Shown here one piece after another: positions 1 to 50,151 of a stretch of DNA of 50,151 nucleotides. Numbering within the stretch: position 1 is the first letter of the stretch; the number at the start of each line of letters is the position of its first letter. The position numbers and the translations under genes were made by a program. This DNA comes from a virus. The notes under the pieces are model-generated. The model worked only from the letters and a program-made list of their open reading frames with translations, searched no databases and was not told the origin of the DNA. The stretch is from IMG/VR virus record IMGVR_UViG_3300046689_000416, positions 1-50,151 of that record; one strand, 5' to 3'.

Positions 1-1012
1 GAACCCGCAGTGTAAAGGACTGCCCAGCGTCTTAGAGAATCCGCCGGTCGGTCAGGGCGGCACTTACGACCCGACCGTTCCGAAACCGGTCAACGCCCGC
101 ATCATCCCCCGGCCGGGGCCGGCGAAACTGAAGCCGCCTGCGGTGGTCATTCCGCCGGGGAACGTCGAAGTGCCGGTGCCAGCCGTGCGTCCTCCCGGAA
201 TGGGCGTCCTGCCCTTGGCCGGTGCCGCAACGCGGGTGATTATGGGGGTCGGCCCCATCATCGCGCTCGTTGTGGATCTACTCGACCCCGAGAGGCACGC
301 CTACGCTCAACAGCGGGCGTGCATGAAGCTAACGCTCATGTCGTGGGGAATGACTGAGGGGCAGGCCGATACGACACTCGACGGTCTGGAAACCTACCGG
401 AACGTGCCGAGCGAATTGCAGCCGCGGATTGACGCAATGATTAGTTGGCTCCGCGACAACGGCCCGGAGTTGGGTTTGATGGTGTGGCCGGAAACCTTGA
501 ACTGTGCGAACTTCTGCGCGAATCTGTACAAAGCCGTCAAACTCGCCCGCTGCAAGGCGAATCCCGGCGCGCTGAACGCGGCTACGCTCCAAGAGCGAAA
601 GGATTCGCTACTCAGTTACCTCGAAGATGCTTTCACTGAGGAGCTGATCATCAATGACGAAATCGCGCTCAGGGAAACCCTTCTGACGACCAAGAAGACT
701 TCGTACTGCGACGTCAGTGGTGGGCATTACAGCCAGTCGTGTTGTACACAATATTCCAGTTGGCTGAACAGCCTCCTAGACTTCAAGGCAAACCGGCAGA
801 CGTACATAAACGACATGTCCGAACTGCACCGATGCTTGCAGTTACTCGACATGCCGACGTGCGAAAATGGATTGGACCCGGTGGCCGTCTCGAATTACAT
901 AGAGGCGGTCAGCAAGGAAGTCTCTGCCGTCGGCCTGATACAGTTGAACAAGGCGGCAGAGTGGCAAGGGTGGAAGTACATCTTCGACCACCCCGGTTCT
1001 CAGTGTCAATGA
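1..1012 (+). CDS. C-terminal part of the junction-spanning protein (start at 49598)
   Basis: The frame is open from base 2 and runs to a TGA at 1010-1012. It is the in-frame continuation of the gene that starts at 49598, giving 474 residues after joining the ends. The part seen here begins with a Pro/Val-rich stretch, then a hydrophobic segment (VIMGVGPIIALVVDLL, near window residue 80), then a Cys-rich helical domain with many CxxC-like pairs. An ATG at 143 could be called as the start if the ends were not joined, but the upstream frame is open and has the same proline-rich character. No family recognised. Position among virion genes suggests a structural or host-interaction protein; that is inference. 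Confidence 0.75.
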   Translation, partial: NPQCKGLPSVLENPPVGQGGTYDPTVPKPVNARIIPRPGPAKLKPPAVVIPPGNVEVPVPAVRPPGMGVLPLAGAATRVIMGVGPIIALVVDLLDPERHAYAQQRACMKLTLMSWGMTEGQADTTLDGLETYRNVPSELQPRIDAMISWLRDNGPELGLMVWPETLNCANFCANLYKAVKLARCKANPGALNAATLQERKDSLLSYLEDAFTEELIINDEIALRETLLTTKKTSYCDVSGGHYSQSCCTQYSSWLNSLLDFKANRQTYINDMSELHRCLQLLDMPTCENGLDPVAVSNYIEAVSKEVSAVGLIQLNKAAEWQGWKYIFDHPGSQCQ

Positions 1013-1051
1013 CGGGTGGCTAAGTTCGCATCTCATTCCCCGAGGGATTTC

Positions 1052-1849
1052 ATGCTGAGGCTCTTGGTCTTGCTCCTCTCGGCCGGTCCGCTCTTCGGCC
1101 AGCCCGTTCTGAAAGAACTCAGTCCTCGACCGCCCGCCCCCAAGGTCGAACCGCCGCCGGGTGTGAACATCCCGGTGGACGCGGGCAAGTACCGGTACTA
1201 CTCGGTGGACGGTTACGCCGGTCCGGTGACTTGGATCGTGAAAGGCGTCTCGGTCGGCGTGAAAGAAGTGGAGAAACCTCTGACGATGTTCGGAGTGATT
1301 CAGGGCTTTGTCGATCCGGGCCAGTACGACGTCCCGGCCGGTGCGGTGATCGTGTGGGGCAAGTCGGAGGGCGTGACCGACGTGCAGGCGCTGGGGATCG
1401 TGAAGGACAAGCCGGTGATCCTCCTCTCGCTGGCCTTCCAGGTCGGTCCTGCCCCACCGAAGCCGGACGACCCCAAACCCGACGACCCCAAACCCAAACC
1501 CCCGCAACCGGTCACGTCCTTCCGGGTGATCTTCGTCCGGGAGACCAAGACGCCCTCGAAGCTGACCGCCCAGCAGTCGGCCGTCTCGACGGCGGATGCG
1601 GTCGTTAAGTACCTCCGGGCCAAGACGACGGCCGAGAACAGTGTGCCGGGCTATCGAGAGTACGACCCCGACACCAACGCCTCCAACGACCAGCCGGGCT
1701 TTCAGAAGTTGTGGGCGGCGGCGCAGGCCGAGGCCCAGAAGTCCCGGGAGTGCATCGTGATTCAGGTGAACGACAAGGTCACAATCGAACCGTGGTCGGC
1801 GAACACGGCCGCCGCCCTCAAGCTCCTCAAACAATATGGGGGCGAGTGA
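1052..1849 (+). CDS. predicted exported protein with Pro/Asp linker
   Basis: 265 residues. The ATG at 1052 is chosen over an in-frame GTG at 1016 because GAGG lies just upstream and the protein then begins with a signal peptide (MLRLLVLLLSAGPLFGQ). Two globular parts are separated by a KPDDPKPDDPKPKP linker near residues 138-153. The C-terminal part (about 155-265) looks alpha/beta. No family recognised. It is followed by a gene coupled through TGATG. A predicted exported protein in a phage late operon suggests action in the host periplasm or cell surface, or an added moron gene; this is inference. Confidence 0.7.
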   Translation: MLRLLVLLLSAGPLFGQPVLKELSPRPPAPKVEPPPGVNIPVDAGKYRYYSVDGYAGPVTWIVKGVSVGVKEVEKPLTMFGVIQGFVDPGQYDVPAGAVIVWGKSEGVTDVQALGIVKDKPVILLSLAFQVGPAPPKPDDPKPDDPKPKPPQPVTSFRVIFVRETKTPSKLTAQQSAVSTADAVVKYLRAKTTAENSVPGYREYDPDTNASNDQPGFQKLWAAAQAEAQKSRECIVIQVNDKVTIEPWSANTAAALKLLKQYGGE

Positions 1850-2037
1850 TGAGTTGGGGGCACGCTACACGAATACTTGCCGAAGAAACCGGCAAGGAGA
1901 TGACCCCGGACCAGATCGAAAGTGCGGTAATGTGGCTGATCGCGGATTACCGCAAGCGGCATCCTGCGTCCGCCGTCGCAACAGACTCCGAAGTGTTGGA
2001 TATGGTCGTTGAAGAATACAAGCAAAGGGGGCAATAG
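1849..2037 (+). CDS. small helical protein of unknown function
   Basis: 62 residues; the ATG overlaps the TGA of the preceding gene (TGATG), so translation is probably coupled. The sequence is charged and predicted helical, with a motif like EETGKEMTPDQIESAVMWL. There is no signal peptide or membrane segment. It sits between an exported protein and the papain-like peptidase and may belong to the same functional group. No family recognised. Confidence 0.6.
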   Translation: MSWGHATRILAEETGKEMTPDQIESAVMWLIADYRKRHPASAVATDSEVLDMVVEEYKQRGQ

Positions 2038-2039
2038 TC

Positions 2040-2858
2040 ATGGCGGCTCTTTACCTCGGCAAAATTCCGATCATCAAGCGGTCTCTGGACGAAGGTTGGC
2101 TCCGTGGAGTCGGAGAGGCGTCCTTCGGCTGCGAGCCGCGGGACTACAACGTGGACCCGGTCGAGATGGGCGACTCGCCGGACGGCATCGACACGACGAT
2201 GGACGTGATCGCGTACTACAAGGAGCGAATGGACCAGAAGGCGTCGATGCTTCACCTTTACCTTCAGGGCGACATTGAGAACGGGAAGCCGGTGTTCGAG
2301 AATCTGGATCAGAACGGCCAGGGGTACTGCTGGTCGTACTCGACCGGCGGGGCGCTGATGCTGGACCGGATGAAGCGTAACCTGCCGCCGGTGAGATTGT
2401 CGGCTCATGCGGTGGCGTGCAAGATCAAGAACTTCCGGGACCAAGGCGGGTGGTGTGGCTTGTCGGCGAAGTTTGGCCGGGAGAAGGGCTATCCGACCGT
2501 CGAGTTTTGGCCCGAGAAGTCAATGTCCCGGCAGTACGACAACGCGGCGACGTGGGAGAACGCCTTACTGCACCGGTCCGATGAAGAGTGGTACGACCTC
2601 GGCCGTCCGGAGTACGACCAGCACCTCGCCAAGAAGCAGATTCAGACCCTCGCGGTCACGAACTGCGCCCAGATGTGGGACTTCAACAAGTTCTCGCATT
2701 CGATGGCCGGGATCGACGTCGGCCTTCTGGACGGCGGGTTGCACCCCATCGTCCTGAATTCGTGGAAGGGGTACGGCTATCACGGCCTTGTCCTCCTGTA
2801 CGACATTTGGCCGGACAATGCGTGTGCGATCCGGTCCACCACTCCGTCCGTGAACTAG
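2040..2858 (+). CDS. papain-like (C1-type) cysteine peptidase
   Basis: 272 residues. The catalytic pattern of papain-fold peptidases is visible in order: QNGQGYCWSYS with Cys97 preceded by candidate oxyanion Gln91 or Gln94, His220 in FSHSMAGIDVG, and Asn240 in LNSWKGYGYHG, which matches the classic NSWG..WG..G ending. Length fits a single mature peptidase domain with no signal peptide or propeptide, so it is probably carried in the particle or acts in the cytoplasm. It sits between predicted exported proteins in the late operon. Possible roles are envelope or S-layer protein cleavage at entry, lysis, or virion maturation; the sequence does not decide. Fold assignment is fairly secure from the three motifs. 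Confidence 0.82.
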   Translation: MAALYLGKIPIIKRSLDEGWLRGVGEASFGCEPRDYNVDPVEMGDSPDGIDTTMDVIAYYKERMDQKASMLHLYLQGDIENGKPVFENLDQNGQGYCWSYSTGGALMLDRMKRNLPPVRLSAHAVACKIKNFRDQGGWCGLSAKFGREKGYPTVEFWPEKSMSRQYDNAATWENALLHRSDEEWYDLGRPEYDQHLAKKQIQTLAVTNCAQMWDFNKFSHSMAGIDVGLLDGGLHPIVLNSWKGYGYHGLVLLYDIWPDNACAIRSTTPSVN

Positions 2859-2866
2859 GAGCGGTC

Positions 2867-3265
2867 ATGTTCCTTGCTCTGGCCCTCTGCCTCGGCCAAC
2901 CGCTCGTGGTGGAGAACAAGTGCCCGGCGTTCACGGTCACGAACAAGTGCCCGGCCCCGGCCGTGAGCCTCCCCTACCACCGTGGCTACCCTGTTCACGC
3001 GACCCGCTGGACCTACCCCGGTGAAATCCACAGCCATCTGAAATCCGGGCAGCACGCCGGGAAGTGGCCGGCCGCTTGGATCGACGGACTGTCCCGTGCG
3101 GAGGCCGAGGCCCTGCACGACGACGACCACGAGGGGCGGGTGAGGTGGAGTTACGTGCCGGGCCGTAGTTCACAGGCCGTGGCCCCCTCCCCGCCCCCCG
3201 TGGCCTCTTACACCCCCCGGTCGCTATACTCCCCGTCGTACTGCCCACCGGGGGCTTCTCACTGA
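2867..3265 (+). CDS. small predicted exported protein with NKCP motif pair
   Basis: 132 residues; ATG at 2867 preceded by GGAG. It starts with a short signal-peptide-like stretch (MFLALALCLGQP) followed by the duplicated motif VENKCPAFTVTNKCPAPAV. The middle has a GYPVHATRWTYPGE segment and the C-terminus is Ser/Pro-rich (SPSYCPPG). Proteins with this QPxVVENKCP start are, from memory, typical of Gemmata-type planctomycetes, which supports the host guess. Function unknown. A TATACT hexamer lies inside its 3' end (3225) upstream of the next gene. Confidence 0.7.
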   Translation: MFLALALCLGQPLVVENKCPAFTVTNKCPAPAVSLPYHRGYPVHATRWTYPGEIHSHLKSGQHAGKWPAAWIDGLSRAEAEALHDDDHEGRVRWSYVPGRSSQAVAPSPPPVASYTPRSLYSPSYCPPGASH

Positions 3266-3305
3266 CCTCGCTAGTCGCCGGCAGTTGTCGGCCAGAAAGG
3301 ACCCG

Positions 3306-3734
3306 ATGTACTCTTTGATCTTCCTGTCCGCCCTCGTCAGCCCGGACCAGTGCCCGAACGGCGTGTGTCCACTTCAGCGGGTGGCGGCAGTCGCCTCGGC
3401 CCCCGTCGCGGCCATCCACGCGGCAGCCCGGGGAGGCTGTTCGGGTAGAAGTGCGCGTTTTGCGGTCGCTCCACGGGTAGCAAAGGGTGGTTGTGCGGGA
3501 CAGATGGCCGCCACAGCCCCGCCAATCGTTACCAAACCGCCTCTGCCGATGCTTCCGCCCCCGGTGGCAGTAATTCCCGCCGTCCCCCCGATCGCCCCGC
3601 CAGTGGTCGCTAATGCGATCCCCGTGGCCGTCTCCGGCCCGGCGGTTGCGGTAAAACAGAAGGTGGACGTGTTCAAAAAGGCCCCGATCCGCAGTTTTGC
3701 ACACAACCGGCTTTTCGCCGGGTGTCCGTTCTAA
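3306..3734 (+). CDS. small predicted exported Cys/Pro/Ala-rich protein
   Basis: 142 residues from the ATG at 3306, with AAAGG upstream. The N-terminus MYSLIFLSALVSPDQCPNGV reads as a short signal sequence followed by a CPNGVCP motif. The rest is Ala/Val/Pro-rich low complexity (PPIVTKPPLPMLPPPVAVIP) and ends CPF. It resembles small Cys-motif secreted proteins common in planctomycetes (recalled, not searched). Third exported candidate in this cluster. Function unknown. Confidence 0.6.
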   Translation: MYSLIFLSALVSPDQCPNGVCPLQRVAAVASAPVAAIHAAARGGCSGRSARFAVAPRVAKGGCAGQMAATAPPIVTKPPLPMLPPPVAVIPAVPPIAPPVVANAIPVAVSGPAVAVKQKVDVFKKAPIRSFAHNRLFAGCPF

Positions 3735-3748
3735 CCCCCGAGGACTTC

Positions 3749-4444
3749 ATGGACGCGGAACTGAAAGCCCTGTGTGTCGAGTTCGAGACCCACTGTTGCG
3801 GAGAAGAAGAAGGTCCGGCCAAGATGGGTGGCCCGCTCGGGTTCTTCGACGGGAAGCTCGCGGAGATCCTGAAAGGCCTGAAGGGGACCATCAAGGTCGG
3901 CGGCGCGTGGGAGTGGATTCCGGTGATCCTGCAACTGATCTCGGTCATGGGTCCGAAGATCATGGAGATCATCCAGATCATCAAGGACGCCATCGCCCAC
4001 AAGAAGTCGCCGGCCGAGGTGATGGCCTCGCACCTGCCCGCGGAAGCGGAACATCCCGATCCGGCACACGCTTCGCACAAGAATGAAGAAATGATCGACC
4101 GGGAAACCATTCACGTTCTGGCCAGTTGGGTTCACTCCCAACACCGGAGGCTGTCGGCCGCACTGACCGGCAATCACCTTCCCATGTCCTCAGTGCCGGA
4201 GTTCATGAAGATGGCAGCCGACCTGCAACCCCTGATTAACGAGATTACCGAAGCCGACACCGTCATCGACAGCGCCGTGGTGTTCATTAACGGCGTGCCG
4301 GGCCTGATCGCCGCGGCCGTGGCACAGGCCCTTCAGAACGGGGCGACCGCGGCCGAGTTGAAGCCGGTCACGGACTTGGGCGACACGTTGAAGGCGAAGG
4401 CCCAGGCGTTGAAGGACGCACTGGCGGCGAACACCACGGGGTGA
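3749..4444 (+). CDS. helical protein with one hydrophobic segment
   Basis: 231 residues; ATG at 3749 with CGAGGA upstream, preferred to an in-frame GTG at 3722. Two Cys lie together near residue 16 (HCC). A hydrophobic amphipathic stretch (WEWIPVILQLISVMGPKIME) near residues 54-74 could insert in a membrane. The C-terminal half is long helices ending in an Ala/Lys-rich coil. It is the last gene before the terminator at 4478. Family not recognised; a membrane-active or structural role is possible. Confidence 0.65.
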   Translation: MDAELKALCVEFETHCCGEEEGPAKMGGPLGFFDGKLAEILKGLKGTIKVGGAWEWIPVILQLISVMGPKIMEIIQIIKDAIAHKKSPAEVMASHLPAEAEHPDPAHASHKNEEMIDRETIHVLASWVHSQHRRLSAALTGNHLPMSSVPEFMKMAADLQPLINEITEADTVIDSAVVFINGVPGLIAAAVAQALQNGATAAELKPVTDLGDTLKAKAQALKDALAANTTG

Positions 4445-4477
4445 TAGACTTTGGACCGGGGACAGTAGAGCGAACAG

Positions 4478-4507
4478 CCGCCGGCTCGTTGCCGGCGGTT
4501 TCTTTTT
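4478..4507 (+). terminator. rho-independent terminator after the exported-protein cluster
   Basis: A perfect 7-bp GC stem CCGCCGG / CCGGCGG encloses a 7-nt loop (CTCGTTG) and is followed by TTTCTTTTT. It lies between the stop at 4444 and the next ATG at 4555. A TATGCT hexamer at 4522 between terminator and ATG could restart transcription. Confidence 0.85.
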
Positions 4508-4554
4508 GCGCCTCGCGGGACTATGCTGACTCCGACCCCGAACCGGAGTTCGCC

Positions 4555-5145
4555 ATGTACGTCGAAACCTTTGGCTCACCTTGGCGGAAGGTTCGATCGG
4601 TCAACCAGTCCTCGAACGGGTTCGTCTCGAAGATCCCGGTGGCCTCGGACCCGTTCCTGACGGCCGGCGGATCGGGGGACGCGGGGACGGCGACGGGCGC
4701 TTCGGTGATCCGGCTGACCGATCCGGCCCTCGGGGGTCGGGTTCAGAACGGGGTGAACCTGCTCTTTTACGGGACCGGCTCGGACGGAAACACTTTCTCG
4801 GCCCGGATCATTACGTGGTCCCCGATCATTTCGACCGGCCTGTCTTCGGTCAACCCGACCACTACCCTGTGGGTCCCCACCGTGCTGGCCGAGGTGGCCC
4901 TGACTCTGTCTTCGTCCTGTCCGGGACTCACCGGTCGGACCATCGGGGCCGGTGAACTCTTCGCCGACACGATCACCCTCACGGGGACGACGGCGAACGC
5001 GGGGATCGACGTGGACATTCGGAGTCCGGCCAACAACACCATCGCCCAGATGTTCGCGGACCTTTCGGGCGGGATGGAACTGGAACTCTCTTTCACGACG
5101 GGCGGGTCCGTCACGGACTGCAACGCCTTGTACCGAATCTTCTAA
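4555..5145 (+). CDS. beta-rich structural protein, unknown
   Basis: 196 residues from the ATG at 4555 with CGGAG upstream; an in-frame GTG at 4441 would place the start before the terminator and is rejected. The sequence is Thr/Ser/Gly-rich, predicted beta, without signal peptide, like small virion decoration or tail proteins (for example TGRTIGAGELFADTITLTGT). First gene after the terminator and directly before the S11-LamG protein. No family recognised. Confidence 0.65.
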   Translation: MYVETFGSPWRKVRSVNQSSNGFVSKIPVASDPFLTAGGSGDAGTATGASVIRLTDPALGGRVQNGVNLLFYGTGSDGNTFSARIITWSPIISTGLSSVNPTTTLWVPTVLAEVALTLSSSCPGLTGRTIGAGELFADTITLTGTTANAGIDVDIRSPANNTIAQMFADLSGGMELELSFTTGGSVTDCNALYRIF

Positions 5146-5157
5146 CCGGGACCGGAC

Positions 5158-6861
5158 ATGAGGCTTCGCGGCGTCGGCCTGACGATGCGGGTGCAGAATC
5201 CGGTCGTGGGACAGCGGGTCCGCGGGGTCGGCACGGCCGGCGTCTCCCCGCCTCCCCCTCCACCCCCTCCGATCCCCACTCCGACCCCGATTACCGACTT
5301 CCCCGTGGGCCAGCCGGGCGGGCAGCAGGCCTTTCTGTACGCCTACGACGTGGACCACGACTTCGAGCTTTACAACGTCGCCGGCACCACAGTGAGCGAT
5401 TATCCCGGCTCGACCGTGAAGCTGATGACGGCCCTCCTCTGCCTCGAATACAAGTCGTCGGTGATCGACACGGAGGCGGTGACGGTGACGGCGGCGGACC
5501 TGACGACGGTGTTCGGCGGGGGGTTGAGTTCGGCCGGGTTCATGGCCGATGACGTGACGAACTACCGGGGACTCCTGCAAGGCCTCCTGATCCCCTCGGG
5601 GTACGATGCGGCCCAGTGCATCGCCCGCACGGTGGGAAGCGACGGCAGCGGCTCCGGCGGCATGGCTGGGTTCGTGACCCGGATGAACGCCCGGGCCGTG
5701 GAACTGGGAATGTCCACCGCCGTTTTCGTGGACCCGTTCGGCGGCTCGAAGACTCCGACGGTTCCTCCCTACGACGTGACCTACAACAAAATGTCCGCGA
5801 AAGACCTTTCCAAGGTGGCTCGTGCGGCGTTCGCCCTTTCGACCCTCGTGGCGATCCAGGGCGACACGACCGTCAGTGTGGCCGTCACCGGACCGAACGC
5901 CCGGTCCATCTCGATGACGAACTTCTCCTGGTGGGCGAACATGCCCATCCTGAACCCGGCCGGCATCCGGGACACGAGCGTGGTGGCCGGCAAGCAGGGT
6001 TCTTGGACTCCGAGTCTGACGGCGATAGACGACTGGGCCTCGGCGGTCCTCTACCAGTCCCCGTCGGGGTTCAAGGTCGTGGTCGTGGTGATGAACTCGA
6101 AGACGAACTACGGCCTCATGCTGGACGCCCGCGGCTCGATGTGGGGTCTGCCCCGGGACTTCACCTACCTTCAGGCCACGGCGTCCGCAGACCCGTTCTG
6201 GACCAGCGTGAAGGTCCTGATCGGCGGCGACGGCTCGATCGTGGACGAAAGCACGGTGGCCCGGACGATCACCGTGAACTCCGTCACCGCCGGCCTGCCG
6301 GTGAGTGCCACGCCCGGGGCGATGGTCTTCAACGCGGTCGGGGATTACGTCAGCGCGGCGGACGCGGCCGACCTCGAAGTGGGGTCCGGGGATTTCACGG
6401 CGGAATACTTCTACTGCGCGGACACGGCCATCCTGAACCCCGGCGGCGTGTTCTGGGTCGGGAAGTGGCTGGACGCCGGCAACCAGCACGAGTGGGTGCT
6501 GTCCTCCTCCAACGTGTTCGGCAACCCGTTCATCAACGCCTCGGCCGACGGAAACTCGTTCACCTCGGCGACGTTCGACATGGGGGCGGACGCCCAACTG
6601 GTCTTCTACAACGGCGCCCCGCGGCACATGGCCTACGTGAAGAACGGCTCGACCCACGCCCTGTACATGATGGGCGAGCGGATGGTGAATACGTTCAGCC
6701 TGGCCACGGTCTTCGACAGTACCGCCGCGTTCGCGTGCGGCGGGGTGGGGGTCAACCAAGGCCCCCGTGGCAGAATGGACGACGTGCGGTTCACGGTGGG
6801 CGTGGCGCGGTATACTGCCGCGGCCTACACGATCACCCCGACGAAGTTCCCAAGGAGTTAG
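5158..6861 (+). CDS. S11-type (D-Ala-D-Ala carboxypeptidase-like) domain fused to LamG-like domain
   Basis: 567 residues. After a poly-proline linker (residues 31-42), residues 58-340 follow the S11/PBP5-like layout: SxxK as S85-TV-K88 in GSTVKLMTALL; the second motif as S147-G-Y149 in LLIPSGYDAAQ, where the family normally has SGN; and the third as K279-Q-G281 in VVAGKQGSWTP, where the family has KTG. Residues about 345-565 resemble a laminin-G/concanavalin fold (FNAVGDYVSAADAADLEVGS). The serine and lysine of SxxK are kept while two other motif positions are changed, so it may be an active peptidoglycan peptidase with altered specificity or a substrate-binding derivative. No signal peptide; probably a virion wall-binding or wall-cutting protein. 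Confidence 0.72.
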   Translation: MRLRGVGLTMRVQNPVVGQRVRGVGTAGVSPPPPPPPPIPTPTPITDFPVGQPGGQQAFLYAYDVDHDFELYNVAGTTVSDYPGSTVKLMTALLCLEYKSSVIDTEAVTVTAADLTTVFGGGLSSAGFMADDVTNYRGLLQGLLIPSGYDAAQCIARTVGSDGSGSGGMAGFVTRMNARAVELGMSTAVFVDPFGGSKTPTVPPYDVTYNKMSAKDLSKVARAAFALSTLVAIQGDTTVSVAVTGPNARSISMTNFSWWANMPILNPAGIRDTSVVAGKQGSWTPSLTAIDDWASAVLYQSPSGFKVVVVVMNSKTNYGLMLDARGSMWGLPRDFTYLQATASADPFWTSVKVLIGGDGSIVDESTVARTITVNSVTAGLPVSATPGAMVFNAVGDYVSAADAADLEVGSGDFTAEYFYCADTAILNPGGVFWVGKWLDAGNQHEWVLSSSNVFGNPFINASADGNSFTSATFDMGADAQLVFYNGAPRHMAYVKNGSTHALYMMGERMVNTFSLATVFDSTAAFACGGVGVNQGPRGRMDDVRFTVGVARYTAAAYTITPTKFPRS

Positions 6862-6863
6862 CC

Positions 6864-6959
6864 ATGTCACACCAGCCGCGTCCCCTCGCCGGCCTGGCCG
6901 TAGGACTGCCCCTGTCGTTGATCCTGTGGTACTTGCTTTACCGACTCTTCACCGGCTGA
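6864..6959 (+). CDS. 31-residue single-pass membrane protein
   Basis: ATG at 6864 preceded by a perfect AAGGAG site, ending in TGA at 6957. The peptide has one strong membrane segment (LAGLAVGLPLSLILWYLLYR). It is packed between the S11-LamG gene and the Ig-like tail gene with 2- and 5-nt gaps. Possible roles are pinholin-like lysis factor or small entry factor; size and position alone do not decide. Confidence 0.6.
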   Translation: MSHQPRPLAGLAVGLPLSLILWYLLYRLFTG

Positions 6960-6964
6960 GGAAC

Positions 6965-8308
6965 ATGGCCGAATTTCAGAATCTCGCCATCGACTTCCCG
7001 GTGCAGGGCATGGACGTGTCCGGCGCCTTCGCGGACCAGCCCACCAACACCACCCCAACCGGGGTGAACGTCCGGACGATCGACCCCATCCTCGAACGCA
7101 ACCGGGGCGGTTCCCGGCCGGGGATGTCGAAGTACGGCAACCAGATCCCGGAAGGATCCGAACTGATTCAGCACCTCAACCAGATCGTGATCCTGCGGGA
7201 CGACAACCTCCTGTCGAACTTCGAGGACTTTCAGGACAACTTCATTGACGACCCGCGGAACTCCGACCGGAAGGTCCCCCCGCACGGCAGCGGCCCCACG
7301 CCGTCGAAGAACTGGCCTCCCGCTGCCTATCGCCGGGTGCTTCTGACGGCGGACCACACGATCCAGACGAACGGTCAGGATGTGATCCTGACGGCCACTC
7401 TCTTTGACGAGCCGGCCAATACCGTCCATCCCAGTGGACTGATCACCCTCTCGACCAACCCGATCGGGCAGGACGGCACAGGGGATTCCGGAATGACGAA
7501 CGGGTCGGGGATCGTGACGTTCACGGTCAACGAGCCGACCTTCAACGGCCCGATCGTCTACTTCGCCAGCCACCAGTACTTCCGGTCCGGTCAGGTCTTC
7601 CCGAGCGTGGCCCGCGGAATCGTGACGGTGAACTGGAAGCCAAACTACACGCTGACCCTGACGTCGCCGGAAGGATTCAGTTTCCCGGCCGACGGGAAGA
7701 CCCACCCCTTGATCGGGGCGCTTATCAACAACGCCAACCTGCTTCCGGTCGGCGGCAAGCAGATCGAGTTGCGGACGCTCCTCTCCGGCCGGGTGGGGGA
7801 CGGGATTATCAAGGTCACGGACGCCTTGGGGAAAGGGACTTGGCGAGTCTCCGACACCGTCACCGAGTCCGTGGAGTACACCGCCGCCCTCTTGCCGCAG
7901 CGGTTCATCGAGTCCGACCCTTTAACGATCGACTGGTCCAATCCGGCCCCCGCGACGTGCAACACGAACATCGTCGGCACGCCGCCCTACGTCTTCGAGG
8001 AGGGGGAAAACCTGTACGGGGTCGGCTGGTTCATTACGTGGAACTCGAACACCATTCCGCCGACGGTGGCGACGTCGCACATCCGGCTCTTTATGAACAT
8101 CTTCACCATCGGCGGTCTGAACTGCGGCAACGCGCAGGGGACGGCCAACATCCCCGACGCTTCGGGCTTCACGGTGCAGGACGTCTCCTGCAACATGGAC
8201 CCGACGAGTCCGATCGTCGTCCCCACGTATCCCGACTCCCTGATCGCGTCCCAGACCCCGGCTTACGACTCGTTCCTCGCGGGCCTCCAATCCAATGCCT
8301 GCCCCTGA
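6965..8308 (+). CDS. tail protein with nozzle-like N-terminus and Ig-like domains
   Basis: 447 residues; ATG at 6965 after GAGGAAC. The N-terminal 65 residues match those of the next gene: FPVQGMDVSG at residues 11-20 and GVNVR...RGGSRPGMSK. Residues about 115-310 hold two bacterial Ig-like (invasin/Big type) repeats, recognisable in TVHPSGLITLSTNPI and FPADGKTHPLIGALINNANL. The C-terminal part has paired Cys (CNTNIVGTPPY, CNMDPTSP). Probably a tail appendage docking on the same site as, or next to, the nozzle protein through the shared N-terminal module. Overlaps the next gene by 14 bp. Confidence 0.7.
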   Translation: MAEFQNLAIDFPVQGMDVSGAFADQPTNTTPTGVNVRTIDPILERNRGGSRPGMSKYGNQIPEGSELIQHLNQIVILRDDNLLSNFEDFQDNFIDDPRNSDRKVPPHGSGPTPSKNWPPAAYRRVLLTADHTIQTNGQDVILTATLFDEPANTVHPSGLITLSTNPIGQDGTGDSGMTNGSGIVTFTVNEPTFNGPIVYFASHQYFRSGQVFPSVARGIVTVNWKPNYTLTLTSPEGFSFPADGKTHPLIGALINNANLLPVGGKQIELRTLLSGRVGDGIIKVTDALGKGTWRVSDTVTESVEYTAALLPQRFIESDPLTIDWSNPAPATCNTNIVGTPPYVFEEGENLYGVGWFITWNSNTIPPTVATSHIRLFMNIFTIGGLNCGNAQGTANIPDASGFTVQDVSCNMDPTSPIVVPTYPDSLIASQTPAYDSFLAGLQSNACP

Positions 8309-9908
8309 GACCATCGAGTTCCACTTCCCCCTCGCCGGCATGGACGTGTCGGGTCCGGTCGGCCGGCAGCCGGCCCGCAAGTCGTATCAGGGCCAGTACT
8401 GTCGGACCTGCGTCCAGGGTGTGAACGTCCGGGCGTTCGACTTCTCCAACCGGTTCCGGGGCGGGATCAGGCCGGGCCTCTCGAAGTTCGTGGAGGCGAG
8501 GCCGGGCGATACCGAGTTCATTACCCAGTTGCTCGACGTTCTTGTCATCAACACGGAGAGTCCCGTGCAACCCAGCCAGTCGGGCCGCTTGGTGATCCTC
8601 GTGGGCGTGAGCAAGGGGAACGTCTACACCCTGCCGGCCGGGGACACGACGTGGAACACGCCGATGAACAACACCGGCGACATGCCGCCGCTGAACTTCA
8701 CCGGCCTCATGCTCTCGGCCGGGAACATCCAGAAGTTGTTCTTCGCGGACGGGACGAATCAGGTCTACTACAACCCGGAAACCGATTCGGTCGAAACCTG
8801 GACTCCCACGGACGGAACTTTCCCGCAGGACGCCGACGGCAATCTGCCGAGGCTGATCTGCACCTGGCGGGGCCGGACGGTGATGGCCAACTGCCTGAAC
8901 GACTCGATCACGATCTTCATGTCGAAGGTGTCGGACCCGTTCAACTTCGACTACGCCCCGGCCGTCCCGGTGCCCGCCGACAGTGCGTGGAGCGGTCGGA
9001 CCGGCTCGCAGGGTTTGCTCGGGTTCCCGGTAACGGCACTCATCCCGTACACGGACGACTTGCTGATCGTGGGCATGGAGAAGGGCATTGCGGTGTTCCG
9101 GGGGGACCCGATGGCTGGCGGGCAACTGGACAACGTGACCACCGACATCGGCATCGCGTTCGGTCAGGCGTGGTGCATGGACTCGACCGGGACGGTGTAC
9201 TTCTTCTCCTCGCACACCGGCGTCTTCGCCTTCATCCCGGCGCAGGGGGCCAAACCGCAGCGGATCAGCCAAGCAATCGACAGCCTCTTGCTGGACATCG
9301 ACACCGGCCAGTACGGGATTCGGATGGCGTGGTGGGACCGGCGGAAGGAGCTTCACGTCTTCGTCACCCTCCTGGACACCCAGCAGGACACGACGCATTA
9401 CGTCTGGGAAAGCCAATCGAACTCGTGGTGGGAGGACACTTATCAGGACACGAACATGAACCCGCTCTGCTGCGTGGGGTTCGACGGGAACCTCCAAGAG
9501 GATCGGGTGGTGCTGCTCGGCAGTTGGGACGGGTACGTTCGCGCCTTGGACCAGGACGCCGAGGACGACGACGGCGAGATGATTCTGAGTCAGGTGATGA
9601 TGGGTCCGTTCCTGACGAAGTTCAACGACGACGTGATGGTGAACGACTTGCAGGCGGTGATGGCCAAGGATTCCGACGAGGTGACGTTTGCGATCTACGC
9701 CGGGAAGACGGCCGAGGAGGCCTTGGTTTCCACCCCCGTGAAGTCCGGGACGTGGACTGAGGGACGGAACTTTACGAACCTCATTCGGAAGTCGGCCAAC
9801 GCCCTGTACGTCTTTGCTACTTCGACGGGGCGGTGGGCGGCGGAGAATTGGCGGCTGACGATTGATACATTGGGGAAGGTCCGGCAACGCGGAAACGCCG
9901 CAGGATAG
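8295..9908 (+). CDS. beta-propeller tail nozzle / stabilisation protein (P22 gp10 or T7 gp12-like)
   Basis: 537 residues. Begins FPLAGMDVSG at residues 11-20, then GVNVRAFDFSNRFRGGIRPG. The body is a series of WD/kelch-like blades: FADGTNQVYYNPETDSVETW, RLICTWRGRTVMA, IPYTDDLLIVGMEKGIAVF, MDSTGTVYFFSSHTGVFAF, WWDRRKELHVFVT, VLLGSWDGYVRALD. This order of strands with a receptor-like start is the usual signature of podovirus tail-tubular-B/nozzle and stabilisation proteins. It closes the tail channel below the adaptor. A confident structural gene, although exact orthology cannot be set by eye. Confidence 0.75.
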   Translation: MPAPETIEFHFPLAGMDVSGPVGRQPARKSYQGQYCRTCVQGVNVRAFDFSNRFRGGIRPGLSKFVEARPGDTEFITQLLDVLVINTESPVQPSQSGRLVILVGVSKGNVYTLPAGDTTWNTPMNNTGDMPPLNFTGLMLSAGNIQKLFFADGTNQVYYNPETDSVETWTPTDGTFPQDADGNLPRLICTWRGRTVMANCLNDSITIFMSKVSDPFNFDYAPAVPVPADSAWSGRTGSQGLLGFPVTALIPYTDDLLIVGMEKGIAVFRGDPMAGGQLDNVTTDIGIAFGQAWCMDSTGTVYFFSSHTGVFAFIPAQGAKPQRISQAIDSLLLDIDTGQYGIRMAWWDRRKELHVFVTLLDTQQDTTHYVWESQSNSWWEDTYQDTNMNPLCCVGFDGNLQEDRVVLLGSWDGYVRALDQDAEDDDGEMILSQVMMGPFLTKFNDDVMVNDLQAVMAKDSDEVTFAIYAGKTAEEALVSTPVKSGTWTEGRNFTNLIRKSANALYVFATSTGRWAAENWRLTIDTLGKVRQRGNAAG

Positions 9909-9916
9909 GAGACCGT

Positions 9917-10945
9917 ATGCCCGCCTCCCTCCCCTACAACCTGCCGTGGCAGGCCCTTCAGCAGCAGTCGAACGCCTTCGGGGACTTCCAGAATCCATCC
10001 TCCATCGGCCCGGCTTACGCGGGGGCTTACAACGCCGCCCTGAACCTGAATGCGGGTCTGGGCCAGACGGTTAACACGAATTACGAGACCCTTCGCGGAC
10101 AGTTGGACCAGCAGTACGGCGACATCTCGAAGGGGTATTCGGACCTGATGGGCGACGTCCTCGGCCGGATCTCCGGCACGAACCAGACGAACATTCAGGA
10201 CATCAACACGGCCTACAACGCGCAGGCCGGCAGCCAGCTTCAGAACGCCATCTCCCGCGGTCTGGGCAATTCGACGGTCCAGCAGAACATGCAGCGGGGG
10301 GTGGAACTGGACCGGCAGCGGGCCATCACCGGGAGTCAGAACCAGTTCGCCCAACTCGGTGCCGGGTACGCCTCGGCTCTGGGCCAGGCCGGCCTCGGTG
10401 CCCGCCAGCAGGGGGCGCAGATCGGGGCCAACCTCGGGTCTCAGCAACTCGGCTTTCAGGCCTCCACGATGGCGCCTTACCCGAACGCCTCCCTGTACGC
10501 GAACCTCGCCCAGATGGCCGGAGCGAATCAGCAGCGGACGCAGGCACAGGGCCAGTTCGACCAACTCGCCCGGCCGGGCGGTGCGGGGTTCTCGCAGGGC
10601 GGCATGGGGGTGGGCGGAGGCCGGGCGGACAATACGCCGTTCAAGGGTCCGACGATGATGGATCACGGCGGCGGAATGGTGGGTGGGTACGGGGGCGGCG
10701 GCTTCGGGAACTTCGGCGGGTTCGCAGGGGGATCTGCGCCCGCCCCCTATCAGCCCCCGCCGGAGTGGGGGTTCTCGGGCGGGGCGTTCGACCCGGGTTC
10801 GGAGTTCAATCCCTCGCAAGGCGGTCTCGGGGTTCCGGAGGCACCGTGGCAGGGTTCCGGAGAGGGCAACTTGTCGTCCGATCCCTACTCCGGTGCGATG
10901 AGCGGCGAAGGCCTCTACGACTACCAGACCCCCTTCTACGGCTGA
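9917..10945 (+). CDS. Gln/Ala-rich helical, Gly-rich tailed virion protein (ejection-type)
   Basis: 342 residues; ATG at 9917 with AGGAG. The first about 230 residues are Gln/Asn/Ala-rich helices (for example QQNMQRGVELDRQRAITGSQ). The C-terminal third is glycine-rich and disordered (GGGMVGGYGGGGFGNFGG). This composition, its position after the nozzle and before the fibre and two large internal proteins, and the absence of a signal peptide fit a podovirus internal/ejection protein. No domain family recognised. Confidence 0.65.
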   Translation: MPASLPYNLPWQALQQQSNAFGDFQNPSSIGPAYAGAYNAALNLNAGLGQTVNTNYETLRGQLDQQYGDISKGYSDLMGDVLGRISGTNQTNIQDINTAYNAQAGSQLQNAISRGLGNSTVQQNMQRGVELDRQRAITGSQNQFAQLGAGYASALGQAGLGARQQGAQIGANLGSQQLGFQASTMAPYPNASLYANLAQMAGANQQRTQAQGQFDQLARPGGAGFSQGGMGVGGGRADNTPFKGPTMMDHGGGMVGGYGGGGFGNFGGFAGGSAPAPYQPPPEWGFSGGAFDPGSEFNPSQGGLGVPEAPWQGSGEGNLSSDPYSGAMSGEGLYDYQTPFYG

Positions 10946-10948
10946 CAC

Positions 10949-11941
10949 ATGGCCGACTTCCGCGCCCTGACCATCGCCCCGGTCAAGCCGACGGACGGCA
11001 TGGACCGGGTCACGCGGTCGCTGAACCAAGTCCTGGCGATTGTCAACAGTCTCATTTACAACGACCAGATCACCCGGACGTCTCAGGACGTCTTTATCCT
11101 CGGCGGGGGTAGCGGTCCGGCGCTGCCCGTGGGGTCGGGCGGGACGGGCCGGTCATCTCTGACTGCCCACGGACTTCTGGTCGGAGAAGGAACCAGTCCG
11201 GTAGCGTCTGTTTCCGTAGGCGCGACCGGTACGGCACTTCAGGGGTCTTCCGGCGCCGACCCCGCGTTTACCCCCACTCTAGCCCTCGGCCAAAATTCGG
11301 CTTCGTTGGCCGGGGCGCTGATTCTTTCGACGGGATCGGGGACCGGACAGGCCACCGTCAAGACGTTGCATTCGAGCGGCGGTTACAACTTCAATTTGCC
11401 GGACACGGCCGGGAATGCCAGTGAGTTGCTGACTTCCGGAGGCGGGAAGGGCAACCCGATGACGTGGACGGCGGCTCAATCCCTGGACATCGAAGTTGCG
11501 GTCGGGACTACCGTAATCGACTCTGGGACCTCCGGTCGGGTGCTGTACGACAACGCCGGCATACTGGGCGAGTACGTGATTACGGGCACCGGCAACGCGG
11601 TCCTCTCGGCCTCGCCGACTTTAACCGGTACGACGGCCGCCGACATTGTGGCGGCCAACACCTTCAATCCCACCTCGGCGCAGACGACGGTCAACGGGTC
11701 CATTTCGGGGACGGCGGTATTCTCCCAGCCGATGCAGGGGTCTAGTTTGAAGCGGGTACTCGCTTACCTGAATGCCCTGAACGGCACGGCCAGCTACACT
11801 TTCCCGACCGCGTTTACGAACCAGCCGTCGGTGATTGCGACGAACGACGTGGTGGCCACTGTCGTCACCGCCCGCAGCACCACGGCCGTGACGCTGACCG
11901 GTGCGACCACGACCGGCTTCCTCGAACTGGTCGGCTACTAA
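10949..11941 (+). CDS. tail fibre-like protein with GGTG repeats
   Basis: 330 residues. The N-terminus is alpha-helical (residues 1-50, possible virion anchor). Residues 55-120 carry the phage fibre/collar repeat pattern: LPVGSGGTGRSSLTAHGLLV, then GEGTSPVASVSVGATGTALQ. The C-terminal part is Thr/Ala-rich beta (SASPTLTGTTAADI) and ends ELVGY. Such repeats are typical of trimeric tail fibres. Probably host recognition or fibre shaft. Confidence 0.65.
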   Translation: MADFRALTIAPVKPTDGMDRVTRSLNQVLAIVNSLIYNDQITRTSQDVFILGGGSGPALPVGSGGTGRSSLTAHGLLVGEGTSPVASVSVGATGTALQGSSGADPAFTPTLALGQNSASLAGALILSTGSGTGQATVKTLHSSGGYNFNLPDTAGNASELLTSGGGKGNPMTWTAAQSLDIEVAVGTTVIDSGTSGRVLYDNAGILGEYVITGTGNAVLSASPTLTGTTAADIVAANTFNPTSAQTTVNGSISGTAVFSQPMQGSSLKRVLAYLNALNGTASYTFPTAFTNQPSVIATNDVVATVVTARSTTAVTLTGATTTGFLELVGY

Positions 11942-11950
11942 GGAGCTTCC

Positions 11951-12253
11951 ATGCCAGTACCCCCTTCTCCTCCCGTTCCGCCTTCTCCTCCTGTTCCGCC
12001 CTCACCTCCGGTCACACCCCAAGAGACGATCGACTCCCTGACACGGGCCAACGCCGACCTGACTGCCCAACTCGCCGTGGCGAACGGGAAGCTCGTAATC
12101 GCCCAGCAGCAGACGACGGAATTGGCGCAACTGAAATTGCAGATGGCCTCGGCCCTCGGCTACATCGGGAAGTGTCAGGCCTGTCTCGGCGGGGACGACA
12201 AGGACAAGCAGTTGCGGAAGATTTCGCTACAGGCCCAACTCGACGCCTTGTAG
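11951..12253 (+). CDS. proline-repeat plus coiled-coil small protein
   Basis: 100 residues; ATG at 11951 with AAGGAG. The N-terminus is three copies of a PPSPPV hexapeptide, followed by a coiled coil (SLTRANADLTAQLAVANGKL) and a CxxC pair (KCQACLGG). No membrane segment. Size and layout resemble a chaperone or linker protein for the fibre or for the ejection proteins that follow. Function not known. Confidence 0.6.
   Translation: MPVPPSPPVPPSPPVPPSPPVTPQETIDSLTRANADLTAQLAVANGKLVIAQQQTTELAQLKLQMASALGYIGKCQACLGGDDKDKQLRKISLQAQLDAL
11960..12013 (+). repeat. three tandem 18-bp units coding for PPSPPV
   Basis: Three imperfect 18-bp units, each near CCxCCTTCTCCTCCxGTT. They code for a proline-rich stalk and are in frame, so copy number can change without loss of the gene. 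Confidence 0.75.
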
Positions 12254-12290
12254 GAATTGGTATCCTGCCTTTGTCACAGGAGGCCGGACC

Positions 12291-13505
12291 ATGCCCGTCG
12301 TTTTCGCTCCCCCGGATCCCTTCTCCTCGAAGATCCTCTCCGAGTACGGTGCGACTCAGGAGTTCGACAAGACCCTGCCGACGATGGCAGGTCTCGCGGA
12401 GAGTCAGAACCGTCTTCGCCAGCAAGGGGCGCAGGCCGCGATCCAGCAGGCGACTCAGGCCCAGATCGCCACCCAGCAGAACCGGGAGCGGGCCTATGAG
12501 ACGGACGTGCGGACCGAGCAGGGGTACGAGGAGCAGCGGCGGTCGCAGCAGCAGCAGTTGGAAGTGCAGGCCCGGTCGCAGGCGTTTCAAGCGGCCATGC
12601 AGGACCGGCAGCTGACCTACGCGGACGAGATCAAGCAGCGGGACCGGCAGAACGCCCTGACCGCGATCAACGAAGCCGTCACCAACGGGACACTGTCGCC
12701 GGAAGAAGCGGGAGTGAGGGCGTTGCAAATCCGGACCGGGATCAACGAGTACGACCAGCAGATGAAGAAGCAGCACGCGGCCGACTTCGCGGCACAGGCG
12801 GAACTGCGTCAGAACGAGGCGAAGACGCAGGCCTTGAACTTGGAAACGATCCGCGGGCTTCAGATGAAGGCGGCGCAAGGCCAGATGTCCACAGGAGTAC
12901 TTATCAACCCGATCACCGGGGTTCCGCACTGGGCGAGGGTGGACGACAAGGGGAACATCGTTCCGATCGAGACGGGCAAGCACGCCGAGGAGCAGCAGGC
13001 CCAGGGCGAGTGGGCGCATCTGGCCATGAAAGGCACGAACAAACTGGACGTGCAAAAGGCCATGAAGGACGCAGAGTCGTGGGCCAAGTTCAACGTCGAT
13101 CCGGTTTATACGGAGCAGACGGACGCGAGCGGGAAGACGAAGATGGTCCTCGACAAGCCGGCCACCGATCAGGCGATCAAGGCGAGGGCGCAGGCCCGGC
13201 TCGACGGCATTCGCCGGGAGTTCAACGCGGCCAATCCGGGACAGGCGGCTCCGGGCCAACAGGCGCAGCCCAACACTCCCGGCCAGCAGGCCCAGGCCGA
13301 GAACGACCAGCGGGGCACCCCGGACGTGGTGCAGTCCACCGTTCAGAAGATCGACTCCAACCCAAGGTTGGGTGTCGTGGAGAAGGAATCGGCCAAGAAC
13401 GCTGCCGAGTTTCTCGCCGTCCTGCTGAAGAAGCCGAATCACACGCCGCAGGAGTTGGCCCAGATCGAGCAGTATCTTAAGCACATCGAAGCCGCAACCC
13501 GGTGA
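12291..13505 (+). CDS. Gln-rich coiled-coil ejection/internal virion protein
   Basis: 404 residues; ATG at 12291 after AGGAGG. Long Gln/Ala/Arg-rich coiled coils dominate (residues about 35-190, e.g. QQATQAQIATQQNRERAYET). They are followed by a more globular part with LINPITGVPHWARVDDKGNI and a low-complexity Pro/Gln linker (PGQQAQPNTPGQQAQAEN) before a final helix. It sits directly before the 1459-residue protein, the usual pairing of smaller and large internal proteins in podoviruses. Likely injected with DNA or part of the inner core. A TATCCT hexamer at 12261 precedes the start. Confidence 0.65.
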   Translation: MPVVFAPPDPFSSKILSEYGATQEFDKTLPTMAGLAESQNRLRQQGAQAAIQQATQAQIATQQNRERAYETDVRTEQGYEEQRRSQQQQLEVQARSQAFQAAMQDRQLTYADEIKQRDRQNALTAINEAVTNGTLSPEEAGVRALQIRTGINEYDQQMKKQHAADFAAQAELRQNEAKTQALNLETIRGLQMKAAQGQMSTGVLINPITGVPHWARVDDKGNIVPIETGKHAEEQQAQGEWAHLAMKGTNKLDVQKAMKDAESWAKFNVDPVYTEQTDASGKTKMVLDKPATDQAIKARAQARLDGIRREFNAANPGQAAPGQQAQPNTPGQQAQAENDQRGTPDVVQSTVQKIDSNPRLGVVEKESAKNAAEFLAVLLKKPNHTPQELAQIEQYLKHIEAATR

Positions 13506-13509
13506 CAAC

Positions 13510-16500
13510 ATGGACGACCTTCTCGATCAGGCCCGGTCCGTTCTGGACGCCGCCCGGGGAGGCGAGGCCGCGCCCGAGGCGGACTTGATGACCCAAGCCC
13601 GGCAGGCGATCCTCCGTCCCCGGGTGGAACAGTCCCAGCAGTGGGCGGCCCAGAAGAACTCCGATGCGCCCGTCTCGGTCATGGGCGTTCCGGGCTGGGA
13701 CGTCAACCTCGGGAAAGAGGTCGGCTCTGAAACGCTGGGCGGGGTCGGGATCAGCGTGAAGGACGTTCTGCGGAAGGCCGTTCCCTTTACCGAATTTCAG
13801 GACAAACTGGAAGCGAAGCGGTACGGCGAGGCGGTGAAGGCGAGGGATGAATACCTGTCGGGGAAGAGGGACGAGAAGCCGTCGGACACCGACCTCGGCC
13901 GGATCGCGGAGTACGAGTTCAACCAGCAGCGGGACGCGGCCCGGAGCCAGCGGTCCAAACTCGCCGAAGCGGCACTCGGGGTGCCGAAGGTGGTGGGCGA
14001 GTTCGCGGCAGCCGGGCCGATCATGCGGGGGGTTGGGGGTGCCGCCGGTCTTGCCGCAGGCAGTCCGGTCGTCACGGCCGGCTACCTCGAAGAAAGTCAG
14101 CAGCGGGCCAACAAGAACGGCGGGGACTGGTTCGACGCGAAGAACCTCGCCGCCCCGCTCGCCAAGAACGCCGTCCAGACCGTCATCCTCGGCCAGATCG
14201 GAAAGTTCGCCAACTCGCAGGCCGTCGCCGGCACTGCCTCCACCGCCCTCGGCCGGTTCGCGGCCAAGAGCGCCGTGGCGGGCGCAGCAATGCCCCTCGA
14301 AAACGCCGCCGCCGACGCCCTGACCGGCGGGGTGCAGGACGCCCTCGATTCCGCCGGGTTCGGGAAGTATCTGGACCCGAAAGAGGAGCGGTACAAGACG
14401 GTCCGCGACATGCTGGCCGGCAAGTGGGGGGACGTCGGAACGAGATTGGCCACCGATTCGCTCCTCGGGGCCGGGTTCGCGGCTTTTCACGAGCGGGAGG
14501 CCCGGCCGGTCGAGCCGTTCCAAGACTTGATGACCAGCCTGACGAAGAAGGGCATGTCCCGGTCCGCGGCGGCCGAGGTGGTGCAGAAGGACGTCGGCCC
14601 ACTCGTGGAAGACATTAAAGCCGGCCGGGACATTTCGGAGGTGATGGACAGCCCGAACCTGCCGGAACCGGCCAAGAAGTACCTTCGAAGCCTGATCGAG
14701 AGTTCGAAACCGTCCGAAAAGCCGACACCAACTCCCACTAAGCCGTCCGAGGGTGTCGAAAACGTGTCGGAGGGTGGCGGACGGCCAGCGGAAGCGATTA
14801 AACCGCCGGAGACGGCCCCGGCCGAGCCGACCGCCCCGGGAGCCGCCGGTCAGGAGATCGCCCCGGAGGCGAAGCCACAGGAGGCCGTGGCCGACGTGGA
14901 GCGGCGGATTCAGGAAGGGACGGCGCCCGGAGGGGTGGAACGGCGCCGGCCGGAGAAGTTGCAGTTGGTCAATCCCGAGCGGCTGGCCGAGGGCATGGAC
15001 CTGAACCTGTCCGAAACGCAGGCCATGCGGCAGTACCCGGAAGGGGTGTACCGGATCAAGGTGGCCGACCACGAAGGGCAAGTCGTCGGAGACGCCTTGC
15101 TCGCGGCCAAGGGCGATGAGGTCCACGTCCCCTGGCTGGGCGCCGCGGGGATGAAGAGCGGAGAGGGCCGGGGGGTAGAGCCGTGGGGGCGCCGGCAGAT
15201 CATGGACCTCGCCCGGCAGATCGCCGAACTCGACCCGGGGGCCAAGAGACTCGTCTTCACCGCCGGCCAAGGCAGAGTCCGTCAGGGCGTGGAGCGGACG
15301 GTGGACCTCGAAAAACTGCGTACTAAGGTTCGGAACGACAACCCCGCCATGAAGGAGGAACACGATGCCGCCACAGCAGCCCTTCGAGCCGGCCACTCTC
15401 CCGCCGCCGTTGCGGAAAGTATTCGACGCGGCGAAGAAGCGGGCCTCGCTTCACGGACCGGTGAAGGTCCACCTGCCGAAAATCGTCCAGCCGGCCGGCC
15501 CGCTGATTCGCAAGGGCCTCCGTCCCGTCCTGCCGAAGCCGGCCCCGCTCCTGTTCCGGGAACTGAAGGGGGAGCGACGGGTACCGTAGTCCGTTCGGCC
15601 GCACCGCCCCGGTCGGAAGGCACCCGGTCGTACTCCCGGCAAGCCGAAGGTCCCAAGGTCCCGATCGCCCCGCCGGAACCCGTCAAGGACTTCGCCCTCG
15701 CACAGGAGAAGACCGCCGAGGAACGCGCCGTCCGCGGCCTCGAACCCGTCGTCCGGGAAGCCCAGCGGACCGACCCGGAGGCGTGGGCCAAGGCCGAGGC
15801 CACGATGAAGGCCGACCCGCAGGCCGGCACGAAGGTCGTGGACTCCATCCTCGCCGGCGAACCCGTCCACGTCCGGGACGCGGTACCGATCCTCCTCCGT
15901 CGCAAGGTCGAACTGAACAACCTCCGGGACCGGGCCGGCGACGAACTGCTCGCCCGCCAGCGGGAGAAGGCGCCGGACACGGCCCAGGAACCTTTACGCC
16001 GGCAGTTGCAGGACGCGGAACTGGACCTTCAGCGGTTGGAAGCGGCCTCCCAGAAACTCGGCAGCGAGACCGGCGGCGGGTTCCGGTTCTTCCAGGTCCT
16101 CGCCGCGAAGGACTACACCCTGAACGGCCTCTACAAGCGGGCCGAGATCGAGAAGAAGGGGCCACTGAACGAGAAGGAGCGGGCCGAGATCGAGGAATTG
16201 CACAAGGAAAAGGAGCGGCTTCAGGACATCATCGAGATCTACCGCAACCAGCCCGTCACTCCACCGCCCGCGAAAACCCCGGCCCGCTCCGTCTGGGACC
16301 GGGCCAAGGACTTCCTCACCGGCATTTTCAAGTTGCCGGAGTCGAAGAAGAAGGAAGGCAAGCACTGGCAGCAGGCCGACCTGATGGAGAAGGCCGCCGT
16401 CAGCGACATGGTGAAGATGTTCGGGCCGGACAAACTCTTCTCCGGGTTCGACCCCGCCGCCATTCCCGTCCTCGCCAAGTACACCGCCGCCAAGATCGTC

Positions 16501-17889
16501 AAATCCGGCCTGACCTTCGCCGACTTCTCGAAGCGGATCACCGAGAAGTTCGGGGACGAGATCAGGCCGCACCTGGACGCCATCTGGGCACGCGCGAAGA
16601 AGCTGGCCTCCGAGCCGTTGGACGAGAAGGACGCGATCATTGCGGACGAGAAGGTCAACAACCAGATCGAGGAGAAGATCCAGAAGATCAAGCGGACCAA
16701 CGACCCGCTGCCGGCGAAAATCTGGAACGCCTACAAGGAAGCCTCCGGCGTACAGAGACTTTGGCAGACCGCACTCGACCTGTCGTCCGTCCTCCGGCAA
16801 GGCGGACTCTTCACCCTCGGCAACCCCCACAAGGCCATCCCCGCCTTCGCCCGGACCCTGAACGCCACCATGTCCGAGCGGGCGTTCGACCGGCGGACCT
16901 ACGACCTCGTGCATTCGACGGACGGCAAGGAGTTCACACAGAACGGCGGCTACCTGGCCGAACCCGGCAAGCTCGGAAAGGGCGAAGAGGCGTTTCTGGG
17001 GAAGTGGCTGAAGAAAGTCCCGGTGATCGGACCGGCCGTGAAGGCCTCCGAACGAGCTTATACGGCCTACCTGAACGAAGCCCGGGTCGAACTCTACCGG
17101 CTCATGCGGGACTACTCGGCCCGGAACTCCCGGCTGACGAAGGACGAGGCCGCAAAACTGGCCACCTTCACGAACGACTGGACCGGCCGGGCCGCTCTCC
17201 CCCTCGGCATGGAGAAGTCGGCCGAGGCGTGGAATCAGGCCCTCTTCTCGCCACGCTACCTGTGGAGCCGTATCCGGGTGGCTTCGGGCGCCAACCTCGT
17301 TGGCGGCACCATGAAGACCCGGCAGGCCATCGCCAGGGAGTACGCCAAGAGTGCCATCGGCATGTCGGTCTTCATCGGGGCCATCAAACTCGCACTCGGG
17401 GACGACGCCAAGGTGGAGTTCGACCCCCGCTCGGCCGACTTCCTGAAGATCAGAATTGGCAACTTGCACTTGGACCCGATGACCGGTCTGTCGCAGGTTT
17501 ACACGGCTCTCACACGAGTCGTCGGTGGAGAGTTCAAGAGTTCGGAAACGGGAAAGGTTTCCGACATTCGCAAGCCGACTTTCGGACTCCGGACACCGCT
17601 TCCCAGACATCCGAACCTAAAAACCGGCGACGTCGCCCTTTCGTTCGCTCGCAACAAGGCGGCGCCTTTGCCCGGACTGGGGTACGACTTCCTGTCCGGC
17701 ACCACGCCCGGAGGCGGCCCTCCTCCGACCCTCGGCAGCGCGGCGAAAGGGTCCCTGATTCCCATCACCCCGGCGGACATCAAGCAGGCCATGACGGAAC
17801 TGGGAATGCGGCAGGCGATGGTGACGAGTTTCCTGACCTTCCTCGGCACCGGCCAGCAGATTTACGAGCCGAGGCCGAAGAAGAAGTGA
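13510..17889 (+). CDS. large internal virion / ejection protein, 1459 residues
   Basis: Last gene of the late operon and the largest in the genome. Visible parts: N-terminal soluble segment; Ala/Gly-rich possibly membrane-interacting region (residues about 155-290); Pro-rich linker near 400-470; a compact domain around 490-600 whose beta-alpha pattern (VYRIKVADHEGQVVGDALLA, then GRGVEPWGRRQIMDLA) is GNAT-like; coiled coils near 830-930; and a C-terminal about 400-residue region (from about 1040) like the large polyvalent proteins of podoviruses, with hydrophobic YAKSAIGMSVFIGAIKLALG. It would be ejected and help DNA cross the envelope. A tape measure is an alternative, but no tube genes were seen. 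Confidence 0.72.
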   Translation: MDDLLDQARSVLDAARGGEAAPEADLMTQARQAILRPRVEQSQQWAAQKNSDAPVSVMGVPGWDVNLGKEVGSETLGGVGISVKDVLRKAVPFTEFQDKLEAKRYGEAVKARDEYLSGKRDEKPSDTDLGRIAEYEFNQQRDAARSQRSKLAEAALGVPKVVGEFAAAGPIMRGVGGAAGLAAGSPVVTAGYLEESQQRANKNGGDWFDAKNLAAPLAKNAVQTVILGQIGKFANSQAVAGTASTALGRFAAKSAVAGAAMPLENAAADALTGGVQDALDSAGFGKYLDPKEERYKTVRDMLAGKWGDVGTRLATDSLLGAGFAAFHEREARPVEPFQDLMTSLTKKGMSRSAAAEVVQKDVGPLVEDIKAGRDISEVMDSPNLPEPAKKYLRSLIESSKPSEKPTPTPTKPSEGVENVSEGGGRPAEAIKPPETAPAEPTAPGAAGQEIAPEAKPQEAVADVERRIQEGTAPGGVERRRPEKLQLVNPERLAEGMDLNLSETQAMRQYPEGVYRIKVADHEGQVVGDALLAAKGDEVHVPWLGAAGMKSGEGRGVEPWGRRQIMDLARQIAELDPGAKRLVFTAGQGRVRQGVERTVDLEKLRTKVRNDNPAMKEEHDAATAALRAGHSPAAVAESIRRGEEAGLASRTGEGPPAENRPAGRPADSQGPPSRPAEAGPAPVPGTEGGATGTVVRSAAPPRSEGTRSYSRQAEGPKVPIAPPEPVKDFALAQEKTAEERAVRGLEPVVREAQRTDPEAWAKAEATMKADPQAGTKVVDSILAGEPVHVRDAVPILLRRKVELNNLRDRAGDELLARQREKAPDTAQEPLRRQLQDAELDLQRLEAASQKLGSETGGGFRFFQVLAAKDYTLNGLYKRAEIEKKGPLNEKERAEIEELHKEKERLQDIIEIYRNQPVTPPPAKTPARSVWDRAKDFLTGIFKLPESKKKEGKHWQQADLMEKAAVSDMVKMFGPDKLFSGFDPAAIPVLAKYTAAKIVKSGLTFADFSKRITEKFGDEIRPHLDAIWARAKKLASEPLDEKDAIIADEKVNNQIEEKIQKIKRTNDPLPAKIWNAYKEASGVQRLWQTALDLSSVLRQGGLFTLGNPHKAIPAFARTLNATMSERAFDRRTYDLVHSTDGKEFTQNGGYLAEPGKLGKGEEAFLGKWLKKVPVIGPAVKASERAYTAYLNEARVELYRLMRDYSARNSRLTKDEAAKLATFTNDWTGRAALPLGMEKSAEAWNQALFSPRYLWSRIRVASGANLVGGTMKTRQAIAREYAKSAIGMSVFIGAIKLALGDDAKVEFDPRSADFLKIRIGNLHLDPMTGLSQVYTALTRVVGGEFKSSETGKVSDIRKPTFGLRTPLPRHPNLKTGDVALSFARNKAAPLPGLGYDFLSGTTPGGGPPPTLGSAAKGSLIPITPADIKQAMTELGMRQAMVTSFLTFLGTGQQIYEPRPKKK

Positions 17890-17890
17890 C

Positions 17891-18823
17891 CTACTCGTCC
17901 GTCCGTTCGACCGGGAGGGAGAGGACGAAGCGGGCCACTATCTCGCCCGGTGCCCAAACCGGAGTAGGCGAGACGCTGCTGTCGTTTTCGTAGTCCATGA
18001 ATTCTTCCGCCGCCTCCCGAACGTCCCCAGGCACCTCCCCCGTCCGCCCGTCCGCGGCGAGAGCATCGGTCTTCAACGACCGGATAACGGACAACCCGTC
18101 ACTGGCCGCTGACCGCCACTCGTCCCGATCCTTCGTCATCGCCGCAAGCTCGGCCCGGGCGGTGTCGCGTTGGGCCATGATCTCCGGCAGGCAGGCGTCG
18201 AACGTCGCGTTGGCAAACCGGGCCTTCTCCAACTCGGCCCGGGCCTCACGGAGGGAGGCGGCGAGACGATCCGACATCTTCGTGCCCTGCCGCGATACGA
18301 CGTGAGAGTCCAGCGTTCGCCGATATCGCTCCCATTCGATCGAGACGTCGTCCTCAGTGGTGTCCACGGTCGCCGGTTCCGGTCGGTGTCCGGGGAGGGA
18401 ATCCATTTGTTTCTGTATTGCCGCGAGTCCTTCCGGGTTGTTCTTCGCCCACTCGGCGAACGCCGCTGCCTTGCTGGACACGAACGGGACACGGGCCGGT
18501 TCCGCGTCGCCACCCGTCACGGCCACGGACATGAGGCCGGTGCCGGAGCAGAGGGCGCACGGGTCATCGTATGGCACACCGTGAAGTGTCCCCGTCCCCT
18601 CGCACCTCGGGCACTGGTCCGACGTGTCGGGGACTGGTCCGGCAAGCCGTTTCGGATCGCCGTCCGGTCCAACGTCCGGCACCTTCGATGGGACTCGCGT
18701 TCCGTCCGGCATGATTCGAACTGTGGTCCCGATCGGACCGTCGTCGTCTTGCCCGGAGAACGGGTCCAGTGGATCAACGTCCGACGGGTCGGGCGGGGCG
18801 GTGGTGGTCGTCACGTCGGCCAT
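17891..18823 (-). CDS. protein with DnaJ-type zinc motif and coiled coil
   Basis: 310 residues from the ATG at 18823 with GAGG upstream. Residues 71-96 carry two CxxCxGxG knuckles (CPRCEGTG and CALCSGTG) as in the DnaJ zinc domain. The middle is acidic and charged, and residues about 195-250 form a coiled coil. No J domain is present, so it is not a full DnaJ. It is the distal gene of the early block, and its stop lies one base from the end of the late operon (17889), so the two transcription units meet head-on with no visible terminator. Confidence 0.7.
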   Translation of the reverse strand: MADVTTTTAPPDPSDVDPLDPFSGQDDDGPIGTTVRIMPDGTRVPSKVPDVGPDGDPKRLAGPVPDTSDQCPRCEGTGTLHGVPYDDPCALCSGTGLMSVAVTGGDAEPARVPFVSSKAAAFAEWAKNNPEGLAAIQKQMDSLPGHRPEPATVDTTEDDVSIEWERYRRTLDSHVVSRQGTKMSDRLAASLREARAELEKARFANATFDACLPEIMAQRDTARAELAAMTKDRDEWRSAASDGLSVIRSLKTDALAADGRTGEVPGDVREAAEEFMDYENDSSVSPTPVWAPGEIVARFVLSLPVERTDE

Positions 18824-18839
18824 GATTGGTCCTCGGGGG

Positions 18840-19037
18840 TTAGGCTTCGGCCTTGCATTCAGGCATGGCGTGGTAGACCGGCATATCCGAACCACTGGAC
18901 TTTGAGCATTCTTGACACTCGGCAATGTGAATGCACTCGACACTACAAACCCCGCAACGGTTGTCGTCGGTCATGTCGTCGCCGGTCCTTTCCCGCTCAC
19001 AGTTTGGGCAAAACCAGTAGTCGGAGTCGGTCGGCAT
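18840..19037 (-). CDS. small multi-Cys zinc-ribbon protein
   Basis: 65 residues; ATG at 19037 preceded by AGGGGAG. Cys pairs at 10/13, 28/31, 35/41 and 44 suggest one or two zinc knuckles (FCPNCERER, RCGVCSVEC). Acidic, no membrane segment. Likely a small metal-binding adaptor; function unknown. Confidence 0.65.
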   Translation of the reverse strand: MPTDSDYWFCPNCERERTGDDMTDDNRCGVCSVECIHIAECQECSKSSGSDMPVYHAMPECKAEA

Positions 19038-19107
19038 CGTGCTACTCCCCTTCGGGTGTGTCGGTCACTTCCGAACCACGAAAAACGCAACGACTACAGA
19101 GTCGTCT

Positions 19108-19299
19108 TCATGTTCCCTCAGTTTTGGGTTCCGACTGTTCGGGTATGTACTCGTCCGGAACGAGCATGGCCATCGACCGATGCCCGTTGCACTGAGGGCA
19201 GGTGTCCTTGTGCGGGGTGGAGATGTGGGGCGTGTGGACGTCAATCTCTCCAGACCCGTTGCACCGGCTGCACGCGACAACTCTGATTTTGGTGGTCAT
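19108..19299 (-). CDS. small zinc-knuckle protein
   Basis: 63 residues; ATG at 19299 with AAGGAGG. Contains CSRCNGSGEI and CPQCNGHRSM, one DnaJ-like CxxCxGxG knuckle and a second CxxC. Related in style to the product of 17891-18823 and that of 28761-29036. Function unknown. Confidence 0.65.
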   Translation of the reverse strand: MTTKIRVVACSRCNGSGEIDVHTPHISTPHKDTCPQCNGHRSMAMLVPDEYIPEQSEPKTEGT

Positions 19300-19300
19300 G

Positions 19301-19462
19301 TCATCCTCCTTCGGGTGTGTCGGGCCGGGCGGGTGATTGTTCGGACCGGGCCAGCCAGCCGTCTCGGAATCCTCGGGCGCAACCGGCCACGTAAGCAGCG
19401 GCAACAATCAGTGCGGCGATGACTCCTAGAGACGCAATAACCCAATCAGGAATATCGTCCAT
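19301..19462 (-). CDS. 53-residue single-pass membrane protein
   Basis: ATG at 19462 overlaps the TGA of the upstream gene (TGATG) and has GGGAGGGG upstream. The peptide has one membrane segment (WVIASLGVIAALIVAAAYVA, residues 7-26) followed by a basic stretch (RGFRDGWLAR), so the C-terminus probably stays in the cytoplasm. Function unknown; small early membrane proteins of phages are often host-takeover or exclusion factors. Confidence 0.6.
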   Translation of the reverse strand: MDDIPDWVIASLGVIAALIVAAAYVAGCARGFRDGWLARSEQSPARPDTPEGG

Positions 19463-19962
19463 CACACCCCTCCCGTCCCGGCCAGGCGGCGGATCGTCGC
19501 GGCGGCTTCGAGCATCGCAAAACGGTAGGTCCCTCCGTAGTCCGGCCCTCTGTCGGCGAGACTTTCCAGCCTCTCGGCCAGCCGGACCGCCTCGGCGTCG
19601 GGAGGGCGGGATAGCAGGCGGGCGAGTTCGTCCCGAAACTGTTCCGGCTCACCTGAATCTGCGAGAAACGTACAGTAACGGGCCAACGAGTCGAAGGCTT
19701 CGTCCACGCCCGCCGGTGCCACTACTTCGAATGCGAAAACCAACCCACATCGTGGACAGGTCTCCGACTGGCTGTCTGCCCGGACCGCGGCGGCCGGCGG
19801 GGGCGGCGGGAGGGAGCATCGCCGTTCGAGTTCGGTAATGATCGTCTCTCGCGTTTCTTCGTCCGCCAAGTCATAGGTAAAGAATTCCCGGATGGTGCAT
19901 TGCTCTGGAGTCATGCCGTCCCATTTATCCCGCACGGTCATGCGGCCCGGGTCACTCGGCAT
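19462..19962 (-). CDS. early protein with single CxxC and poly-proline linker
   Basis: 166 residues; ATG at 19962 after AAGGAG. A helical N-terminal part ends in LERRCSLPPPPPAAAV, then CPRCGLVFAFEV (Cys69/72), then a helical C-terminal half rich in Glu/Arg (LARLLSRPPDAEAVRLAERL). The C-terminal segment resembles the AERERC/AAxIRxL sequences common in small phage proteins. No enzyme motif seen. Confidence 0.6.
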   Translation of the reverse strand: MPSDPGRMTVRDKWDGMTPEQCTIREFFTYDLADEETRETIITELERRCSLPPPPPAAAVRADSQSETCPRCGLVFAFEVVAPAGVDEAFDSLARYCTFLADSGEPEQFRDELARLLSRPPDAEAVRLAERLESLADRGPDYGGTYRFAMLEAAATIRRLAGTGGV

Positions 19963-19979
19963 GGTCTACTCCTTCGTGG

Positions 19980-20615
19980 TCAGATGAATGTCGGGTGCCG
20001 CTCTTGTGCCATCGCCCGCTTAATCCACCGCAGGTAGAGCGGGATTCGCGTATCCGGCCACGTACTGAACCCGCTCCCGTCGCAACTGGTACACCCGATC
20101 CGTAGGGCGTACTCGATCCGACGTTGGCTGTTCACGCGGCCCATGTGGGCCGGTCTGCCTTTGTCTCGCCAGTCTCGGACGACGGACCGGGCAACCTTGC
20201 CCTCCTTGAACTCGTCGTCCCCGCCGACGAACACGGCCGGCGGGTCGATCGCCTGGACGTCTTCCCGCATCATCCCGTTCTGCAAGACGAGGCACGGTTC
20301 AAAACCGAACGCCCGTATCCGACCGTGCCACACGTCCCACAGACGGAACGTCTCTTTCGCATCGCATACCTTGTCCGGGCACGTCACCCAATCAATCGGC
20401 ACGTCGGCGTCGGCGTACAGGGCGAGCATGGCCGCGAACTTACCGGGCAGGAATTCACCGAACGCCCCGTTATCCGCCGCCACCGGCAGCCCCAGGTCCG
20501 CTATCGAGGACGGGCTGTTCCCCGCCGTCGGGACCGGGAAGCAGCCCAGATACTTCGGGGAGGCCGGCCCCAATCGTCGGAGCGTGTCCGTCGCCCCGCT
20601 GACGTATAGCCTCAA
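19980..20615 (-). CDS. DpdA / tRNA-guanine transglycosylase-like protein
   Basis: 211 residues from a TTG at 20615 with AAGGAG upstream. Layout matches the short phage TGT-like (DpdA) group: LRLYVSGATD start; VAADNGAF with Asp48 at the position of the TGT DSGGF-type acid; WVTCPDKVCDAKET; VFVGGDDEFK with the GG turn at 131-132; AHMGRVNS; then CTSCDGSGFS with candidate nucleophile Asp179. The TGT zinc ligands are not clear. Such enzymes swap guanine in DNA for a 7-deazaguanine base made from preQ0. No FolE, QueD, QueE or QueC was seen in this genome, so the base would have to come from the host. An alternative is a TGT-fold protein with another role. Confidence 0.68.
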   Translation of the reverse strand: MRLYVSGATDTLRRLGPASPKYLGCFPVPTAGNSPSSIADLGLPVAADNGAFGEFLPGKFAAMLALYADADVPIDWVTCPDKVCDAKETFRLWDVWHGRIRAFGFEPCLVLQNGMMREDVQAIDPPAVFVGGDDEFKEGKVARSVVRDWRDKGRPAHMGRVNSQRRIEYALRIGCTSCDGSGFSTWPDTRIPLYLRWIKRAMAQERHPTFI

Positions 20616-20814
20616 GGATGCTCCTTTTCTTCGCTTTGACCTTGACCATCCGCTCGGCCCACACGATCAGGTCCGCCAGAGCTTCCTCGGGCGTGTCACA
20701 CGACTTGCCCCCGCACGGAGTCGGGTTCCACCACCCGTAGCGGCCGTCGGAGAACTGGTTGACGAGTGCCGCGGCGAGAAAGTCGAACGCGGCGATCTTC
20801 TCGGCGTCGGTCAC
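20470..20814 (-). CDS. small early protein overlapping the DpdA-like gene
   Basis: 114 residues from a GTG at 20814 with AAGGAG upstream. The first about 65 residues look like a real protein (FLAALVNQF-like helix, GRYGWWNPTPCGGKSCDTPEEA). The last 48 codons overlap the start of the DpdA-like gene in another frame by 146 bp, and that tail is Gly/Pro-rich and may not be selected. The Shine-Dalgarno of the next gene lies inside its KAKKRS codons. Function unknown. Confidence 0.55.
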   Translation of the reverse strand: MTDAEKIAAFDFLAAALVNQFSDGRYGWWNPTPCGGKSCDTPEEALADLIVWAERMVKVKAKKRSILEAIRQRGDGHAPTIGAGLPEVSGLLPGPDGGEQPVLDSGPGAAGGGG

Positions 20815-20816
20815 GT

Positions 20817-21035
20817 CTACTCCTTCGTGGTCGGGGCGGGTGCGTCTTCGGCCATCTCGGCATCCTCCTGAACCTTGTCCCACGTGTAGTTGATCGTCCT
20901 CGCCCGGGCCCGGTCGGTCGGTAGCCCGAGGAGGATGCCGGTAACGAGTACCGTGGCCCGGGTCGTCGGGTGTCCCATTGCCCGGCGAATGGCGTCGGCC
21001 TCGTACCGATCCTTGCATTCGATGGATACTTTCAC
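20817..21035 (-). CDS. small early protein, unknown
   Basis: 72 residues; GTG at 21035 overlaps the TGA of the upstream gene (GTGA) and has AGGAG. Sequence KVSIECKDRYEADAIRRAMG suggests an alpha/beta fold, with an acidic C-terminus. No motif recognised. Confidence 0.55.
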   Translation of the reverse strand: MKVSIECKDRYEADAIRRAMGHPTTRATVLVTGILLGLPTDRARARTINYTWDKVQEDAEMAEDAPAPTTKE

Positions 21036-21394
21036 TTCGAGTTCTCCTGTGCGGGTGCGTCGGGATCGGACCGGATGCGTGCGGCGATCGATTCCAAGGT
21101 GGCTTGCCGATCTATGTGTTTTCTTTCGTAAAGATCGTCAACTTGGACGACCTTTTTCACGAAGTCGGATTCCAAGACAATCTTTGCCGCCCGCTCCCGC
21201 TCCCGCCGGGTCGCCCAGACGACGGCGGCGTCCAGTTCGGCGAAGAACACGGCCTTTCCTTCCGGCCACGTCTGGCACTTAGCACAAGCGGCGACGAATC
21301 GCGACCACGCGGCCTCCCGGTCGTACTCCCGGGGCGACTCGGTCGTGTCCGGCCGAGGGATCTGGTTCGTCACATGCAGGCCTCTCACGGGCAT
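21032..21394 (-). CDS. helical early protein, unknown
   Basis: 120 residues; ATG at 21394 with AAGGAG. Amphipathic helices with one CAKCQ motif; central WATRRERERAAKIVLESDFV is a charged helix. No signal peptide or enzyme motif. Coupled to the next gene by GTGA. Family not recognised. Confidence 0.6.
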   Translation of the reverse strand: MPVRGLHVTNQIPRPDTTESPREYDREAAWSRFVAACAKCQTWPEGKAVFFAELDAAVVWATRRERERAAKIVLESDFVKKVVQVDDLYERKHIDRQATLESIAARIRSDPDAPAQENSK

Positions 21395-21413
21395 TCTCCT
21401 CTCCTTGCTGGTT

Positions 21414-21632
21414 TTACCGGTCTTCTTCGAGAGAGCGGATGGCGTTGTCCTGCCACGGGTTGATGTTCCCTTCGTCTCCGGTCCCACGTCCGGCCGGAAT
21501 CTTTCGCGTGGGGCCAATTACATCGAAACAGTCCGCACACAACTGCTGGTCCTCCAAATAGCCGCCCACCTTCACCTCGCAGGTGTTGACCATCGCCGCC
21601 TTTCGGCACCGCCAACAGATTCCCGCTCGCAT
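21414..21632 (-). CDS. small zinc-ribbon protein
   Basis: 72 residues; ATG at 21632, 3 bases after the stop of the upstream gene. CWRCRKAAM (Cys6/9) and CADCFDVIG (Cys32/35) make a four-Cys zinc ribbon, followed by a short charged tail. Could bind nucleic acid or protein; nothing decides. Confidence 0.6.
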   Translation of the reverse strand: MRAGICWRCRKAAMVNTCEVKVGGYLEDQQLCADCFDVIGPTRKIPAGRGTGDEGNINPWQDNAIRSLEEDR

Positions 21633-21634
21633 GA

Positions 21635-21859
21635 CTAGACCCTCACGGTTGGAACCCAACTGCTCGGCTTGCCACCTTTGCCGACCTTGTGCGGCCGGAC
21701 GTACCCGTTCTTCTTCAACTGTTCGAGGTTCCACCACACCTGCTCCCGCGGGTGCTTGTAGCCCTTCACGTAGGCCATCCGCGTCAGGATCGTGGTCTCG
21801 ACCGGGATGTCGGACCGCTCGATGGCCTGCAAAATCAGGTCGGCGAGGGAGAGTTTCAC
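21635..21859 (-). CDS. small winged-helix-like DNA-binding protein
   Basis: 74 residues; GTG at 21859 overlaps the TGA of the methyltransferase-like gene (GTGA). The order helix (LSLADLILQAIERSD), helix (TTILTRMAYVKGYKHPREQV), recognition-like helix (WWNLEQLKKNGYV) and basic wing (KVGKGGKPSSW) fits a compact winged helix. It may regulate the block or assist the neighbouring modification gene. Fold call only. Confidence 0.55.
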   Translation of the reverse strand: MKLSLADLILQAIERSDIPVETTILTRMAYVKGYKHPREQVWWNLEQLKKNGYVRPHKVGKGGKPSSWVPTVRV

Positions 21860-22422
21860 AACGCACCCCACTGGTCGGCCATTGCCTGGGCCATCCCCGG
21901 GAACGTCCGGGACCGGTTCCGCTTCCGATCCGGCCCGGGTGGTTCCACATGGACCGAGTTCCCGAGGGCGAGGACCGGCTTCGTCTTCACCAAGGGCGGC
22001 AACCCGCGCAGCCACAGGCAGGTGGCCTTCCTTTCTGCGTCCCCGAACCACCACGGTTGAACGGTCTGGGTCTGTTGCACGTCGATGTACTCCTTGGCGT
22101 GGCCGTGCATAACCGGGTTCTCGATCGCCACCCGCTCGATCGGACTGTTCCACAGTTGCAGGAAGAACCGACAGGCCTCGGACATGAGGGCCTTTCTCCC
22201 CGGCCGGGACAACCACCGGACTCCGGAATTGCACAGGTAGGTGCAGTCCGGGTGGAAGATGGCCAAGTCCCACCCCTTGTCCAGAACGTGTCGGACGTCG
22301 CCCTCGAAGTGAGGACCGTCCACCTCCGAAGGCCCCAAATCGCACGACCAGGCATCGTGACCGAGGGCCAGGAAGGCGTCCCGCACCCGTCCCGAAAACT
22401 CGCACCCGATCAGCACTCTCAC
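21856..22422 (-). CDS. short C5-cytosine methyltransferase-like protein
   Basis: 188 residues from a GTG at 22422 with GGAG upstream. RVLIGCEFSGRVRDAFLALG matches the SAM-binding motif I of C5 methyltransferases; AIFHPDCTYLCNSG has Cys60 where PPCQ normally sits; and VAIENPVMH matches the ENV motif. The catalytic Cys and Glu are both present, but the protein is far shorter than a normal C5 enzyme and has no clear target-recognition region. It could be a minimal phage methyltransferase, a base-modifying relative, or inactive. It sits 1.2 kb upstream of the DpdA-like gene in the same transcription unit. Confidence 0.65.
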   Translation of the reverse strand: MRVLIGCEFSGRVRDAFLALGHDAWSCDLGPSEVDGPHFEGDVRHVLDKGWDLAIFHPDCTYLCNSGVRWLSRPGRKALMSEACRFFLQLWNSPIERVAIENPVMHGHAKEYIDVQQTQTVQPWWFGDAERKATCLWLRGLPPLVKTKPVLALGNSVHVEPPGPDRKRNRSRTFPGMAQAMADQWGAL

Positions 22423-22500
22423 GGGATTTTCTCCGAACCACTGGTACGCGACCTGCTATCGTTCGGGTAGTGGCACACGACCGGCGGACCTTGGAACTGC

Positions 22501-22923
22501 TCACCGATCCGTTTCTGACGACGGCCGAGGTGGAACTTCTGGTAGGTCGGCCAGCGTCACCGCCACCGTCCGCAGGGTCCACAGTTTCCGCTTCCCCGCC
22601 CCGCCCTTCTTGCCCCAGCCGTGGACGACGATCCGGCCGCCGGATTCCAGCCAGTCGCGGGCGTGGGGACAGTCTTCGGTTATCTTCTTGACCCGCTTCG
22701 AGAGGTTGTCGTCCGAGGTGGTCTGTACGGCCAAGAGGTGGCCGCTCATCCATTCCTTCTCATCGAACAGGTCCGGCGAGTTAGGCGGCACACAGGCGAT
22801 CAGGTCGATAAACCCGAACACGTCCTGCCGGATCTTGGCATGCGGGTTCCACCGCTCCACGATGGCCGAGGCGATCCCGAGCTTCTTGAAGTATTCCCGG
22901 GACCGCTGGGTGGGGCTGCTCAT
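22501..22923 (-). CDS. PD-(D/E)XK-like nuclease candidate
   Basis: 140 residues; ATG at 22923 after GGAGG, preferred to a TTG at 22935. After a helix (REYFKKLGIASAIVERW) comes DVFGFIDLIACVPP with Asp40, then HLLAVQTTSDDN where Gln67 stands in the position of the second acidic residue, then a basic C-terminal part (WGKKGGAGKRKLW). This strand order is that of small restriction-endonuclease-fold proteins such as resolvases, but the ExK motif is altered to QxT. Possible resolvase or nicking nuclease, or a non-catalytic relative. Confidence 0.5.
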   Translation of the reverse strand: MSSPTQRSREYFKKLGIASAIVERWNPHAKIRQDVFGFIDLIACVPPNSPDLFDEKEWMSGHLLAVQTTSDDNLSKRVKKITEDCPHARDWLESGGRIVVHGWGKKGGAGKRKLWTLRTVAVTLADLPEVPPRPSSETDR

Positions 22924-23036
22924 CGGAACCTCCAAATACTCAGGGCCACCACGGCCGCCACCCAGCCGAGGAAGTAGGCCACGAACAGTCGAGCGCTGCG
23001 GACGCTGCCCGCGGCGAGGACGAAGTTATTCCACAC
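22920..23036 (-). CDS. 38-residue membrane peptide in a double overlap
   Basis: GTG at 23036 lies inside the last codons of the Ref-like gene and has GAGGA upstream; its TGA overlaps the ATG of the next gene (ATGA). The peptide has a membrane segment (LFVAYFLGWVAAVVALSIW, residues 17-35). Tight overlap on both sides favours a translated gene. Function unknown. Confidence 0.5.
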   Translation of the reverse strand: MWNNFVLAAGSVRSARLFVAYFLGWVAAVVALSIWRFR

Positions 23037-23406
23037 GGCCGTCCTCCCGGGCCAGTAGTTCGTTCTGGAAAGCCAGCAGTTCGTCGTCGGAGCCGTACAG
23101 GGCGTGGAACGAATGGGCGTCGTGGTAAAGGCTAGGGCCGTACTTGATGTTCATTTTCGCTATCCGGTTCTCGTCCGGGTTTCTCTCGTAAACGTCCGGC
23201 GGATTGAAGATGTGAATCACCCCCCGGTGGTGCCAAGGACAGAGTCCGACAGTGAAGGCGTGGCCACGGCGGACCCCACCGTCCAGCAGGTGATGAACTT
23301 CGACGCAGGTAATGAAGTCGGACTTCTCTTTCCGGCACGCCACACACCCCAACTCCACGATCCGCTCCATCCGCTTCTTCTCGGCCTTGGTCGGTCCCTT
23401 AGCCAC
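23026..23406 (-). CDS. Ref-like HNH nuclease (RecA-dependent nuclease family)
   Basis: 126 residues from a GTG at 23406 with GAGGAG. Cys21/Cys24 (CVACRKE), His38-His39 (VEVHHLLDGG) and Cys56-xx-His59-His60 (LCPWHHRG) form the zinc/HNH core of the phage P1 Ref family, with the typical ending SFHALYGSDDELLAFQNELL. Ref cuts DNA at RecA-made displacement loops and enhances recombination. Its presence fits the ERF and exonuclease genes further upstream. Good family match by motif. Confidence 0.72.
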   Translation of the reverse strand: MAKGPTKAEKKRMERIVELGCVACRKEKSDFITCVEVHHLLDGGVRRGHAFTVGLCPWHHRGVIHIFNPPDVYERNPDENRIAKMNIKYGPSLYHDAHSFHALYGSDDELLAFQNELLAREDGRVE

Positions 23407-23587
23407 GGTCGGACTCCTCTTTCCACGCCGTCCACTCCGGACTCACGACTACGAAGTTGCCGTTGGGAAGTCGGCGGATAATCTCGAATCTCCGTTCCCG
23501 AATAAACTGGCCGTCTTTTATCAGCCAGCCGTCGTTTCGCTGCTCTGGTGTGATGATCGTCTCCTTCGCCGGTTCTGTCCTATCCAC
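23399..23587 (-). CDS. small early protein, unknown
   Basis: 62 residues; GTG at 23587 with GAGGAG. Contains a beta-like segment RRFEIIRRLPNGNFVVVSPE. The 17 bases around its start (23584-23600) nearly repeat those around the next gene's start (23403-23419). No motif recognised. Confidence 0.5.
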   Translation of the reverse strand: MDRTEPAKETIITPEQRNDGWLIKDGQFIRERRFEIIRRLPNGNFVVVSPEWTAWKEESDRG

Positions 23588-23669
23588 GTTCGGACTCCTC
23601 GTTGGTCGGAAAGTCCCCGGCGGGCAAGTCGTGATTTGGCCCACGACCGGTACACCCGCAGGGGAAAAA

Positions 23670-23930
23670 CTATTTCGGCCGCTTCTTGTCCGCCTCGATC
23701 TTCGCCTTCTCGGCCTCGGTAAGCGGGGCCGGCGGCTTCACCGGGGCCGGGCACAACTCATCGAACATCCCCGCCAGCATCGCATCGGTCCGGTACATGA
23801 CCTGTCTGGCCCACAGGGCGTAGTCTGCGCCCGTCCGGCCTTGCGAACCGTCCAGAACCAGTCCGGCCAGTTCGTGCTTCCTGCGGTCGATAAACGCCTT
23901 CCGGGAGGCGAGGCGGTCGGTCTCGTTCAT
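23670..23930 (-). CDS. small helical early protein
   Basis: 86 residues; ATG at 23930 overlaps the TAA of the upstream gene and has GGAG. Helical, with a Lys/Glu-rich C-terminus (PLTEAEKAKIEADKKRPK). No motif recognised. The 82 bases downstream to 23588 are non-coding. Confidence 0.55.
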   Translation of the reverse strand: MNETDRLASRKAFIDRRKHELAGLVLDGSQGRTGADYALWARQVMYRTDAMLAGMFDELCPAPVKPPAPLTEAEKAKIEADKKRPK

Positions 23931-24067
23931 TAGAACTCCGGAGGCGAATAGTTCATCGGGACTTCGATCTCGACCGGAGGGTTCCGCTCGGCCTCACGAC
24001 GCAGTTCGTCTTTTAGGAGTTGTGCCCAGCGATTCTTTCCCAACTCGTTGATCGTCCGGCGGACCAA
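23930..24067 (-). CDS. 45-residue early protein, tentative
   Basis: Starts at a TTG at 24067 just after the upstream stop, with GAGG-type sequence before it. Sequence LVRRTINELGKNRWAQLLKD then REAERNPPVEIEVPMNY is a plausible short helical protein. A GTG further upstream would overlap the zinc-finger gene. Support is modest: correct spacing, coupled stop/start with the next gene and no alternative reading for the interval. Confidence 0.45.
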   Translation of the reverse strand: MVRRTINELGKNRWAQLLKDELRREAERNPPVEIEVPMNYSPPEF

Positions 24068-24072
24068 CTCCC

Positions 24073-24372
24073 CTACTCCCTCGCCTTCAGCGGGCACTTC
24101 CCCTTCTCGCACCAGAACGGGTCCGTGCTTTCCCACATCGGGTGGTCCGTGTGGACCATCGTCAGGCACAAGTTGCACTTCGTCCATTCGCCTCTCCTTT
24201 GTCTGCGGAACCAGTTCAGGATCTTCTGCCGGTTCTGCTGGAAACAGTACTTCACCGGGCCGGGCAGGACCGCATCGTCCCGGACCTTGCGAAGAAGGGG
24301 AAAGCCATCCTCCTCCATCGCCAGGACGAAGCCGTGCTTCTGGGCCAAGGCGTCGAGTTCGGGGACGGTCAT
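24073..24372 (-). CDS. small zinc-finger protein
   Basis: 99 residues; ATG at 24372 with GGAGAA, overlapping the previous TGA (ATGA). N-terminal helix, then KCNLCLTMVHTDHP (Cys66/69) and WCEKGKC (Cys88/93) make a probable zinc site preceded by a basic stretch (WFRRQRRGEW). Possible nucleic-acid binding; unknown role. Confidence 0.6.
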   Translation of the reverse strand: MTVPELDALAQKHGFVLAMEEDGFPLLRKVRDDAVLPGPVKYCFQQNRQKILNWFRRQRRGEWTKCNLCLTMVHTDHPMWESTDPFWCEKGKCPLKARE

Positions 24373-24596
24373 CGTGTTCTCCGGATCTCTTCGGCAATGA
24401 AAGTCCCCCCGTCACGGCGTCCCTCGAACATCCTCTCCTCGTCAAAAAGGCTCTCGGCCAACCTCGCACACCGCTCCCGCTCGGCGATGGTGGCGGCGTC
24501 CCACCCATCCTTCGCACCAGCAGCCACGTACCCGATCATCGCCGGTGGCGCAGGAACCCGATCCCTGAACGACTTCCACCATTCATCGAAGGTCAT
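24369..24596 (-). CDS. small conserved phage-type protein
   Basis: 75 residues; ATG at 24596 with GGAGGAAA. Starts TFDEWWKSFRDRVPAP and contains GAKDGWDAATIAERERCARL, a pattern often seen in small phage proteins of unknown function. ATGA overlaps on both sides. Confidence 0.6.
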   Translation of the reverse strand: MTFDEWWKSFRDRVPAPPAMIGYVAAGAKDGWDAATIAERERCARLAESLFDEERMFEGRRDGGTFIAEEIRRTR

Positions 24597-24829
24597 GGCC
24601 TTTCCTCCGGTTCGGCTGCCAGATTCGGATTCTCTCCCCCGTACCCGAACAGGTCCTCCGGCGTGCCGCCGAAGTGCTTCTCGCACATCTCCCTCAACTG
24701 CTTCTCCCGCCGCTTGGACTGGATCAGCAGGGTTCGCTTCTGGACTTCGTCTTTTTCCTTCCAGTACAACCGCTGGCCTTCGAGCATGGCCAGAGCCAGC
24801 CGGGCGATCTCGTCTACCGTGATTTTCAT
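24593..24829 (-). CDS. small helical basic protein
   Basis: 78 residues; ATG at 24829 with AGGACC, overlapping the stop of the ParB-like gene (ATGA). Mostly one long charged helix (WKEKDEVQKRTLLIQSKRRE). Could be an accessory of the ParB-like protein, judged only from coupling. Confidence 0.55.
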   Translation of the reverse strand: MKITVDEIARLALAMLEGQRLYWKEKDEVQKRTLLIQSKRREKQLREMCEKHFGGTPEDLFGYGGENPNLAAEPEERP

Positions 24830-25515
24830 TGGTCCTTGACCTCCTCCGCGACGGCCGTGGCCAACTTCACCACACTCTCCAACCACTCGTCCGCCTTCGA
24901 GCGGATGGGGAGGAACTTGACCTTCTTGACCAAGTCGGCGTGGATTTCCTTAATTCCCGGCTTGGATTCGGCCTCCACGTCGGGCGTTCCGGCAGGCGTG
25001 TCGGCTGGGGCCGAGTAGGTCTTTCCGTCCCGACCTTTACGTTTCGGCTTGTTTTCCTGTTGCGAGGTGTCCACCGTGGACACCTGAGATCGAATTTTCC
25101 CTACGAAACTAGGACTAACGAAAATCCGGTCCGCGATTTTCCGGTCGCTCCAATCCGGGTGGATCTTGAACTGCATCTCCGCACAGACCCGTTTGTCGTC
25201 GTCCGAACGCGGCAGGCCGTGGCCGATATCCCCCACGGAGGCGTCGTCCATCGCGTCCTCGAAGTTTCCGTTCCTCACCTCGCATTCGATCCGCTTGATG
25301 CCGAGCTTCTTCGCCGCCTGGATTCTCGTCCAGCCTTGGGTCAGGTAAAACCCGATCCGGCCCGTTATCAGCCACACCCGGGGGCAGGGGACGGATTCCT
25401 TGTCGGCCTCGTAGGCGTATTTCAGGTCCTTCATGTGGGCCAAGGCGATCCGCTTGGCCCGGGCGTGGAGTTTTTTGTCGAGAACGATCTCGTTCAGGGC
25501 AATCTGCTTTTTCAT
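24826..25515 (-). CDS. ParB/Srx-like DNA-binding protein with HTH
   Basis: 229 residues; ATG at 25515 with GAGG. VWLITGRIGFYLTQGWTRIQ then AAKKLGIKRIECEV corresponds to the ParB/sulfiredoxin core, with GWTRIQAAK in place of GxHRxxAA (residues 61-69). Residues 123-142 (SDRKIADRIFVSPSFVGKIR) form a helix-turn-helix. A polar linker follows (QENKPKRKGRDGKTYS), then a C-terminal helical part. No ParA partner was found, so a role as regulator or origin-binding protein is more likely than partition. A palindrome in its own coding sequence (25065-25086) is repeated in the divergent control region. Confidence 0.7.
   Translation of the reverse strand: MKKQIALNEIVLDKKLHARAKRIALAHMKDLKYAYEADKESVPCPRVWLITGRIGFYLTQGWTRIQAAKKLGIKRIECEVRNGNFEDAMDDASVGDIGHGLPRSDDDKRVCAEMQFKIHPDWSDRKIADRIFVSPSFVGKIRSQVSTVDTSQQENKPKRKGRDGKTYSAPADTPAGTPDVEAESKPGIKEIHADLVKKVKFLPIRSKADEWLESVVKLATAVAEEVKDQ
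25065..25086 (-). promoter_or_regulatory. palindrome inside the ParB-like gene, copy of the 33887 site
   Basis: Read on the minus strand this is a 22-base sequence identical to 22 of the 23 bases at 33887-33909. The half-site is AGGTGTCCAC with one central base. It encodes the VSTVDTS segment directly after the HTH. Likely an operator or parS-like site for the protein it lies in. Confidence 0.6.
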
Positions 25516-25916
25516 CAGAAGGGCACCTCGCTACCGGTCTCGTCCTTCGGGTGCCGGTCCTCGGCCTGCGACTGGTAGGCCGGCTTCCCTCCGTCCTTGC
25601 CGTCTTTCTTGTAAACGGCCCACCCACGAGAGGGGAGAGGTTGGTTCTTTTCCTTGTCCCACCGTTTCAGAAAGAGGCCCCCGCCCTCCTTGTGCTGCCC
25701 GAATGAGAGCTTGGCCCCACAGTCCCCGCAGGCGATCTCGTAAAAGACGTAGGAGTCGTGTTTGCGCACCATCGGCCTCGTGTTCTCTTTCCCGCAGCAA
25801 CCACAAGGTTCCGAGGGGAACATTTCCGAAATGTCCGAGATGAATTGAAAGGCTTCCTTGCGACTCGTAACTTCGTGTTCAAATTCCACGTTGGTCATTC
25901 GGTAACGGACTTTCAT
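25515..25916 (-). CDS. zinc-ribbon phage protein, possibly recombination-linked
   Basis: 133 residues; ATG at 25916 with GAGGAG. N-terminal beta-type half (KVRYRMTNVEFEHEV), then CGCCGKEN (Cys38/41) and ACGDCGAKLSFGQHKEGG (Cys63/66), then a basic and disordered tail. The GAKLSFGQHK block recurs, from memory, in phage proteins found near annealing proteins, so a single-strand DNA-related role is possible. Stop overlaps the ParB-like gene's ATG. First gene after a 380-bp gap. Confidence 0.6.
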   Translation of the reverse strand: MKVRYRMTNVEFEHEVTSRKEAFQFISDISEMFPSEPCGCCGKENTRPMVRKHDSYVFYEIACGDCGAKLSFGQHKEGGGLFLKRWDKEKNQPLPSRGWAVYKKDGKDGGKPAYQSQAEDRHPKDETGSEVPF

Positions 25917-26296
25917 GGTCTCCTCGGGTAACTCGGTTAGGTGGTAACGAAGTAGGCGAAGGCTGTTCCTCCCCTCGCCAGCCGACTAAACGGAGGCGCT
26001 TCGCGGCCCCCCTTCTTTCTTCCCCCCACGGGGTACGGCCTTCCCCCGGATCGACGTTGGCATGTCGCAACCCGGAGTCGGTGGGGCTTCCGCGCCCCTC
26101 TGGCCGTGCGTACCGGATCTTCTGTCGATCCACCGGTAAGGAATCGGGAAGTTCTTGTTGGCTATCTGGACATGACCCGAGGAAGTGTTCTAATATCACT
26201 TCGGCGGGTTCTGTCGGGTGATGGCCGACTCGAACCTGAGAAGGTCAGGGTTACACGCCCTGGCCTTCTCTCTTTTCCGTACACCGGTTTACCCCG
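25917..26296. other. non-coding interval with hairpins in the early block
   Basis: No convincing gene. Near 25945 the minus strand reads TTACCACCTAACCGAG, similar to the leaders of the genes starting at 29875 and 30432. A hairpin with six-bp stem GAAGTG/CACTTC spans about 26182-26202, and a 13-bp hairpin with a T-rich tail lies at 26238-26276. It probably contains the promoter and leader for the gene starting at 25916 and a transcription end. Confidence 0.55.
26238..26276 (+). terminator. strong hairpin with plus-strand T tail
   Basis: A 13-bp stem (GAGAAGGTCAGGG with CCCTGGCCTTCTC, one G-T pair) and a 7-base loop are followed by TCTTTT. The T tail fits a plus-strand transcript, although every gene nearby is on the minus strand. 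On the minus strand it may act only as an RNA structure. Confidence 0.55.
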
Positions 26297-26506
26297 TCAG
26301 GCCTTCGTCGTCAACAATCTTTTCGGCGGTCGTCCCATTCCGCCCGGTTTCCAGGGTTGGCACCCGTAGCGTTTCCGGCTGCGGGCGAGGTTTTGTTGGT
26401 GGCACCGGTCGCAGTAGAACCGTTTGCTTTTGGCCGGGCATCCTCCGCAAATGCCATTGGCCCGCTTGTTGGCCCGCCAGCGTTTCGTGGAGTCGGCGTG
26501 GCTCAT
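26297..26506 (-). CDS. small basic zinc-finger protein
   Basis: 69 residues; ATG at 26506 overlaps the upstream TGA (ATGA). Basic, with CGGCPAKSKRFYCDRCHQQN, i.e. Cys20/23 and Cys32/35, then an Arg/Lys-rich tail. Looks like a nucleic-acid-binding zinc knuckle. It ends just before the hairpin at 26238, which fits an end of transcription unit. Confidence 0.6.
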   Translation of the reverse strand: MSHADSTKRWRANKRANGICGGCPAKSKRFYCDRCHQQNLARSRKRYGCQPWKPGGMGRPPKRLLTTKA

Positions 26507-26748
26507 TTCTTTTCCCGCTCGGCGATCATGGAGTCTGCCTGTTCGTAGGCAAGCTGGGAGATGGATGTTTGGATTTCCGAGTCTAGGCCAAAGGCTGGTT
26601 GATTGGCGTAATGCGTACACATTCCTGCCAGCGCCTGCCCCGCAAACCAGTCCCGGAGGGACATGCCTTGCGGATGGTCGAAGTGGCCACTGTCTGCCTG
26701 CTGGGTCTCGTTCGGCGGAACAGGGAAGGCCGGTCCTCCGTCGTTCAT
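26503..26748 (-). CDS. conserved phage protein of the NDGGPAFP type
   Basis: 81 residues; ATG at 26748 with AGGAG, overlapping the exonuclease stop (ATGA). Starts MNDGGPAFPVPPNETQQ and contains GMSLRDWFAGQALAGMC, a combination found in many unrelated phages and prophages with no known function. Placement next to the recombination genes is common. Confidence 0.7.
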   Translation of the reverse strand: MNDGGPAFPVPPNETQQADSGHFDHPQGMSLRDWFAGQALAGMCTHYANQPAFGLDSEIQTSISQLAYEQADSMIAEREKK

Positions 26749-27461
26749 CGCCGGTCTCCTTTGGCTTTCGCCAGCATGGCCTCGTACTCCCGGTCGAACT
26801 CTTCGACCTGTCGGCGGATGGCCCCGTTCTCGCAGACTTTCGCCAGCAGTGGCTTGAACACGTCCCGGTCGAACTCCTCGAGCGCGGCGGCCAGCTTGGT
26901 CGTGAAGTCGTCCCACAACACCAGCAGGATAATCGGGTCGTAGGGCGGGCAGTTATTCATCCACCACCACTGTTTCAGGCCGGTGACGACCATCGAGCCG
27001 TGGACCTGGCATTTGAAGTCGTTCGGTAGGGTTCCCTCTTCCTGCCAAGCGAAGTGATCCACCGCGGAATAGTTCTTGATTTCCAGTCCGGCGATAAGGT
27101 TGTCGCCTTCGGCCGAGTAGACCAGTGCGTCCGGACTGGCCCCGAACCGGCCGTCGTCGGTGGTGACGAATCCGACCTTGCTGGTACACAGTCCGGTCTC
27201 GGCCTCGAACCGCATCCGGGCCTCGTGTTCGCGCATCTGGCCGCGTTCCATGTCGGCGCTCATGTAGGGCTTCACGTCCTGCGGTCCGCCCGTCACTCGC
27301 TCGTCTACATGCCGGGCCGCAAAGCCCCGCTGGGAGGCCGACTTCTGCCCTTTGGCCGGAGTGAGGATCGACCCGAATTCGGAGGCTGTGGGCCGTCCCA
27401 GACGCAGCCGGGTCCATTCGTCGGAGCCTTGCTTTACGAGGGAGGTGGGGAAGACGATCAC
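26745..27461 (-). CDS. YqaJ/lambda-type recombination exonuclease
   Basis: 238 residues from a GTG at 27461 with GGAGG, overlapping the ERF stop (GTGA). QGSDEWTRLRLGRPTASEFG is the usual start of the family. Glu80 in MREHEARMRFE, Asp111 in FGASPDALVY and Glu127-x-Lys129 in GLEIKN form the PD-(D/E)XK active site, followed by QVHGSMVVTGLKQWWWM. It degrades one strand of double-stranded DNA ends and loads the annealing protein encoded just upstream. Secure family call. Confidence 0.85.
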   Translation of the reverse strand: MIVFPTSLVKQGSDEWTRLRLGRPTASEFGSILTPAKGQKSASQRGFAARHVDERVTGGPQDVKPYMSADMERGQMREHEARMRFEAETGLCTSKVGFVTTDDGRFGASPDALVYSAEGDNLIAGLEIKNYSAVDHFAWQEEGTLPNDFKCQVHGSMVVTGLKQWWWMNNCPPYDPIILLVLWDDFTTKLAAALEEFDRDVFKPLLAKVCENGAIRRQVEEFDREYEAMLAKAKGDRR

Positions 27462-28228
27462 TTCTTTCCTCCCGTCTTCCCGGTCAGTTGCCGGTCCAGG
27501 TCGGCCAGCACGTCCCGCAGCCGGTTGGCCGGCAGTTCTCCCAGGTGGTCGATCTCGTACACCCGGCAGAGTTTTTTGAGGCTGTCGGCGCTCCACCGGT
27601 CGGCCTGTTCGCAGGCCGTAATCGCGTCGTTAATCAGCCCCACTTGGTCCGGGGTGATGTACCCGGCCTGTCCGTCGCGGTCCTCGTCGGCCACGGTGAT
27701 GTTGAAGGCCAGGCAGATCAACCGGCCTTGCGCGTAAGACAGGCTGGACATGAGGCCTTGGACGAGGGTCTTTTGGAATCCGCCCTTCGGCCCCAAGTTG
27801 TCCAAGGCGATGTTGGGGATCGTGGACCGCTCGGTATGCCCGCCGACGTGGGAGACGTCCAGGTGGACGGTGGTCAGCCCGGCCTCGGCCCCGGCCTCGG
27901 AGGTGAACTTCAGGCTGAAGTTGTGGCGGATGAAGTGGGGTTTGCTCCACGTCTTGATGGTTTCGAGGGGCGCGTACCCTTTGCCGGTTTCGGTGTTCTT
28001 GCGGTCCTTGATGATCGTGGGCATCTCGGCCTGACAGGCGTTCATGGCCACGGCGAACTGCTTTTTGGCTTCGATGGCCTCGCGTCGTTCCACGAGTGCG
28101 GCCACCCGTTCCACCACGTCGATCCCGGCCCCGCGTTCGAGGGCGAGGCTGACGAGATCGGTGGATGTTTTGGGGGTGGGTTCCAAGGGCGTGCCGTCGT
28201 AAAGGGTGGTGATCGGCGGGTCGTTCAC
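27458..28228 (-). CDS. erf: ERF-family single-strand annealing protein
   Basis: 256 residues from a GTG at 28228 with GGAG. The ERF core is visible at about residues 60-190: MNACQAEMPTIIKD, GYAPLETIKTWSKPHF, HVGGHTERSTIP, then QKTLVQGLMSSLSYAQGRL, the last being the GP.GsqktYarRY-like element. The C-terminal part has helical sequence KKLCRVYEIDHLGELPANRL. It anneals complementary strands during phage recombination and replication. Works with the downstream exonuclease and probably with the Ref-like nuclease. The symbol denotes the family. Confidence 0.82.
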   Translation of the reverse strand: MNDPPITTLYDGTPLEPTPKTSTDLVSLALERGAGIDVVERVAALVERREAIEAKKQFAVAMNACQAEMPTIIKDRKNTETGKGYAPLETIKTWSKPHFIRHNFSLKFTSEAGAEAGLTTVHLDVSHVGGHTERSTIPNIALDNLGPKGGFQKTLVQGLMSSLSYAQGRLICLAFNITVADEDRDGQAGYITPDQVGLINDAITACEQADRWSADSLKKLCRVYEIDHLGELPANRLRDVLADLDRQLTGKTGGKK

Positions 28229-28509
28229 TTTCTTTCTCCGGGTGGGTGGATGGATTCGGCCAGTCCGAGTTGGCGGAACTTGATCCCGATCCATTCGAGT
28301 GCGGTTTGTTGGTCGCCGGTCAAGTATTGCTCCAACTCCCGGCACCGGTCTACGAGTTTGGGGACGTACGCCCGGCGACGGTGCGGGTTGTCTTCGGGGT
28401 GGTCGAGGATCGTCACAACAACCGTTCCGCATCGGTCGCAAGAATCGAATCCCATGCCTTCGTGAAGGCAGAGTCGGCCGAGCGTGTGATCGCACGTCGG
28501 GCAGGCCAT
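28225..28509 (-). CDS. small zinc-ribbon protein
   Basis: 94 residues; ATG at 28509 with GGAGGGA. CPTCDHTLGRLCL (Cys3/6) and CDRCGTVVV (Cys24/27) form a zinc ribbon; the rest is a helical segment. Its stop overlaps the GTG of ERF (GTGA), so it is co-expressed with the recombination genes. Confidence 0.6.
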   Translation of the reverse strand: MACPTCDHTLGRLCLHEGMGFDSCDRCGTVVVTILDHPEDNPHRRRAYVPKLVDRCRELEQYLTGDQQTALEWIGIKFRQLGLAESIHPPGERK

Positions 28510-28764
28510 TTACTTCCCTCCGAAAGAGTCATCCGGCGGAAGAGGAAAGTCCTCGGCCGCGCGGTAGGCGTCGTCCAACAGGTCGTCCGTTAGGCTGACG
28601 GCCTCGAAGACGCCGATCCGTTTCTGGTAAACCTCTCCGAACGGTCCGACCATCGTGAGGTAGGCGCCGCCCGGCCCTCGGATCGTGTAGTAGTTCGGAA
28701 TCCAGCCTTCGGCGGCCCAGCGCACGAGCGGACCGAGAATCCTTCTGGCGAGTCGGCGAATCAC
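28510..28764 (-). CDS. small early protein, unknown
   Basis: 84 residues from a GTG at 28764 overlapping the upstream TGA. N-terminal amphipathic basic stretch (IRRLARRILGPLVRWAAEGW) that could touch a membrane, then a beta-type part (YYTIRGPGGAYLTMVGPFGE) and an acidic tail. No motif recognised. Confidence 0.55.
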   Translation of the reverse strand: MIRRLARRILGPLVRWAAEGWIPNYYTIRGPGGAYLTMVGPFGEVYQKRIGVFEAVSLTDDLLDDAYRAAEDFPLPPDDSFGGK

Positions 28765-29036
28765 GATAGCCGCCCTTCGTCTTTAAGTCGGTCGTACTCT
28801 TCGTCGCCCCGCCGGTCTTCGAGGTAAGCCCGTCGCGCGAATTTGTCTTCGCCCGATCCCAGACAGGACGGGCATCGCCAGTGTTCCGGCCCGCCGCCCG
28901 ACCCCCCGCACCGGCCGCAGGTGAAATCTGGTTCTTCTTCCGGTTCCCCTTGGTCCAGCATTTCCTCGATCGACAGTCCCCATTCGCTGTCGGCCTCGTT
29001 TTCTTCCTCGTAGGCGTCATCGGGTTCGTCCGTCAT
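28761..29036 (-). CDS. acidic protein with DnaJ-type zinc motif
   Basis: 91 residues; ATG at 29036 with GGAGGA, starting inside the end of csrA (20-bp overlap). The first 38 residues are very acidic (DDAYEEENEADSEWG). Then CGRCGGSGGG (Cys40/43) and CPSCLGSG (Cys55/58) give a DnaJ-like zinc knuckle. The acidic arm could mimic nucleic acid or bind a protein; inference only. Confidence 0.6.
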   Translation of the reverse strand: MTDEPDDAYEEENEADSEWGLSIEEMLDQGEPEEEPDFTCGRCGGSGGGPEHWRCPSCLGSGEDKFARRAYLEDRRGDEEYDRLKDEGRLS

Positions 29037-29232
29037 TGGAATCCTCCGTAGCCTGTCGGATGTGGTGGTCCAGTTCGTCCCGGGTGAGCAGTTCGGACCG
29101 CATGACCGGGATGTTTTTCGGGCAGGTGATCCCCACCCTGGCCCGGCCTCCGCGCCGGCATTCCACGATGGTGATTTCGATGTTGTCCCCGATCCAGAAG
29201 GATTCGTTTTCGTGTCGGCTGATGACGAGCAT
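29017..29232 (-). CDS. csrA: CsrA-family RNA-binding regulator
   Basis: 71 residues; ATG at 29232 with GGGAGGG. MLVISRHENESFWIGDNIEI aligns with the CsrA start (MLILTRRVGETLMIGD). Arg6 is kept, and IPVMRSEL matches the VHREEI element with Arg45, the two main RNA-contact arginines. CsrA dimers bind GGA loops in mRNA leaders and block or stabilise translation. Here it would be an early protein that could redirect host mRNA translation or control the phage's own early operon. GGA triplets occur at its own ribosome-binding site. Strong family match. Confidence 0.88.
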   Translation of the reverse strand: MLVISRHENESFWIGDNIEITIVECRRGGRARVGITCPKNIPVMRSELLTRDELDHHIRQATEDSNDGRTR

Positions 29233-29254
29233 CGGTATCCCTCCCGAAAGTGAG

Positions 29255-29290
29255 AAAACAAACTCCGGTGTTTGGCTAGTGGCACACCGG
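29255..29290 (-). terminator. terminator or attenuator hairpin before csrA
   Basis: On the minus strand CCGGTGT and ACACCGG pair around a 12-base loop and are followed by AGTTTGTTTT. It ends 22 bases before the csrA ATG, too close for a new promoter to fit easily downstream. It either ends transcription from the 29.6-33.5 kb unit or acts as an attenuator for csrA. Confidence 0.6.
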
Positions 29291-29397
29291 AAGGCCGCGA
29301 GTCACACAAGGCACCTCGGTCTAAGACCAGCGTTCGCCGGACATTCCCCGACCGTCGCCGGCCCGACAAGAGGGGCATTATCCCCGAGCCGGGGAAG

Positions 29398-29468
29398 TGC
29401 GGGCGGGGGAGTCGGACCCCCCTTGACCGGCCGAATCCGTTGGCCGGCGGCTCCCCGAGCAGCCCGCG
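29398..29468 (-). other. tRNA-like fold, doubtful
   Basis: Minus strand: six pairable bases at the ends (GCGGGC/GCCCGC), a short GCTC-GGG-GAGC arm, a CCGGCC/GGCCGG arm with 9-base loop, and a GGGGG-TCCGACT-CCCCC arm whose loop nearly matches the tRNA T loop. The D loop is far too short, position 33 is not T and no CCA follows, so it is not called a tRNA. Confidence 0.2.
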
Positions 29469-29599
29469 ATATTGCCCGTCTCTCCGGGCTGTCCCTCACA
29501 GCTTGCTACACCGGGGTCCGCCGTAATTGCGGGTGAGGCCCGGGATACGTCGGCGGCTGATCCGGTCAGCAACCGGCACCGACGTTGCTTCCAAGTGTG

Positions 29600-29875
29600 T
29601 CAAAACGTCTGTTTTGCGAGTTCCAAGTCTCTGTCCGTGGCCGATTCCGGCTCCTGTGGCTCGACTGGGGCCACTTTCTCCGCTTCGGCGGCCTTTTCCT
29701 CGTCCGTCAGGAGATCGGCCCGCAGATCGGCGTACAGTGTAAATTCGAGTGTGCCGTTTCTGGTGGTGGTGATGTTGAGCTGCCGGCGGAAGTACGTGCC
29801 AACTGAGGCAAGATACTTTTCCTCGGGAGGCGGCATCTCGATCTTTTTCACGTCGTGGATGCTGGTGGAGGTCAT
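29600..29875 (-). CDS. small early protein, unknown
   Basis: 91 residues; ATG at 29875 with AGGGA. Contains a beta-type segment YLASVGTYFRRQLNITTTRN followed by an acidic Pro/Glu-rich tail (AAEAEKVAPVEPQEPESA). Leader TTAAACCACCT precedes it. Function unknown. Confidence 0.6.
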   Translation of the reverse strand: MTSTSIHDVKKIEMPPPEEKYLASVGTYFRRQLNITTTRNGTLEFTLYADLRADLLTDEEKAAEAEKVAPVEPQEPESATDRDLELAKQTF

Positions 29876-29895
29876 CGGATTCCCTAATAGGTGGT

Positions 29896-30432
29896 TTAAG
29901 AGACGTACACGAACTGCCGGCAGTAGGTCAGCAAGGTGTCTTGATCGGCCTGGAAGTATTGGGTCCACGGCTTGAACCAGTCCTGCACTTCCAGCCGAGC
30001 GCGGCAGGGTTCGCCGTGCTCGTCCAGATCGCCGATAATCCGCACAGCCGGCCCGCCGGTGCCGAGCAGTAGGTTGAACTCGGCCGGCTTCATCTCCTCG
30101 CCGGGCGATTGCCAGTCCGACCGCACTTCCAATGACAACGAACCTTCTTGAATTCGCCTCTCGGCATCCTCCCGACTCTCACTGTCCCCGGCCGCTGCTT
30201 CCAGTTCGGCCAGTTCTTCGGAATCGTCGGGGTTAGCTTCGGCCCACAGCTTCGCCATTGGAGTAATGGCCGGCTCGTCGTTGTCTTCAAGGTGCTGGTA
30301 GTCGTCCCGTTCTTCCCGCAGTTCCTCTAACCGGTCGTAATCGCATTCCAGCGCGGCCACCATGTCCACGATGCACGAGTAAGCGGATGCCCCAATCTTG
30401 GCGGCCCAATCGGTCTCGACTTCGGCGGTCAT
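29896..30432 (-). CDS. conserved mobile-element protein, unknown function
   Basis: 178 residues; ATG at 30432 with GAGG. Helical acidic N-terminal half (DYDRLEELREERDDYQHLED, EELAELEAAAGDSE) and a compact C-terminal half with LSLEVRSDWQSPGEEMKPAE, LLLGTGGPAVRIIGDLDEHG and QDWFKPWTQYFQADQDTLLT. This arrangement is familiar, from memory, from phages and plasmids of many bacteria, without known function. The GGPAVRI block is the most conserved-looking part. Confidence 0.7.
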   Translation of the reverse strand: MTAEVETDWAAKIGASAYSCIVDMVAALECDYDRLEELREERDDYQHLEDNDEPAITPMAKLWAEANPDDSEELAELEAAAGDSESREDAERRIQEGSLSLEVRSDWQSPGEEMKPAEFNLLLGTGGPAVRIIGDLDEHGEPCRARLEVQDWFKPWTQYFQADQDTLLTYCRQFVYVS

Positions 30433-30464
30433 GTTCTGCCCTCGCAAGGTGGTAAAGAGGCCGG

Positions 30465-30641
30465 CTAGGACGCTTTGAGAATGTCGGACACGGCGTAGAC
30501 CTTCTCGTTTCCCGGGCACAAATCCTTAGTGGCTTCTTCGCGGGTGCGGTACACCCGGGCATTCTCAAGCCGGGTGGTGTAGGACTTCTCCGATCCTGGA
30601 TTGGTCACATACTGCCCGTCGTCGCGTGCGATCACATACAT
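30465..30641 (-). CDS. small early protein, unknown
   Basis: 58 residues; ATG at 30641 with GGAG. Sequence MYVIARDDGQYVTNPGSEKS then RLENARVYRTREEATKDLCP resembles a small beta-beta-alpha protein common among phages. A 131-base gap upstream (30642-30772) holds GC-rich hairpins and no gene. Confidence 0.6.
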   Translation of the reverse strand: MYVIARDDGQYVTNPGSEKSYTTRLENARVYRTREEATKDLCPGNEKVYAVSDILKAS

Positions 30642-30772
30642 TGCAAGTTCTCCGGGTGAGTGAGGCCGACAAAGGAAACCCCGTGCCGGCCCCGGGAAAT
30701 CCGAAAACAACAGGAACACAAGGGAATCGAGTTCCGCCCCGGCCTGACGTGTTAGCCGGGGTTATCAAGTTG

Positions 30773-31087
30773 TCAGTTGTCGCCGTTAACCGATCGCATC
30801 ACTTCCAGTTTGTAACCGATCTGTTCCAGTTCCCGCTTCAGCGCGGCATAGGCTTGCGGGGAAGCTGGCGAGGTCATCCCGATCACTCCGGCGTATTGCG
30901 CCCCGGAGTGCTGGCCGACGTGTTCGTAGCTCATGCAATATCGGCCGCTAGTGTCGTGCTGGACTTCCGGGAACAGGGCAACAACGGCCTTATTCCCCGT
31001 TCGCCAGCGTCGAAACACAACCTTTGTCGGCCGGTCGTCCCGTCCGCAAACGACGCACACCGGCCCCGATCCGCAAAACTCACACAT
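30773..31087 (-). CDS. zinc-knuckle early protein
   Basis: 104 residues; ATG at 31087 with AGGTGA. Opens with CEFCGSGPVCVVCGRDDRP (Cys2/5 and Cys11/14), a zinc ribbon, then a basic strand (TKVVFRRWRTGNKAVVALFP) and a helical half (SPQAYAALKRELEQIGYKLE). No named family recognised. Confidence 0.6.
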   Translation of the reverse strand: MCEFCGSGPVCVVCGRDDRPTKVVFRRWRTGNKAVVALFPEVQHDTSGRYCMSYEHVGQHSGAQYAGVIGMTSPASPQAYAALKRELEQIGYKLEVMRSVNGDN

Positions 31088-31162
31088 GGAATCACCTGGG
31101 GAAAGAAGTAAAGGCCACTCGGCGGGAACCCGGAGAGGGGCCGGGCAATCACCGAAAGGCCG

Positions 31163-31657
31163 TTAGTTCAGCAATTCTCCGGCATACCCGCCGAAGTACT
31201 CGCCGTTTAGCTGCGCCCGGATGTCGGCTAGACTGTTGAAATCGAACTGGGACCGGTTTTCCCGCATGTACTCGGCACGTTCCGCCCGGTCGTAACAATT
31301 CTTCCACGTCTCATTTGCGTCTTCCGATTCCAATTCCGACCAATCGGATTCACAGAGGACGGGGTAATCGTCAAGCCGGCCCTTTTGTTCGTCGGCAATG
31401 GCAAGCGCCTTGTCGTCGTCCTGGTGAATGGCAATCCATTCAACCCAACCAACCGCCCAATGGTTCTCTCGGACGACGATAACCGTCTCAGACTCGCCCC
31501 CCAGTTTCGCCAGCATGACCCGGAAGTTCGACCGCTCTAATGCGTCGGAATCGCGGGACTGACCTACGCCGGCCCCGTAGTAATCCGGCCACGTTTCGCC
31601 GAAGTAATACTCTGGCATCGTCCAACGGCGAAGATTCTCCGGTTCGGTCGTCGGCAT
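31163..31657 (-). CDS. conserved mobile-element protein, unknown function
   Basis: 164 residues from the ATG at 31657; a second ATG at 31618 is possible. Contains ENHWAVGWVEWIAIHQDDDK, ALAIADEQKGRLDDYPVLCE, SDWSELESEDANETWKNCYD, a pattern seen from memory in many phage and plasmid proteins without known function. Leader with CTAACCC and GGGTG precedes it. Acidic, soluble. Confidence 0.7.
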   Translation of the reverse strand: MPTTEPENLRRWTMPEYYFGETWPDYYGAGVGQSRDSDALERSNFRVMLAKLGGESETVIVVRENHWAVGWVEWIAIHQDDDKALAIADEQKGRLDDYPVLCESDWSELESEDANETWKNCYDRAERAEYMRENRSQFDFNSLADIRAQLNGEYFGGYAGELLN

Positions 31658-31702
31658 TTTGCACCCGTGGGTTAGTGGTCGAACACCTGGACGGCATTCG
31701 GC
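31655..31702 (-). repeat. repeated early-gene leader, copy 1
   Basis: Minus strand, ending at the ATG at 31657: GAATGCCG, AGGTGTTCGAC, CTAACCC and GGGTG occur in this order. A second copy lies at 32023-32069 with the same order and spacing to within one or two bases. Confidence 0.55.
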
Positions 31703-31746
31703 CCGGGGCATTCCCTTGCCCGTGGGGACCGACGGCCGGGGGTGGG

Positions 31747-32025
31747 TTAGGCGACCGCATTGACCGATTTCGGGAGGGCGCCGGTTTCCAGCACCTTGCC
31801 TACATCTTCGATGATTTCGGCCCGGTTTCCGAACCGGCACCGCGGCGAATGGAGAGGACAGCTAAGACACCACGTATCCGACGCCAGTTTCTTTAGGTGA
31901 AACCGAATCGAATAGGCGATGAACGTGGTTTCCTCTCCTAGCTTGCGAGGAACCCGAACCGATTCGGGAACCCCGAACATTTTGACTAAGAGTGTCGGTG
32001 CCACGACGAATGTGTCTTGTGCCAT
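31747..32025 (-). CDS. small early protein, unknown
   Basis: 92 residues; ATG at 32025 with AAGGTGAG. Contains CLSCPLHSPRCRFG, a Cys/His cluster that could bind zinc, after a beta-type N-terminal half (FGVPESVRVPRKLGEETTFI). No family recognised. Confidence 0.6.
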   Translation of the reverse strand: MAQDTFVVAPTLLVKMFGVPESVRVPRKLGEETTFIAYSIRFHLKKLASDTWCLSCPLHSPRCRFGNRAEIIEDVGKVLETGALPKSVNAVA

Positions 32026-32069
32026 TTTCTCACCTTTGGGTAGGAGTCGAATACCTATCGGCATTCGGG
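32023..32069 (-). repeat. repeated early-gene leader, copy 2
   Basis: Minus strand, ending at the ATG at 32025: GAATGCCG, AGGTATTCGAC, CTACCC and AAGGTG in order. Similar to copy 1 at 31655-31702. Shorter versions (CTAACCC then AGGTG) precede the genes starting at 32598 and 33517. Confidence 0.55.
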
Positions 32070-32103
32070 ACAGCCCCCCGTGGGGCATTGGTCCCGACGG
32101 CCG

Positions 32104-32349
32104 CTAGGCCGGATTGACGGACGCAAGGTGAACGCGGTCCCGGTCGTGTCGGTCGTTCCAATGGTTCCTGGCTGCAATCCATGCCGCGCCGTTCTCCTCG
32201 CCATCGAAGCAAGTAACCGCGATGGGGAATTCCTCAATTCCGCCCCCGTGTCGCCAGAAAATTGCTACGTAGCGGCGGGAGGACGGGCCGGCCCGGAACT
32301 CGGCATTCAATCCGGCCCGAACTGCGGCAATCACTTCGTCGGTTGTCAT
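32104..32349 (-). CDS. small early protein, unknown
   Basis: 81 residues; ATG at 32349 with AAGGG. An N-terminal helix (MTTDEVIAAVRAGLNAEFRA) is followed by a beta-type part (RRYVAIFWRHGGGIEEFPIA). No motif recognised. Confidence 0.55.
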   Translation of the reverse strand: MTTDEVIAAVRAGLNAEFRAGPSSRRYVAIFWRHGGGIEEFPIAVTCFDGEENGAAWIAARNHWNDRHDRDRVHLASVNPA

Positions 32350-32379
32350 GGCATAACCCTTTCGGGTAAGGGGAGGGAA

Positions 32380-32598
32380 CTACCGGATACCGACGGATCG
32401 ACAGCACTCCCGGAACATCTCGGAATAGGCGTATTGCACATTCGTTCCGCGCGGCGCGCCTTCCAGTGAGGCGGACGGGGGCCGGACGATTTGCTTCAGG
32501 TTGTCAACGGACATGGATGTGATTCCGTCCCGTCGATTTGACTTTACCTTGGCGCGGATTGCGCCGCAAAGCGCCACTGTGAACGGAGAATTCGTCAT
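32380..32598 (-). CDS. small early protein, unknown
   Basis: 72 residues; ATG at 32598 with AAGGTG and the CTAACCC leader. Basic, with KSNRRDGITSMSVDNLKQIV. No motif recognised. Confidence 0.5.
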   Translation of the reverse strand: MTNSPFTVALCGAIRAKVKSNRRDGITSMSVDNLKQIVRPPSASLEGAPRGTNVQYAYSEMFRECCRSVGIR

Positions 32599-32671
32599 AA
32601 AGCACCTTTCGGGTTAGAGAACGGTCACGAGAGAGAGGCCGGAACAAGCCGGCCCCTCATTCGGGACCGGT

Positions 32672-32896
32672 CTAGCTCGCCACGAAACCGGAAAGCAAGT
32701 CGTTTAGTTCCCGGGCGATGCGAGTAAACCCCTGTTTCAAGGCCGAATCCTGTTGCATCCGGACATACCGGGCGAAACATTCCCGGTCGCCGTTGAACTT
32801 GCTCGCCTCTTTCCCGGGCCATGCCAGAGCAACGCGAGCTATGTAGTCCGATTCGGCTATCCATTCCATCGCCCGATCCGATTGAGTCTTGACCAT
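32672..32896 (-). CDS. small helical early protein
   Basis: 74 residues; ATG at 32896 with AAGGTG. Helical: DRAMEWIAESDYIARVALAW and RMQQDSALKQGFTRIARELN. No motif recognised. Upstream 32897-32966 carries a perfect GC-rich hairpin (CCCCGGCCG / CGGCCGGGG). Confidence 0.55.
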   Translation of the reverse strand: MVKTQSDRAMEWIAESDYIARVALAWPGKEASKFNGDRECFARYVRMQQDSALKQGFTRIARELNDLLSGFVAS

Positions 32897-32966
32897 GTGG
32901 CACCTTGGTGAATCCCCGGCCGGATATCGGCCGGGGTGAAGGAAAGGGAGGACAATCCCCCCGGAA

Positions 32967-33269
32967 CTAGTCGGCATAGGCCGCGGGAATGAGCTTGCTG
33001 CAATGGTCGCAATGAAGCTCGGCATCTTCATAGTTCACGTCCATCCCGTCAACCGCCCACCCACCGTGGGAGTTGAACGGTCGGCCTGTCCGGTTAGCCG
33101 AGTCGATCTCGGCAATGTTCCCGTTCGCACAATCCGGGCAGATGCAACCGCCATCGGTGAACACGTAGAAGATCGGATAACCGCCCGGCCAAGCGAAGCT
33201 CGGCAACGGTTCCCGACAGACGGGCAGGCCGACAGACTTGCGTACCCTTTTGAGAGCTTGTTTCGACAT
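32967..33269 (-). CDS. zinc-ribbon early protein
   Basis: 100 residues; ATG at 33269 with GGAG. FTDGGCICPDCANGNIAEID (Cys44/47) and LHCDHCSKLIPAAYAD (Cys87/90) make a split four-Cys zinc site, with a GWAVDGMDVNYEDAELHC segment between. Looks like the small phage zinc proteins often found in early regions. Function unknown. Confidence 0.65.
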   Translation of the reverse strand: MSKQALKRVRKSVGLPVCREPLPSFAWPGGYPIFYVFTDGGCICPDCANGNIAEIDSANRTGRPFNSHGGWAVDGMDVNYEDAELHCDHCSKLIPAAYAD

Positions 33270-33358
33270 GATCAACTCCGGTTAAGAGTTCCCGGCCACA
33301 ATCGGCCGGTCCCCCCGTCCCTCCGGCCGAATGCCGTGGGAAGGGAGGACCGGTCGCA

Positions 33359-33517
33359 CTAGGCCGGGCGATATCCTTCCCGCCGCAATCGGGAAACGAA
33401 CAATTCCTCCGCGCGTCGGTCCGTGAACAATTCGTGGTACCGTCCGTCCGACGTCCGGTATTCCCGGTATTCCCCATCGACCGCGGACCGGACAACCGTT
33501 CGTGAATAGGTCTTCAT
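33359..33517 (-). CDS. first early gene, 52-residue basic protein
   Basis: ATG at 33517 with AGGTGAG and the CTAACCC leader. Sequence KTYSRTVVRSAVDGEYREYR then RAEELFVSRLRREGYRPA is a small beta-alpha protein with high Arg content. It is the promoter-proximal gene of the minus-strand block, next to the control region, so it may be the first made after infection. No family recognised. Confidence 0.55.
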   Translation of the reverse strand: MKTYSRTVVRSAVDGEYREYRTSDGRYHELFTDRRAEELFVSRLRREGYRPA

Positions 33518-33630
33518 CGTCTCACCTAGTGGGTTAGAAGTCTGGACAACTCAACCGTACCCCACGAACAATCGACAGGAAGGCGGACGCAAACCGGAAA
33601 GACGGGATTTCCCAAACTCGCCAGGACGGG

Positions 33631-33680
33631 CGTTAACAACCGTTAACAGGCCACCGAATACCGTAAACAAAAGCTAACAC
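33631..33680 (+). repeat. short AT-rich repeats at about helical spacing
   Basis: CGTTAACA at 33631 and 33641, CGTAAACA at 33662 and GCTAACA at 33673. Starts are 10, 21 and 11 bases apart, close to one or two turns of the helix, so the units face the same side. Iteron-like. Confidence 0.5.
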
Positions 33681-33787
33681 TCCAAACCCAAACAACTCCC
33701 CTGGAGCAAGCTCGCCCCCGCCCGAACCGAATCCCCCACCGGCCGACGACTCGCACCGAACCAACTTGACCGGGCGAGGACGCATCT

Positions 33788-33822
33788 CCCCGTTTTTCCG
33801 TCCTCCCCCGTTTTTTCCGTCC
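33788..33822 (+). repeat. tandem pair of CCCCG-T(5-6)-CCGTCC
   Basis: Copies at 33788-33803 and 33806-33822 are identical apart from one extra T. Starts are 18 bases apart. Function unknown; could be a protein-binding or DNA-bending site. Confidence 0.55.
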
Positions 33823-33859
33823 AATCTCTCATCCCGCCTTGTCCCGTCCTGTCCTAATG

Positions 33860-33937
33860 TGCGTTTGCCCCTTGTATTCGTGTTGTCAGGTGTCCACGGT
33901 GGACACCTGCCTGTGTTTGCTCCTTGTATTTGCGTTG
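33860..33937 (+). repeat. two 26-bp direct repeats flanking the palindrome
   Basis: Copies at 33860-33885 and 33912-33937 match at 22 of 26 positions (shared core CCTTGTATT). Their starts are 52 bases apart, about five helical turns. The palindrome at 33887-33909 fills the space between. Confidence 0.6.
33887..33909 (+). promoter_or_regulatory. 23-bp palindrome, candidate ParB-like operator
   Basis: Perfect inverted repeat with half-site CAGGTGTCCAC and one central base. The same 22-base core is present in the ParB-like gene at 25065-25086 and nowhere else noticed. Sits midway between two direct repeats in the divergent control region. Confidence 0.6.
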
Positions 33938-34109
33938 ATTGGCGCGGGTCTGCGCGTGTCCTAGTCCAGCTGCCCACCCAGCTGCCGGGCGAGGGTACGA
34001 GACCGGCCCACGCGAGAACTGAGCCGCAACCCCACCCCGGGCGAGGGGAGTCCCGGGCGACTTAAGTTCCCCCTGCCCCCACAAGGGTTTAGGTGATATC
34101 CTGTGTGTC

Positions 34110-34583
34110 ATGGTGGAGGAGGCGGCAGTTGTGGAGGAGGTGATTCCGCAGCCGGTGTGCGGTTGTGGGGTGGGTTTGCGGAAGGCGGGGAAGACGCCGA
34201 ATGGGTCGCAGCGGTGGGAGTGTCGGAAGTGCAATCGGTCGCTGGTGGGGTCCCGGCCGGATGTTGCGGAGGTTTTGGCGGGTCGGAAGCCGGTGGAGGA
34301 GGCTCGGAATCCGGTATTGACGGCGTACCGGCATGTGTTGGAGAACAAGGAGGCGAAGTATGATCGGAGCGGGTTGGAGCGGACGGCCCGGACGATTCAT
34401 GAGGATAATCCGCAGCGGTTTATGGACCGGTATGACGAGTTGGAGGCCGAGGAGCGGGGTGCGGAGCGGGTAAGTCGGGCGGGGGATGCGGTTGCGGTGG
34501 GGGTAGTGGGTTCGGACGAGCGGGGGGTTCGGGAGTTGATTCGGGGATTGTTATCGGAGATGAAGGGGGTGTCGGATGTTTGA
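34110..34583 (+). CDS. candidate small terminase subunit / zinc-ribbon protein
   Basis: 157 residues; ATG at 34110 with AGGTGA somewhat far upstream. Cys17/19 (VCGCGVG) and Cys38/41 (WECRKCNRS) form a zinc ribbon at the N-terminus. The rest is helical and charged (LERTARTIHEDNPQRFMDRY). First late gene, two genes before the large terminase; position and helical design suit a small terminase, but no family motif confirms it. Unusually G-rich with T/G third positions compared with the rest of the genome. Confidence 0.5.
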   Translation: MVEEAAVVEEVIPQPVCGCGVGLRKAGKTPNGSQRWECRKCNRSLVGSRPDVAEVLAGRKPVEEARNPVLTAYRHVLENKEAKYDRSGLERTARTIHEDNPQRFMDRYDELEAEERGAERVSRAGDAVAVGVVGSDERGVRELIRGLLSEMKGVSDV

Positions 34584-34839
34584 GTTGCCGGTAGATCCGG
34601 GTTTTAGGCCGCGTCATCGGGAGTTGATGCTGGCGTTGCGGGGTGGGGAGCCGTCGGGTGTGCAGTTGCGGACGACGCGGGTGTGTGTGAAGGCCCGGGA
34701 GGTGTTTACGGCGGGGGAGTTGGAGGCTCGGATTGTGGCTCATGCGGAGCGGGTGTTGCGGGAGGAGGTGGTGTCGCCGGACGACGCGAAGAGGCGGCAG
34801 ACGGGTCGGGAGGGGAATGGCAGGCGCAAGTCGTGTTGA
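34576..34839 (+). CDS. small protein between terminase genes
   Basis: 87 residues; ATG at 34576 overlaps the end of the preceding gene by 8 bp. FELPVDPGFRPRHRELMLAL then RVCVKAREVFTAGELEARIV and a basic tail (DDAKRRQTGREGNGRRKS). Could be an alternative small terminase or a packaging accessory. Same G-rich composition as its neighbour. Confidence 0.5.
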   Translation: MFELPVDPGFRPRHRELMLALRGGEPSGVQLRTTRVCVKAREVFTAGELEARIVAHAERVLREEVVSPDDAKRRQTGREGNGRRKSC

Positions 34840-36629
34840 GTCCCGAGAAGTACCATCTCGAAGTGCCGACCGATCCGAAGGGGAATTTGGAGTGGCGTCT
34901 TCGTTTGTTGGAGGTGTGCGAGTCGAAGCCGGAGTATCGTCGTGCGGTGGTGGAGATGTGCAAGCAGGACCTTTTCTTTTTCATCCTGGTGTTTGTGTGG
35001 CAGGTAAATCCGAAGGTGGTGGGTCGGGAGGTGGGTCCGTTTCTGTCGTGGGGTTTCCAGCACGAGCTTCTCCGCAGGTCGATCGACCGGCTCCTCGGGG
35101 AGTGGCCGGACGACCTTTTGTGGGAGAAGAGCCGGGAGATGGGAGCGACGTGGCTGGCGTTGATTCTGGCGGTGTGGCTGTGTCTGTTTCACCCGAACAA
35201 GCGGGTTCTCTGCATCAGCCACTCCGAGGGTGCGGTGCGGAAGGCGGGGGACGACGCGACATTGTTCGCCAAGGTCGAGTTCATTCTGGATCATTTGCCG
35301 GAGTGGTTGAAGGTGGGGGTGAAGCGTCGGAAGATGGGTTTTCACTTCGCCGGCCGCTCTTCGATGACGGGGGTGGCTCCGACGCAGAGGTCCGGGGTCG
35401 GGGACCGGGTTTCTCTGGTCCTCTTGGACGAGTTCTCGAAGCAGCGGGAGGCGGCGGCGATTTGGGGTCAGACGGCGGACACCGGGCCGCGGCTGGTGAT
35501 CGGGACCCATTACGGGGTGGGCACGTTCTATTACGAACTCACGAACCGTCCGGACTTGCCGAAGGTGATTTTGCACTGGTCCCAGCATCCGGAGAAGCGG
35601 AAGGGTTTGTATCAGGTGCATCCCGACCGGCGGGTGGAGGTGTTGGTTCCGGAGGGTTTGCCGGAGGATTACGAGTTCGTGCGGAACGGGAGTCCGGCGG
35701 GGGGTCCTTATCCTGGTCTTCGGAGTCCGTGGTACGACCGGGAGTGTGCGCGGCGGCATTCGGTGCGGGACGTGGCGATGCACTTGGACATCGACCCGCA
35801 GGGATCCACTTCGCAGGTTTTTGATCCCCTCGAAGTGAACGGCCTCATTCGGGACTACTGTTGCGACCCGTACTGGGAGGGGAACTTGGAGTCCGAGGCC
35901 GGTGTGGACCGGCTGGTGGAGCGGGCGGGCGGCCTGATTCGGCTGTGGTGTCCGATCGACGTGTCGGGCCGGCCTCCGTTGGCGGTTTATTCCGCGGGTG
36001 CGGACGTGAGTACCGGTCAGGGGGCCACTCCGTCCTGTCTCGGGGTGATGAACGACCGGGGCGAGAAGGTGTTGGAGTTCGCCGACGCGAGGATGGGGGT
36101 GGACGATTTCGCGTCGTTCTCGGCCCGGATCGGCCACCTGTTCCGGTCGGCGGACGGTCGGCCGATGAAGTTGGGGTGGGAGACGAACGGTCCCGGGGGC
36201 CGGTACGGGATCAAGTTGGCCGAGGTGGGTTACACTCACGTCTATTACCACACGAACGAGATGCGGCTGAGCCGGCCGGTGGCGGACAAGCCGGGCTGGC
36301 CGCCGGGTGTGGAGACGAAGCGCATCCTTCTGGAAAACTACCGGGCGGCGCTCTTCGGACGGAGGATGGTGAATCGTTCGAAGTTGGCGATGCAGGAGCT
36401 ACTGTCGTTCGAGTACACCCCCCGGGGTCAGGTCGAACACGCCGGCCAAGTGCTGGCCAACGACCCCGCCGGCTCGGGGGAGAACCACGGGGACCGGGCG
36501 ATCGCGGACGCGATCATGTGGCTCGTGGGGAGTAAGGGCGTGTCGAATTGGTCGGAGCCGAAGCGGGAAGGGCCGGTGCAATCGCTGGCGTGGCGTCGTA
36601 TGCTGGCTGCGAGGTCTTCGGAGGACTAA
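34833..36629 (+). CDS. terL: large terminase subunit (ATPase/nuclease)
   Basis: 598 residues from a GTG at 34833 that overlaps the upstream stop; the exact start is uncertain. Walker A-like EKSREMGATW (residues 98-107), Walker B VSLVLLDE (193-200) and coupling motif region (LVIGTHYGVGT) mark the packaging ATPase. The nuclease half shows Asp391 (GADVSTGQG), Glu450 (LGWETNGPGG) and Asp554/559 (GDRAIADAIMWLV). It cuts and pumps DNA through the portal encoded two genes later. Secure. Confidence 0.88.
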   Translation: MLSPEKYHLEVPTDPKGNLEWRLRLLEVCESKPEYRRAVVEMCKQDLFFFILVFVWQVNPKVVGREVGPFLSWGFQHELLRRSIDRLLGEWPDDLLWEKSREMGATWLALILAVWLCLFHPNKRVLCISHSEGAVRKAGDDATLFAKVEFILDHLPEWLKVGVKRRKMGFHFAGRSSMTGVAPTQRSGVGDRVSLVLLDEFSKQREAAAIWGQTADTGPRLVIGTHYGVGTFYYELTNRPDLPKVILHWSQHPEKRKGLYQVHPDRRVEVLVPEGLPEDYEFVRNGSPAGGPYPGLRSPWYDRECARRHSVRDVAMHLDIDPQGSTSQVFDPLEVNGLIRDYCCDPYWEGNLESEAGVDRLVERAGGLIRLWCPIDVSGRPPLAVYSAGADVSTGQGATPSCLGVMNDRGEKVLEFADARMGVDDFASFSARIGHLFRSADGRPMKLGWETNGPGGRYGIKLAEVGYTHVYYHTNEMRLSRPVADKPGWPPGVETKRILLENYRAALFGRRMVNRSKLAMQELLSFEYTPRGQVEHAGQVLANDPAGSGENHGDRAIADAIMWLVGSKGVSNWSEPKREGPVQSLAWRRMLAARSSED

Positions 36630-36634
36630 CGCCC

Positions 36635-36832
36635 GTGCTTTATCACTTCAAGGCTTACGACTGCCCGGATGCCAACGGCCGTCAGCCGCAACACGGGGAA
36701 CAGAAATGGACGCTCTCCTTCATCCTCGAAGGTGAAGATTATTTGGAAGTGGAGATTGGTCGGAAGGGCCGCAAAGCGATTCGGGATATGCTGCTTCGGG
36801 AAGAGGCTGACGATCTCGCCGAGGCGAACTAA
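36635..36832 (+). CDS. small protein between terminase and portal
   Basis: 65 residues from a GTG at 36635 with GGAGG about 11 bases upstream. YHFKAYDCPDANGRQPQHGE then WTLSFILEGEDYLEVEIGRK is a small beta-type domain with a helical acidic end. Its TAA overlaps the portal ATG. Function unknown. Confidence 0.6.
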   Translation: MLYHFKAYDCPDANGRQPQHGEQKWTLSFILEGEDYLEVEIGRKGRKAIRDMLLREEADDLAEAN

Positions 36833-38646
36833 TGGCCAAGCAGTCTCCCATCGGCAAGCGGGCCGGAGAGGTAGACGTCCCGCGTCTGTGCCAGGATATG
36901 TACCGGTCGCGGTTGTCGCTGAAGGTGTTTCGGGAGAACGTGGTGGGGATGGCCCGGCTCGTTGCGGGAACTCACTGGTCGGAGTTGGGCGCCGACAAAC
37001 TTCAGCCGCTCCCCCTCCTGTCGATGTACCAGTCCACGATCATCCGGAAGCTGGTCGCGGCCAATCCGCGGGTCTCCGTGACGACGTGGGACCAAAACAT
37101 GCGGGCGGCGGCCAGTGCCCTTGAGGGCTGGATGAATCCCGAGATCGAGAACATGGACCTTGCGGGCACCCTTCGCCGGGTCACGTCGTCGGCCTTGTAC
37201 TCGGTCGGGGTGACGATGGTGGGGTTGGCGATGCCGGCGAATGCGGCGCGGGCCAACTGGGACATGCGGGTGGGCGAGCCGTTCGTGGACGACGTGCTGT
37301 TGGACGACTTGGTGTTCGACATGCACGCCCGGAGCGAGCGGGAGTTCGGGTACGTCGGCCACCGGTATCGGGTCTATCTCGATTCGATCAAGGACTCGAA
37401 GTTGTACGACAAGTCGCGTCTGAAGCTCGAACCGATGGAGGACCCGCAGTTCAACAACCAGGGGGACCTCCGGGTCGGCGTCCTCGGCCGGGACTTCTAT
37501 TCCACGAAGGAGGAGTGGCAGGACTTTATCGACTTGTGGGACGTGTATATTCCGCGTCACCGGATGGTGATTACGATCCCCGACAGTTCGATCTGGACCG
37601 GTGAAGGCAGTGCGGAGGAGCCGCTGCGGATCGTGGACTGGGTGGGACCCGATGACGGCCCGTACCACTTCCTGCGATTGGGCAACGAGGTCCCCGGCAA
37701 CGTGATGACCTCGGCCCCGATGCAGACGTTGGTGGACCTGCACGAGTACGCGAACAACGCGCTTCGCAAGTTGGCCCGTCAGGTGCATCGGCAGAAGGAC
37801 AATCTGATCGTCGGCGGCAGCGCGACGGACGACGCGCAGAACCTCACGAACTCGTCGGACGGCGATGCGGTGGCGATCAACAACGCGCAGGCCTTGGAGC
37901 AGCGGTCCTACGGCGGTCCGAACCCGCAGGTGTTCGCGGCGTTCCAGGCATTCAAGGAACTCTTCAGTTGGGCGGCCGGCAACCTCGAATCCCTCGCCGG
38001 CCTCAGCCCGCAGGCGAAGACGGCCAGCCAGGACAAGATGCTCTCGGAGGCTTCGTCGGGGATGGTGGCGGCGATGCAGGATCAGGTGTTGTCCCACGCG
38101 CAGGACGTGGTGAAGAGTCTGGCGTGGTACTGGTGGAACCACCCGCGGATGGAGATGAAGTCCCAGTTCGAGCCGGACGGGATGAAGGCGTATGCGATTC
38201 CGCGGTCGCTGAAGCCTGCCTCGGCCCCGTCTGGGACCCGTCGCACCGGCCGGCTGTCCGATCTGGACTTCAAGGTCCAGCCGTTCTCGCTGCAAGGCTC
38301 CACTCCTCAGCAGCGGGCGGCGACCATTTCCGGTCTGATGCAGACGATTGTGATGCCGATCCTACCCCTGTTGCAGCAGCAGGGTTCGTCGGTGGACCTG
38401 GGCGAGTTCTTGCGGCTGATGGCGAAGTATCTGGACCTACCGGAGCTTCCGCAGATCGTGAAGACGTCGCCGCCGGTGGAGGGTCCGCAGGAGGGCGAGA
38501 AGCCGGGGATGCCCGCGCAGACGGAGAGGACGTACACCCGCCGCTCCGAAGGAAATCAGACCGAGCAGAACAAGGCGCAGACCGGACGGATGATGATGCA
38601 GGGTCAGATGGCGTCCGGGGAGATAAACGGGACGGTGAACCGATGA
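36832..38646 (+). CDS. portal protein
   Basis: 604 residues; ATG at 36832 overlaps the upstream TAA. N-terminal wing/clip-like order: YRSRLSLKVFRENVVGMARL, then ALEGWMNPEIENMDLAGTLR, then YRVYLDSIKDSKLYDKSRLK. A helical segment QTLVDLHEYANNALRKLARQ and the SQDKMLSEASSGMVAAMQDQ stem follow, then a disordered acidic/Gln-rich tail. Size, position after the terminase and before scaffold/capsid, and overall helical design fit podovirus/siphovirus portals. Confidence 0.78.
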   Translation: MAKQSPIGKRAGEVDVPRLCQDMYRSRLSLKVFRENVVGMARLVAGTHWSELGADKLQPLPLLSMYQSTIIRKLVAANPRVSVTTWDQNMRAAASALEGWMNPEIENMDLAGTLRRVTSSALYSVGVTMVGLAMPANAARANWDMRVGEPFVDDVLLDDLVFDMHARSEREFGYVGHRYRVYLDSIKDSKLYDKSRLKLEPMEDPQFNNQGDLRVGVLGRDFYSTKEEWQDFIDLWDVYIPRHRMVITIPDSSIWTGEGSAEEPLRIVDWVGPDDGPYHFLRLGNEVPGNVMTSAPMQTLVDLHEYANNALRKLARQVHRQKDNLIVGGSATDDAQNLTNSSDGDAVAINNAQALEQRSYGGPNPQVFAAFQAFKELFSWAAGNLESLAGLSPQAKTASQDKMLSEASSGMVAAMQDQVLSHAQDVVKSLAWYWWNHPRMEMKSQFEPDGMKAYAIPRSLKPASAPSGTRRTGRLSDLDFKVQPFSLQGSTPQQRAATISGLMQTIVMPILPLLQQQGSSVDLGEFLRLMAKYLDLPELPQIVKTSPPVEGPQEGEKPGMPAQTERTYTRRSEGNQTEQNKAQTGRMMMQGQMASGEINGTVNR

Positions 38647-39047
38647 AGTGCAAGAGTTGCCGCGGGAAGAGGCGGGGATACCGCTGTTGGTTCTGCGATG
38701 CGGCCGACCTCGCGGCCCAGCAGACCCCCGACCCGTCCGGTTGGCCGATCGTGTCCGACGCGATGGCCGTCTTCCCCGACCAGATTCCGGCCGAGCGGGA
38801 GCAGGCCTACAAGAAGGGCGTCCCGACCGAGTTCACGAAGCAGGGCCAGCCGATCTTTACTTCCGCCGGCCATCGGGCGGCGTACTGTCGGGCGATGGGT
38901 GCGGTGGACCGTAACGGCGGGTATCGGGACTACACCGGTAGCAGTCAATTGTCGGACGAGCAGGGGAAGGCGCGGGAAGAGCGGGCCAAGCATGACCGGG
39001 CGATGATCGAGAACTTCTTGAACTTGGGAGGCCGCCTTGGCAAATGA
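38643..39047 (+). CDS. zinc-ribbon protein between portal and capsid genes
   Basis: 134 residues; ATG at 38643 overlaps the portal stop (ATGA). CKSCRGKRRGYRCWFC gives Cys3/6 and Cys15/18. Then GVPTEFTKQGQPIFTSAGHR and AAYCRAMGAVDRNGGYRDYT, a familiar but unnamed segment of phage head operons. Probably head morphogenesis. Confidence 0.6.
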   Translation: MKCKSCRGKRRGYRCWFCDAADLAAQQTPDPSGWPIVSDAMAVFPDQIPAEREQAYKKGVPTEFTKQGQPIFTSAGHRAAYCRAMGAVDRNGGYRDYTGSSQLSDEQGKAREERAKHDRAMIENFLNLGGRLGK

Positions 39048-39429
39048 ACTCACCATCAACTGGTCCTTGGCCTTCGCCAAGGTCGGCGTGACGACTCCCA
39101 CGGGCAGTGACGTCTCGGCGCCCGTCGGTCTGAACTTTCCGCAGGCGCAGTTCACCGTCACCGGCACGACCGGGATCGAGAACTTCCTGTCGGTGGCGAT
39201 CACCGAAACGCTCATTCCCCTCGGCGGGTTGACGAGTCCTCACTGGGCGTACTTCTGGAATCTGGACGACACGAACTACGTCCAACTGCGTCCGAATACG
39301 GGTCTGGCGGCGTTCGCCCGACTTTATCCGGGCGAGGGATTTCTGATTCCTTTGGACCAGTCGATGGTGCCTTATGCCATCGCCAACACGGCGCCGGTGG
39401 TCCTTCGGTACGCAATCTGGCCCCGCTAA
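39037..39429 (+). CDS. small beta-rich structural protein
   Basis: 130 residues from a TTG at 39037 with GGGAGG upstream. Beta-type throughout: ANELTINWSLAFAKVGVTTP, YFWNLDDTNYVQLRPNTGLA, GEGFLIPLDQSMVPYAIANT. Looks like a jelly-roll virion decoration protein. Location between portal and scaffold supports a head role. Confidence 0.6.
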   Translation: MANELTINWSLAFAKVGVTTPTGSDVSAPVGLNFPQAQFTVTGTTGIENFLSVAITETLIPLGGLTSPHWAYFWNLDDTNYVQLRPNTGLAAFARLYPGEGFLIPLDQSMVPYAIANTAPVVLRYAIWPR

Positions 39430-39518
39430 CCCTTGCCGGTTGACGCGCCCTCGGTTATGGTCACTTCGACGGCTTCACCCCTCTGGCCGTCGCTTATCCC
39501 CTCACAGACAGGTGACTC

Positions 39519-40481
39519 ATGGCCGCCAAGGCCCGCACGCCCGAACCTCAAAATCCTGCCGAAGAACTCTACGACGGCCCGGAAACTCCGGTCGAAACGG
39601 CCGAACAGCCGGCGGCCAAGCCGGCCGTTTCCCCTCGTCTGCTCGAACTCGCGGACGATCTGGGGGTGCAGGGCGCGAAGGACATGGCGCCGGACCGGCT
39701 CGAAGATCTCGTGCATCACCTCTCCCGCAAGGCGGCCCGTGATTGGAACCGGGAGCGGTTGCAGCAGGAGTCCACCGCGGTCCGCGAGCGGATCAACAAT
39801 CCGCCGGCCCCCGTCGCGCCGCCTCCGGAAGTGGACGAGTTGAAGGAACTCGAAGCGGACATGGACCCGCGGCTCATGGCCGTACTCCGCAAGGTCCGGG
39901 ACGAGAACAAGCAACTGAAGGAAGGCCTCGGCCAAGTGACGCAGCGGGACATGGAGCGGGAGCAGCGGACGGTGGTGGACGTGATCGACAACGCCTTCGA
40001 CAGTCTGAACGACGACCGGTTCGGTCAGGGCGCCGCGCGGGAGATGGAGGCGGACGACCTCTGCCGCAAGCGGCGGGGCGCCATCCTGAACGCGGCGGTG
40101 GCCAACGGACTGAACCTGAAGACGGCCTCGGCCAAGAAGATCGCCCAGACCATCCGGGACACCGTCCAACTCCTCTCGCCGGCCGCGAAGCCGGCTCCTC
40201 AGCCGGTGAGCGACACCGGCTACGAGGTGGAAGACCGACCGGTCCGTCGTGCCCCGGCGAAGAACCCCGAGAACGGCCGGTTCCTGTCCCGGGAAGAGAG
40301 AATCGGCCAGGAGACGGACGAGGCCTACGCCACCGTACTCGCAAGGCCCACGCACCGCTCGGAGCGGAAGCAGCCGCCGGGCGATGCGGCGGCGATTCAG
40401 GCGGTGGAACGTCTGCTCCCGACGATGAACGGGGCGGGCGACGGGAACCAAACTGGTTACGTGACCCGGGACGACTTTTAA
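39519..40481 (+). CDS. scaffold protein
   Basis: 320 residues; ATG at 39519 with AGGTGA. Acidic and helical with long charged coil (DMDPRLMAVLRKVRDENKQL, LGQVTQRDMEREQRTVVDVI), Pro/Ala linkers at both ends and a basic C-terminal tail (RPVRRAPAKNPENGRFLSRE). Placed directly before the major capsid gene. These are the usual marks of a phage scaffold. Confidence 0.7.
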   Translation: MAAKARTPEPQNPAEELYDGPETPVETAEQPAAKPAVSPRLLELADDLGVQGAKDMAPDRLEDLVHHLSRKAARDWNRERLQQESTAVRERINNPPAPVAPPPEVDELKELEADMDPRLMAVLRKVRDENKQLKEGLGQVTQRDMEREQRTVVDVIDNAFDSLNDDRFGQGAAREMEADDLCRKRRGAILNAAVANGLNLKTASAKKIAQTIRDTVQLLSPAAKPAPQPVSDTGYEVEDRPVRRAPAKNPENGRFLSREERIGQETDEAYATVLARPTHRSERKQPPGDAAAIQAVERLLPTMNGAGDGNQTGYVTRDDF

Positions 40482-40498
40482 CTTTCAGAGGTTGACCC

Positions 40499-41554
40499 AT
40501 GCCGACCCCGATTCTGGTGCCCACCGGTTTGGGCGACCTCGTCAAATCCACACTCCGCGAGCTTACGAGGCTCCGGTGGACCGATCTCACCACCGACCTG
40601 ACCGAACTCACGGCGATGAGTTCGCTGTTGCAGAAGAACCGGACCGACATTCAGAGCGGGATCGGGATTCAGTGGGACGTGATGGTTCGGGATGGCGGGG
40701 GTTCGGCGAACGTCGGCCTCGCGGCACCCGACCAAGTGGCGATCATCGACACTCTCGACCAAGCGACGGCCGAGTGGCGGAACACGGTGTCGAGTTGGGC
40801 CTTGATCGGTCAGGAGGTGGCGATGAACCGGGAGCCGGCCCGGATCGTGAACCTCGTGAAGTCCCGCCGGATCGGCGCCCTGATCGCCCACGCGCTGCTC
40901 ATGGAGGCGAACGTCTGGGGTCCGCCGGTGGCCTACACCGACAACGTGACGCCGTGGGGCGTGAATACGTGGATCGTGAAGAACGCGACGGAGGGGTTCA
41001 ACGGCGGTGTGCCGAGCGGCTGGCCGACGATCGGTGGACTCAGCCCCACGACGTACCCTCGCTGGAACAACTACACGGCGCCTTACACCGTGGTCTCGAA
41101 GGATGGCCTCATCCGGACGATGAAGCGGGCGACCCGCCGGACGAACTTCCGTCCTCCGGTTTCCGGGATTCCCTCCACCGGGACCGGCGGTCGGGACATG
41201 GGGATCTACACGAATCTGGACGTGACCCTCGGGATGGAAGACCTGCTCGAAAGCCAGAACGACAACCTCGGGTCCGACCTGTACTCGCAGGACGGCAACG
41301 TGATGTTCCAGAAGCGGGAAGTGATGTACGTCCCGTATCTGGACCGGGACACCACGAACCCGGTTTACATGATCAACTGGTCGTGGTTCAAGACGGCGAT
41401 CTTGCAGGATTGGTGGCTGCGGGAAACGGTCCTGCCGAACTACCCCGGCTACCACACGATGAGCGCCCAGTTCCTCGACAGCACGTACAACTTCGTGTGT
41501 TACAACCGCCGGGTGCAGGCGGTCGTGAGTAACGGAACCACAACCCCGAGCTAG
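40499..41554 (+). CDS. major capsid protein
   Basis: 351 residues; ATG at 40499 with AGAGG. Order is that of HK97-fold capsid proteins of podoviruses: helical start (LGDLVKSTLRELTRLRWTDL), E-loop-like segment with IGIQWDVMVRDGGGSANVGL, long spine-like helix (ARIVNLVKSRRIGALIAHAL), and beta C-terminus (VMFQKREVMYVPYLDRDTTN, then YNFVCYNRRVQAVVS). Follows the scaffold, as usual. No protease is seen, and the scaffold is separate. Confidence 0.78.
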   Translation: MPTPILVPTGLGDLVKSTLRELTRLRWTDLTTDLTELTAMSSLLQKNRTDIQSGIGIQWDVMVRDGGGSANVGLAAPDQVAIIDTLDQATAEWRNTVSSWALIGQEVAMNREPARIVNLVKSRRIGALIAHALLMEANVWGPPVAYTDNVTPWGVNTWIVKNATEGFNGGVPSGWPTIGGLSPTTYPRWNNYTAPYTVVSKDGLIRTMKRATRRTNFRPPVSGIPSTGTGGRDMGIYTNLDVTLGMEDLLESQNDNLGSDLYSQDGNVMFQKREVMYVPYLDRDTTNPVYMINWSWFKTAILQDWWLRETVLPNYPGYHTMSAQFLDSTYNFVCYNRRVQAVVSNGTTTPS

Positions 41555-41563
41555 GACCCCCTC

Positions 41564-41992
41564 ATGGACCCGAGAGTTCTCGAACTGCCGCGTCAGACCA
41601 CCGAAGACCCTTCGGCGGTCAAGTACCTGTGTCCGTTCGGTTGCATGGAGGACCGGTCGGACGACAACGGGTATTGCCGGCACTTGGTGGGGTTCACCGA
41701 CGACCGGAAGACGGTCGAATTGCGGACCCGGACGATCTCGAATCGGACGGGTCAGATGCACGAGCAGACGGGCATCCTCGTTCGCGGCGCTTCTCCCGGC
41801 GACAAGGTCGTGGGGACGATGCCGGGCCGGATCAACAAGAACCGGCAGCACACGCCGCCGACGTCGTTCCGGGTGTACCGGGCGGACGGGAAGGCGCCGA
41901 TCCCGATCACGGACAAGCAGTTGGCCGACGTGGACGCCCAGCGACGTCGGCCGGACGTGGACGTGTTGGAACCCGACGCGGAACTGGTCTAA
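41564..41992 (+). CDS. small capsid-adjacent protein
   Basis: 142 residues; ATG at 41564 with AGGA. Contains CPFGCMEDRSDDNGYCRHL (possible zinc site) and a beta half (TGILVRGASPGDKVVGTMPG). It follows the capsid gene, so could be a decoration or head-completion protein. No family recognised. Confidence 0.6.
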   Translation: MDPRVLELPRQTTEDPSAVKYLCPFGCMEDRSDDNGYCRHLVGFTDDRKTVELRTRTISNRTGQMHEQTGILVRGASPGDKVVGTMPGRINKNRQHTPPTSFRVYRADGKAPIPITDKQLADVDAQRRRPDVDVLEPDAELV

Positions 41993-42013
41993 ACTTTTAC
42001 CCGGAGTTCGCCG

Positions 42014-43024
42014 ATGGCAGTCAACGCACCGGTTTACGCGGGCAGTCCGCTCACCAGCGACACGTCGCGTGGTCCGTCTCCGGAGGTTTGGTATCCGGCC
42101 GGCAGTCCTCCGGGATGGATCGCCAACATCCTCGAAAACCCCCAGATGGGGATTCAGTTCTTCGACGACTTCGCGGTCTCCGGGTTCGACCCCGGGGCCG
42201 GTGCTGCCGCCGCCCTCTTGGGCAATCTCGGCCAGTGGTCGGTCTACGTGGGGTCCACGGCCCAACTCCGGGACGGCGGGATCTACGGGGGCGGGTTGCA
42301 GTTCGTCCCCGGCTCCATCGCGGTCTCCTCGGGGGCATCCACTCCGACCACGGCGATCTCTTCGATGGTCGGGGCCTTCCAGATCGCCTCGAACTCGTCG
42401 GGCAACTCGGCCCTCCAAGGCCGGCTGGCGTTCGAGTGTCGGCTGATGCTGACGAGTGTGACGGACGTGAAGCGGGCCGCGTTCGCCGGTCTGGCGGAAG
42501 GCGCCCCGGCCGCGGGCAACCCGTTCCTGGTGGTCTCGGCGGGTTCCTCGAACGAGTTGTCTTCGACCCGCAACCTGATCGGGTTCTACTTCCCGTCGTC
42601 GGGCCTGGGCGGCGACTGTCGGTTCGTGTTCCAGAAGGCCAGCACCGCGGCCGTCTTCCCCACGAACCTCGCCAGCCTCGTTTCGACCGTGACCGGCAGT
42701 TCCATCGTGGCCGGCACGTTCTACAAGTTAGGCTTCGTGTTCGACCAACTGGCTCCCTCGGCCGCGATCTCTTCGGCCTCCACCGGCCAGACGGCCGGCG
42801 CCATCGCCAAGCAGATGTTGCGGATTTACGTGAACGGGATTCAGGCCGCTGCCTTCTTGACGCAGACGGAGAACATTCTGACGGCCTCTTTCCCGGTGGG
42901 GAACATGGGTCCGATGGTGGCGTTCGCCAACGTGTCCAACTCCGGCACCTCGAACAGTGCGACCAATCTGTCCGGCCTGATGACGTGCGACTGGGTGCGG
43001 ACGGTGCAGGCCAACCTCATTTAG
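42014..43024 (+). CDS. LamG/ConA-like head decoration or fibre protein
   Basis: 336 residues; ATG at 42014 with CGGAG. Strands FFDDFAVSGFDPGAG, GGLQFVPGSIAVSSGA, LAFECRLMLTSVTDVKRAAF, NLIGFYFPSSGLGGDCRFVF and KQMLRIYVNGIQAAAF follow the layout of concanavalin-like lectin folds found in head and tail decoration proteins of many phages. Last gene before the terminator at 43051. May bind host or environmental glycans. Confidence 0.65.
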   Translation: MAVNAPVYAGSPLTSDTSRGPSPEVWYPAGSPPGWIANILENPQMGIQFFDDFAVSGFDPGAGAAAALLGNLGQWSVYVGSTAQLRDGGIYGGGLQFVPGSIAVSSGASTPTTAISSMVGAFQIASNSSGNSALQGRLAFECRLMLTSVTDVKRAAFAGLAEGAPAAGNPFLVVSAGSSNELSSTRNLIGFYFPSSGLGGDCRFVFQKASTAAVFPTNLASLVSTVTGSSIVAGTFYKLGFVFDQLAPSAAISSASTGQTAGAIAKQMLRIYVNGIQAAAFLTQTENILTASFPVGNMGPMVAFANVSNSGTSNSATNLSGLMTCDWVRTVQANLI

Positions 43025-43050
43025 CGGAAGCTCGTCGGAGAGCGAGACGA

Positions 43051-43090
43051 CCCCGGTGTTGCCGAAAGGCGGCACCGGGGTTATTCTTTT
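43051..43090 (+). terminator. strong terminator at the end of the head genes
   Basis: 13-bp stem (CCCCGGTGTTGCC / GGCGGCACCGGGG, two G-T pairs) with a GAAA tetraloop, followed by TTATTCTTTT. It separates the head genes from the glycosyltransferase cassette. Confidence 0.88.
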
Positions 43091-43118
43091 CGTGTCTTCC
43101 CCTCACCCCCGGTGGTTC

Positions 43119-43934
43119 ATGTCGCAGATGGCCGATCAGGTCAAGAAGGGTATCGACGTCGGAGGAATCCAGCCCGCTAAAGGAGTGTGCATCCCGATCC
43201 TGACTCCCACCCTCGGCAGGGTGTCGATGCTCTGGGCGGACATGCGGAGTCAGATTATTTTCCCGATGAACTGTGGCCGGTATCCCTTCAGCCTTCAGGA
43301 CAAGAAGGGCCACGAGATCGCGGAAATCCGGAACATGAGCGTGGAGTTCTTCCTGTCCCTCGAACGCAACAGCCCGAACGCGAGTTTCCCCGGGGTCATG
43401 TGGCTGGACGACGACGTGATCCCACTCTCGCCGTCGGTCCTGATCGCGCTCATGGCCCACGAACGTCCGATCGTCAGCGGGGTCTACTTCACGAAGATGG
43501 AGCATGGGGAGCCGCTGATCTTCCCCGGCGGGTCTTCGGGAACGCTGAAGTTCCGGCCCGGTGAGGTGTTCGAGGCGTGGGGGTGGGCGCAGGGCCTTTG
43601 TTACGTGGAACTCGAAGTCTACAAGCGGATGCGGGACGAATTGGACATCGGGGTGGACAAGTACGGCCACCCGGCGTGGTACAAGCAGCCGGAGTTCGGG
43701 GTGCAGGAGAACGGCGCGGTGGTGACGGGCGGGACGGAGGACTTCATCTTCTTCGACCGGGCCTCGAAGCTCGGCTACCGGCCGCTGATCGACTGCACGA
43801 AGCACTGTTTCGGGTTCCACATGGACCTTGAGACCCTGAAGGCTTATCCGGAGCAGCAGTTCGACATGTGCTGCCGGAAGCAACCGGTGGTCTGGCCGGC
43901 GAAGGGGGATCGGAAAGAGGAGGTGTGGACGTGA
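43119..43934 (+). CDS. GT-A type glycosyltransferase
   Basis: 271 residues from the ATG at 43119; an in-frame earlier start would lie inside the terminator stem and is rejected. VCIPILTPTLGRVSMLWADM is the nucleotide-sugar strand/loop, VMWLDDDVIPLSP has the metal-binding DDD (97-99), and GGTEDFIFFDRA (TED at 206-208) is a probable catalytic region. Forms a coupled trio with the next two genes (GTGA overlaps). It could glycosylate a virion protein or modify a host glycan. Fold call is good; substrate unknown. Confidence 0.75.
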   Translation: MSQMADQVKKGIDVGGIQPAKGVCIPILTPTLGRVSMLWADMRSQIIFPMNCGRYPFSLQDKKGHEIAEIRNMSVEFFLSLERNSPNASFPGVMWLDDDVIPLSPSVLIALMAHERPIVSGVYFTKMEHGEPLIFPGGSSGTLKFRPGEVFEAWGWAQGLCYVELEVYKRMRDELDIGVDKYGHPAWYKQPEFGVQENGAVVTGGTEDFIFFDRASKLGYRPLIDCTKHCFGFHMDLETLKAYPEQQFDMCCRKQPVVWPAKGDRKEEVWT

Positions 43935-44200
43935 AAATCCCACTCCTGAAACTGCCCCACTCGTGGCTTCCGTTTCTCCGCTGGCTCCTCAAACCGATCC
44001 TCCGGCCGATCTGTCGGAACCTCGTCCACGGCACGCACCCTCGCACGACCGGACTTGCCGCGAACGACGAAGGACTCATTTTTGAGGACGTCGACTGGAT
44101 GGGAGTGACGGTCTATCGCACGATGCCTTGGGAGTACCTGCCGGAGTTCGATTACTACGTCGCGGAGTTACGCAAACGGAAAGAGGAGGTCGCCAAGTGA
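43931..44200 (+). CDS. small protein of the glycosyltransferase cassette
   Basis: 89 residues; GTG at 43931 overlaps the upstream TGA and has GAGGAGG. Basic hydrophobic start (LPHSWLPFLRWLLKPILRPI) that could sit at a membrane, then an acidic beta-type part (EDVDWMGVTVYRTMPWEYLP). Function unknown; coupled to both cassette enzymes. Confidence 0.6.
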   Translation: MKIPLLKLPHSWLPFLRWLLKPILRPICRNLVHGTHPRTTGLAANDEGLIFEDVDWMGVTVYRTMPWEYLPEFDYYVAELRKRKEEVAK

Positions 44201-44775
44201 AAACTGTCCTCCACGTCGGGTGCGGCTCGAAGGTCAACAAGCCTCCCGCGGAGTTCGGGGCCTACAAGGAAGTCCGTCTGGACTGCAACCGGATGGTGCA
44301 GCCGGACATTCTGGCCTCGGTCGTGGCGATGCCGATGATCGAAGACGGGACTCACGACGGCGTCTTCGCCAGCCACGTCCTCGAACACCTCTTCGCCCAC
44401 GAGGCGGCGATGGCCTTGTCGGAGTTCTTCCGGATTCTCCGGCCTGGCGGGAAGGTTTTGATCCAGGTGCCGGACCTGCAAACGATCGGGGGTCGGCTGG
44501 CGTGCGACAAGGCGGACGAGGCGGTCTACACCTCGGCCATCGGGTACATCACGCCTCTGGACATGCTCTACGGCCACCGGGGCAGTATCGGGGCCGGGAA
44601 CTTGTTCATGGGGCACCGGATGGGTTACACTCAGTCCATCCTCTCGAAAGCCCTGCGTCATGCCGGGTTCGATTCCATCGAAGTGGACCGGGGCGTGGAG
44701 TACGAGTTGAAGTGTCGGGCCTTGAAGCCTCTGTCGGTGGAGGCGGCCAGTGTCGACCATGAACGGACCGCATAG
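44197..44775 (+). CDS. class I SAM-dependent methyltransferase
   Basis: 192 residues; GTG at 44197 overlaps the upstream TGA and has GAGGAGG. VLHVGCGSKV (motif I), VRLDCNRM with Asp29, FASHVLEHLFAHEAAMALSE and FRILRPGGKVLIQVPDL match the Methyltransf_11-type fold. Its substrate is likely a sugar or small molecule linked to the glycosyltransferase upstream, as in surface-sugar cassettes, rather than DNA. Good fold call. Confidence 0.8.
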   Translation: MKTVLHVGCGSKVNKPPAEFGAYKEVRLDCNRMVQPDILASVVAMPMIEDGTHDGVFASHVLEHLFAHEAAMALSEFFRILRPGGKVLIQVPDLQTIGGRLACDKADEAVYTSAIGYITPLDMLYGHRGSIGAGNLFMGHRMGYTQSILSKALRHAGFDSIEVDRGVEYELKCRALKPLSVEAASVDHERTA

Positions 44776-44977
44776 CGATTGGGACGACGCGGTTCGCCTG
44801 TTCAAGATCCTCGGATTGGGTCCGTGTGTTGGATTTCTCGTTGTTGCGGTGATGCCCTTTGTGCTTTATTTCGTCTGGGGGTTCTTCGTTCGGTTCGCCA
44901 CGAGGAGGCCGCCATGCCCGCTTTGTCAGAGGCCCAGCGACGATACCTCAACTCCCAATTCGGTCACGCTTGGGTAA
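44750..44977 (+). CDS. small single-pass membrane protein with CxxC
   Basis: 75 residues from a GTG at 44750 (GGAGG at good spacing); an ATG at 44759 is possible. One membrane segment (LGPCVGFLVVAVMPFVLYFV) followed by PPCPLCQRPSDD. Overlaps the methyltransferase by 26 bp and the next gene by 64 bp. Could be a lysis or envelope protein. Confidence 0.6.
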   Translation: MSTMNGPHSDWDDAVRLFKILGLGPCVGFLVVAVMPFVLYFVWGFFVRFATRRPPCPLCQRPSDDTSTPNSVTLG

Positions 44978-45066
44978 AGGCCCACCACTTCGACAACAAA
45001 GGCCCATTGCCCGCCCGCGTCGGGAAGGGTAAGAAGGCCAAGTCTCGACCCCGCAAGAGGAAGTAA
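44914..45066 (+). CDS. 50-residue very basic protein
   Basis: ATG at 44914 with GAGGAGG. MPALSEAQRRYLNSQFGHAW then KGKKAKSRPRKRK: a Lys/Arg-rich tail suited to bind nucleic acid. Overlaps the membrane-protein gene in another frame. Function unknown; could be a DNA-condensing virion or head protein. Confidence 0.55.
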   Translation: MPALSEAQRRYLNSQFGHAWVKAHHFDNKGPLPARVGKGKKAKSRPRKRK

Positions 45067-45068
45067 TC

Positions 45069-45236
45069 ATGGACAACGAGAACAACGCCGACGCGGACGG
45101 CAAGCGGTGTTGCAACCAGCCGTGGACCGACGCCGACTACAAGCAGCCCGAGGCCTACCAGCCCGGCGGCGGGAAGATGGGGAAGGGCAAGGCGAGTTCG
45201 GCCAAGGAGGAGACGGACGAAGGCGAAGGCTACTAA
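45069..45236 (+). CDS. 55-residue acidic/Gly-Lys protein
   Basis: ATG at 45069, two bases after the upstream stop, ending TAA next to the following ATG. Sequence MDNENNADADGKRCCNQPWT then QPGGGKMGKGKASSAKEETD; disordered. Possibly a small virion protein. Called because it fills the gap between two coupled genes. Confidence 0.5.
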   Translation: MDNENNADADGKRCCNQPWTDADYKQPEAYQPGGGKMGKGKASSAKEETDEGEGY

Positions 45237-46028
45237 ATGGAATCGTCGCTCACGATCACCCGGTCTGTGCTTCGTTCCCAGATCGGGTTCTTTCTCGGGT
45301 ACGGCCGGGGTGAAGATTTCGGCCAGCCGCCTTACGAGGACGACCAGGTCTTGGTGATTGACGACGCCCTTTCGTCCGGCCTCCGCAGGTTCTACTTTCC
45401 GGCCCTCCCCGACGGCGTGTACGGCTGGTCCTTTCTCAAGCCCACGACGATTCTCCAACTTCCCGAAGCGGTCTCGTTCATCGACCTCCCGCCGGATTAC
45501 AACGGCATGGCGGGTCCGGCGGTGGTTTCGGCTTCGAACACGGTGACGTGGTGGCCGCTCCTAACGACGAACGAGGCCGACATCCGACAGGCTTACGCCC
45601 TCACTCCCACCTTTACCGGACGGCCCGCAAGGATCGCCGAGGTTCCCCTTCGCGGCACGGGTTTGCAGAACGGCCAGCGGTTCCGATTGGACGTGTTCCC
45701 GACACCGGATCAGGCCTACCAGATCAAGGTGACGTATTCGATACTCCCCGACGCCTTGTCGGCCACGACACCGATCCCTTACGGGGGTGCGGCCCACGCC
45801 GAGACCATCCTCGAAGCCTGTCTGTCGGTGGCCGAGGAGCGTCTGGACAACGACCCCGGGGTCCACGCCCAGGCGTTCGCGGCCCGTCTGGCGGCGAGTA
45901 TTGCGCAGGACAAGCGGCACCGTCCTCAGAGTTTGGGCTATAACGGGGACAAGTCGGACGACGGGTGGTATCGAGGCCCGTGGCGGACGTTCCCGCCGAT
46001 TCCGATCAACGGTGTCGTGTACGGCTAA
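45237..46028 (+). CDS. head-tail adaptor / tail tubular protein A-like
   Basis: 263 residues; ATG at 45237 directly after the previous TAA. N-terminal helices (LTITRSVLRSQIGFFLGYGR, VLVIDDALSSGLRRFYFPAL), a beta middle (EAVSFIDLPPDYNGMAGPAV, VPLRGTGLQNGQRFRLDVFP) and C-terminal helices (ETILEACLSVAEERLDNDPG, AFAARLAASIAQDKRHRPQS). This helix-beta-helix order is that of podovirus adaptors (gp4/gp11 type), which bind below the portal and receive the nozzle. Confidence 0.62.
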   Translation: MESSLTITRSVLRSQIGFFLGYGRGEDFGQPPYEDDQVLVIDDALSSGLRRFYFPALPDGVYGWSFLKPTTILQLPEAVSFIDLPPDYNGMAGPAVVSASNTVTWWPLLTTNEADIRQAYALTPTFTGRPARIAEVPLRGTGLQNGQRFRLDVFPTPDQAYQIKVTYSILPDALSATTPIPYGGAAHAETILEACLSVAEERLDNDPGVHAQAFAARLAASIAQDKRHRPQSLGYNGDKSDDGWYRGPWRTFPPIPINGVVYG

Positions 46029-46042
46029 CTCCGGAGGCTCCC

Positions 46043-46606
46043 ATGCCCATTTCCAGTCTGGACCTTGACGCCGCAGTTGACCGGTACATGAATGCCTCCG
46101 GATGGGGGCGGCTCCTCGGGTTCCCTTTCCAGCCGGGTCAGAGTTCGACTACCGGGACCGGGGTTCCGACGAACGGCATCAAGGGATTCGCGCCGTCCGC
46201 CATTTTTCACAACGTCAAGGGTTCGACCGGATCGCTGTTTTACATCAACATCGGAACTTACGACTCCTCGAACTGGCTGAACATCGACGGGGCGGTGAAT
46301 GCGGTCAGCACGCTCGGTGTGATCGGCGTGGCGGCCGGGTACAAGATTGCCCGAGGAACGACCGCTCTGGACGGCTCCAATCCCACTCCCGTGACGACGG
46401 GACTCTCGACGGTGGTGGCGGCCACTCTGACCCTGCACGACGCGGGCGCCCCGGGCGTCGGGACCTGTCTCATCACGAACCTGACGACCAACTGGGCGAC
46501 GGGCGCCTTGGCCGTGGACGCCTGGAAGCCGACGTCCAACTCCGACCCGACGCTGGTTGCCAGCAGTGGCACCGAGACCTTCTCGTGGATCGCGGTCGGC
46601 ACTTGA
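46043..46606 (+). CDS. beta-rich structural protein
   Basis: 187 residues; ATG at 46043 with GGAGG. Repeating Thr/Ala/Gly beta segments (GSTGSLFYINIGTYDSSNWL, LSTVVAATLTLHDAGAPGVG, TLVASSGTETFSWIAVGT), like a virion decoration or fibre-base protein. No family recognised. Followed by a 78-base gap with a hairpin. Confidence 0.6.
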   Translation: MPISSLDLDAAVDRYMNASGWGRLLGFPFQPGQSSTTGTGVPTNGIKGFAPSAIFHNVKGSTGSLFYINIGTYDSSNWLNIDGAVNAVSTLGVIGVAAGYKIARGTTALDGSNPTPVTTGLSTVVAATLTLHDAGAPGVGTCLITNLTTNWATGALAVDAWKPTSNSDPTLVASSGTETFSWIAVGT

Positions 46607-46610
46607 CCCA

Positions 46611-46661
46611 CCCCCGGCCGCGAGCGACAACCGCGAGGGGCGGATGTCGCCCGGCCGGGGG
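46611..46661 (+). other. long GC-rich hairpin between structural genes
   Basis: CCCCCGGCCG pairs perfectly with CGGCCGGGGG, with an inner GCGACA/TGTCGC stem. No T tail, so not a standard terminator. Lies 24 bases before the ATG at 46685 and could slow or modulate transcription or translation. Confidence 0.5.
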
Positions 46662-46684
46662 CGGACCTTCCCCTCGGGCCACAC

Positions 46685-47728
46685 ATGGACGACGCACTTC
46701 CGCTTCCGGGCACCGACGCCACTAAATACCTGCAAGACTGTGCCGATTTCGATTCCGTGGTCCGACCGGGCGAATTCGAGTTCGCCAAGGCGGTCATTCC
46801 GGACGGTGGCAAGAACCTCTTCGGGGTGGGCTTCAGCCGCTCCAACCTCCACTACCGCGGGTACGAGCGGGAGGACGGGTGCATTCAACTGCCGGCCGGA
46901 GCGTGGGGGAGTTTGATTTCCGGCTTCGCCCTGAAGAACCTGTCGGCGACCCGCATGGGGACGGGTATTCGGAGCGGCAACACGAATCTCCTCCCGCAGT
47001 TCGGCACTCAGAGCGGCACGTCTAATTACAAGTCACTTCTGATCGACGGGTTCGAGTACGGGATGCGGTTCGGCAGCACGGAGTTCAATTCGTCCTCGTC
47101 GGAAGTGACGCTGGACATCGTGAAGGTCAACAACTGCACCTACGGCGTGGTGATCGAGACCCAGAACTCGCTGAACTACAAGATCGACCAGTTCGGCGCC
47201 TCGGACTGCTACATCGCCCTCGTCACCGACAAGGCCGGGTGCGTGCATCTGCGGGTGGGCAGTTTCTCGAACGTGGACACGGTCTGGCAACTCGTGGGTG
47301 CCGGGGTGTATTCGGCGACGGGTTTGCGGACGGAGGGGTGTGGCCACCTGCTCGAAGTCGGCAACACGCTGGCCACGACGGACGTGACGCTCAATTCCTG
47401 CATGACCAATGGGAACCGTCGGCAGGACAAGGTGGACGTGAAAGTCTCCGGTGGTGTGAATCTCCGGGTGAACGGCGGCCTCTACGACGGGATGTTCCTC
47501 TACGAAGGGTTCAAGCAGGACGAGCCGGGCCAAGGCACTCTGATCTTCGACGGGGTGCGCACCCGGCATCCGATCCTGATCCAGGGCACGCCCGGGACGA
47601 AGTGCCGGTACGAATGCCGGGACTGTGCGATCGTAAACTCGGATAATGAAGTTATCCAGCGTGTAGACCAGAAGGGCATTCTTGGGGACGACGTTGTCGT
47701 TCCGGCTCAACACGGGGGGCAGCCATGA
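46685..47728 (+). CDS. beta-helix tailspike / receptor-binding candidate
   Basis: 347 residues; ATG at 46685. The start resembles short tailspike heads (TKYLQDCADFDSVVRPGEFE). The rest has the repeating pattern of right-handed beta-helices: KSLLIDGFEYGMRFGSTEF, VTLDIVKVNNCTYGVVIETQ, YKIDQFGASDCYIALVTDKA, LRVGSFSNVDTVWQLVGAGV, GLRTEGCGHLLEVGNTLATT. Such proteins bind or cut surface polysaccharides. No catalytic pair can be named. Overlaps the next gene by ATGA. Confidence 0.65.
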   Translation: MDDALPLPGTDATKYLQDCADFDSVVRPGEFEFAKAVIPDGGKNLFGVGFSRSNLHYRGYEREDGCIQLPAGAWGSLISGFALKNLSATRMGTGIRSGNTNLLPQFGTQSGTSNYKSLLIDGFEYGMRFGSTEFNSSSSEVTLDIVKVNNCTYGVVIETQNSLNYKIDQFGASDCYIALVTDKAGCVHLRVGSFSNVDTVWQLVGAGVYSATGLRTEGCGHLLEVGNTLATTDVTLNSCMTNGNRRQDKVDVKVSGGVNLRVNGGLYDGMFLYEGFKQDEPGQGTLIFDGVRTRHPILIQGTPGTKCRYECRDCAIVNSDNEVIQRVDQKGILGDDVVVPAQHGGQP

Positions 47729-47892
47729 CTCGCGGTTTGCTGTTTTGGATCATCATGATCCTTTGGGTCCTGTCGGTGTTCTTCGGCGTCGAGTTGTTCG
47801 CGGCCAGAGCCGTTTACGTCAGCACCGGCTTGCTGATCGTGCTGTTCGGCCTGCTGGGGTGGCAGGTGTTCGGACCCGCCATCAAGGGGTGA
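47725..47892 (+). CDS. holin-like protein with two membrane segments
   Basis: 55 residues; ATG at 47725 overlaps the upstream TGA (ATGA). Two membrane segments with a short charged turn: GLLFWIIMILWVLSVFFGVE and STGLLIVLFGLLGWQVFG. Size, topology and position at the end of the tail genes, next to a coiled-coil membrane protein, suit a holin. Too short to prove. Confidence 0.6.
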   Translation: MTRGLLFWIIMILWVLSVFFGVELFAARAVYVSTGLLIVLFGLLGWQVFGPAIKG

Positions 47893-47896
47893 CGCA

Positions 47897-48478
47897 ATGG
47901 GACCGATTGCCACTGAGGTCGTGGATGGGGTACTCACGAAGCTGACCGAGGGGGCCATCCCCGTCAAGCCGGCCGGCGAGCCATTCACCGTCGTACCGGC
48001 CGCTCCGGTACCGACTTACCCGGGCGTGGCACCCGCCGGGGCACCCATTGCGACACCGCAGCCGGTCTACGTGAAGACCGACCCGAATTCGTGGTGGGGC
48101 ACAAGCCCGATGGCCACACGGCTTTTTCAGGGCGGTGCGATCGCTGTTGTCGTAAGCGCGTTCTGGCTCATGCTCCGGGATAAACTCGGCAGCGATACAG
48201 ACGGCCGGCAAGCGGCGGCAGCGGCCCAGGTGACGACTCAGACCGCGTTGATCGACGCCTTCAAATCCGCCCAGGCCGACCGGACCGAGGAGGCTCGGAG
48301 TTTGAATCAGTCCTTGCTCACTACCCAAAAGGACATTCAGTTGGAGATTCGTTCGCTGGCGGATCTCGTCAAAGCCCAAACCAGAGTCCTCGAAAAGCTG
48401 GAAGCCAAGATCGACGGGCGGAAAGAGGAGAACGCTACTCCACCGGCGACAGGCAACCGTCCAGGAGGATCAGAGTAA
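47897..48478 (+). CDS. single-pass membrane protein with periplasmic-type coiled coil
   Basis: 193 residues; ATG at 47897 with AAGGGG. A Pro/Ala-rich N-terminal part, one membrane segment (LFQGGAIAVVVSAFWLML, near residues 76-93), then a coiled coil (QSLLTTQKDIQLEIRSLADL, VKAQTRVLEKLEAKIDGRKE). Layout is like a spanin or accessory lysis protein, following the holin-like gene. Its last 44 bp are overlapped by the opposite-strand lipoprotein gene. Confidence 0.6.
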   Translation: MGPIATEVVDGVLTKLTEGAIPVKPAGEPFTVVPAAPVPTYPGVAPAGAPIATPQPVYVKTDPNSWWGTSPMATRLFQGGAIAVVVSAFWLMLRDKLGSDTDGRQAAAAAQVTTQTALIDAFKSAQADRTEEARSLNQSLLTTQKDIQLEIRSLADLVKAQTRVLEKLEAKIDGRKEENATPPATGNRPGGSE

Positions 48479-48836
48479 ATGGCACGTCCGGCAGCCCGCG
48501 ATCGCCGGGTGAAGTCTCGGCCCTGTCGACCCGAGCCGTGCAAATGTACCTGCCCGGAACCGGCAGCGGCTTGTCGGGCGGCAAGTAGATCCGGACGATG
48601 GGTTCGTAAGTCAGGGCGAGTCTGCGGCAAACGGAATGGTTGACCACGTCCGCGTCGGTTACAGTGACGATCACCTTCACGATCAGACCCCGATAAATAT
48701 CCGACTTCGGTGTGTGCCGGTGGGCGTCGATCAGATCGCCCATCGTCACGGCTAAGGGTTGTGGCGGCGGCGCAGTTGAAGAACTGCTGCAACTGACGCA
48801 ATATGAGACCAGGCCTATCAAAAGGAGACGCTTCAT
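48435..48836 (-). CDS. opposite-strand predicted lipoprotein
   Basis: 133 residues; ATG at 48836 with GGGAGGA upstream on the minus strand. Signal peptide MKRLLLIGLVSYCVSCSSSS has a lipobox-like Cys at residue 13 or 16, then a Pro/Ser linker and a beta-type domain (SDIYRGLIVKVIVTVTDADV, RIYLPPDKPLPVPGRYICTA) that could be an OB-like fold. It is the only minus-strand gene in the late region and its start codon overlaps that of the plus-strand neighbour (CATG). Candidate moron, e.g. superinfection exclusion. Confidence 0.62.
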   Translation of the reverse strand: MKRLLLIGLVSYCVSCSSSSTAPPPQPLAVTMGDLIDAHRHTPKSDIYRGLIVKVIVTVTDADVVNHSVCRRLALTYEPIVRIYLPPDKPLPVPGRYICTARVDRAETSPGDRGLPDVPFTLILLDGCLSPVE

Positions 48837-49122
48837 GGGCTGTAGTCCTCCCGGCTTTGAGAAACACGAAGAAAGTGTAACTGTTCCGGGCGGCAGGACG
48901 TTCCGAAGGACGTCTTACCGTTCGTTGCCGAAGGTTAAGGCCGGTGCCGACGAGCCGCCTGATCCCTGTGCGACGAGCGTCAACCAGCCGGGGATTGGGG
49001 TGCCGGCCGGGTCGATCGCCTTCGTCCAGAACGACGGGACGATCGGGTATCTGGGGCCGGGAGACCCGGGTGATCGTCTGAGGATTGCCAGCGACGGGAT
49101 GCCGATCTGGTCGCCGGTCTAA
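48835..49122 (+). CDS. small structural-type protein
   Basis: 95 residues; ATG at 48835 with AAAGGAG. GCSPPGFEKHEESVTVPGGR then VPAGSIAFVQNDGTIGYLGP and GDRLRIASDGMPIWSPV: a short beta domain with the GDxGTIxYLGPG pattern of phage appendage proteins. Transcribed divergently from the lipoprotein gene with overlapping ATG codons. Confidence 0.6.
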   Translation: MGCSPPGFEKHEESVTVPGGRTFRRTSYRSLPKVKAGADEPPDPCATSVNQPGIGVPAGSIAFVQNDGTIGYLGPGDPGDRLRIASDGMPIWSPV

Positions 49123-49159
49123 TAGAAAGCCATCGTAAATTCACTTCTCGGGAGATTTC

Positions 49160-49561
49160 ATGGCCACGCCCGCGACTTCCTGGCCGGTTGTCAGTTACCC
49201 GAATCCCAACCCGACGTGGCTGCTCGAAGGAACCCGCGGCAACAAGACGCTGACCGTCGTCGGCGTGGCCGCGATCCGGGACAGCAGCGACTACTTCATT
49301 CACTCGGCGCATTCCGTTGACGGTGCGCCGATCGTCAACATCTCTCCGTACGGCGACGTCACCCGGTACGACTCCCTCACTCTCAACACCGTCGGGGACG
49401 AACAGGAAGACGGATCGTGGGAGTGGAAAACCTACTTCTGGCTCACTTGTTCACTGGGTTCCCTGTACGACGACGGCCCGATCGGTTGCAAAGTCCGATT
49501 CACCGGCACCCACGAAGGCGAGCGGGTGGACGTGGACTCGCCGCCCGCTCAGTTCGTTTAG
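49160..49561 (+). CDS. beta-rich virion protein, unknown
   Basis: 133 residues; ATG at 49160 with GGGAG. Segments WLLEGTRGNKTLTVVGVAAI, DVTRYDSLTLNTVGDEQEDG, SWEWKTYFWLTCSLGSLYDD form an all-beta single domain. No signal peptide. Placed between structural genes at the right end. Confidence 0.6.
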   Translation: MATPATSWPVVSYPNPNPTWLLEGTRGNKTLTVVGVAAIRDSSDYFIHSAHSVDGAPIVNISPYGDVTRYDSLTLNTVGDEQEDGSWEWKTYFWLTCSLGSLYDDGPIGCKVRFTGTHEGERVDVDSPPAQFV

Positions 49562-49597
49562 TCCGATAGGTTTTCCCCATCTTTCCCCGAGGTGCCC

Positions 49598-50151
49598 ATG
49601 CCGAACTACTGGTACACCGACACGTTGGAGGACTACGAGATAGACCCGCCGACGGTTCCGGGTGCGGTCACGCCACAATTTCCGGTCCCGATGCTGGGGC
49701 TTGGGCCGGCGCCCCGCTGGCCGCTCGGACCGAAATACATCCGGGAACCGGGATGGCCGGGGGGAACCTTTTCGGGCATCACGTTCGAGGCAATTCCGCC
49801 GCTCATGTGCGTGGACCTCGTGTACGAATTGCCCCCGCCGGTGTTCATGCCCGGCGACCCGATCCCGCCGAACATGCCGCCGGCCTGGGGCGGTCCGTTG
49901 ACCGGGGAATCGGTGAGTGAGGGTGGGGCGCTTCCGGGCGCCAGTGGTGAATACCCCGGAGGCCGCCGACCGCCGTACCGGTTCGAGAAGTGGATGCCGA
50001 ACCCGCAGTGGAACCCGCAGTGTAAAGGACTGCCCAGCGTCTTAGAGAATCCGCCGGTCGGTCAGGGCGGCACTTACGACCCGACCGTTCCGAAACCGGT
50101 CAACGCCCGCATCATCCCCCGGCCGGGGGATGATGCGGGCGTTGACCGGTT
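49598..50151 (+). CDS. N-terminal part of the junction-spanning protein
   Basis: ATG at 49598 with GAGGTG. The frame is open to 50010 and continues at base 2 of the window; the part after 50128 is fold-back sequence and not real coding. The N-terminus is Pro/Gly-rich (PPTVPGAVTPQFPVPMLGLG, EGGALPGASGEYPGGRR) with a Trp-rich end. A near tandem repeat encodes NPQW-NPQC at 49999-50022. No family recognised; structural role assumed from position. Confidence 0.75.
   Translation, partial: MPNYWYTDTLEDYEIDPPTVPGAVTPQFPVPMLGLGPAPRWPLGPKYIREPGWPGGTFSGITFEAIPPLMCVDLVYELPPPVFMPGDPIPPNMPPAWGGPLTGESVSEGGALPGASGEYPGGRRPPYRFEKWMPNPQWNPQCKGLPSVLENPPVGQGGTYDPTVPKPVNARIIPRPGDDAGVDR
50011..50128 (+). repeat. 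118-bp direct terminal repeat, identical to 1-118
   Basis: Bases 50011-50128 equal bases 1-118 exactly, and a reading frame stays open through the joined ends. Indicates a circular or terminally redundant genome of about 50,010 bp, or an assembly overlap of a circular contig. Confidence 0.95.
50094..50151. other. 58-bp perfect palindrome at the contig end
   Basis: Bases 50129-50151 are the reverse complement of 50094-50116, around the natural palindrome CCCCGGCCGGGG (50117-50128, also at 107-118). At 119 the true sequence continues differently. Most likely a fold-back artefact. Confidence 0.85.

Follow-up and report, generated by a model that had tools for sequence, protein, structure and literature searches.

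A compact family of DpdA-like phage proteins is linked to genes for 7-deazaguanine synthesis and transport

Background

Enzymes of the TGT/DpdA superfamily exchange bases by an established chemistry, in which C1' is attacked and one base is swapped for another. In a 2019 survey, phages encoding DpdA alone, without synthesis genes, made up the largest group, and their modification status was described as 'difficult to predict' (PMC6884629). Orion, a phage with a lone DpdA, has no 7-deazaguanine in its DNA, and the DpdA-only Salmonella phage 7-11 has just traces of dADG (PMC6884629). The QPTR/YhhQ family of transporters imports preQ0, preQ1 or queuine (PMC11130926), and in the 2019 survey YhhQ was uncorrelated with any phage group (PMC6884629).

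Here we describe a family of small proteins represented by a gene in a virus contig of 50,151 bases, the whole of which was analysed and is called the window below. Like phage DpdA of the 9g, CAjan and Rosebush type (PHROG 7068 and 887), to which it is homologous by profile and whose D, D, GG, H196 and D motifs it carries in the same order, the small family occurs in double-stranded DNA tailed phages and is linked to the preQ0 pathway. Unlike phage DpdA, which has about 250 to 360 residues, its members have about 210 and lack the C-terminal extension; they have Gln at the motif of residue 112, where DpdA1 has His; they usually come without the full set of preQ0 genes and often with a Vut_1 transporter; and they form their own family, PHROG 15826, which ordinary profile libraries miss. 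A literature search found no biochemistry or activity for this small family.

Results

An intact gene of a widespread small family

The gene encodes 211 residues from a TTG start (20615-20613) and sits in a long run of genes on the same strand, between about 25.9 and 17.9 kb of the window (Table 1). Its GC content at codon positions 1, 2 and 3 is 0.63, 0.50 and 0.82. Together with this codon pattern, homologues in named phages, IMG/VR and bacterial contigs (29-44% identity), which align over nearly the full length, show that the reading frame is not a chance one: the gene is genuine and intact, and belongs to a compact DpdA-like family. A GTG-started open reading frame at 20470-20808, also on the minus strand, lies in another frame and overlaps the first 145 bases or so of the gene; the initial part of this open reading frame appears to be coding, and the overlap may be a mere open shadow frame.

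Table 1. Coordinates of the compact DpdA-like gene, its motif codons and its methyltransferase neighbour in the window
Feature	Position	Strand	Basis
Compact DpdA/TGT-like gene	19980..20615	-	Open reading frame and translation, PHROG 15826, tblastn, DpdA profile match, AlphaFold2
Shine-Dalgarno-like AGGAG	20621..20625	-	Five bases 5' of the TTG start; read from the sequence
D48 codon (DNGAF)	20472..20474	-	hhalign: D64 of BcepGomr DpdA, D72 of 9g DpdA (DSGAF); 49/49
D81 codon (PD)	20373..20375	-	hhalign: Asp of DpdA LDxIGD; 49/49
Q112 codon	20280..20282	-	Weakly on Q of TGT 'IVQG', score not significant; 49/49
G131-G132 codons (GG turn)	20220..20225	-	hhalign: DpdA GG, TGT IGGL; 49/49
H157 codon	20145..20147	-	hhalign: His = H196 of phage 9g DpdA; 49/49
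D179 codon (CDGSG; candidate nucleophile)	20079..20081	-	hhalign: DpdA DSSSW, weakly TGT MFDCV; 49/49
C5-methyltransferase-like gene, PHROG 757	21856..22422	-	E 5.5e-54; about 1.2 kb upstream, same co-directional run

Searches with the single sequence were empty in Pfam (up to E 1), NCBIfam, PADLOC, the PDB (phmmer) and IMG/VR patterns, and profiles of relatives were needed. The only PHROG match of the window protein is to 15826 (E 1.7e-35), a family labelled 'unknown function'. By tblastn it matched 22 phage records at 29-36% identity, several of which carry the depositor annotation 'DpdA-like tRNA-guanine transglycosylase', among them P-cluster mycobacteriophages such as Majeke and the Arthrobacter phages Sonali and Aoka. 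An alignment of eight members, run against IMG/VR, recovered at least 395 relatives, and in our main alignment (A3) all 49 members belong to PHROG 15826. The CxCxxC zinc motif of the C-terminal site of TGT is absent from the 211-residue window protein.

The family also has a separate bacterial branch (L113-L157; Caballeronia, Paraburkholderia, Sphingopyxis and others), often of about 225 residues, which was found with a profile from an alignment smaller than the full one; in at least two cases phage-type integrase genes lie close by. In a Gemmataceae metagenome-assembled genome (MAG), a copy of the small protein is continued in frame by a zinc-ribbon/helix-turn-helix segment of transposase-like appearance (L178:1456-2613), and the contig also has a relaxase-like gene. 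The related Seuratviruses phiG7 (L002:9917-10509) and SHIN8 (L010:7917-8509), both Escherichia phages, have the small gene split at the same position into two overlapping reading frames, which may reflect a break common to both or a frameshift in the gene.

Homology to phage DpdA

We compared the A3 profile of 49 relatives with a profile of 12 full-length phage DpdA proteins (A4) using hhalign. The two aligned with a probability of 94.8 (P 5.3e-8) over 150 columns and a score of 60.7; none of 100 column shuffles exceeded 23.7, and the reversed profile scored 11.4. D48, D81, GG131-132, H157 and D179 fall in register on DpdA motif residues (Table 1), and D48 also falls on the DSGGF of TGT, at D89 of E. 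coli Tgt (D102 in Z. mobilis numbering). Across the 49 relatives P29, D48, P80, D81, Q112, G114, G131, G132, K137, H157, G159, R160 and D179 never vary. On these profiles, the family of PHROG 15826 is almost certainly homologous to phage DpdA. A first-pass annotation of the window had proposed a DpdA/TGT-like base exchanger with D48, a GG turn and D179, without preQ0 genes and perhaps cooperating with a C5-methyltransferase. The three elements lie exactly where it placed them, in a protein that keeps the TGT/DpdA residue set; the DpdA-like identity and the missing preQ0 genes also stood up, whereas the cooperation did not.

In whole phage genomes, A3 singled out one gene each: the gene annotated as DpdA in PenguinLover67 (E 6e-7), Megan (5e-5) and Funsized (0.001), and CPT_0056 in Campylobacter phage CP220 (E 0.002), a Flavobacterium-phage homologue of which is annotated as DNA guanine transglycosylase, DpdA. 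The group of CPT_0056 and immuto35A_64 shares the DN, PDxxGDxxxT and VxQG/VAQDG motifs with the small family, but its proteins are larger (247-264 residues), the alignment with A3 (P 1.8e-6) spans just 56 columns, and its phages have QueC nearby (CC_R7). We take this group to be, probably, the DpdA3 of the literature. A search of the archaeal virus HVTV-1 with A3 gave no match. Hutinet et al. (2019) named H196 as a conserved residue of DpdA that DpdA2 lacks (PMC6884629). Its equivalent H157 is kept in the small family, unlike in DpdA2, and in a DpdA2 test A3 matched nothing in the Vibrio nt-1 genome at E up to 10.

The profile search suggested in the first-pass annotation thus returned a strong match to DpdA, whereas A3 scored 17.7 against 15 TGT sequences, which is not significant (24 of 100 shuffles reach it). 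Given that the direct score is not significant, we draw the link to TGT solely through DpdA and the fold, and do not claim that the small protein is a member of the TGT family proper.

A predicted TIM barrel

AlphaFold2 modelling with the 49 sequences (pLDDT 96.8, pTM 0.91) predicted a TIM barrel and little else. Foldseek returned TGT as the first match in the PDB, with 202 residues aligned at Z 14.8, and the small family has candidate equivalents of TGT (PF01702) residues D102, Q203, GG and D280. It has no significant sequence similarity to TGT, no zinc-binding C-terminal part and no Pfam match. Unrelated barrels score as high (pyruvate kinase, Z 16), and epimerases too match the model as well as TGT does. 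The predicted fold, which had been suggested as a check, is therefore consistent with TGT/DpdA and not decisive; we set aside fold search alone as a diagnostic, since pyruvate kinase and other barrels tie with TGT, and for the same reason it would be a weak means of refutation.

An hmmsearch of PDB sequences with the small family gave no TGT match and a weak one to glycerophosphodiester phosphodiesterase-like (GP-PDE) proteins (E 0.07), over about 47 profile positions in the C-terminal half, which we judged to be barrel similarity and rejected as an identity. That result, with the equally good fit of pyruvate kinase and epimerases, is what could be said for a diverged TIM barrel of other chemistry, GP-PDE-like for instance, in which the DpdA likeness would be general to barrels. 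Such a reading is very improbable, as the DpdA profile match lies far above shuffles with every motif residue in register, and the repeated linkage to 7-deazaguanine genes described below would be unexpected for a generic barrel.

Linkage to transporter and preQ0 genes

Vut_1 (PF02592), the QPTR/YhhQ transporter, is a partner gene and no relative of the small family. In Majeke, ReqiPine5 and Aoka it is found just upstream; in Majeke the transporter is gp53 and the small gene gp54, and the mycobacteriophage GreaseLightnin has the pair too. Vut_1 adjoins the small gene in about one third of the non-redundant relatives: 17 of 49 IMG/VR clusters have it on the same strand at a distance of no more than about 1.2 kb, and none has it elsewhere in the locus, with up to 8 kb scanned per side. 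Both gene orders occur, and the linked copies are scattered over several branches of the tree. At the level of records, Vut_1 scored above cut-off in 18 of 50 with the small gene versus 1 of 50 control virus records, which were picked by an unrelated gene. It was also the most frequent of 91 immediate neighbours surveyed (15), followed by N6/N4 DNA methylases (4), with QueC, a QueF-like gene and a C5-methylase found once each.

Synthesis genes adjoin the small gene as well. In a 57 kb contig (L087) it is followed by QueC, QueE (a TIGR04508 match above cut-off) and QueD, with ends that overlap or nearly so, and the record has no profile match to full-length DpdA; the small protein stands there at the place that DpdA occupies in other phages. 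QueE also adjoins the small gene in L070 and L112. No preQ1 riboswitch or other Rfam family was found near the small gene in the window or six relatives. The family is thus linked to genes for 7-deazaguanine synthesis and transport, the Vut_1 neighbourhood being new here, and that neighbourhood suggests that the phages scavenge the modified base and do not make it. A 7-deazaguanine is likely the substrate of the small family.

In unrelated elements, genes resembling PAPS reductase turn up repeatedly next to the small gene or close to it. Two are annotated or confirmed by Pfam (L003:5652-6569, ReqiPine5 gp02; L197:7343-8386, Erythrobacter R6L gp7), and two were recognised by eye alone (L116:6484-7461 and L176:2458-3480).

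Sonali, R29Z, phiG7 and SHIN8 encode the small protein alongside full-length DpdA and preQ0 genes, so that in these phages it is not simply the sole inserter. This coexistence, the very small size of a protein that is barrel only and the link to a precursor transporter would all suit an enzyme of nucleosides or nucleotides, a hydrolase or a monomer base exchanger that releases salvaged 7-deazaguanine, or activates it, for use by another enzyme. We consider that role unlikely, given that L087 and most other records show no second inserter and that the homology is to DpdA, which acts on a polymer.

The methyltransferase neighbour

A C5-methyltransferase-like gene is indeed present in the same co-directional run (Table 1), as the first-pass annotation had observed. 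Its suggestion that the two base-modification genes work together we rejected as unspecific: PHROG 757 is very common in IMG/VR, none of 50 virus records carrying this methyltransferase family has the small protein, and among the relatives' loci fetched a C5-methyltransferase lies near the small gene in three only.

Supply of 7-deazaguanine in the window phage

A profile search of all 50,151 bases found no Vut_1, QueC or full-length DpdA, and small locally built profiles did not find FolE, QueD or QueE in the window, in agreement with the earlier reading that preQ0 synthesis genes are missing. The record has no terminal repeat, so genes absent from it could lie outside. Lacking preQ0-synthesis genes, a transporter and full-length DpdA, the phage would depend on host preQ0. 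The first-pass annotation had proposed that source, to which the missing genes naturally lead, and the transporter linkage of the relatives supports supply from outside.

The closest cellular homologues of the window protein (42-44% identity) are in a Gemmataceae MAG that holds QueC and TGT. From these homologues a Gemmataceae host appears plausible; the matches of the window terminase in the order of that MAG are weak, the best having E 2.9e-22 at 29% identity. The terminase large subunit gene itself (34683-36629, plus strand) has weak PHROG similarity (E 3.7e-10), and most of the open reading frames tested in the structural region have no PHROG match, which places the window phage far from described groups.

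With no preQ0 gene or transporter in its record, the window protein might be inactive, or idle for want of 7-deazaguanine, like the lone DpdA of Orion, whose DNA is unmodified in a host without the pathway (PMC6884629); the split copies in phiG7 and SHIN8 point the same way. This is a minority possibility that we regard as doubtful. The window protein keeps every motif residue intact, and its nearest neighbours in the tree include a transporter-linked copy, cL027, the nearest of all, although with support (84/86) that is not strong. The Gemmataceae MAG with the 42-44% identical copies, a candidate host of the window phage, has QueC and TGT.

Discussion

Taken together, the small proteins probably form a compact subfamily of DpdA that would replace guanine in phage DNA by a 7-deazaguanine such as preQ0 or one of its derivatives. 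We infer the catalysis, DNA as the polymer, the identity of the base and a protection from restriction by the small protein. The predicted protein is a single TIM barrel of about 200 residues, without room for the C-terminal zinc-binding part of TGT. By analogy with TGT and DpdA, D179 would attack C1' of guanosine as the nucleophile and guanine would leave; preQ0 or a relative would then enter, and the polymer would be released with the 7-deazaguanine in place. D48 would serve as the recognition and acid-base aspartate, with the base held in place by D81, Q112 and the GG turn. For the 7-deazaguanine we expect a source outside the phage: in many relatives the adjacent phage-encoded queuosine-precursor transporter would bring it in, and the window phage would presumably draw on the pool of its host.

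As the polymer we favour DNA, because the family has nothing of TGT beyond the barrel and its neighbours are DNA-modification genes, and on balance we expect the small family to act on it. Were the enzyme instead a 7-deazaguanine transglycosylase of RNA, for example of host tRNA, it would alter translation and leave phage DNA as it is. Membership in one superfamily with the tRNA-directed TGT would fit that reading, as would the retention of Q112 and other TGT pocket residues and the normal service of QPTR to tRNA queuosine (PMC11130926). We nonetheless think an RNA target improbable: the small protein lacks the TGT portion beyond the barrel, its significant relationship is to the DNA-acting DpdA and not to TGT, and DNA methyltransferases are frequent neighbours of its gene. 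In addition, profile searches found no TGT gene in the hosts of some relatives (Microbacterium, Actinomadura), which would thus have no tRNA queuosine system to adjust.

For DNA-directed exchange by the small protein, we tentatively propose that PHROG 15826 and the phage QPTR transporter could form a minimal route for importing 7-deazaguanine, taken from the surroundings or from the host pool, and inserting it into phage DNA, even in hosts like M. smegmatis that are reported to make none, and that carriers of the single gene, such as the window phage, could use the host pool. A likely function can be assigned to a family that is labelled unknown in PHROGs and is absent from Pfam, NCBIfam and PADLOC, despite its at least 395 relatives in IMG/VR. 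If active with some 200 residues, the small enzyme would be, to our knowledge, the smallest base-exchange module in the TGT/DpdA superfamily. For the phages that carry a lone DpdA, the Vut_1 linkage gives a testable answer, a compact transglycosylase together with an importer, in mycobacteriophages that are easily grown.

Follow-up and report, generated by a model that had tools for sequence, protein, structure and literature searches.

A Bacillus subtilis parS is located in spo0J, and the sites of KorB are many and lie mostly in promoter regions. RK2 KorB is described as a ParB-fold regulator that exerts long-range silencing by clamp sliding from its operator (PMC11790492), and for P1 RepL a site inside its own gene is postulated (PMC9948254). 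In the ParATS system of SCP2, ParT recognises an 18-bp inverted-repeat parS site within its own coding sequence, as established by ChIP-seq and BLI, and diffuses on DNA without CTP (PMC12260392). SPP1 gp38 binds oriL in gene 38 and the intergenic oriR about 13 kb away (PMC6316719), the lambda ori, with sites for the DNA-binding half of O, lies inside gene O (PMC4488673) and the operator of the StrR activators of antibiotic clusters has the consensus GTTCGActG(N)11CagTcGAAc (PMC8306873). The locus presented here comes from a phage sequence of 50,151 nucleotides (IMG/VR record IMGVR_UViG_3300046689_000416, analysed in full and referred to as the window), in which a gene for a ParB-like protein contains a palindrome that is found at one other place in the window.

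The ParB-like DNA-binding protein gene (24826-25515, minus strand) encodes 229 amino acids and was assigned by a PHROG match, an AlphaFold2 model and PDB fold matches; gene calls in the window are heuristic. The protein has a ParB/sulfiredoxin-like N-domain, an HTH at residues about 121-142, a linker and C-terminal helices. Its PHROG profile is that of a ParB-like partition protein (E 3e-8), the AlphaFold2 model built from 59 family sequences has a mean pLDDT of 81.7 and the closest PDB folds to this model are ParB, Noc, KorB and sulfiredoxin (E down to 7e-6). A profile search also matches ParB and Spo0J chains, and Pfam ParB_N was detected in 13 of the 59 family members, the window protein itself (P0001) not being among them. 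Its modelled N-domain fold places the protein in the ParB superfamily, and its HTH is predicted to read a palindromic site. The codons of HTH residues 121-142 occupy 25090-25155 on the minus strand and include those of the specificity residues R125, S134, P135, S136 and F137, designated by covariation; these reading residues (125 and 134-137) correspond in the family alignment to column 121 (R125) and columns 130-133 (S134-F137). Around the ParB-like gene, the leftward gene group encodes an exonuclease, an Erf-like annealing protein and a DNA methyltransferase. Across the 20 window genes scanned, the named matches were terminase, exonuclease, Erf, methyltransferase and peptidase, all phage or DNA-processing functions.

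Two copies of a 21-bp perfect palindrome, AGGTGTCCAC-S-GTGGACACCT, are present in the window, neither assigned to a strand: one in the ParB-like gene (AGGTGTCCACCGTGGACACCT, 25065-25085) and one in the noncoding DNA of a divergent intergenic region (AGGTGTCCACGGTGGACACCT, 33888-33908). The in-gene copy covers codons 144-151 of the minus-strand ORF, which encode QVSTVDTS. Residue 142 is the last of the HTH columns, and the initial annotation was thus correct in placing the palindrome directly after the HTH codons. When both copies are read in one direction, they match at 20 of 21 bases. One copy has C as its centre base and the other has G, and therefore the exact 22-mer that had been noted to recur at 33887 is indeed shared (25065-25086 and 33887-33908), but on opposite strands. 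Only these two places match with three or fewer mismatches in the 50 kb, there is no third copy in the 50,151-base record and no match arose in 100 dinucleotide shuffles of the window, so that two copies stand against none expected.

The divergent control region (33496-34130) separates the leftward genes (recombination, methyltransferase, ParB-like) from the rightward genes (terminase onward). The second copy has the leftward ORF 33094-33495 on one side and on the other the first rightward gene (start 34110 or 34131), a small gene that is followed by the terminase large subunit. It is flanked by 26-bp direct repeats on the plus strand, TGCGTTTGCCCCTTGTATTCGTGTTG at 33860-33885 and TGTGTTTGCTCCTTGTATTTGCGTTG at 33912-33937, which are 52 bp apart and whose core occurs only twice in the window. 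Also within this region is the minimum of the cumulative GC skew of the window, at 34082. Separate from the palindrome, two 19-bp tandem repeats, TCTCCCCGTTTTTCCGTCC and TCCCCCGTTTTTTCCGTCC, lie at 33785-33822.

When viral contigs were searched for the 17-bp core, two further ParB-like genes (L003 and L007) proved to contain it, again after the HTH. The additional palindromes of L007 have other sequences, and L022, a phage gene with only 29% identity, carries TACTAGTCAGACTAGTA twice in the same linker, so it seemed that a palindrome was kept rather than its sequence. The L007 gene (490-1593) has five or more palindromes and near-palindromes in its linker codons; they belong to more than one sequence type and resemble iterons, and a further palindrome lies outside the gene at 3239-3255. 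The L003 gene is of a clearly different type and has GTGTCCACGGTGGACAC shortly after its HTH (1684-1700), so in-gene operators may extend beyond the family studied here. The same 17-bp palindrome was also seen beside the start of related integrase-looking ORFs in three contigs (L017, 4189-4205; L019, 278-294; L020, 11648-11664), with more TGTCCAC half-sites nearby, and in several other viral contigs in unrelated contexts, which were treated as background.

To collect relatives of the protein, viral contigs and the genomes of bacteria and archaea were scanned with profiles and a few phage and plasmid records were added, using patterns from conserved peptides; the family is thus sampled rather than complete. 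P0001 by itself found no viral relatives, which were found with a four-member alignment. The resulting set comprises 324 ORFs from phages, bacteria and plasmids, 205 of them nonredundant (less than 80% identical in the core); the window gene and L007 were picked for having a palindrome and all other members by protein sequence. In 112 of the 205, the 150 nt that follow the HTH codons contain a palindrome with a score of at least 9, against 2.0 expected from synonymous-codon shuffles and a single relative for an interval of equal size before the HTH. Ninety-one of these palindromes are centred no more than 30 nt behind the HTH codons, and the centre is one base in 81 of the 112. The best site of a locus is in the family gene itself in 140 of 205 cases, against 18.4 expected from gene length. 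The palindromes vary in sequence among relatives and occur in all three codon phases, so the peptide is not what is conserved; the peptide VSTVDT as the cause of the palindrome is ruled out on the same grounds, since relatives have other peptides there. It had been proposed at the outset that relatives keeping the protein without the palindrome would speak against an operator, and such relatives are a minority, 55 of the 205 having no palindrome with a score of at least 7 in the first 150 nt after the HTH. In several of these 55 there is a degenerate site within the gene, a site next to it or a large number of sites in other parts of the genome.

Choosing one best palindrome per member gave 130 sites, whose half-sites were compared with the protein alignment. 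Similarity of the inner half-site tracks similarity of the recognition helix (Mantel r 0.48; none of 2000 permutations as high, the largest being 0.086) and does not track similarity of the N-domain (r -0.01), controlling for which changes nothing. Among pairs with less than 45% N-domain identity, inner-site identity rises from 0.25-0.27 where the recognition helix differs to 0.76 where it is alike. The highest mutual information is found at HTH columns, namely column 131 with half-site position 5, 121 with 6, 133 with 1, 132 with 4 and 130 with 3. By alignment column, R121 accompanies G at position 6 (80/80), D130 accompanies G at position 3 (22/22) and K132 accompanies G at position 4 (29/30). 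At column 131 D and E go with C at position 5 (18/18 and 15/16) and H with G (42/50), and at column 133 T goes with A at position 1 (46/47) and F with C (43/46). These tables make chemical sense, and the codons of the specificity residues do not overlap the palindromes. The five specificity residues form 153 distinct combinations among the 205 nonredundant proteins. The permutation tests leave some shared ancestry, which was limited by training on members below 50% or 60% identity and by a swap control.

For the position tests, a blind code was trained on members less than 50% identical to the target. Its predictions are well above the commonest base at half-site positions 1, 3, 4, 5 and 6 (0.67 vs 0.20 at position 5) and no better than the commonest base at positions 2 and 7-10. 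A code trained without the window ranks the sites at 33888 and 25065 first and second among all 21-mers of the window, with 14.4 each and 8.3 for the next, although the single best predicted half-site is wrong at positions 3, 8 and 9. Across the family an in-gene site was found in 107 of 205 members with their own blind codes and in 6 with swapped codes, taken from members with other specificity residues. The initial annotation took the gene to contain an operator for its own product, which would also recognise the copy at 33888, and this view is supported by covariation over the 130 family sites, by the blind ranking and by the swapped-code control. The in-gene palindrome is thus very probably the specific binding site of the ParB-like protein encoded by the same gene, as predicted from sequence comparison. 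Computation supports a model in which the HTH reads each half-site: R125 would read the G that lies six bases away from the dyad, and residues 134-137, where the recognition helix begins, would read positions 5 to 1. Most of the relatives examined appear to have the site in the linker codons that immediately follow those of the HTH, and specificity and site would thus be inherited as one cassette and change together.

The number of sites per genome differs between members. Four bacterial genomes (3.8-5.3 Mb, DHK-type HTH) have one match each, and judged from contig ranges all four positions agree with the family gene itself. Three marine phages (L031, L033 and L038; records G001-G003) have 20-23 dispersed copies of TGGAAACGTTTCCA per 58-60 kb, with 0 in the control, which possibly reflects a use of such sites in the manner of stoperators or of a regulon; several of these copies are 35-75 bp before a gene start. 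In a planctomycete (CP087563, G009) most sites are near its two family genes, and site pairs with a spacing of 56 bp occur at 2999572/2999628 and, 32 kb away, at 3031963/3032019, in the neighbourhood of a family gene that has an in-gene site of its own. Exact off-gene copies on the same contig number 8 against 0.24 expected, so second sites are real but uncommon, and the majority of relatives lack one within 10 kb.

Two explanations that dispense with binding by the encoded protein fit these data poorly. An RNA hairpin (attenuator, terminator or translation control) that chances to be encoded twice would account for the terminator-like appearance of the second copy in a mechanical scan, but it gives no reason for the palindrome sequence to track the HTH residues; moreover, 81 of the 112 palindromes have a one-base centre, none of the 19 arm mismatches is a G-T pair and the noncoding copy lies in the divergent region instead of at a gene end, making this reading highly improbable. 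Still harder to credit is a mobile palindromic repeat (REP/RPE-like) inserted in frame, or chance. The palindromes are located in a tolerant linker, as such insertions might be, yet there is a single copy per genome in the four bacterial genomes tested, and the palindromes of relatives differ while being predictable from the HTH, at a frequency of 112 against the 2.0 of synonymous shuffles. Binding by the encoded protein thus remains the favoured explanation of the palindrome, and the remaining alternatives, which are compatible with it or presuppose it, concern what the binding is for. As to this role, neither an SF2 helicase nor ParA was found in the window, and the in-gene sites are not in an AT-rich stretch. 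Tentatively, the likeliest role in this phage would be autoregulation together with control of the divergent region. A dimer would bind both window copies; at the in-gene copy it would nucleate on its own DNA and probably feed back on its own operon, and from the copy at 33888, which has the leftward operon on one side and the rightward terminase operon on the other, it could control divergent transcription and/or the start of replication. Spreading or looping over the 8.8 kb between the copies, as was suggested initially, would be plausible for a ParB/Noc/KorB-like fold and is speculation.

Behind control of the divergent region with autoregulation, we would place a replication organiser and then partition-type clamp loading. 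As an organiser of the SPP1 gp38/lambda O type, which is a possibility of some substance, the protein would use the in-gene site and the intergenic copy as origin-binding sites and bring in a helicase. Functions in replication and recombination are suggested by the neighbouring genes: an SF2 ResIII/DEAD helicase is the next gene downstream in 49 of 80 family loci, often overlapping or touching the stop codon, and RusA, SSB, DnaB/DnaC or primase are encoded upstream in some loci. Some members have at least two in-gene palindromes, and in the placement of its putative sites, one in its own gene and one in a distant intergenic region, the window protein resembles SPP1 gp38. The SPP1 origins, however, contain direct repeats and an AT-rich unwinding element, and lambda ori has four 19-bp iterons and an A-T-rich segment, whereas the window family usually has one perfect palindrome; repeated sites with an adjacent AT-rich unwinding element were not found, the AT content near in-gene sites being 0.37-0.44 against a gene mean of 0.40. 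The helicase is missing from the window, and the GC-skew minimum at 34082, which would suit an origin, also coincides with the point of divergent transcription. The conserved helicase after the family gene (49/80) may, in its own right, mark an unnamed replication module. Loading of the protein at a parS-like partition or DNA-clamp site, from which it would slide or spread as ParB, KorB and ParT do, is unlikely. It would suit the modelled ParB/Noc/KorB-like fold, the single site in each of the four bacterial genomes, which is what a nucleation site needs, and the precedent of ParT, with which the window gene shares a site inside its own coding sequence. Nonetheless, ParT works with ParA and has no ParB N-domain, whereas the window family has this domain and only one of 32 phage records has ParA (AAA_31). 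The locus was not classed as a canonical ParABS partition system, since AAA_31 was found neither in the window nor in 30 of the 31 other phage records searched. KorB differs as well, in that placement in the gene behind the HTH is not part of the KorB system as described.

StrR-like activators are related ParB-like proteins with an HTH, and phage and plasmid matches of the family carry the StrR label. Most family sites have the layout of the StrR operator, a 5-bp box, N11 and the inverted box, as does the window site (AGGTG-N11-CACCT). In a StrR-like relative on a Streptomyces plasmid (L186), TTCGACTG-N11-CAGTCGAA is located in the gene right after the HTH codons and equals the published StrR consensus. 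StrR proteins activate antibiotic clusters, whereas the window is from a phage, and no antibiotic or secondary-metabolite cluster was seen among the 20 window genes scanned; the window protein was not assigned as a StrR regulator.

Operators inside the gene of their own binder are already known from ParT, lambda O and SPP1 gp38, and it is the family-wide rule and the readable code that appear to be new, as searches of the open-access literature turned up no account of an operator that sits in the gene directly behind the HTH throughout a family, nor of covariation or a code between a ParB HTH and its site. The alignments and site comparisons suggest that a widespread ParB-like family probably keeps its operator in its own gene, behind the HTH codons, as an inheritable specificity cassette, and that it provides a residue-to-base code for a ParB-type HTH with more than 100 natural specificities. 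As the operator is inside the gene itself, each family gene would be a self-labelled protein-site pair, and the different targets within the family let the reading residues of the protein be matched to DNA letters. The 153 combinations of specificity residues constitute a natural experiment in how HTH specificity changes, comparable with laboratory work on ParB and Noc (PMC7383237). A single repeat thereby becomes a rule: in a large and little-studied family present in phages, plasmids and bacteria, the gene itself often reveals the DNA target ahead of experimental work. Furthermore, the arrangement suggests a reason for keeping the site in the gene, which is that recombination would move the reader and its target together.
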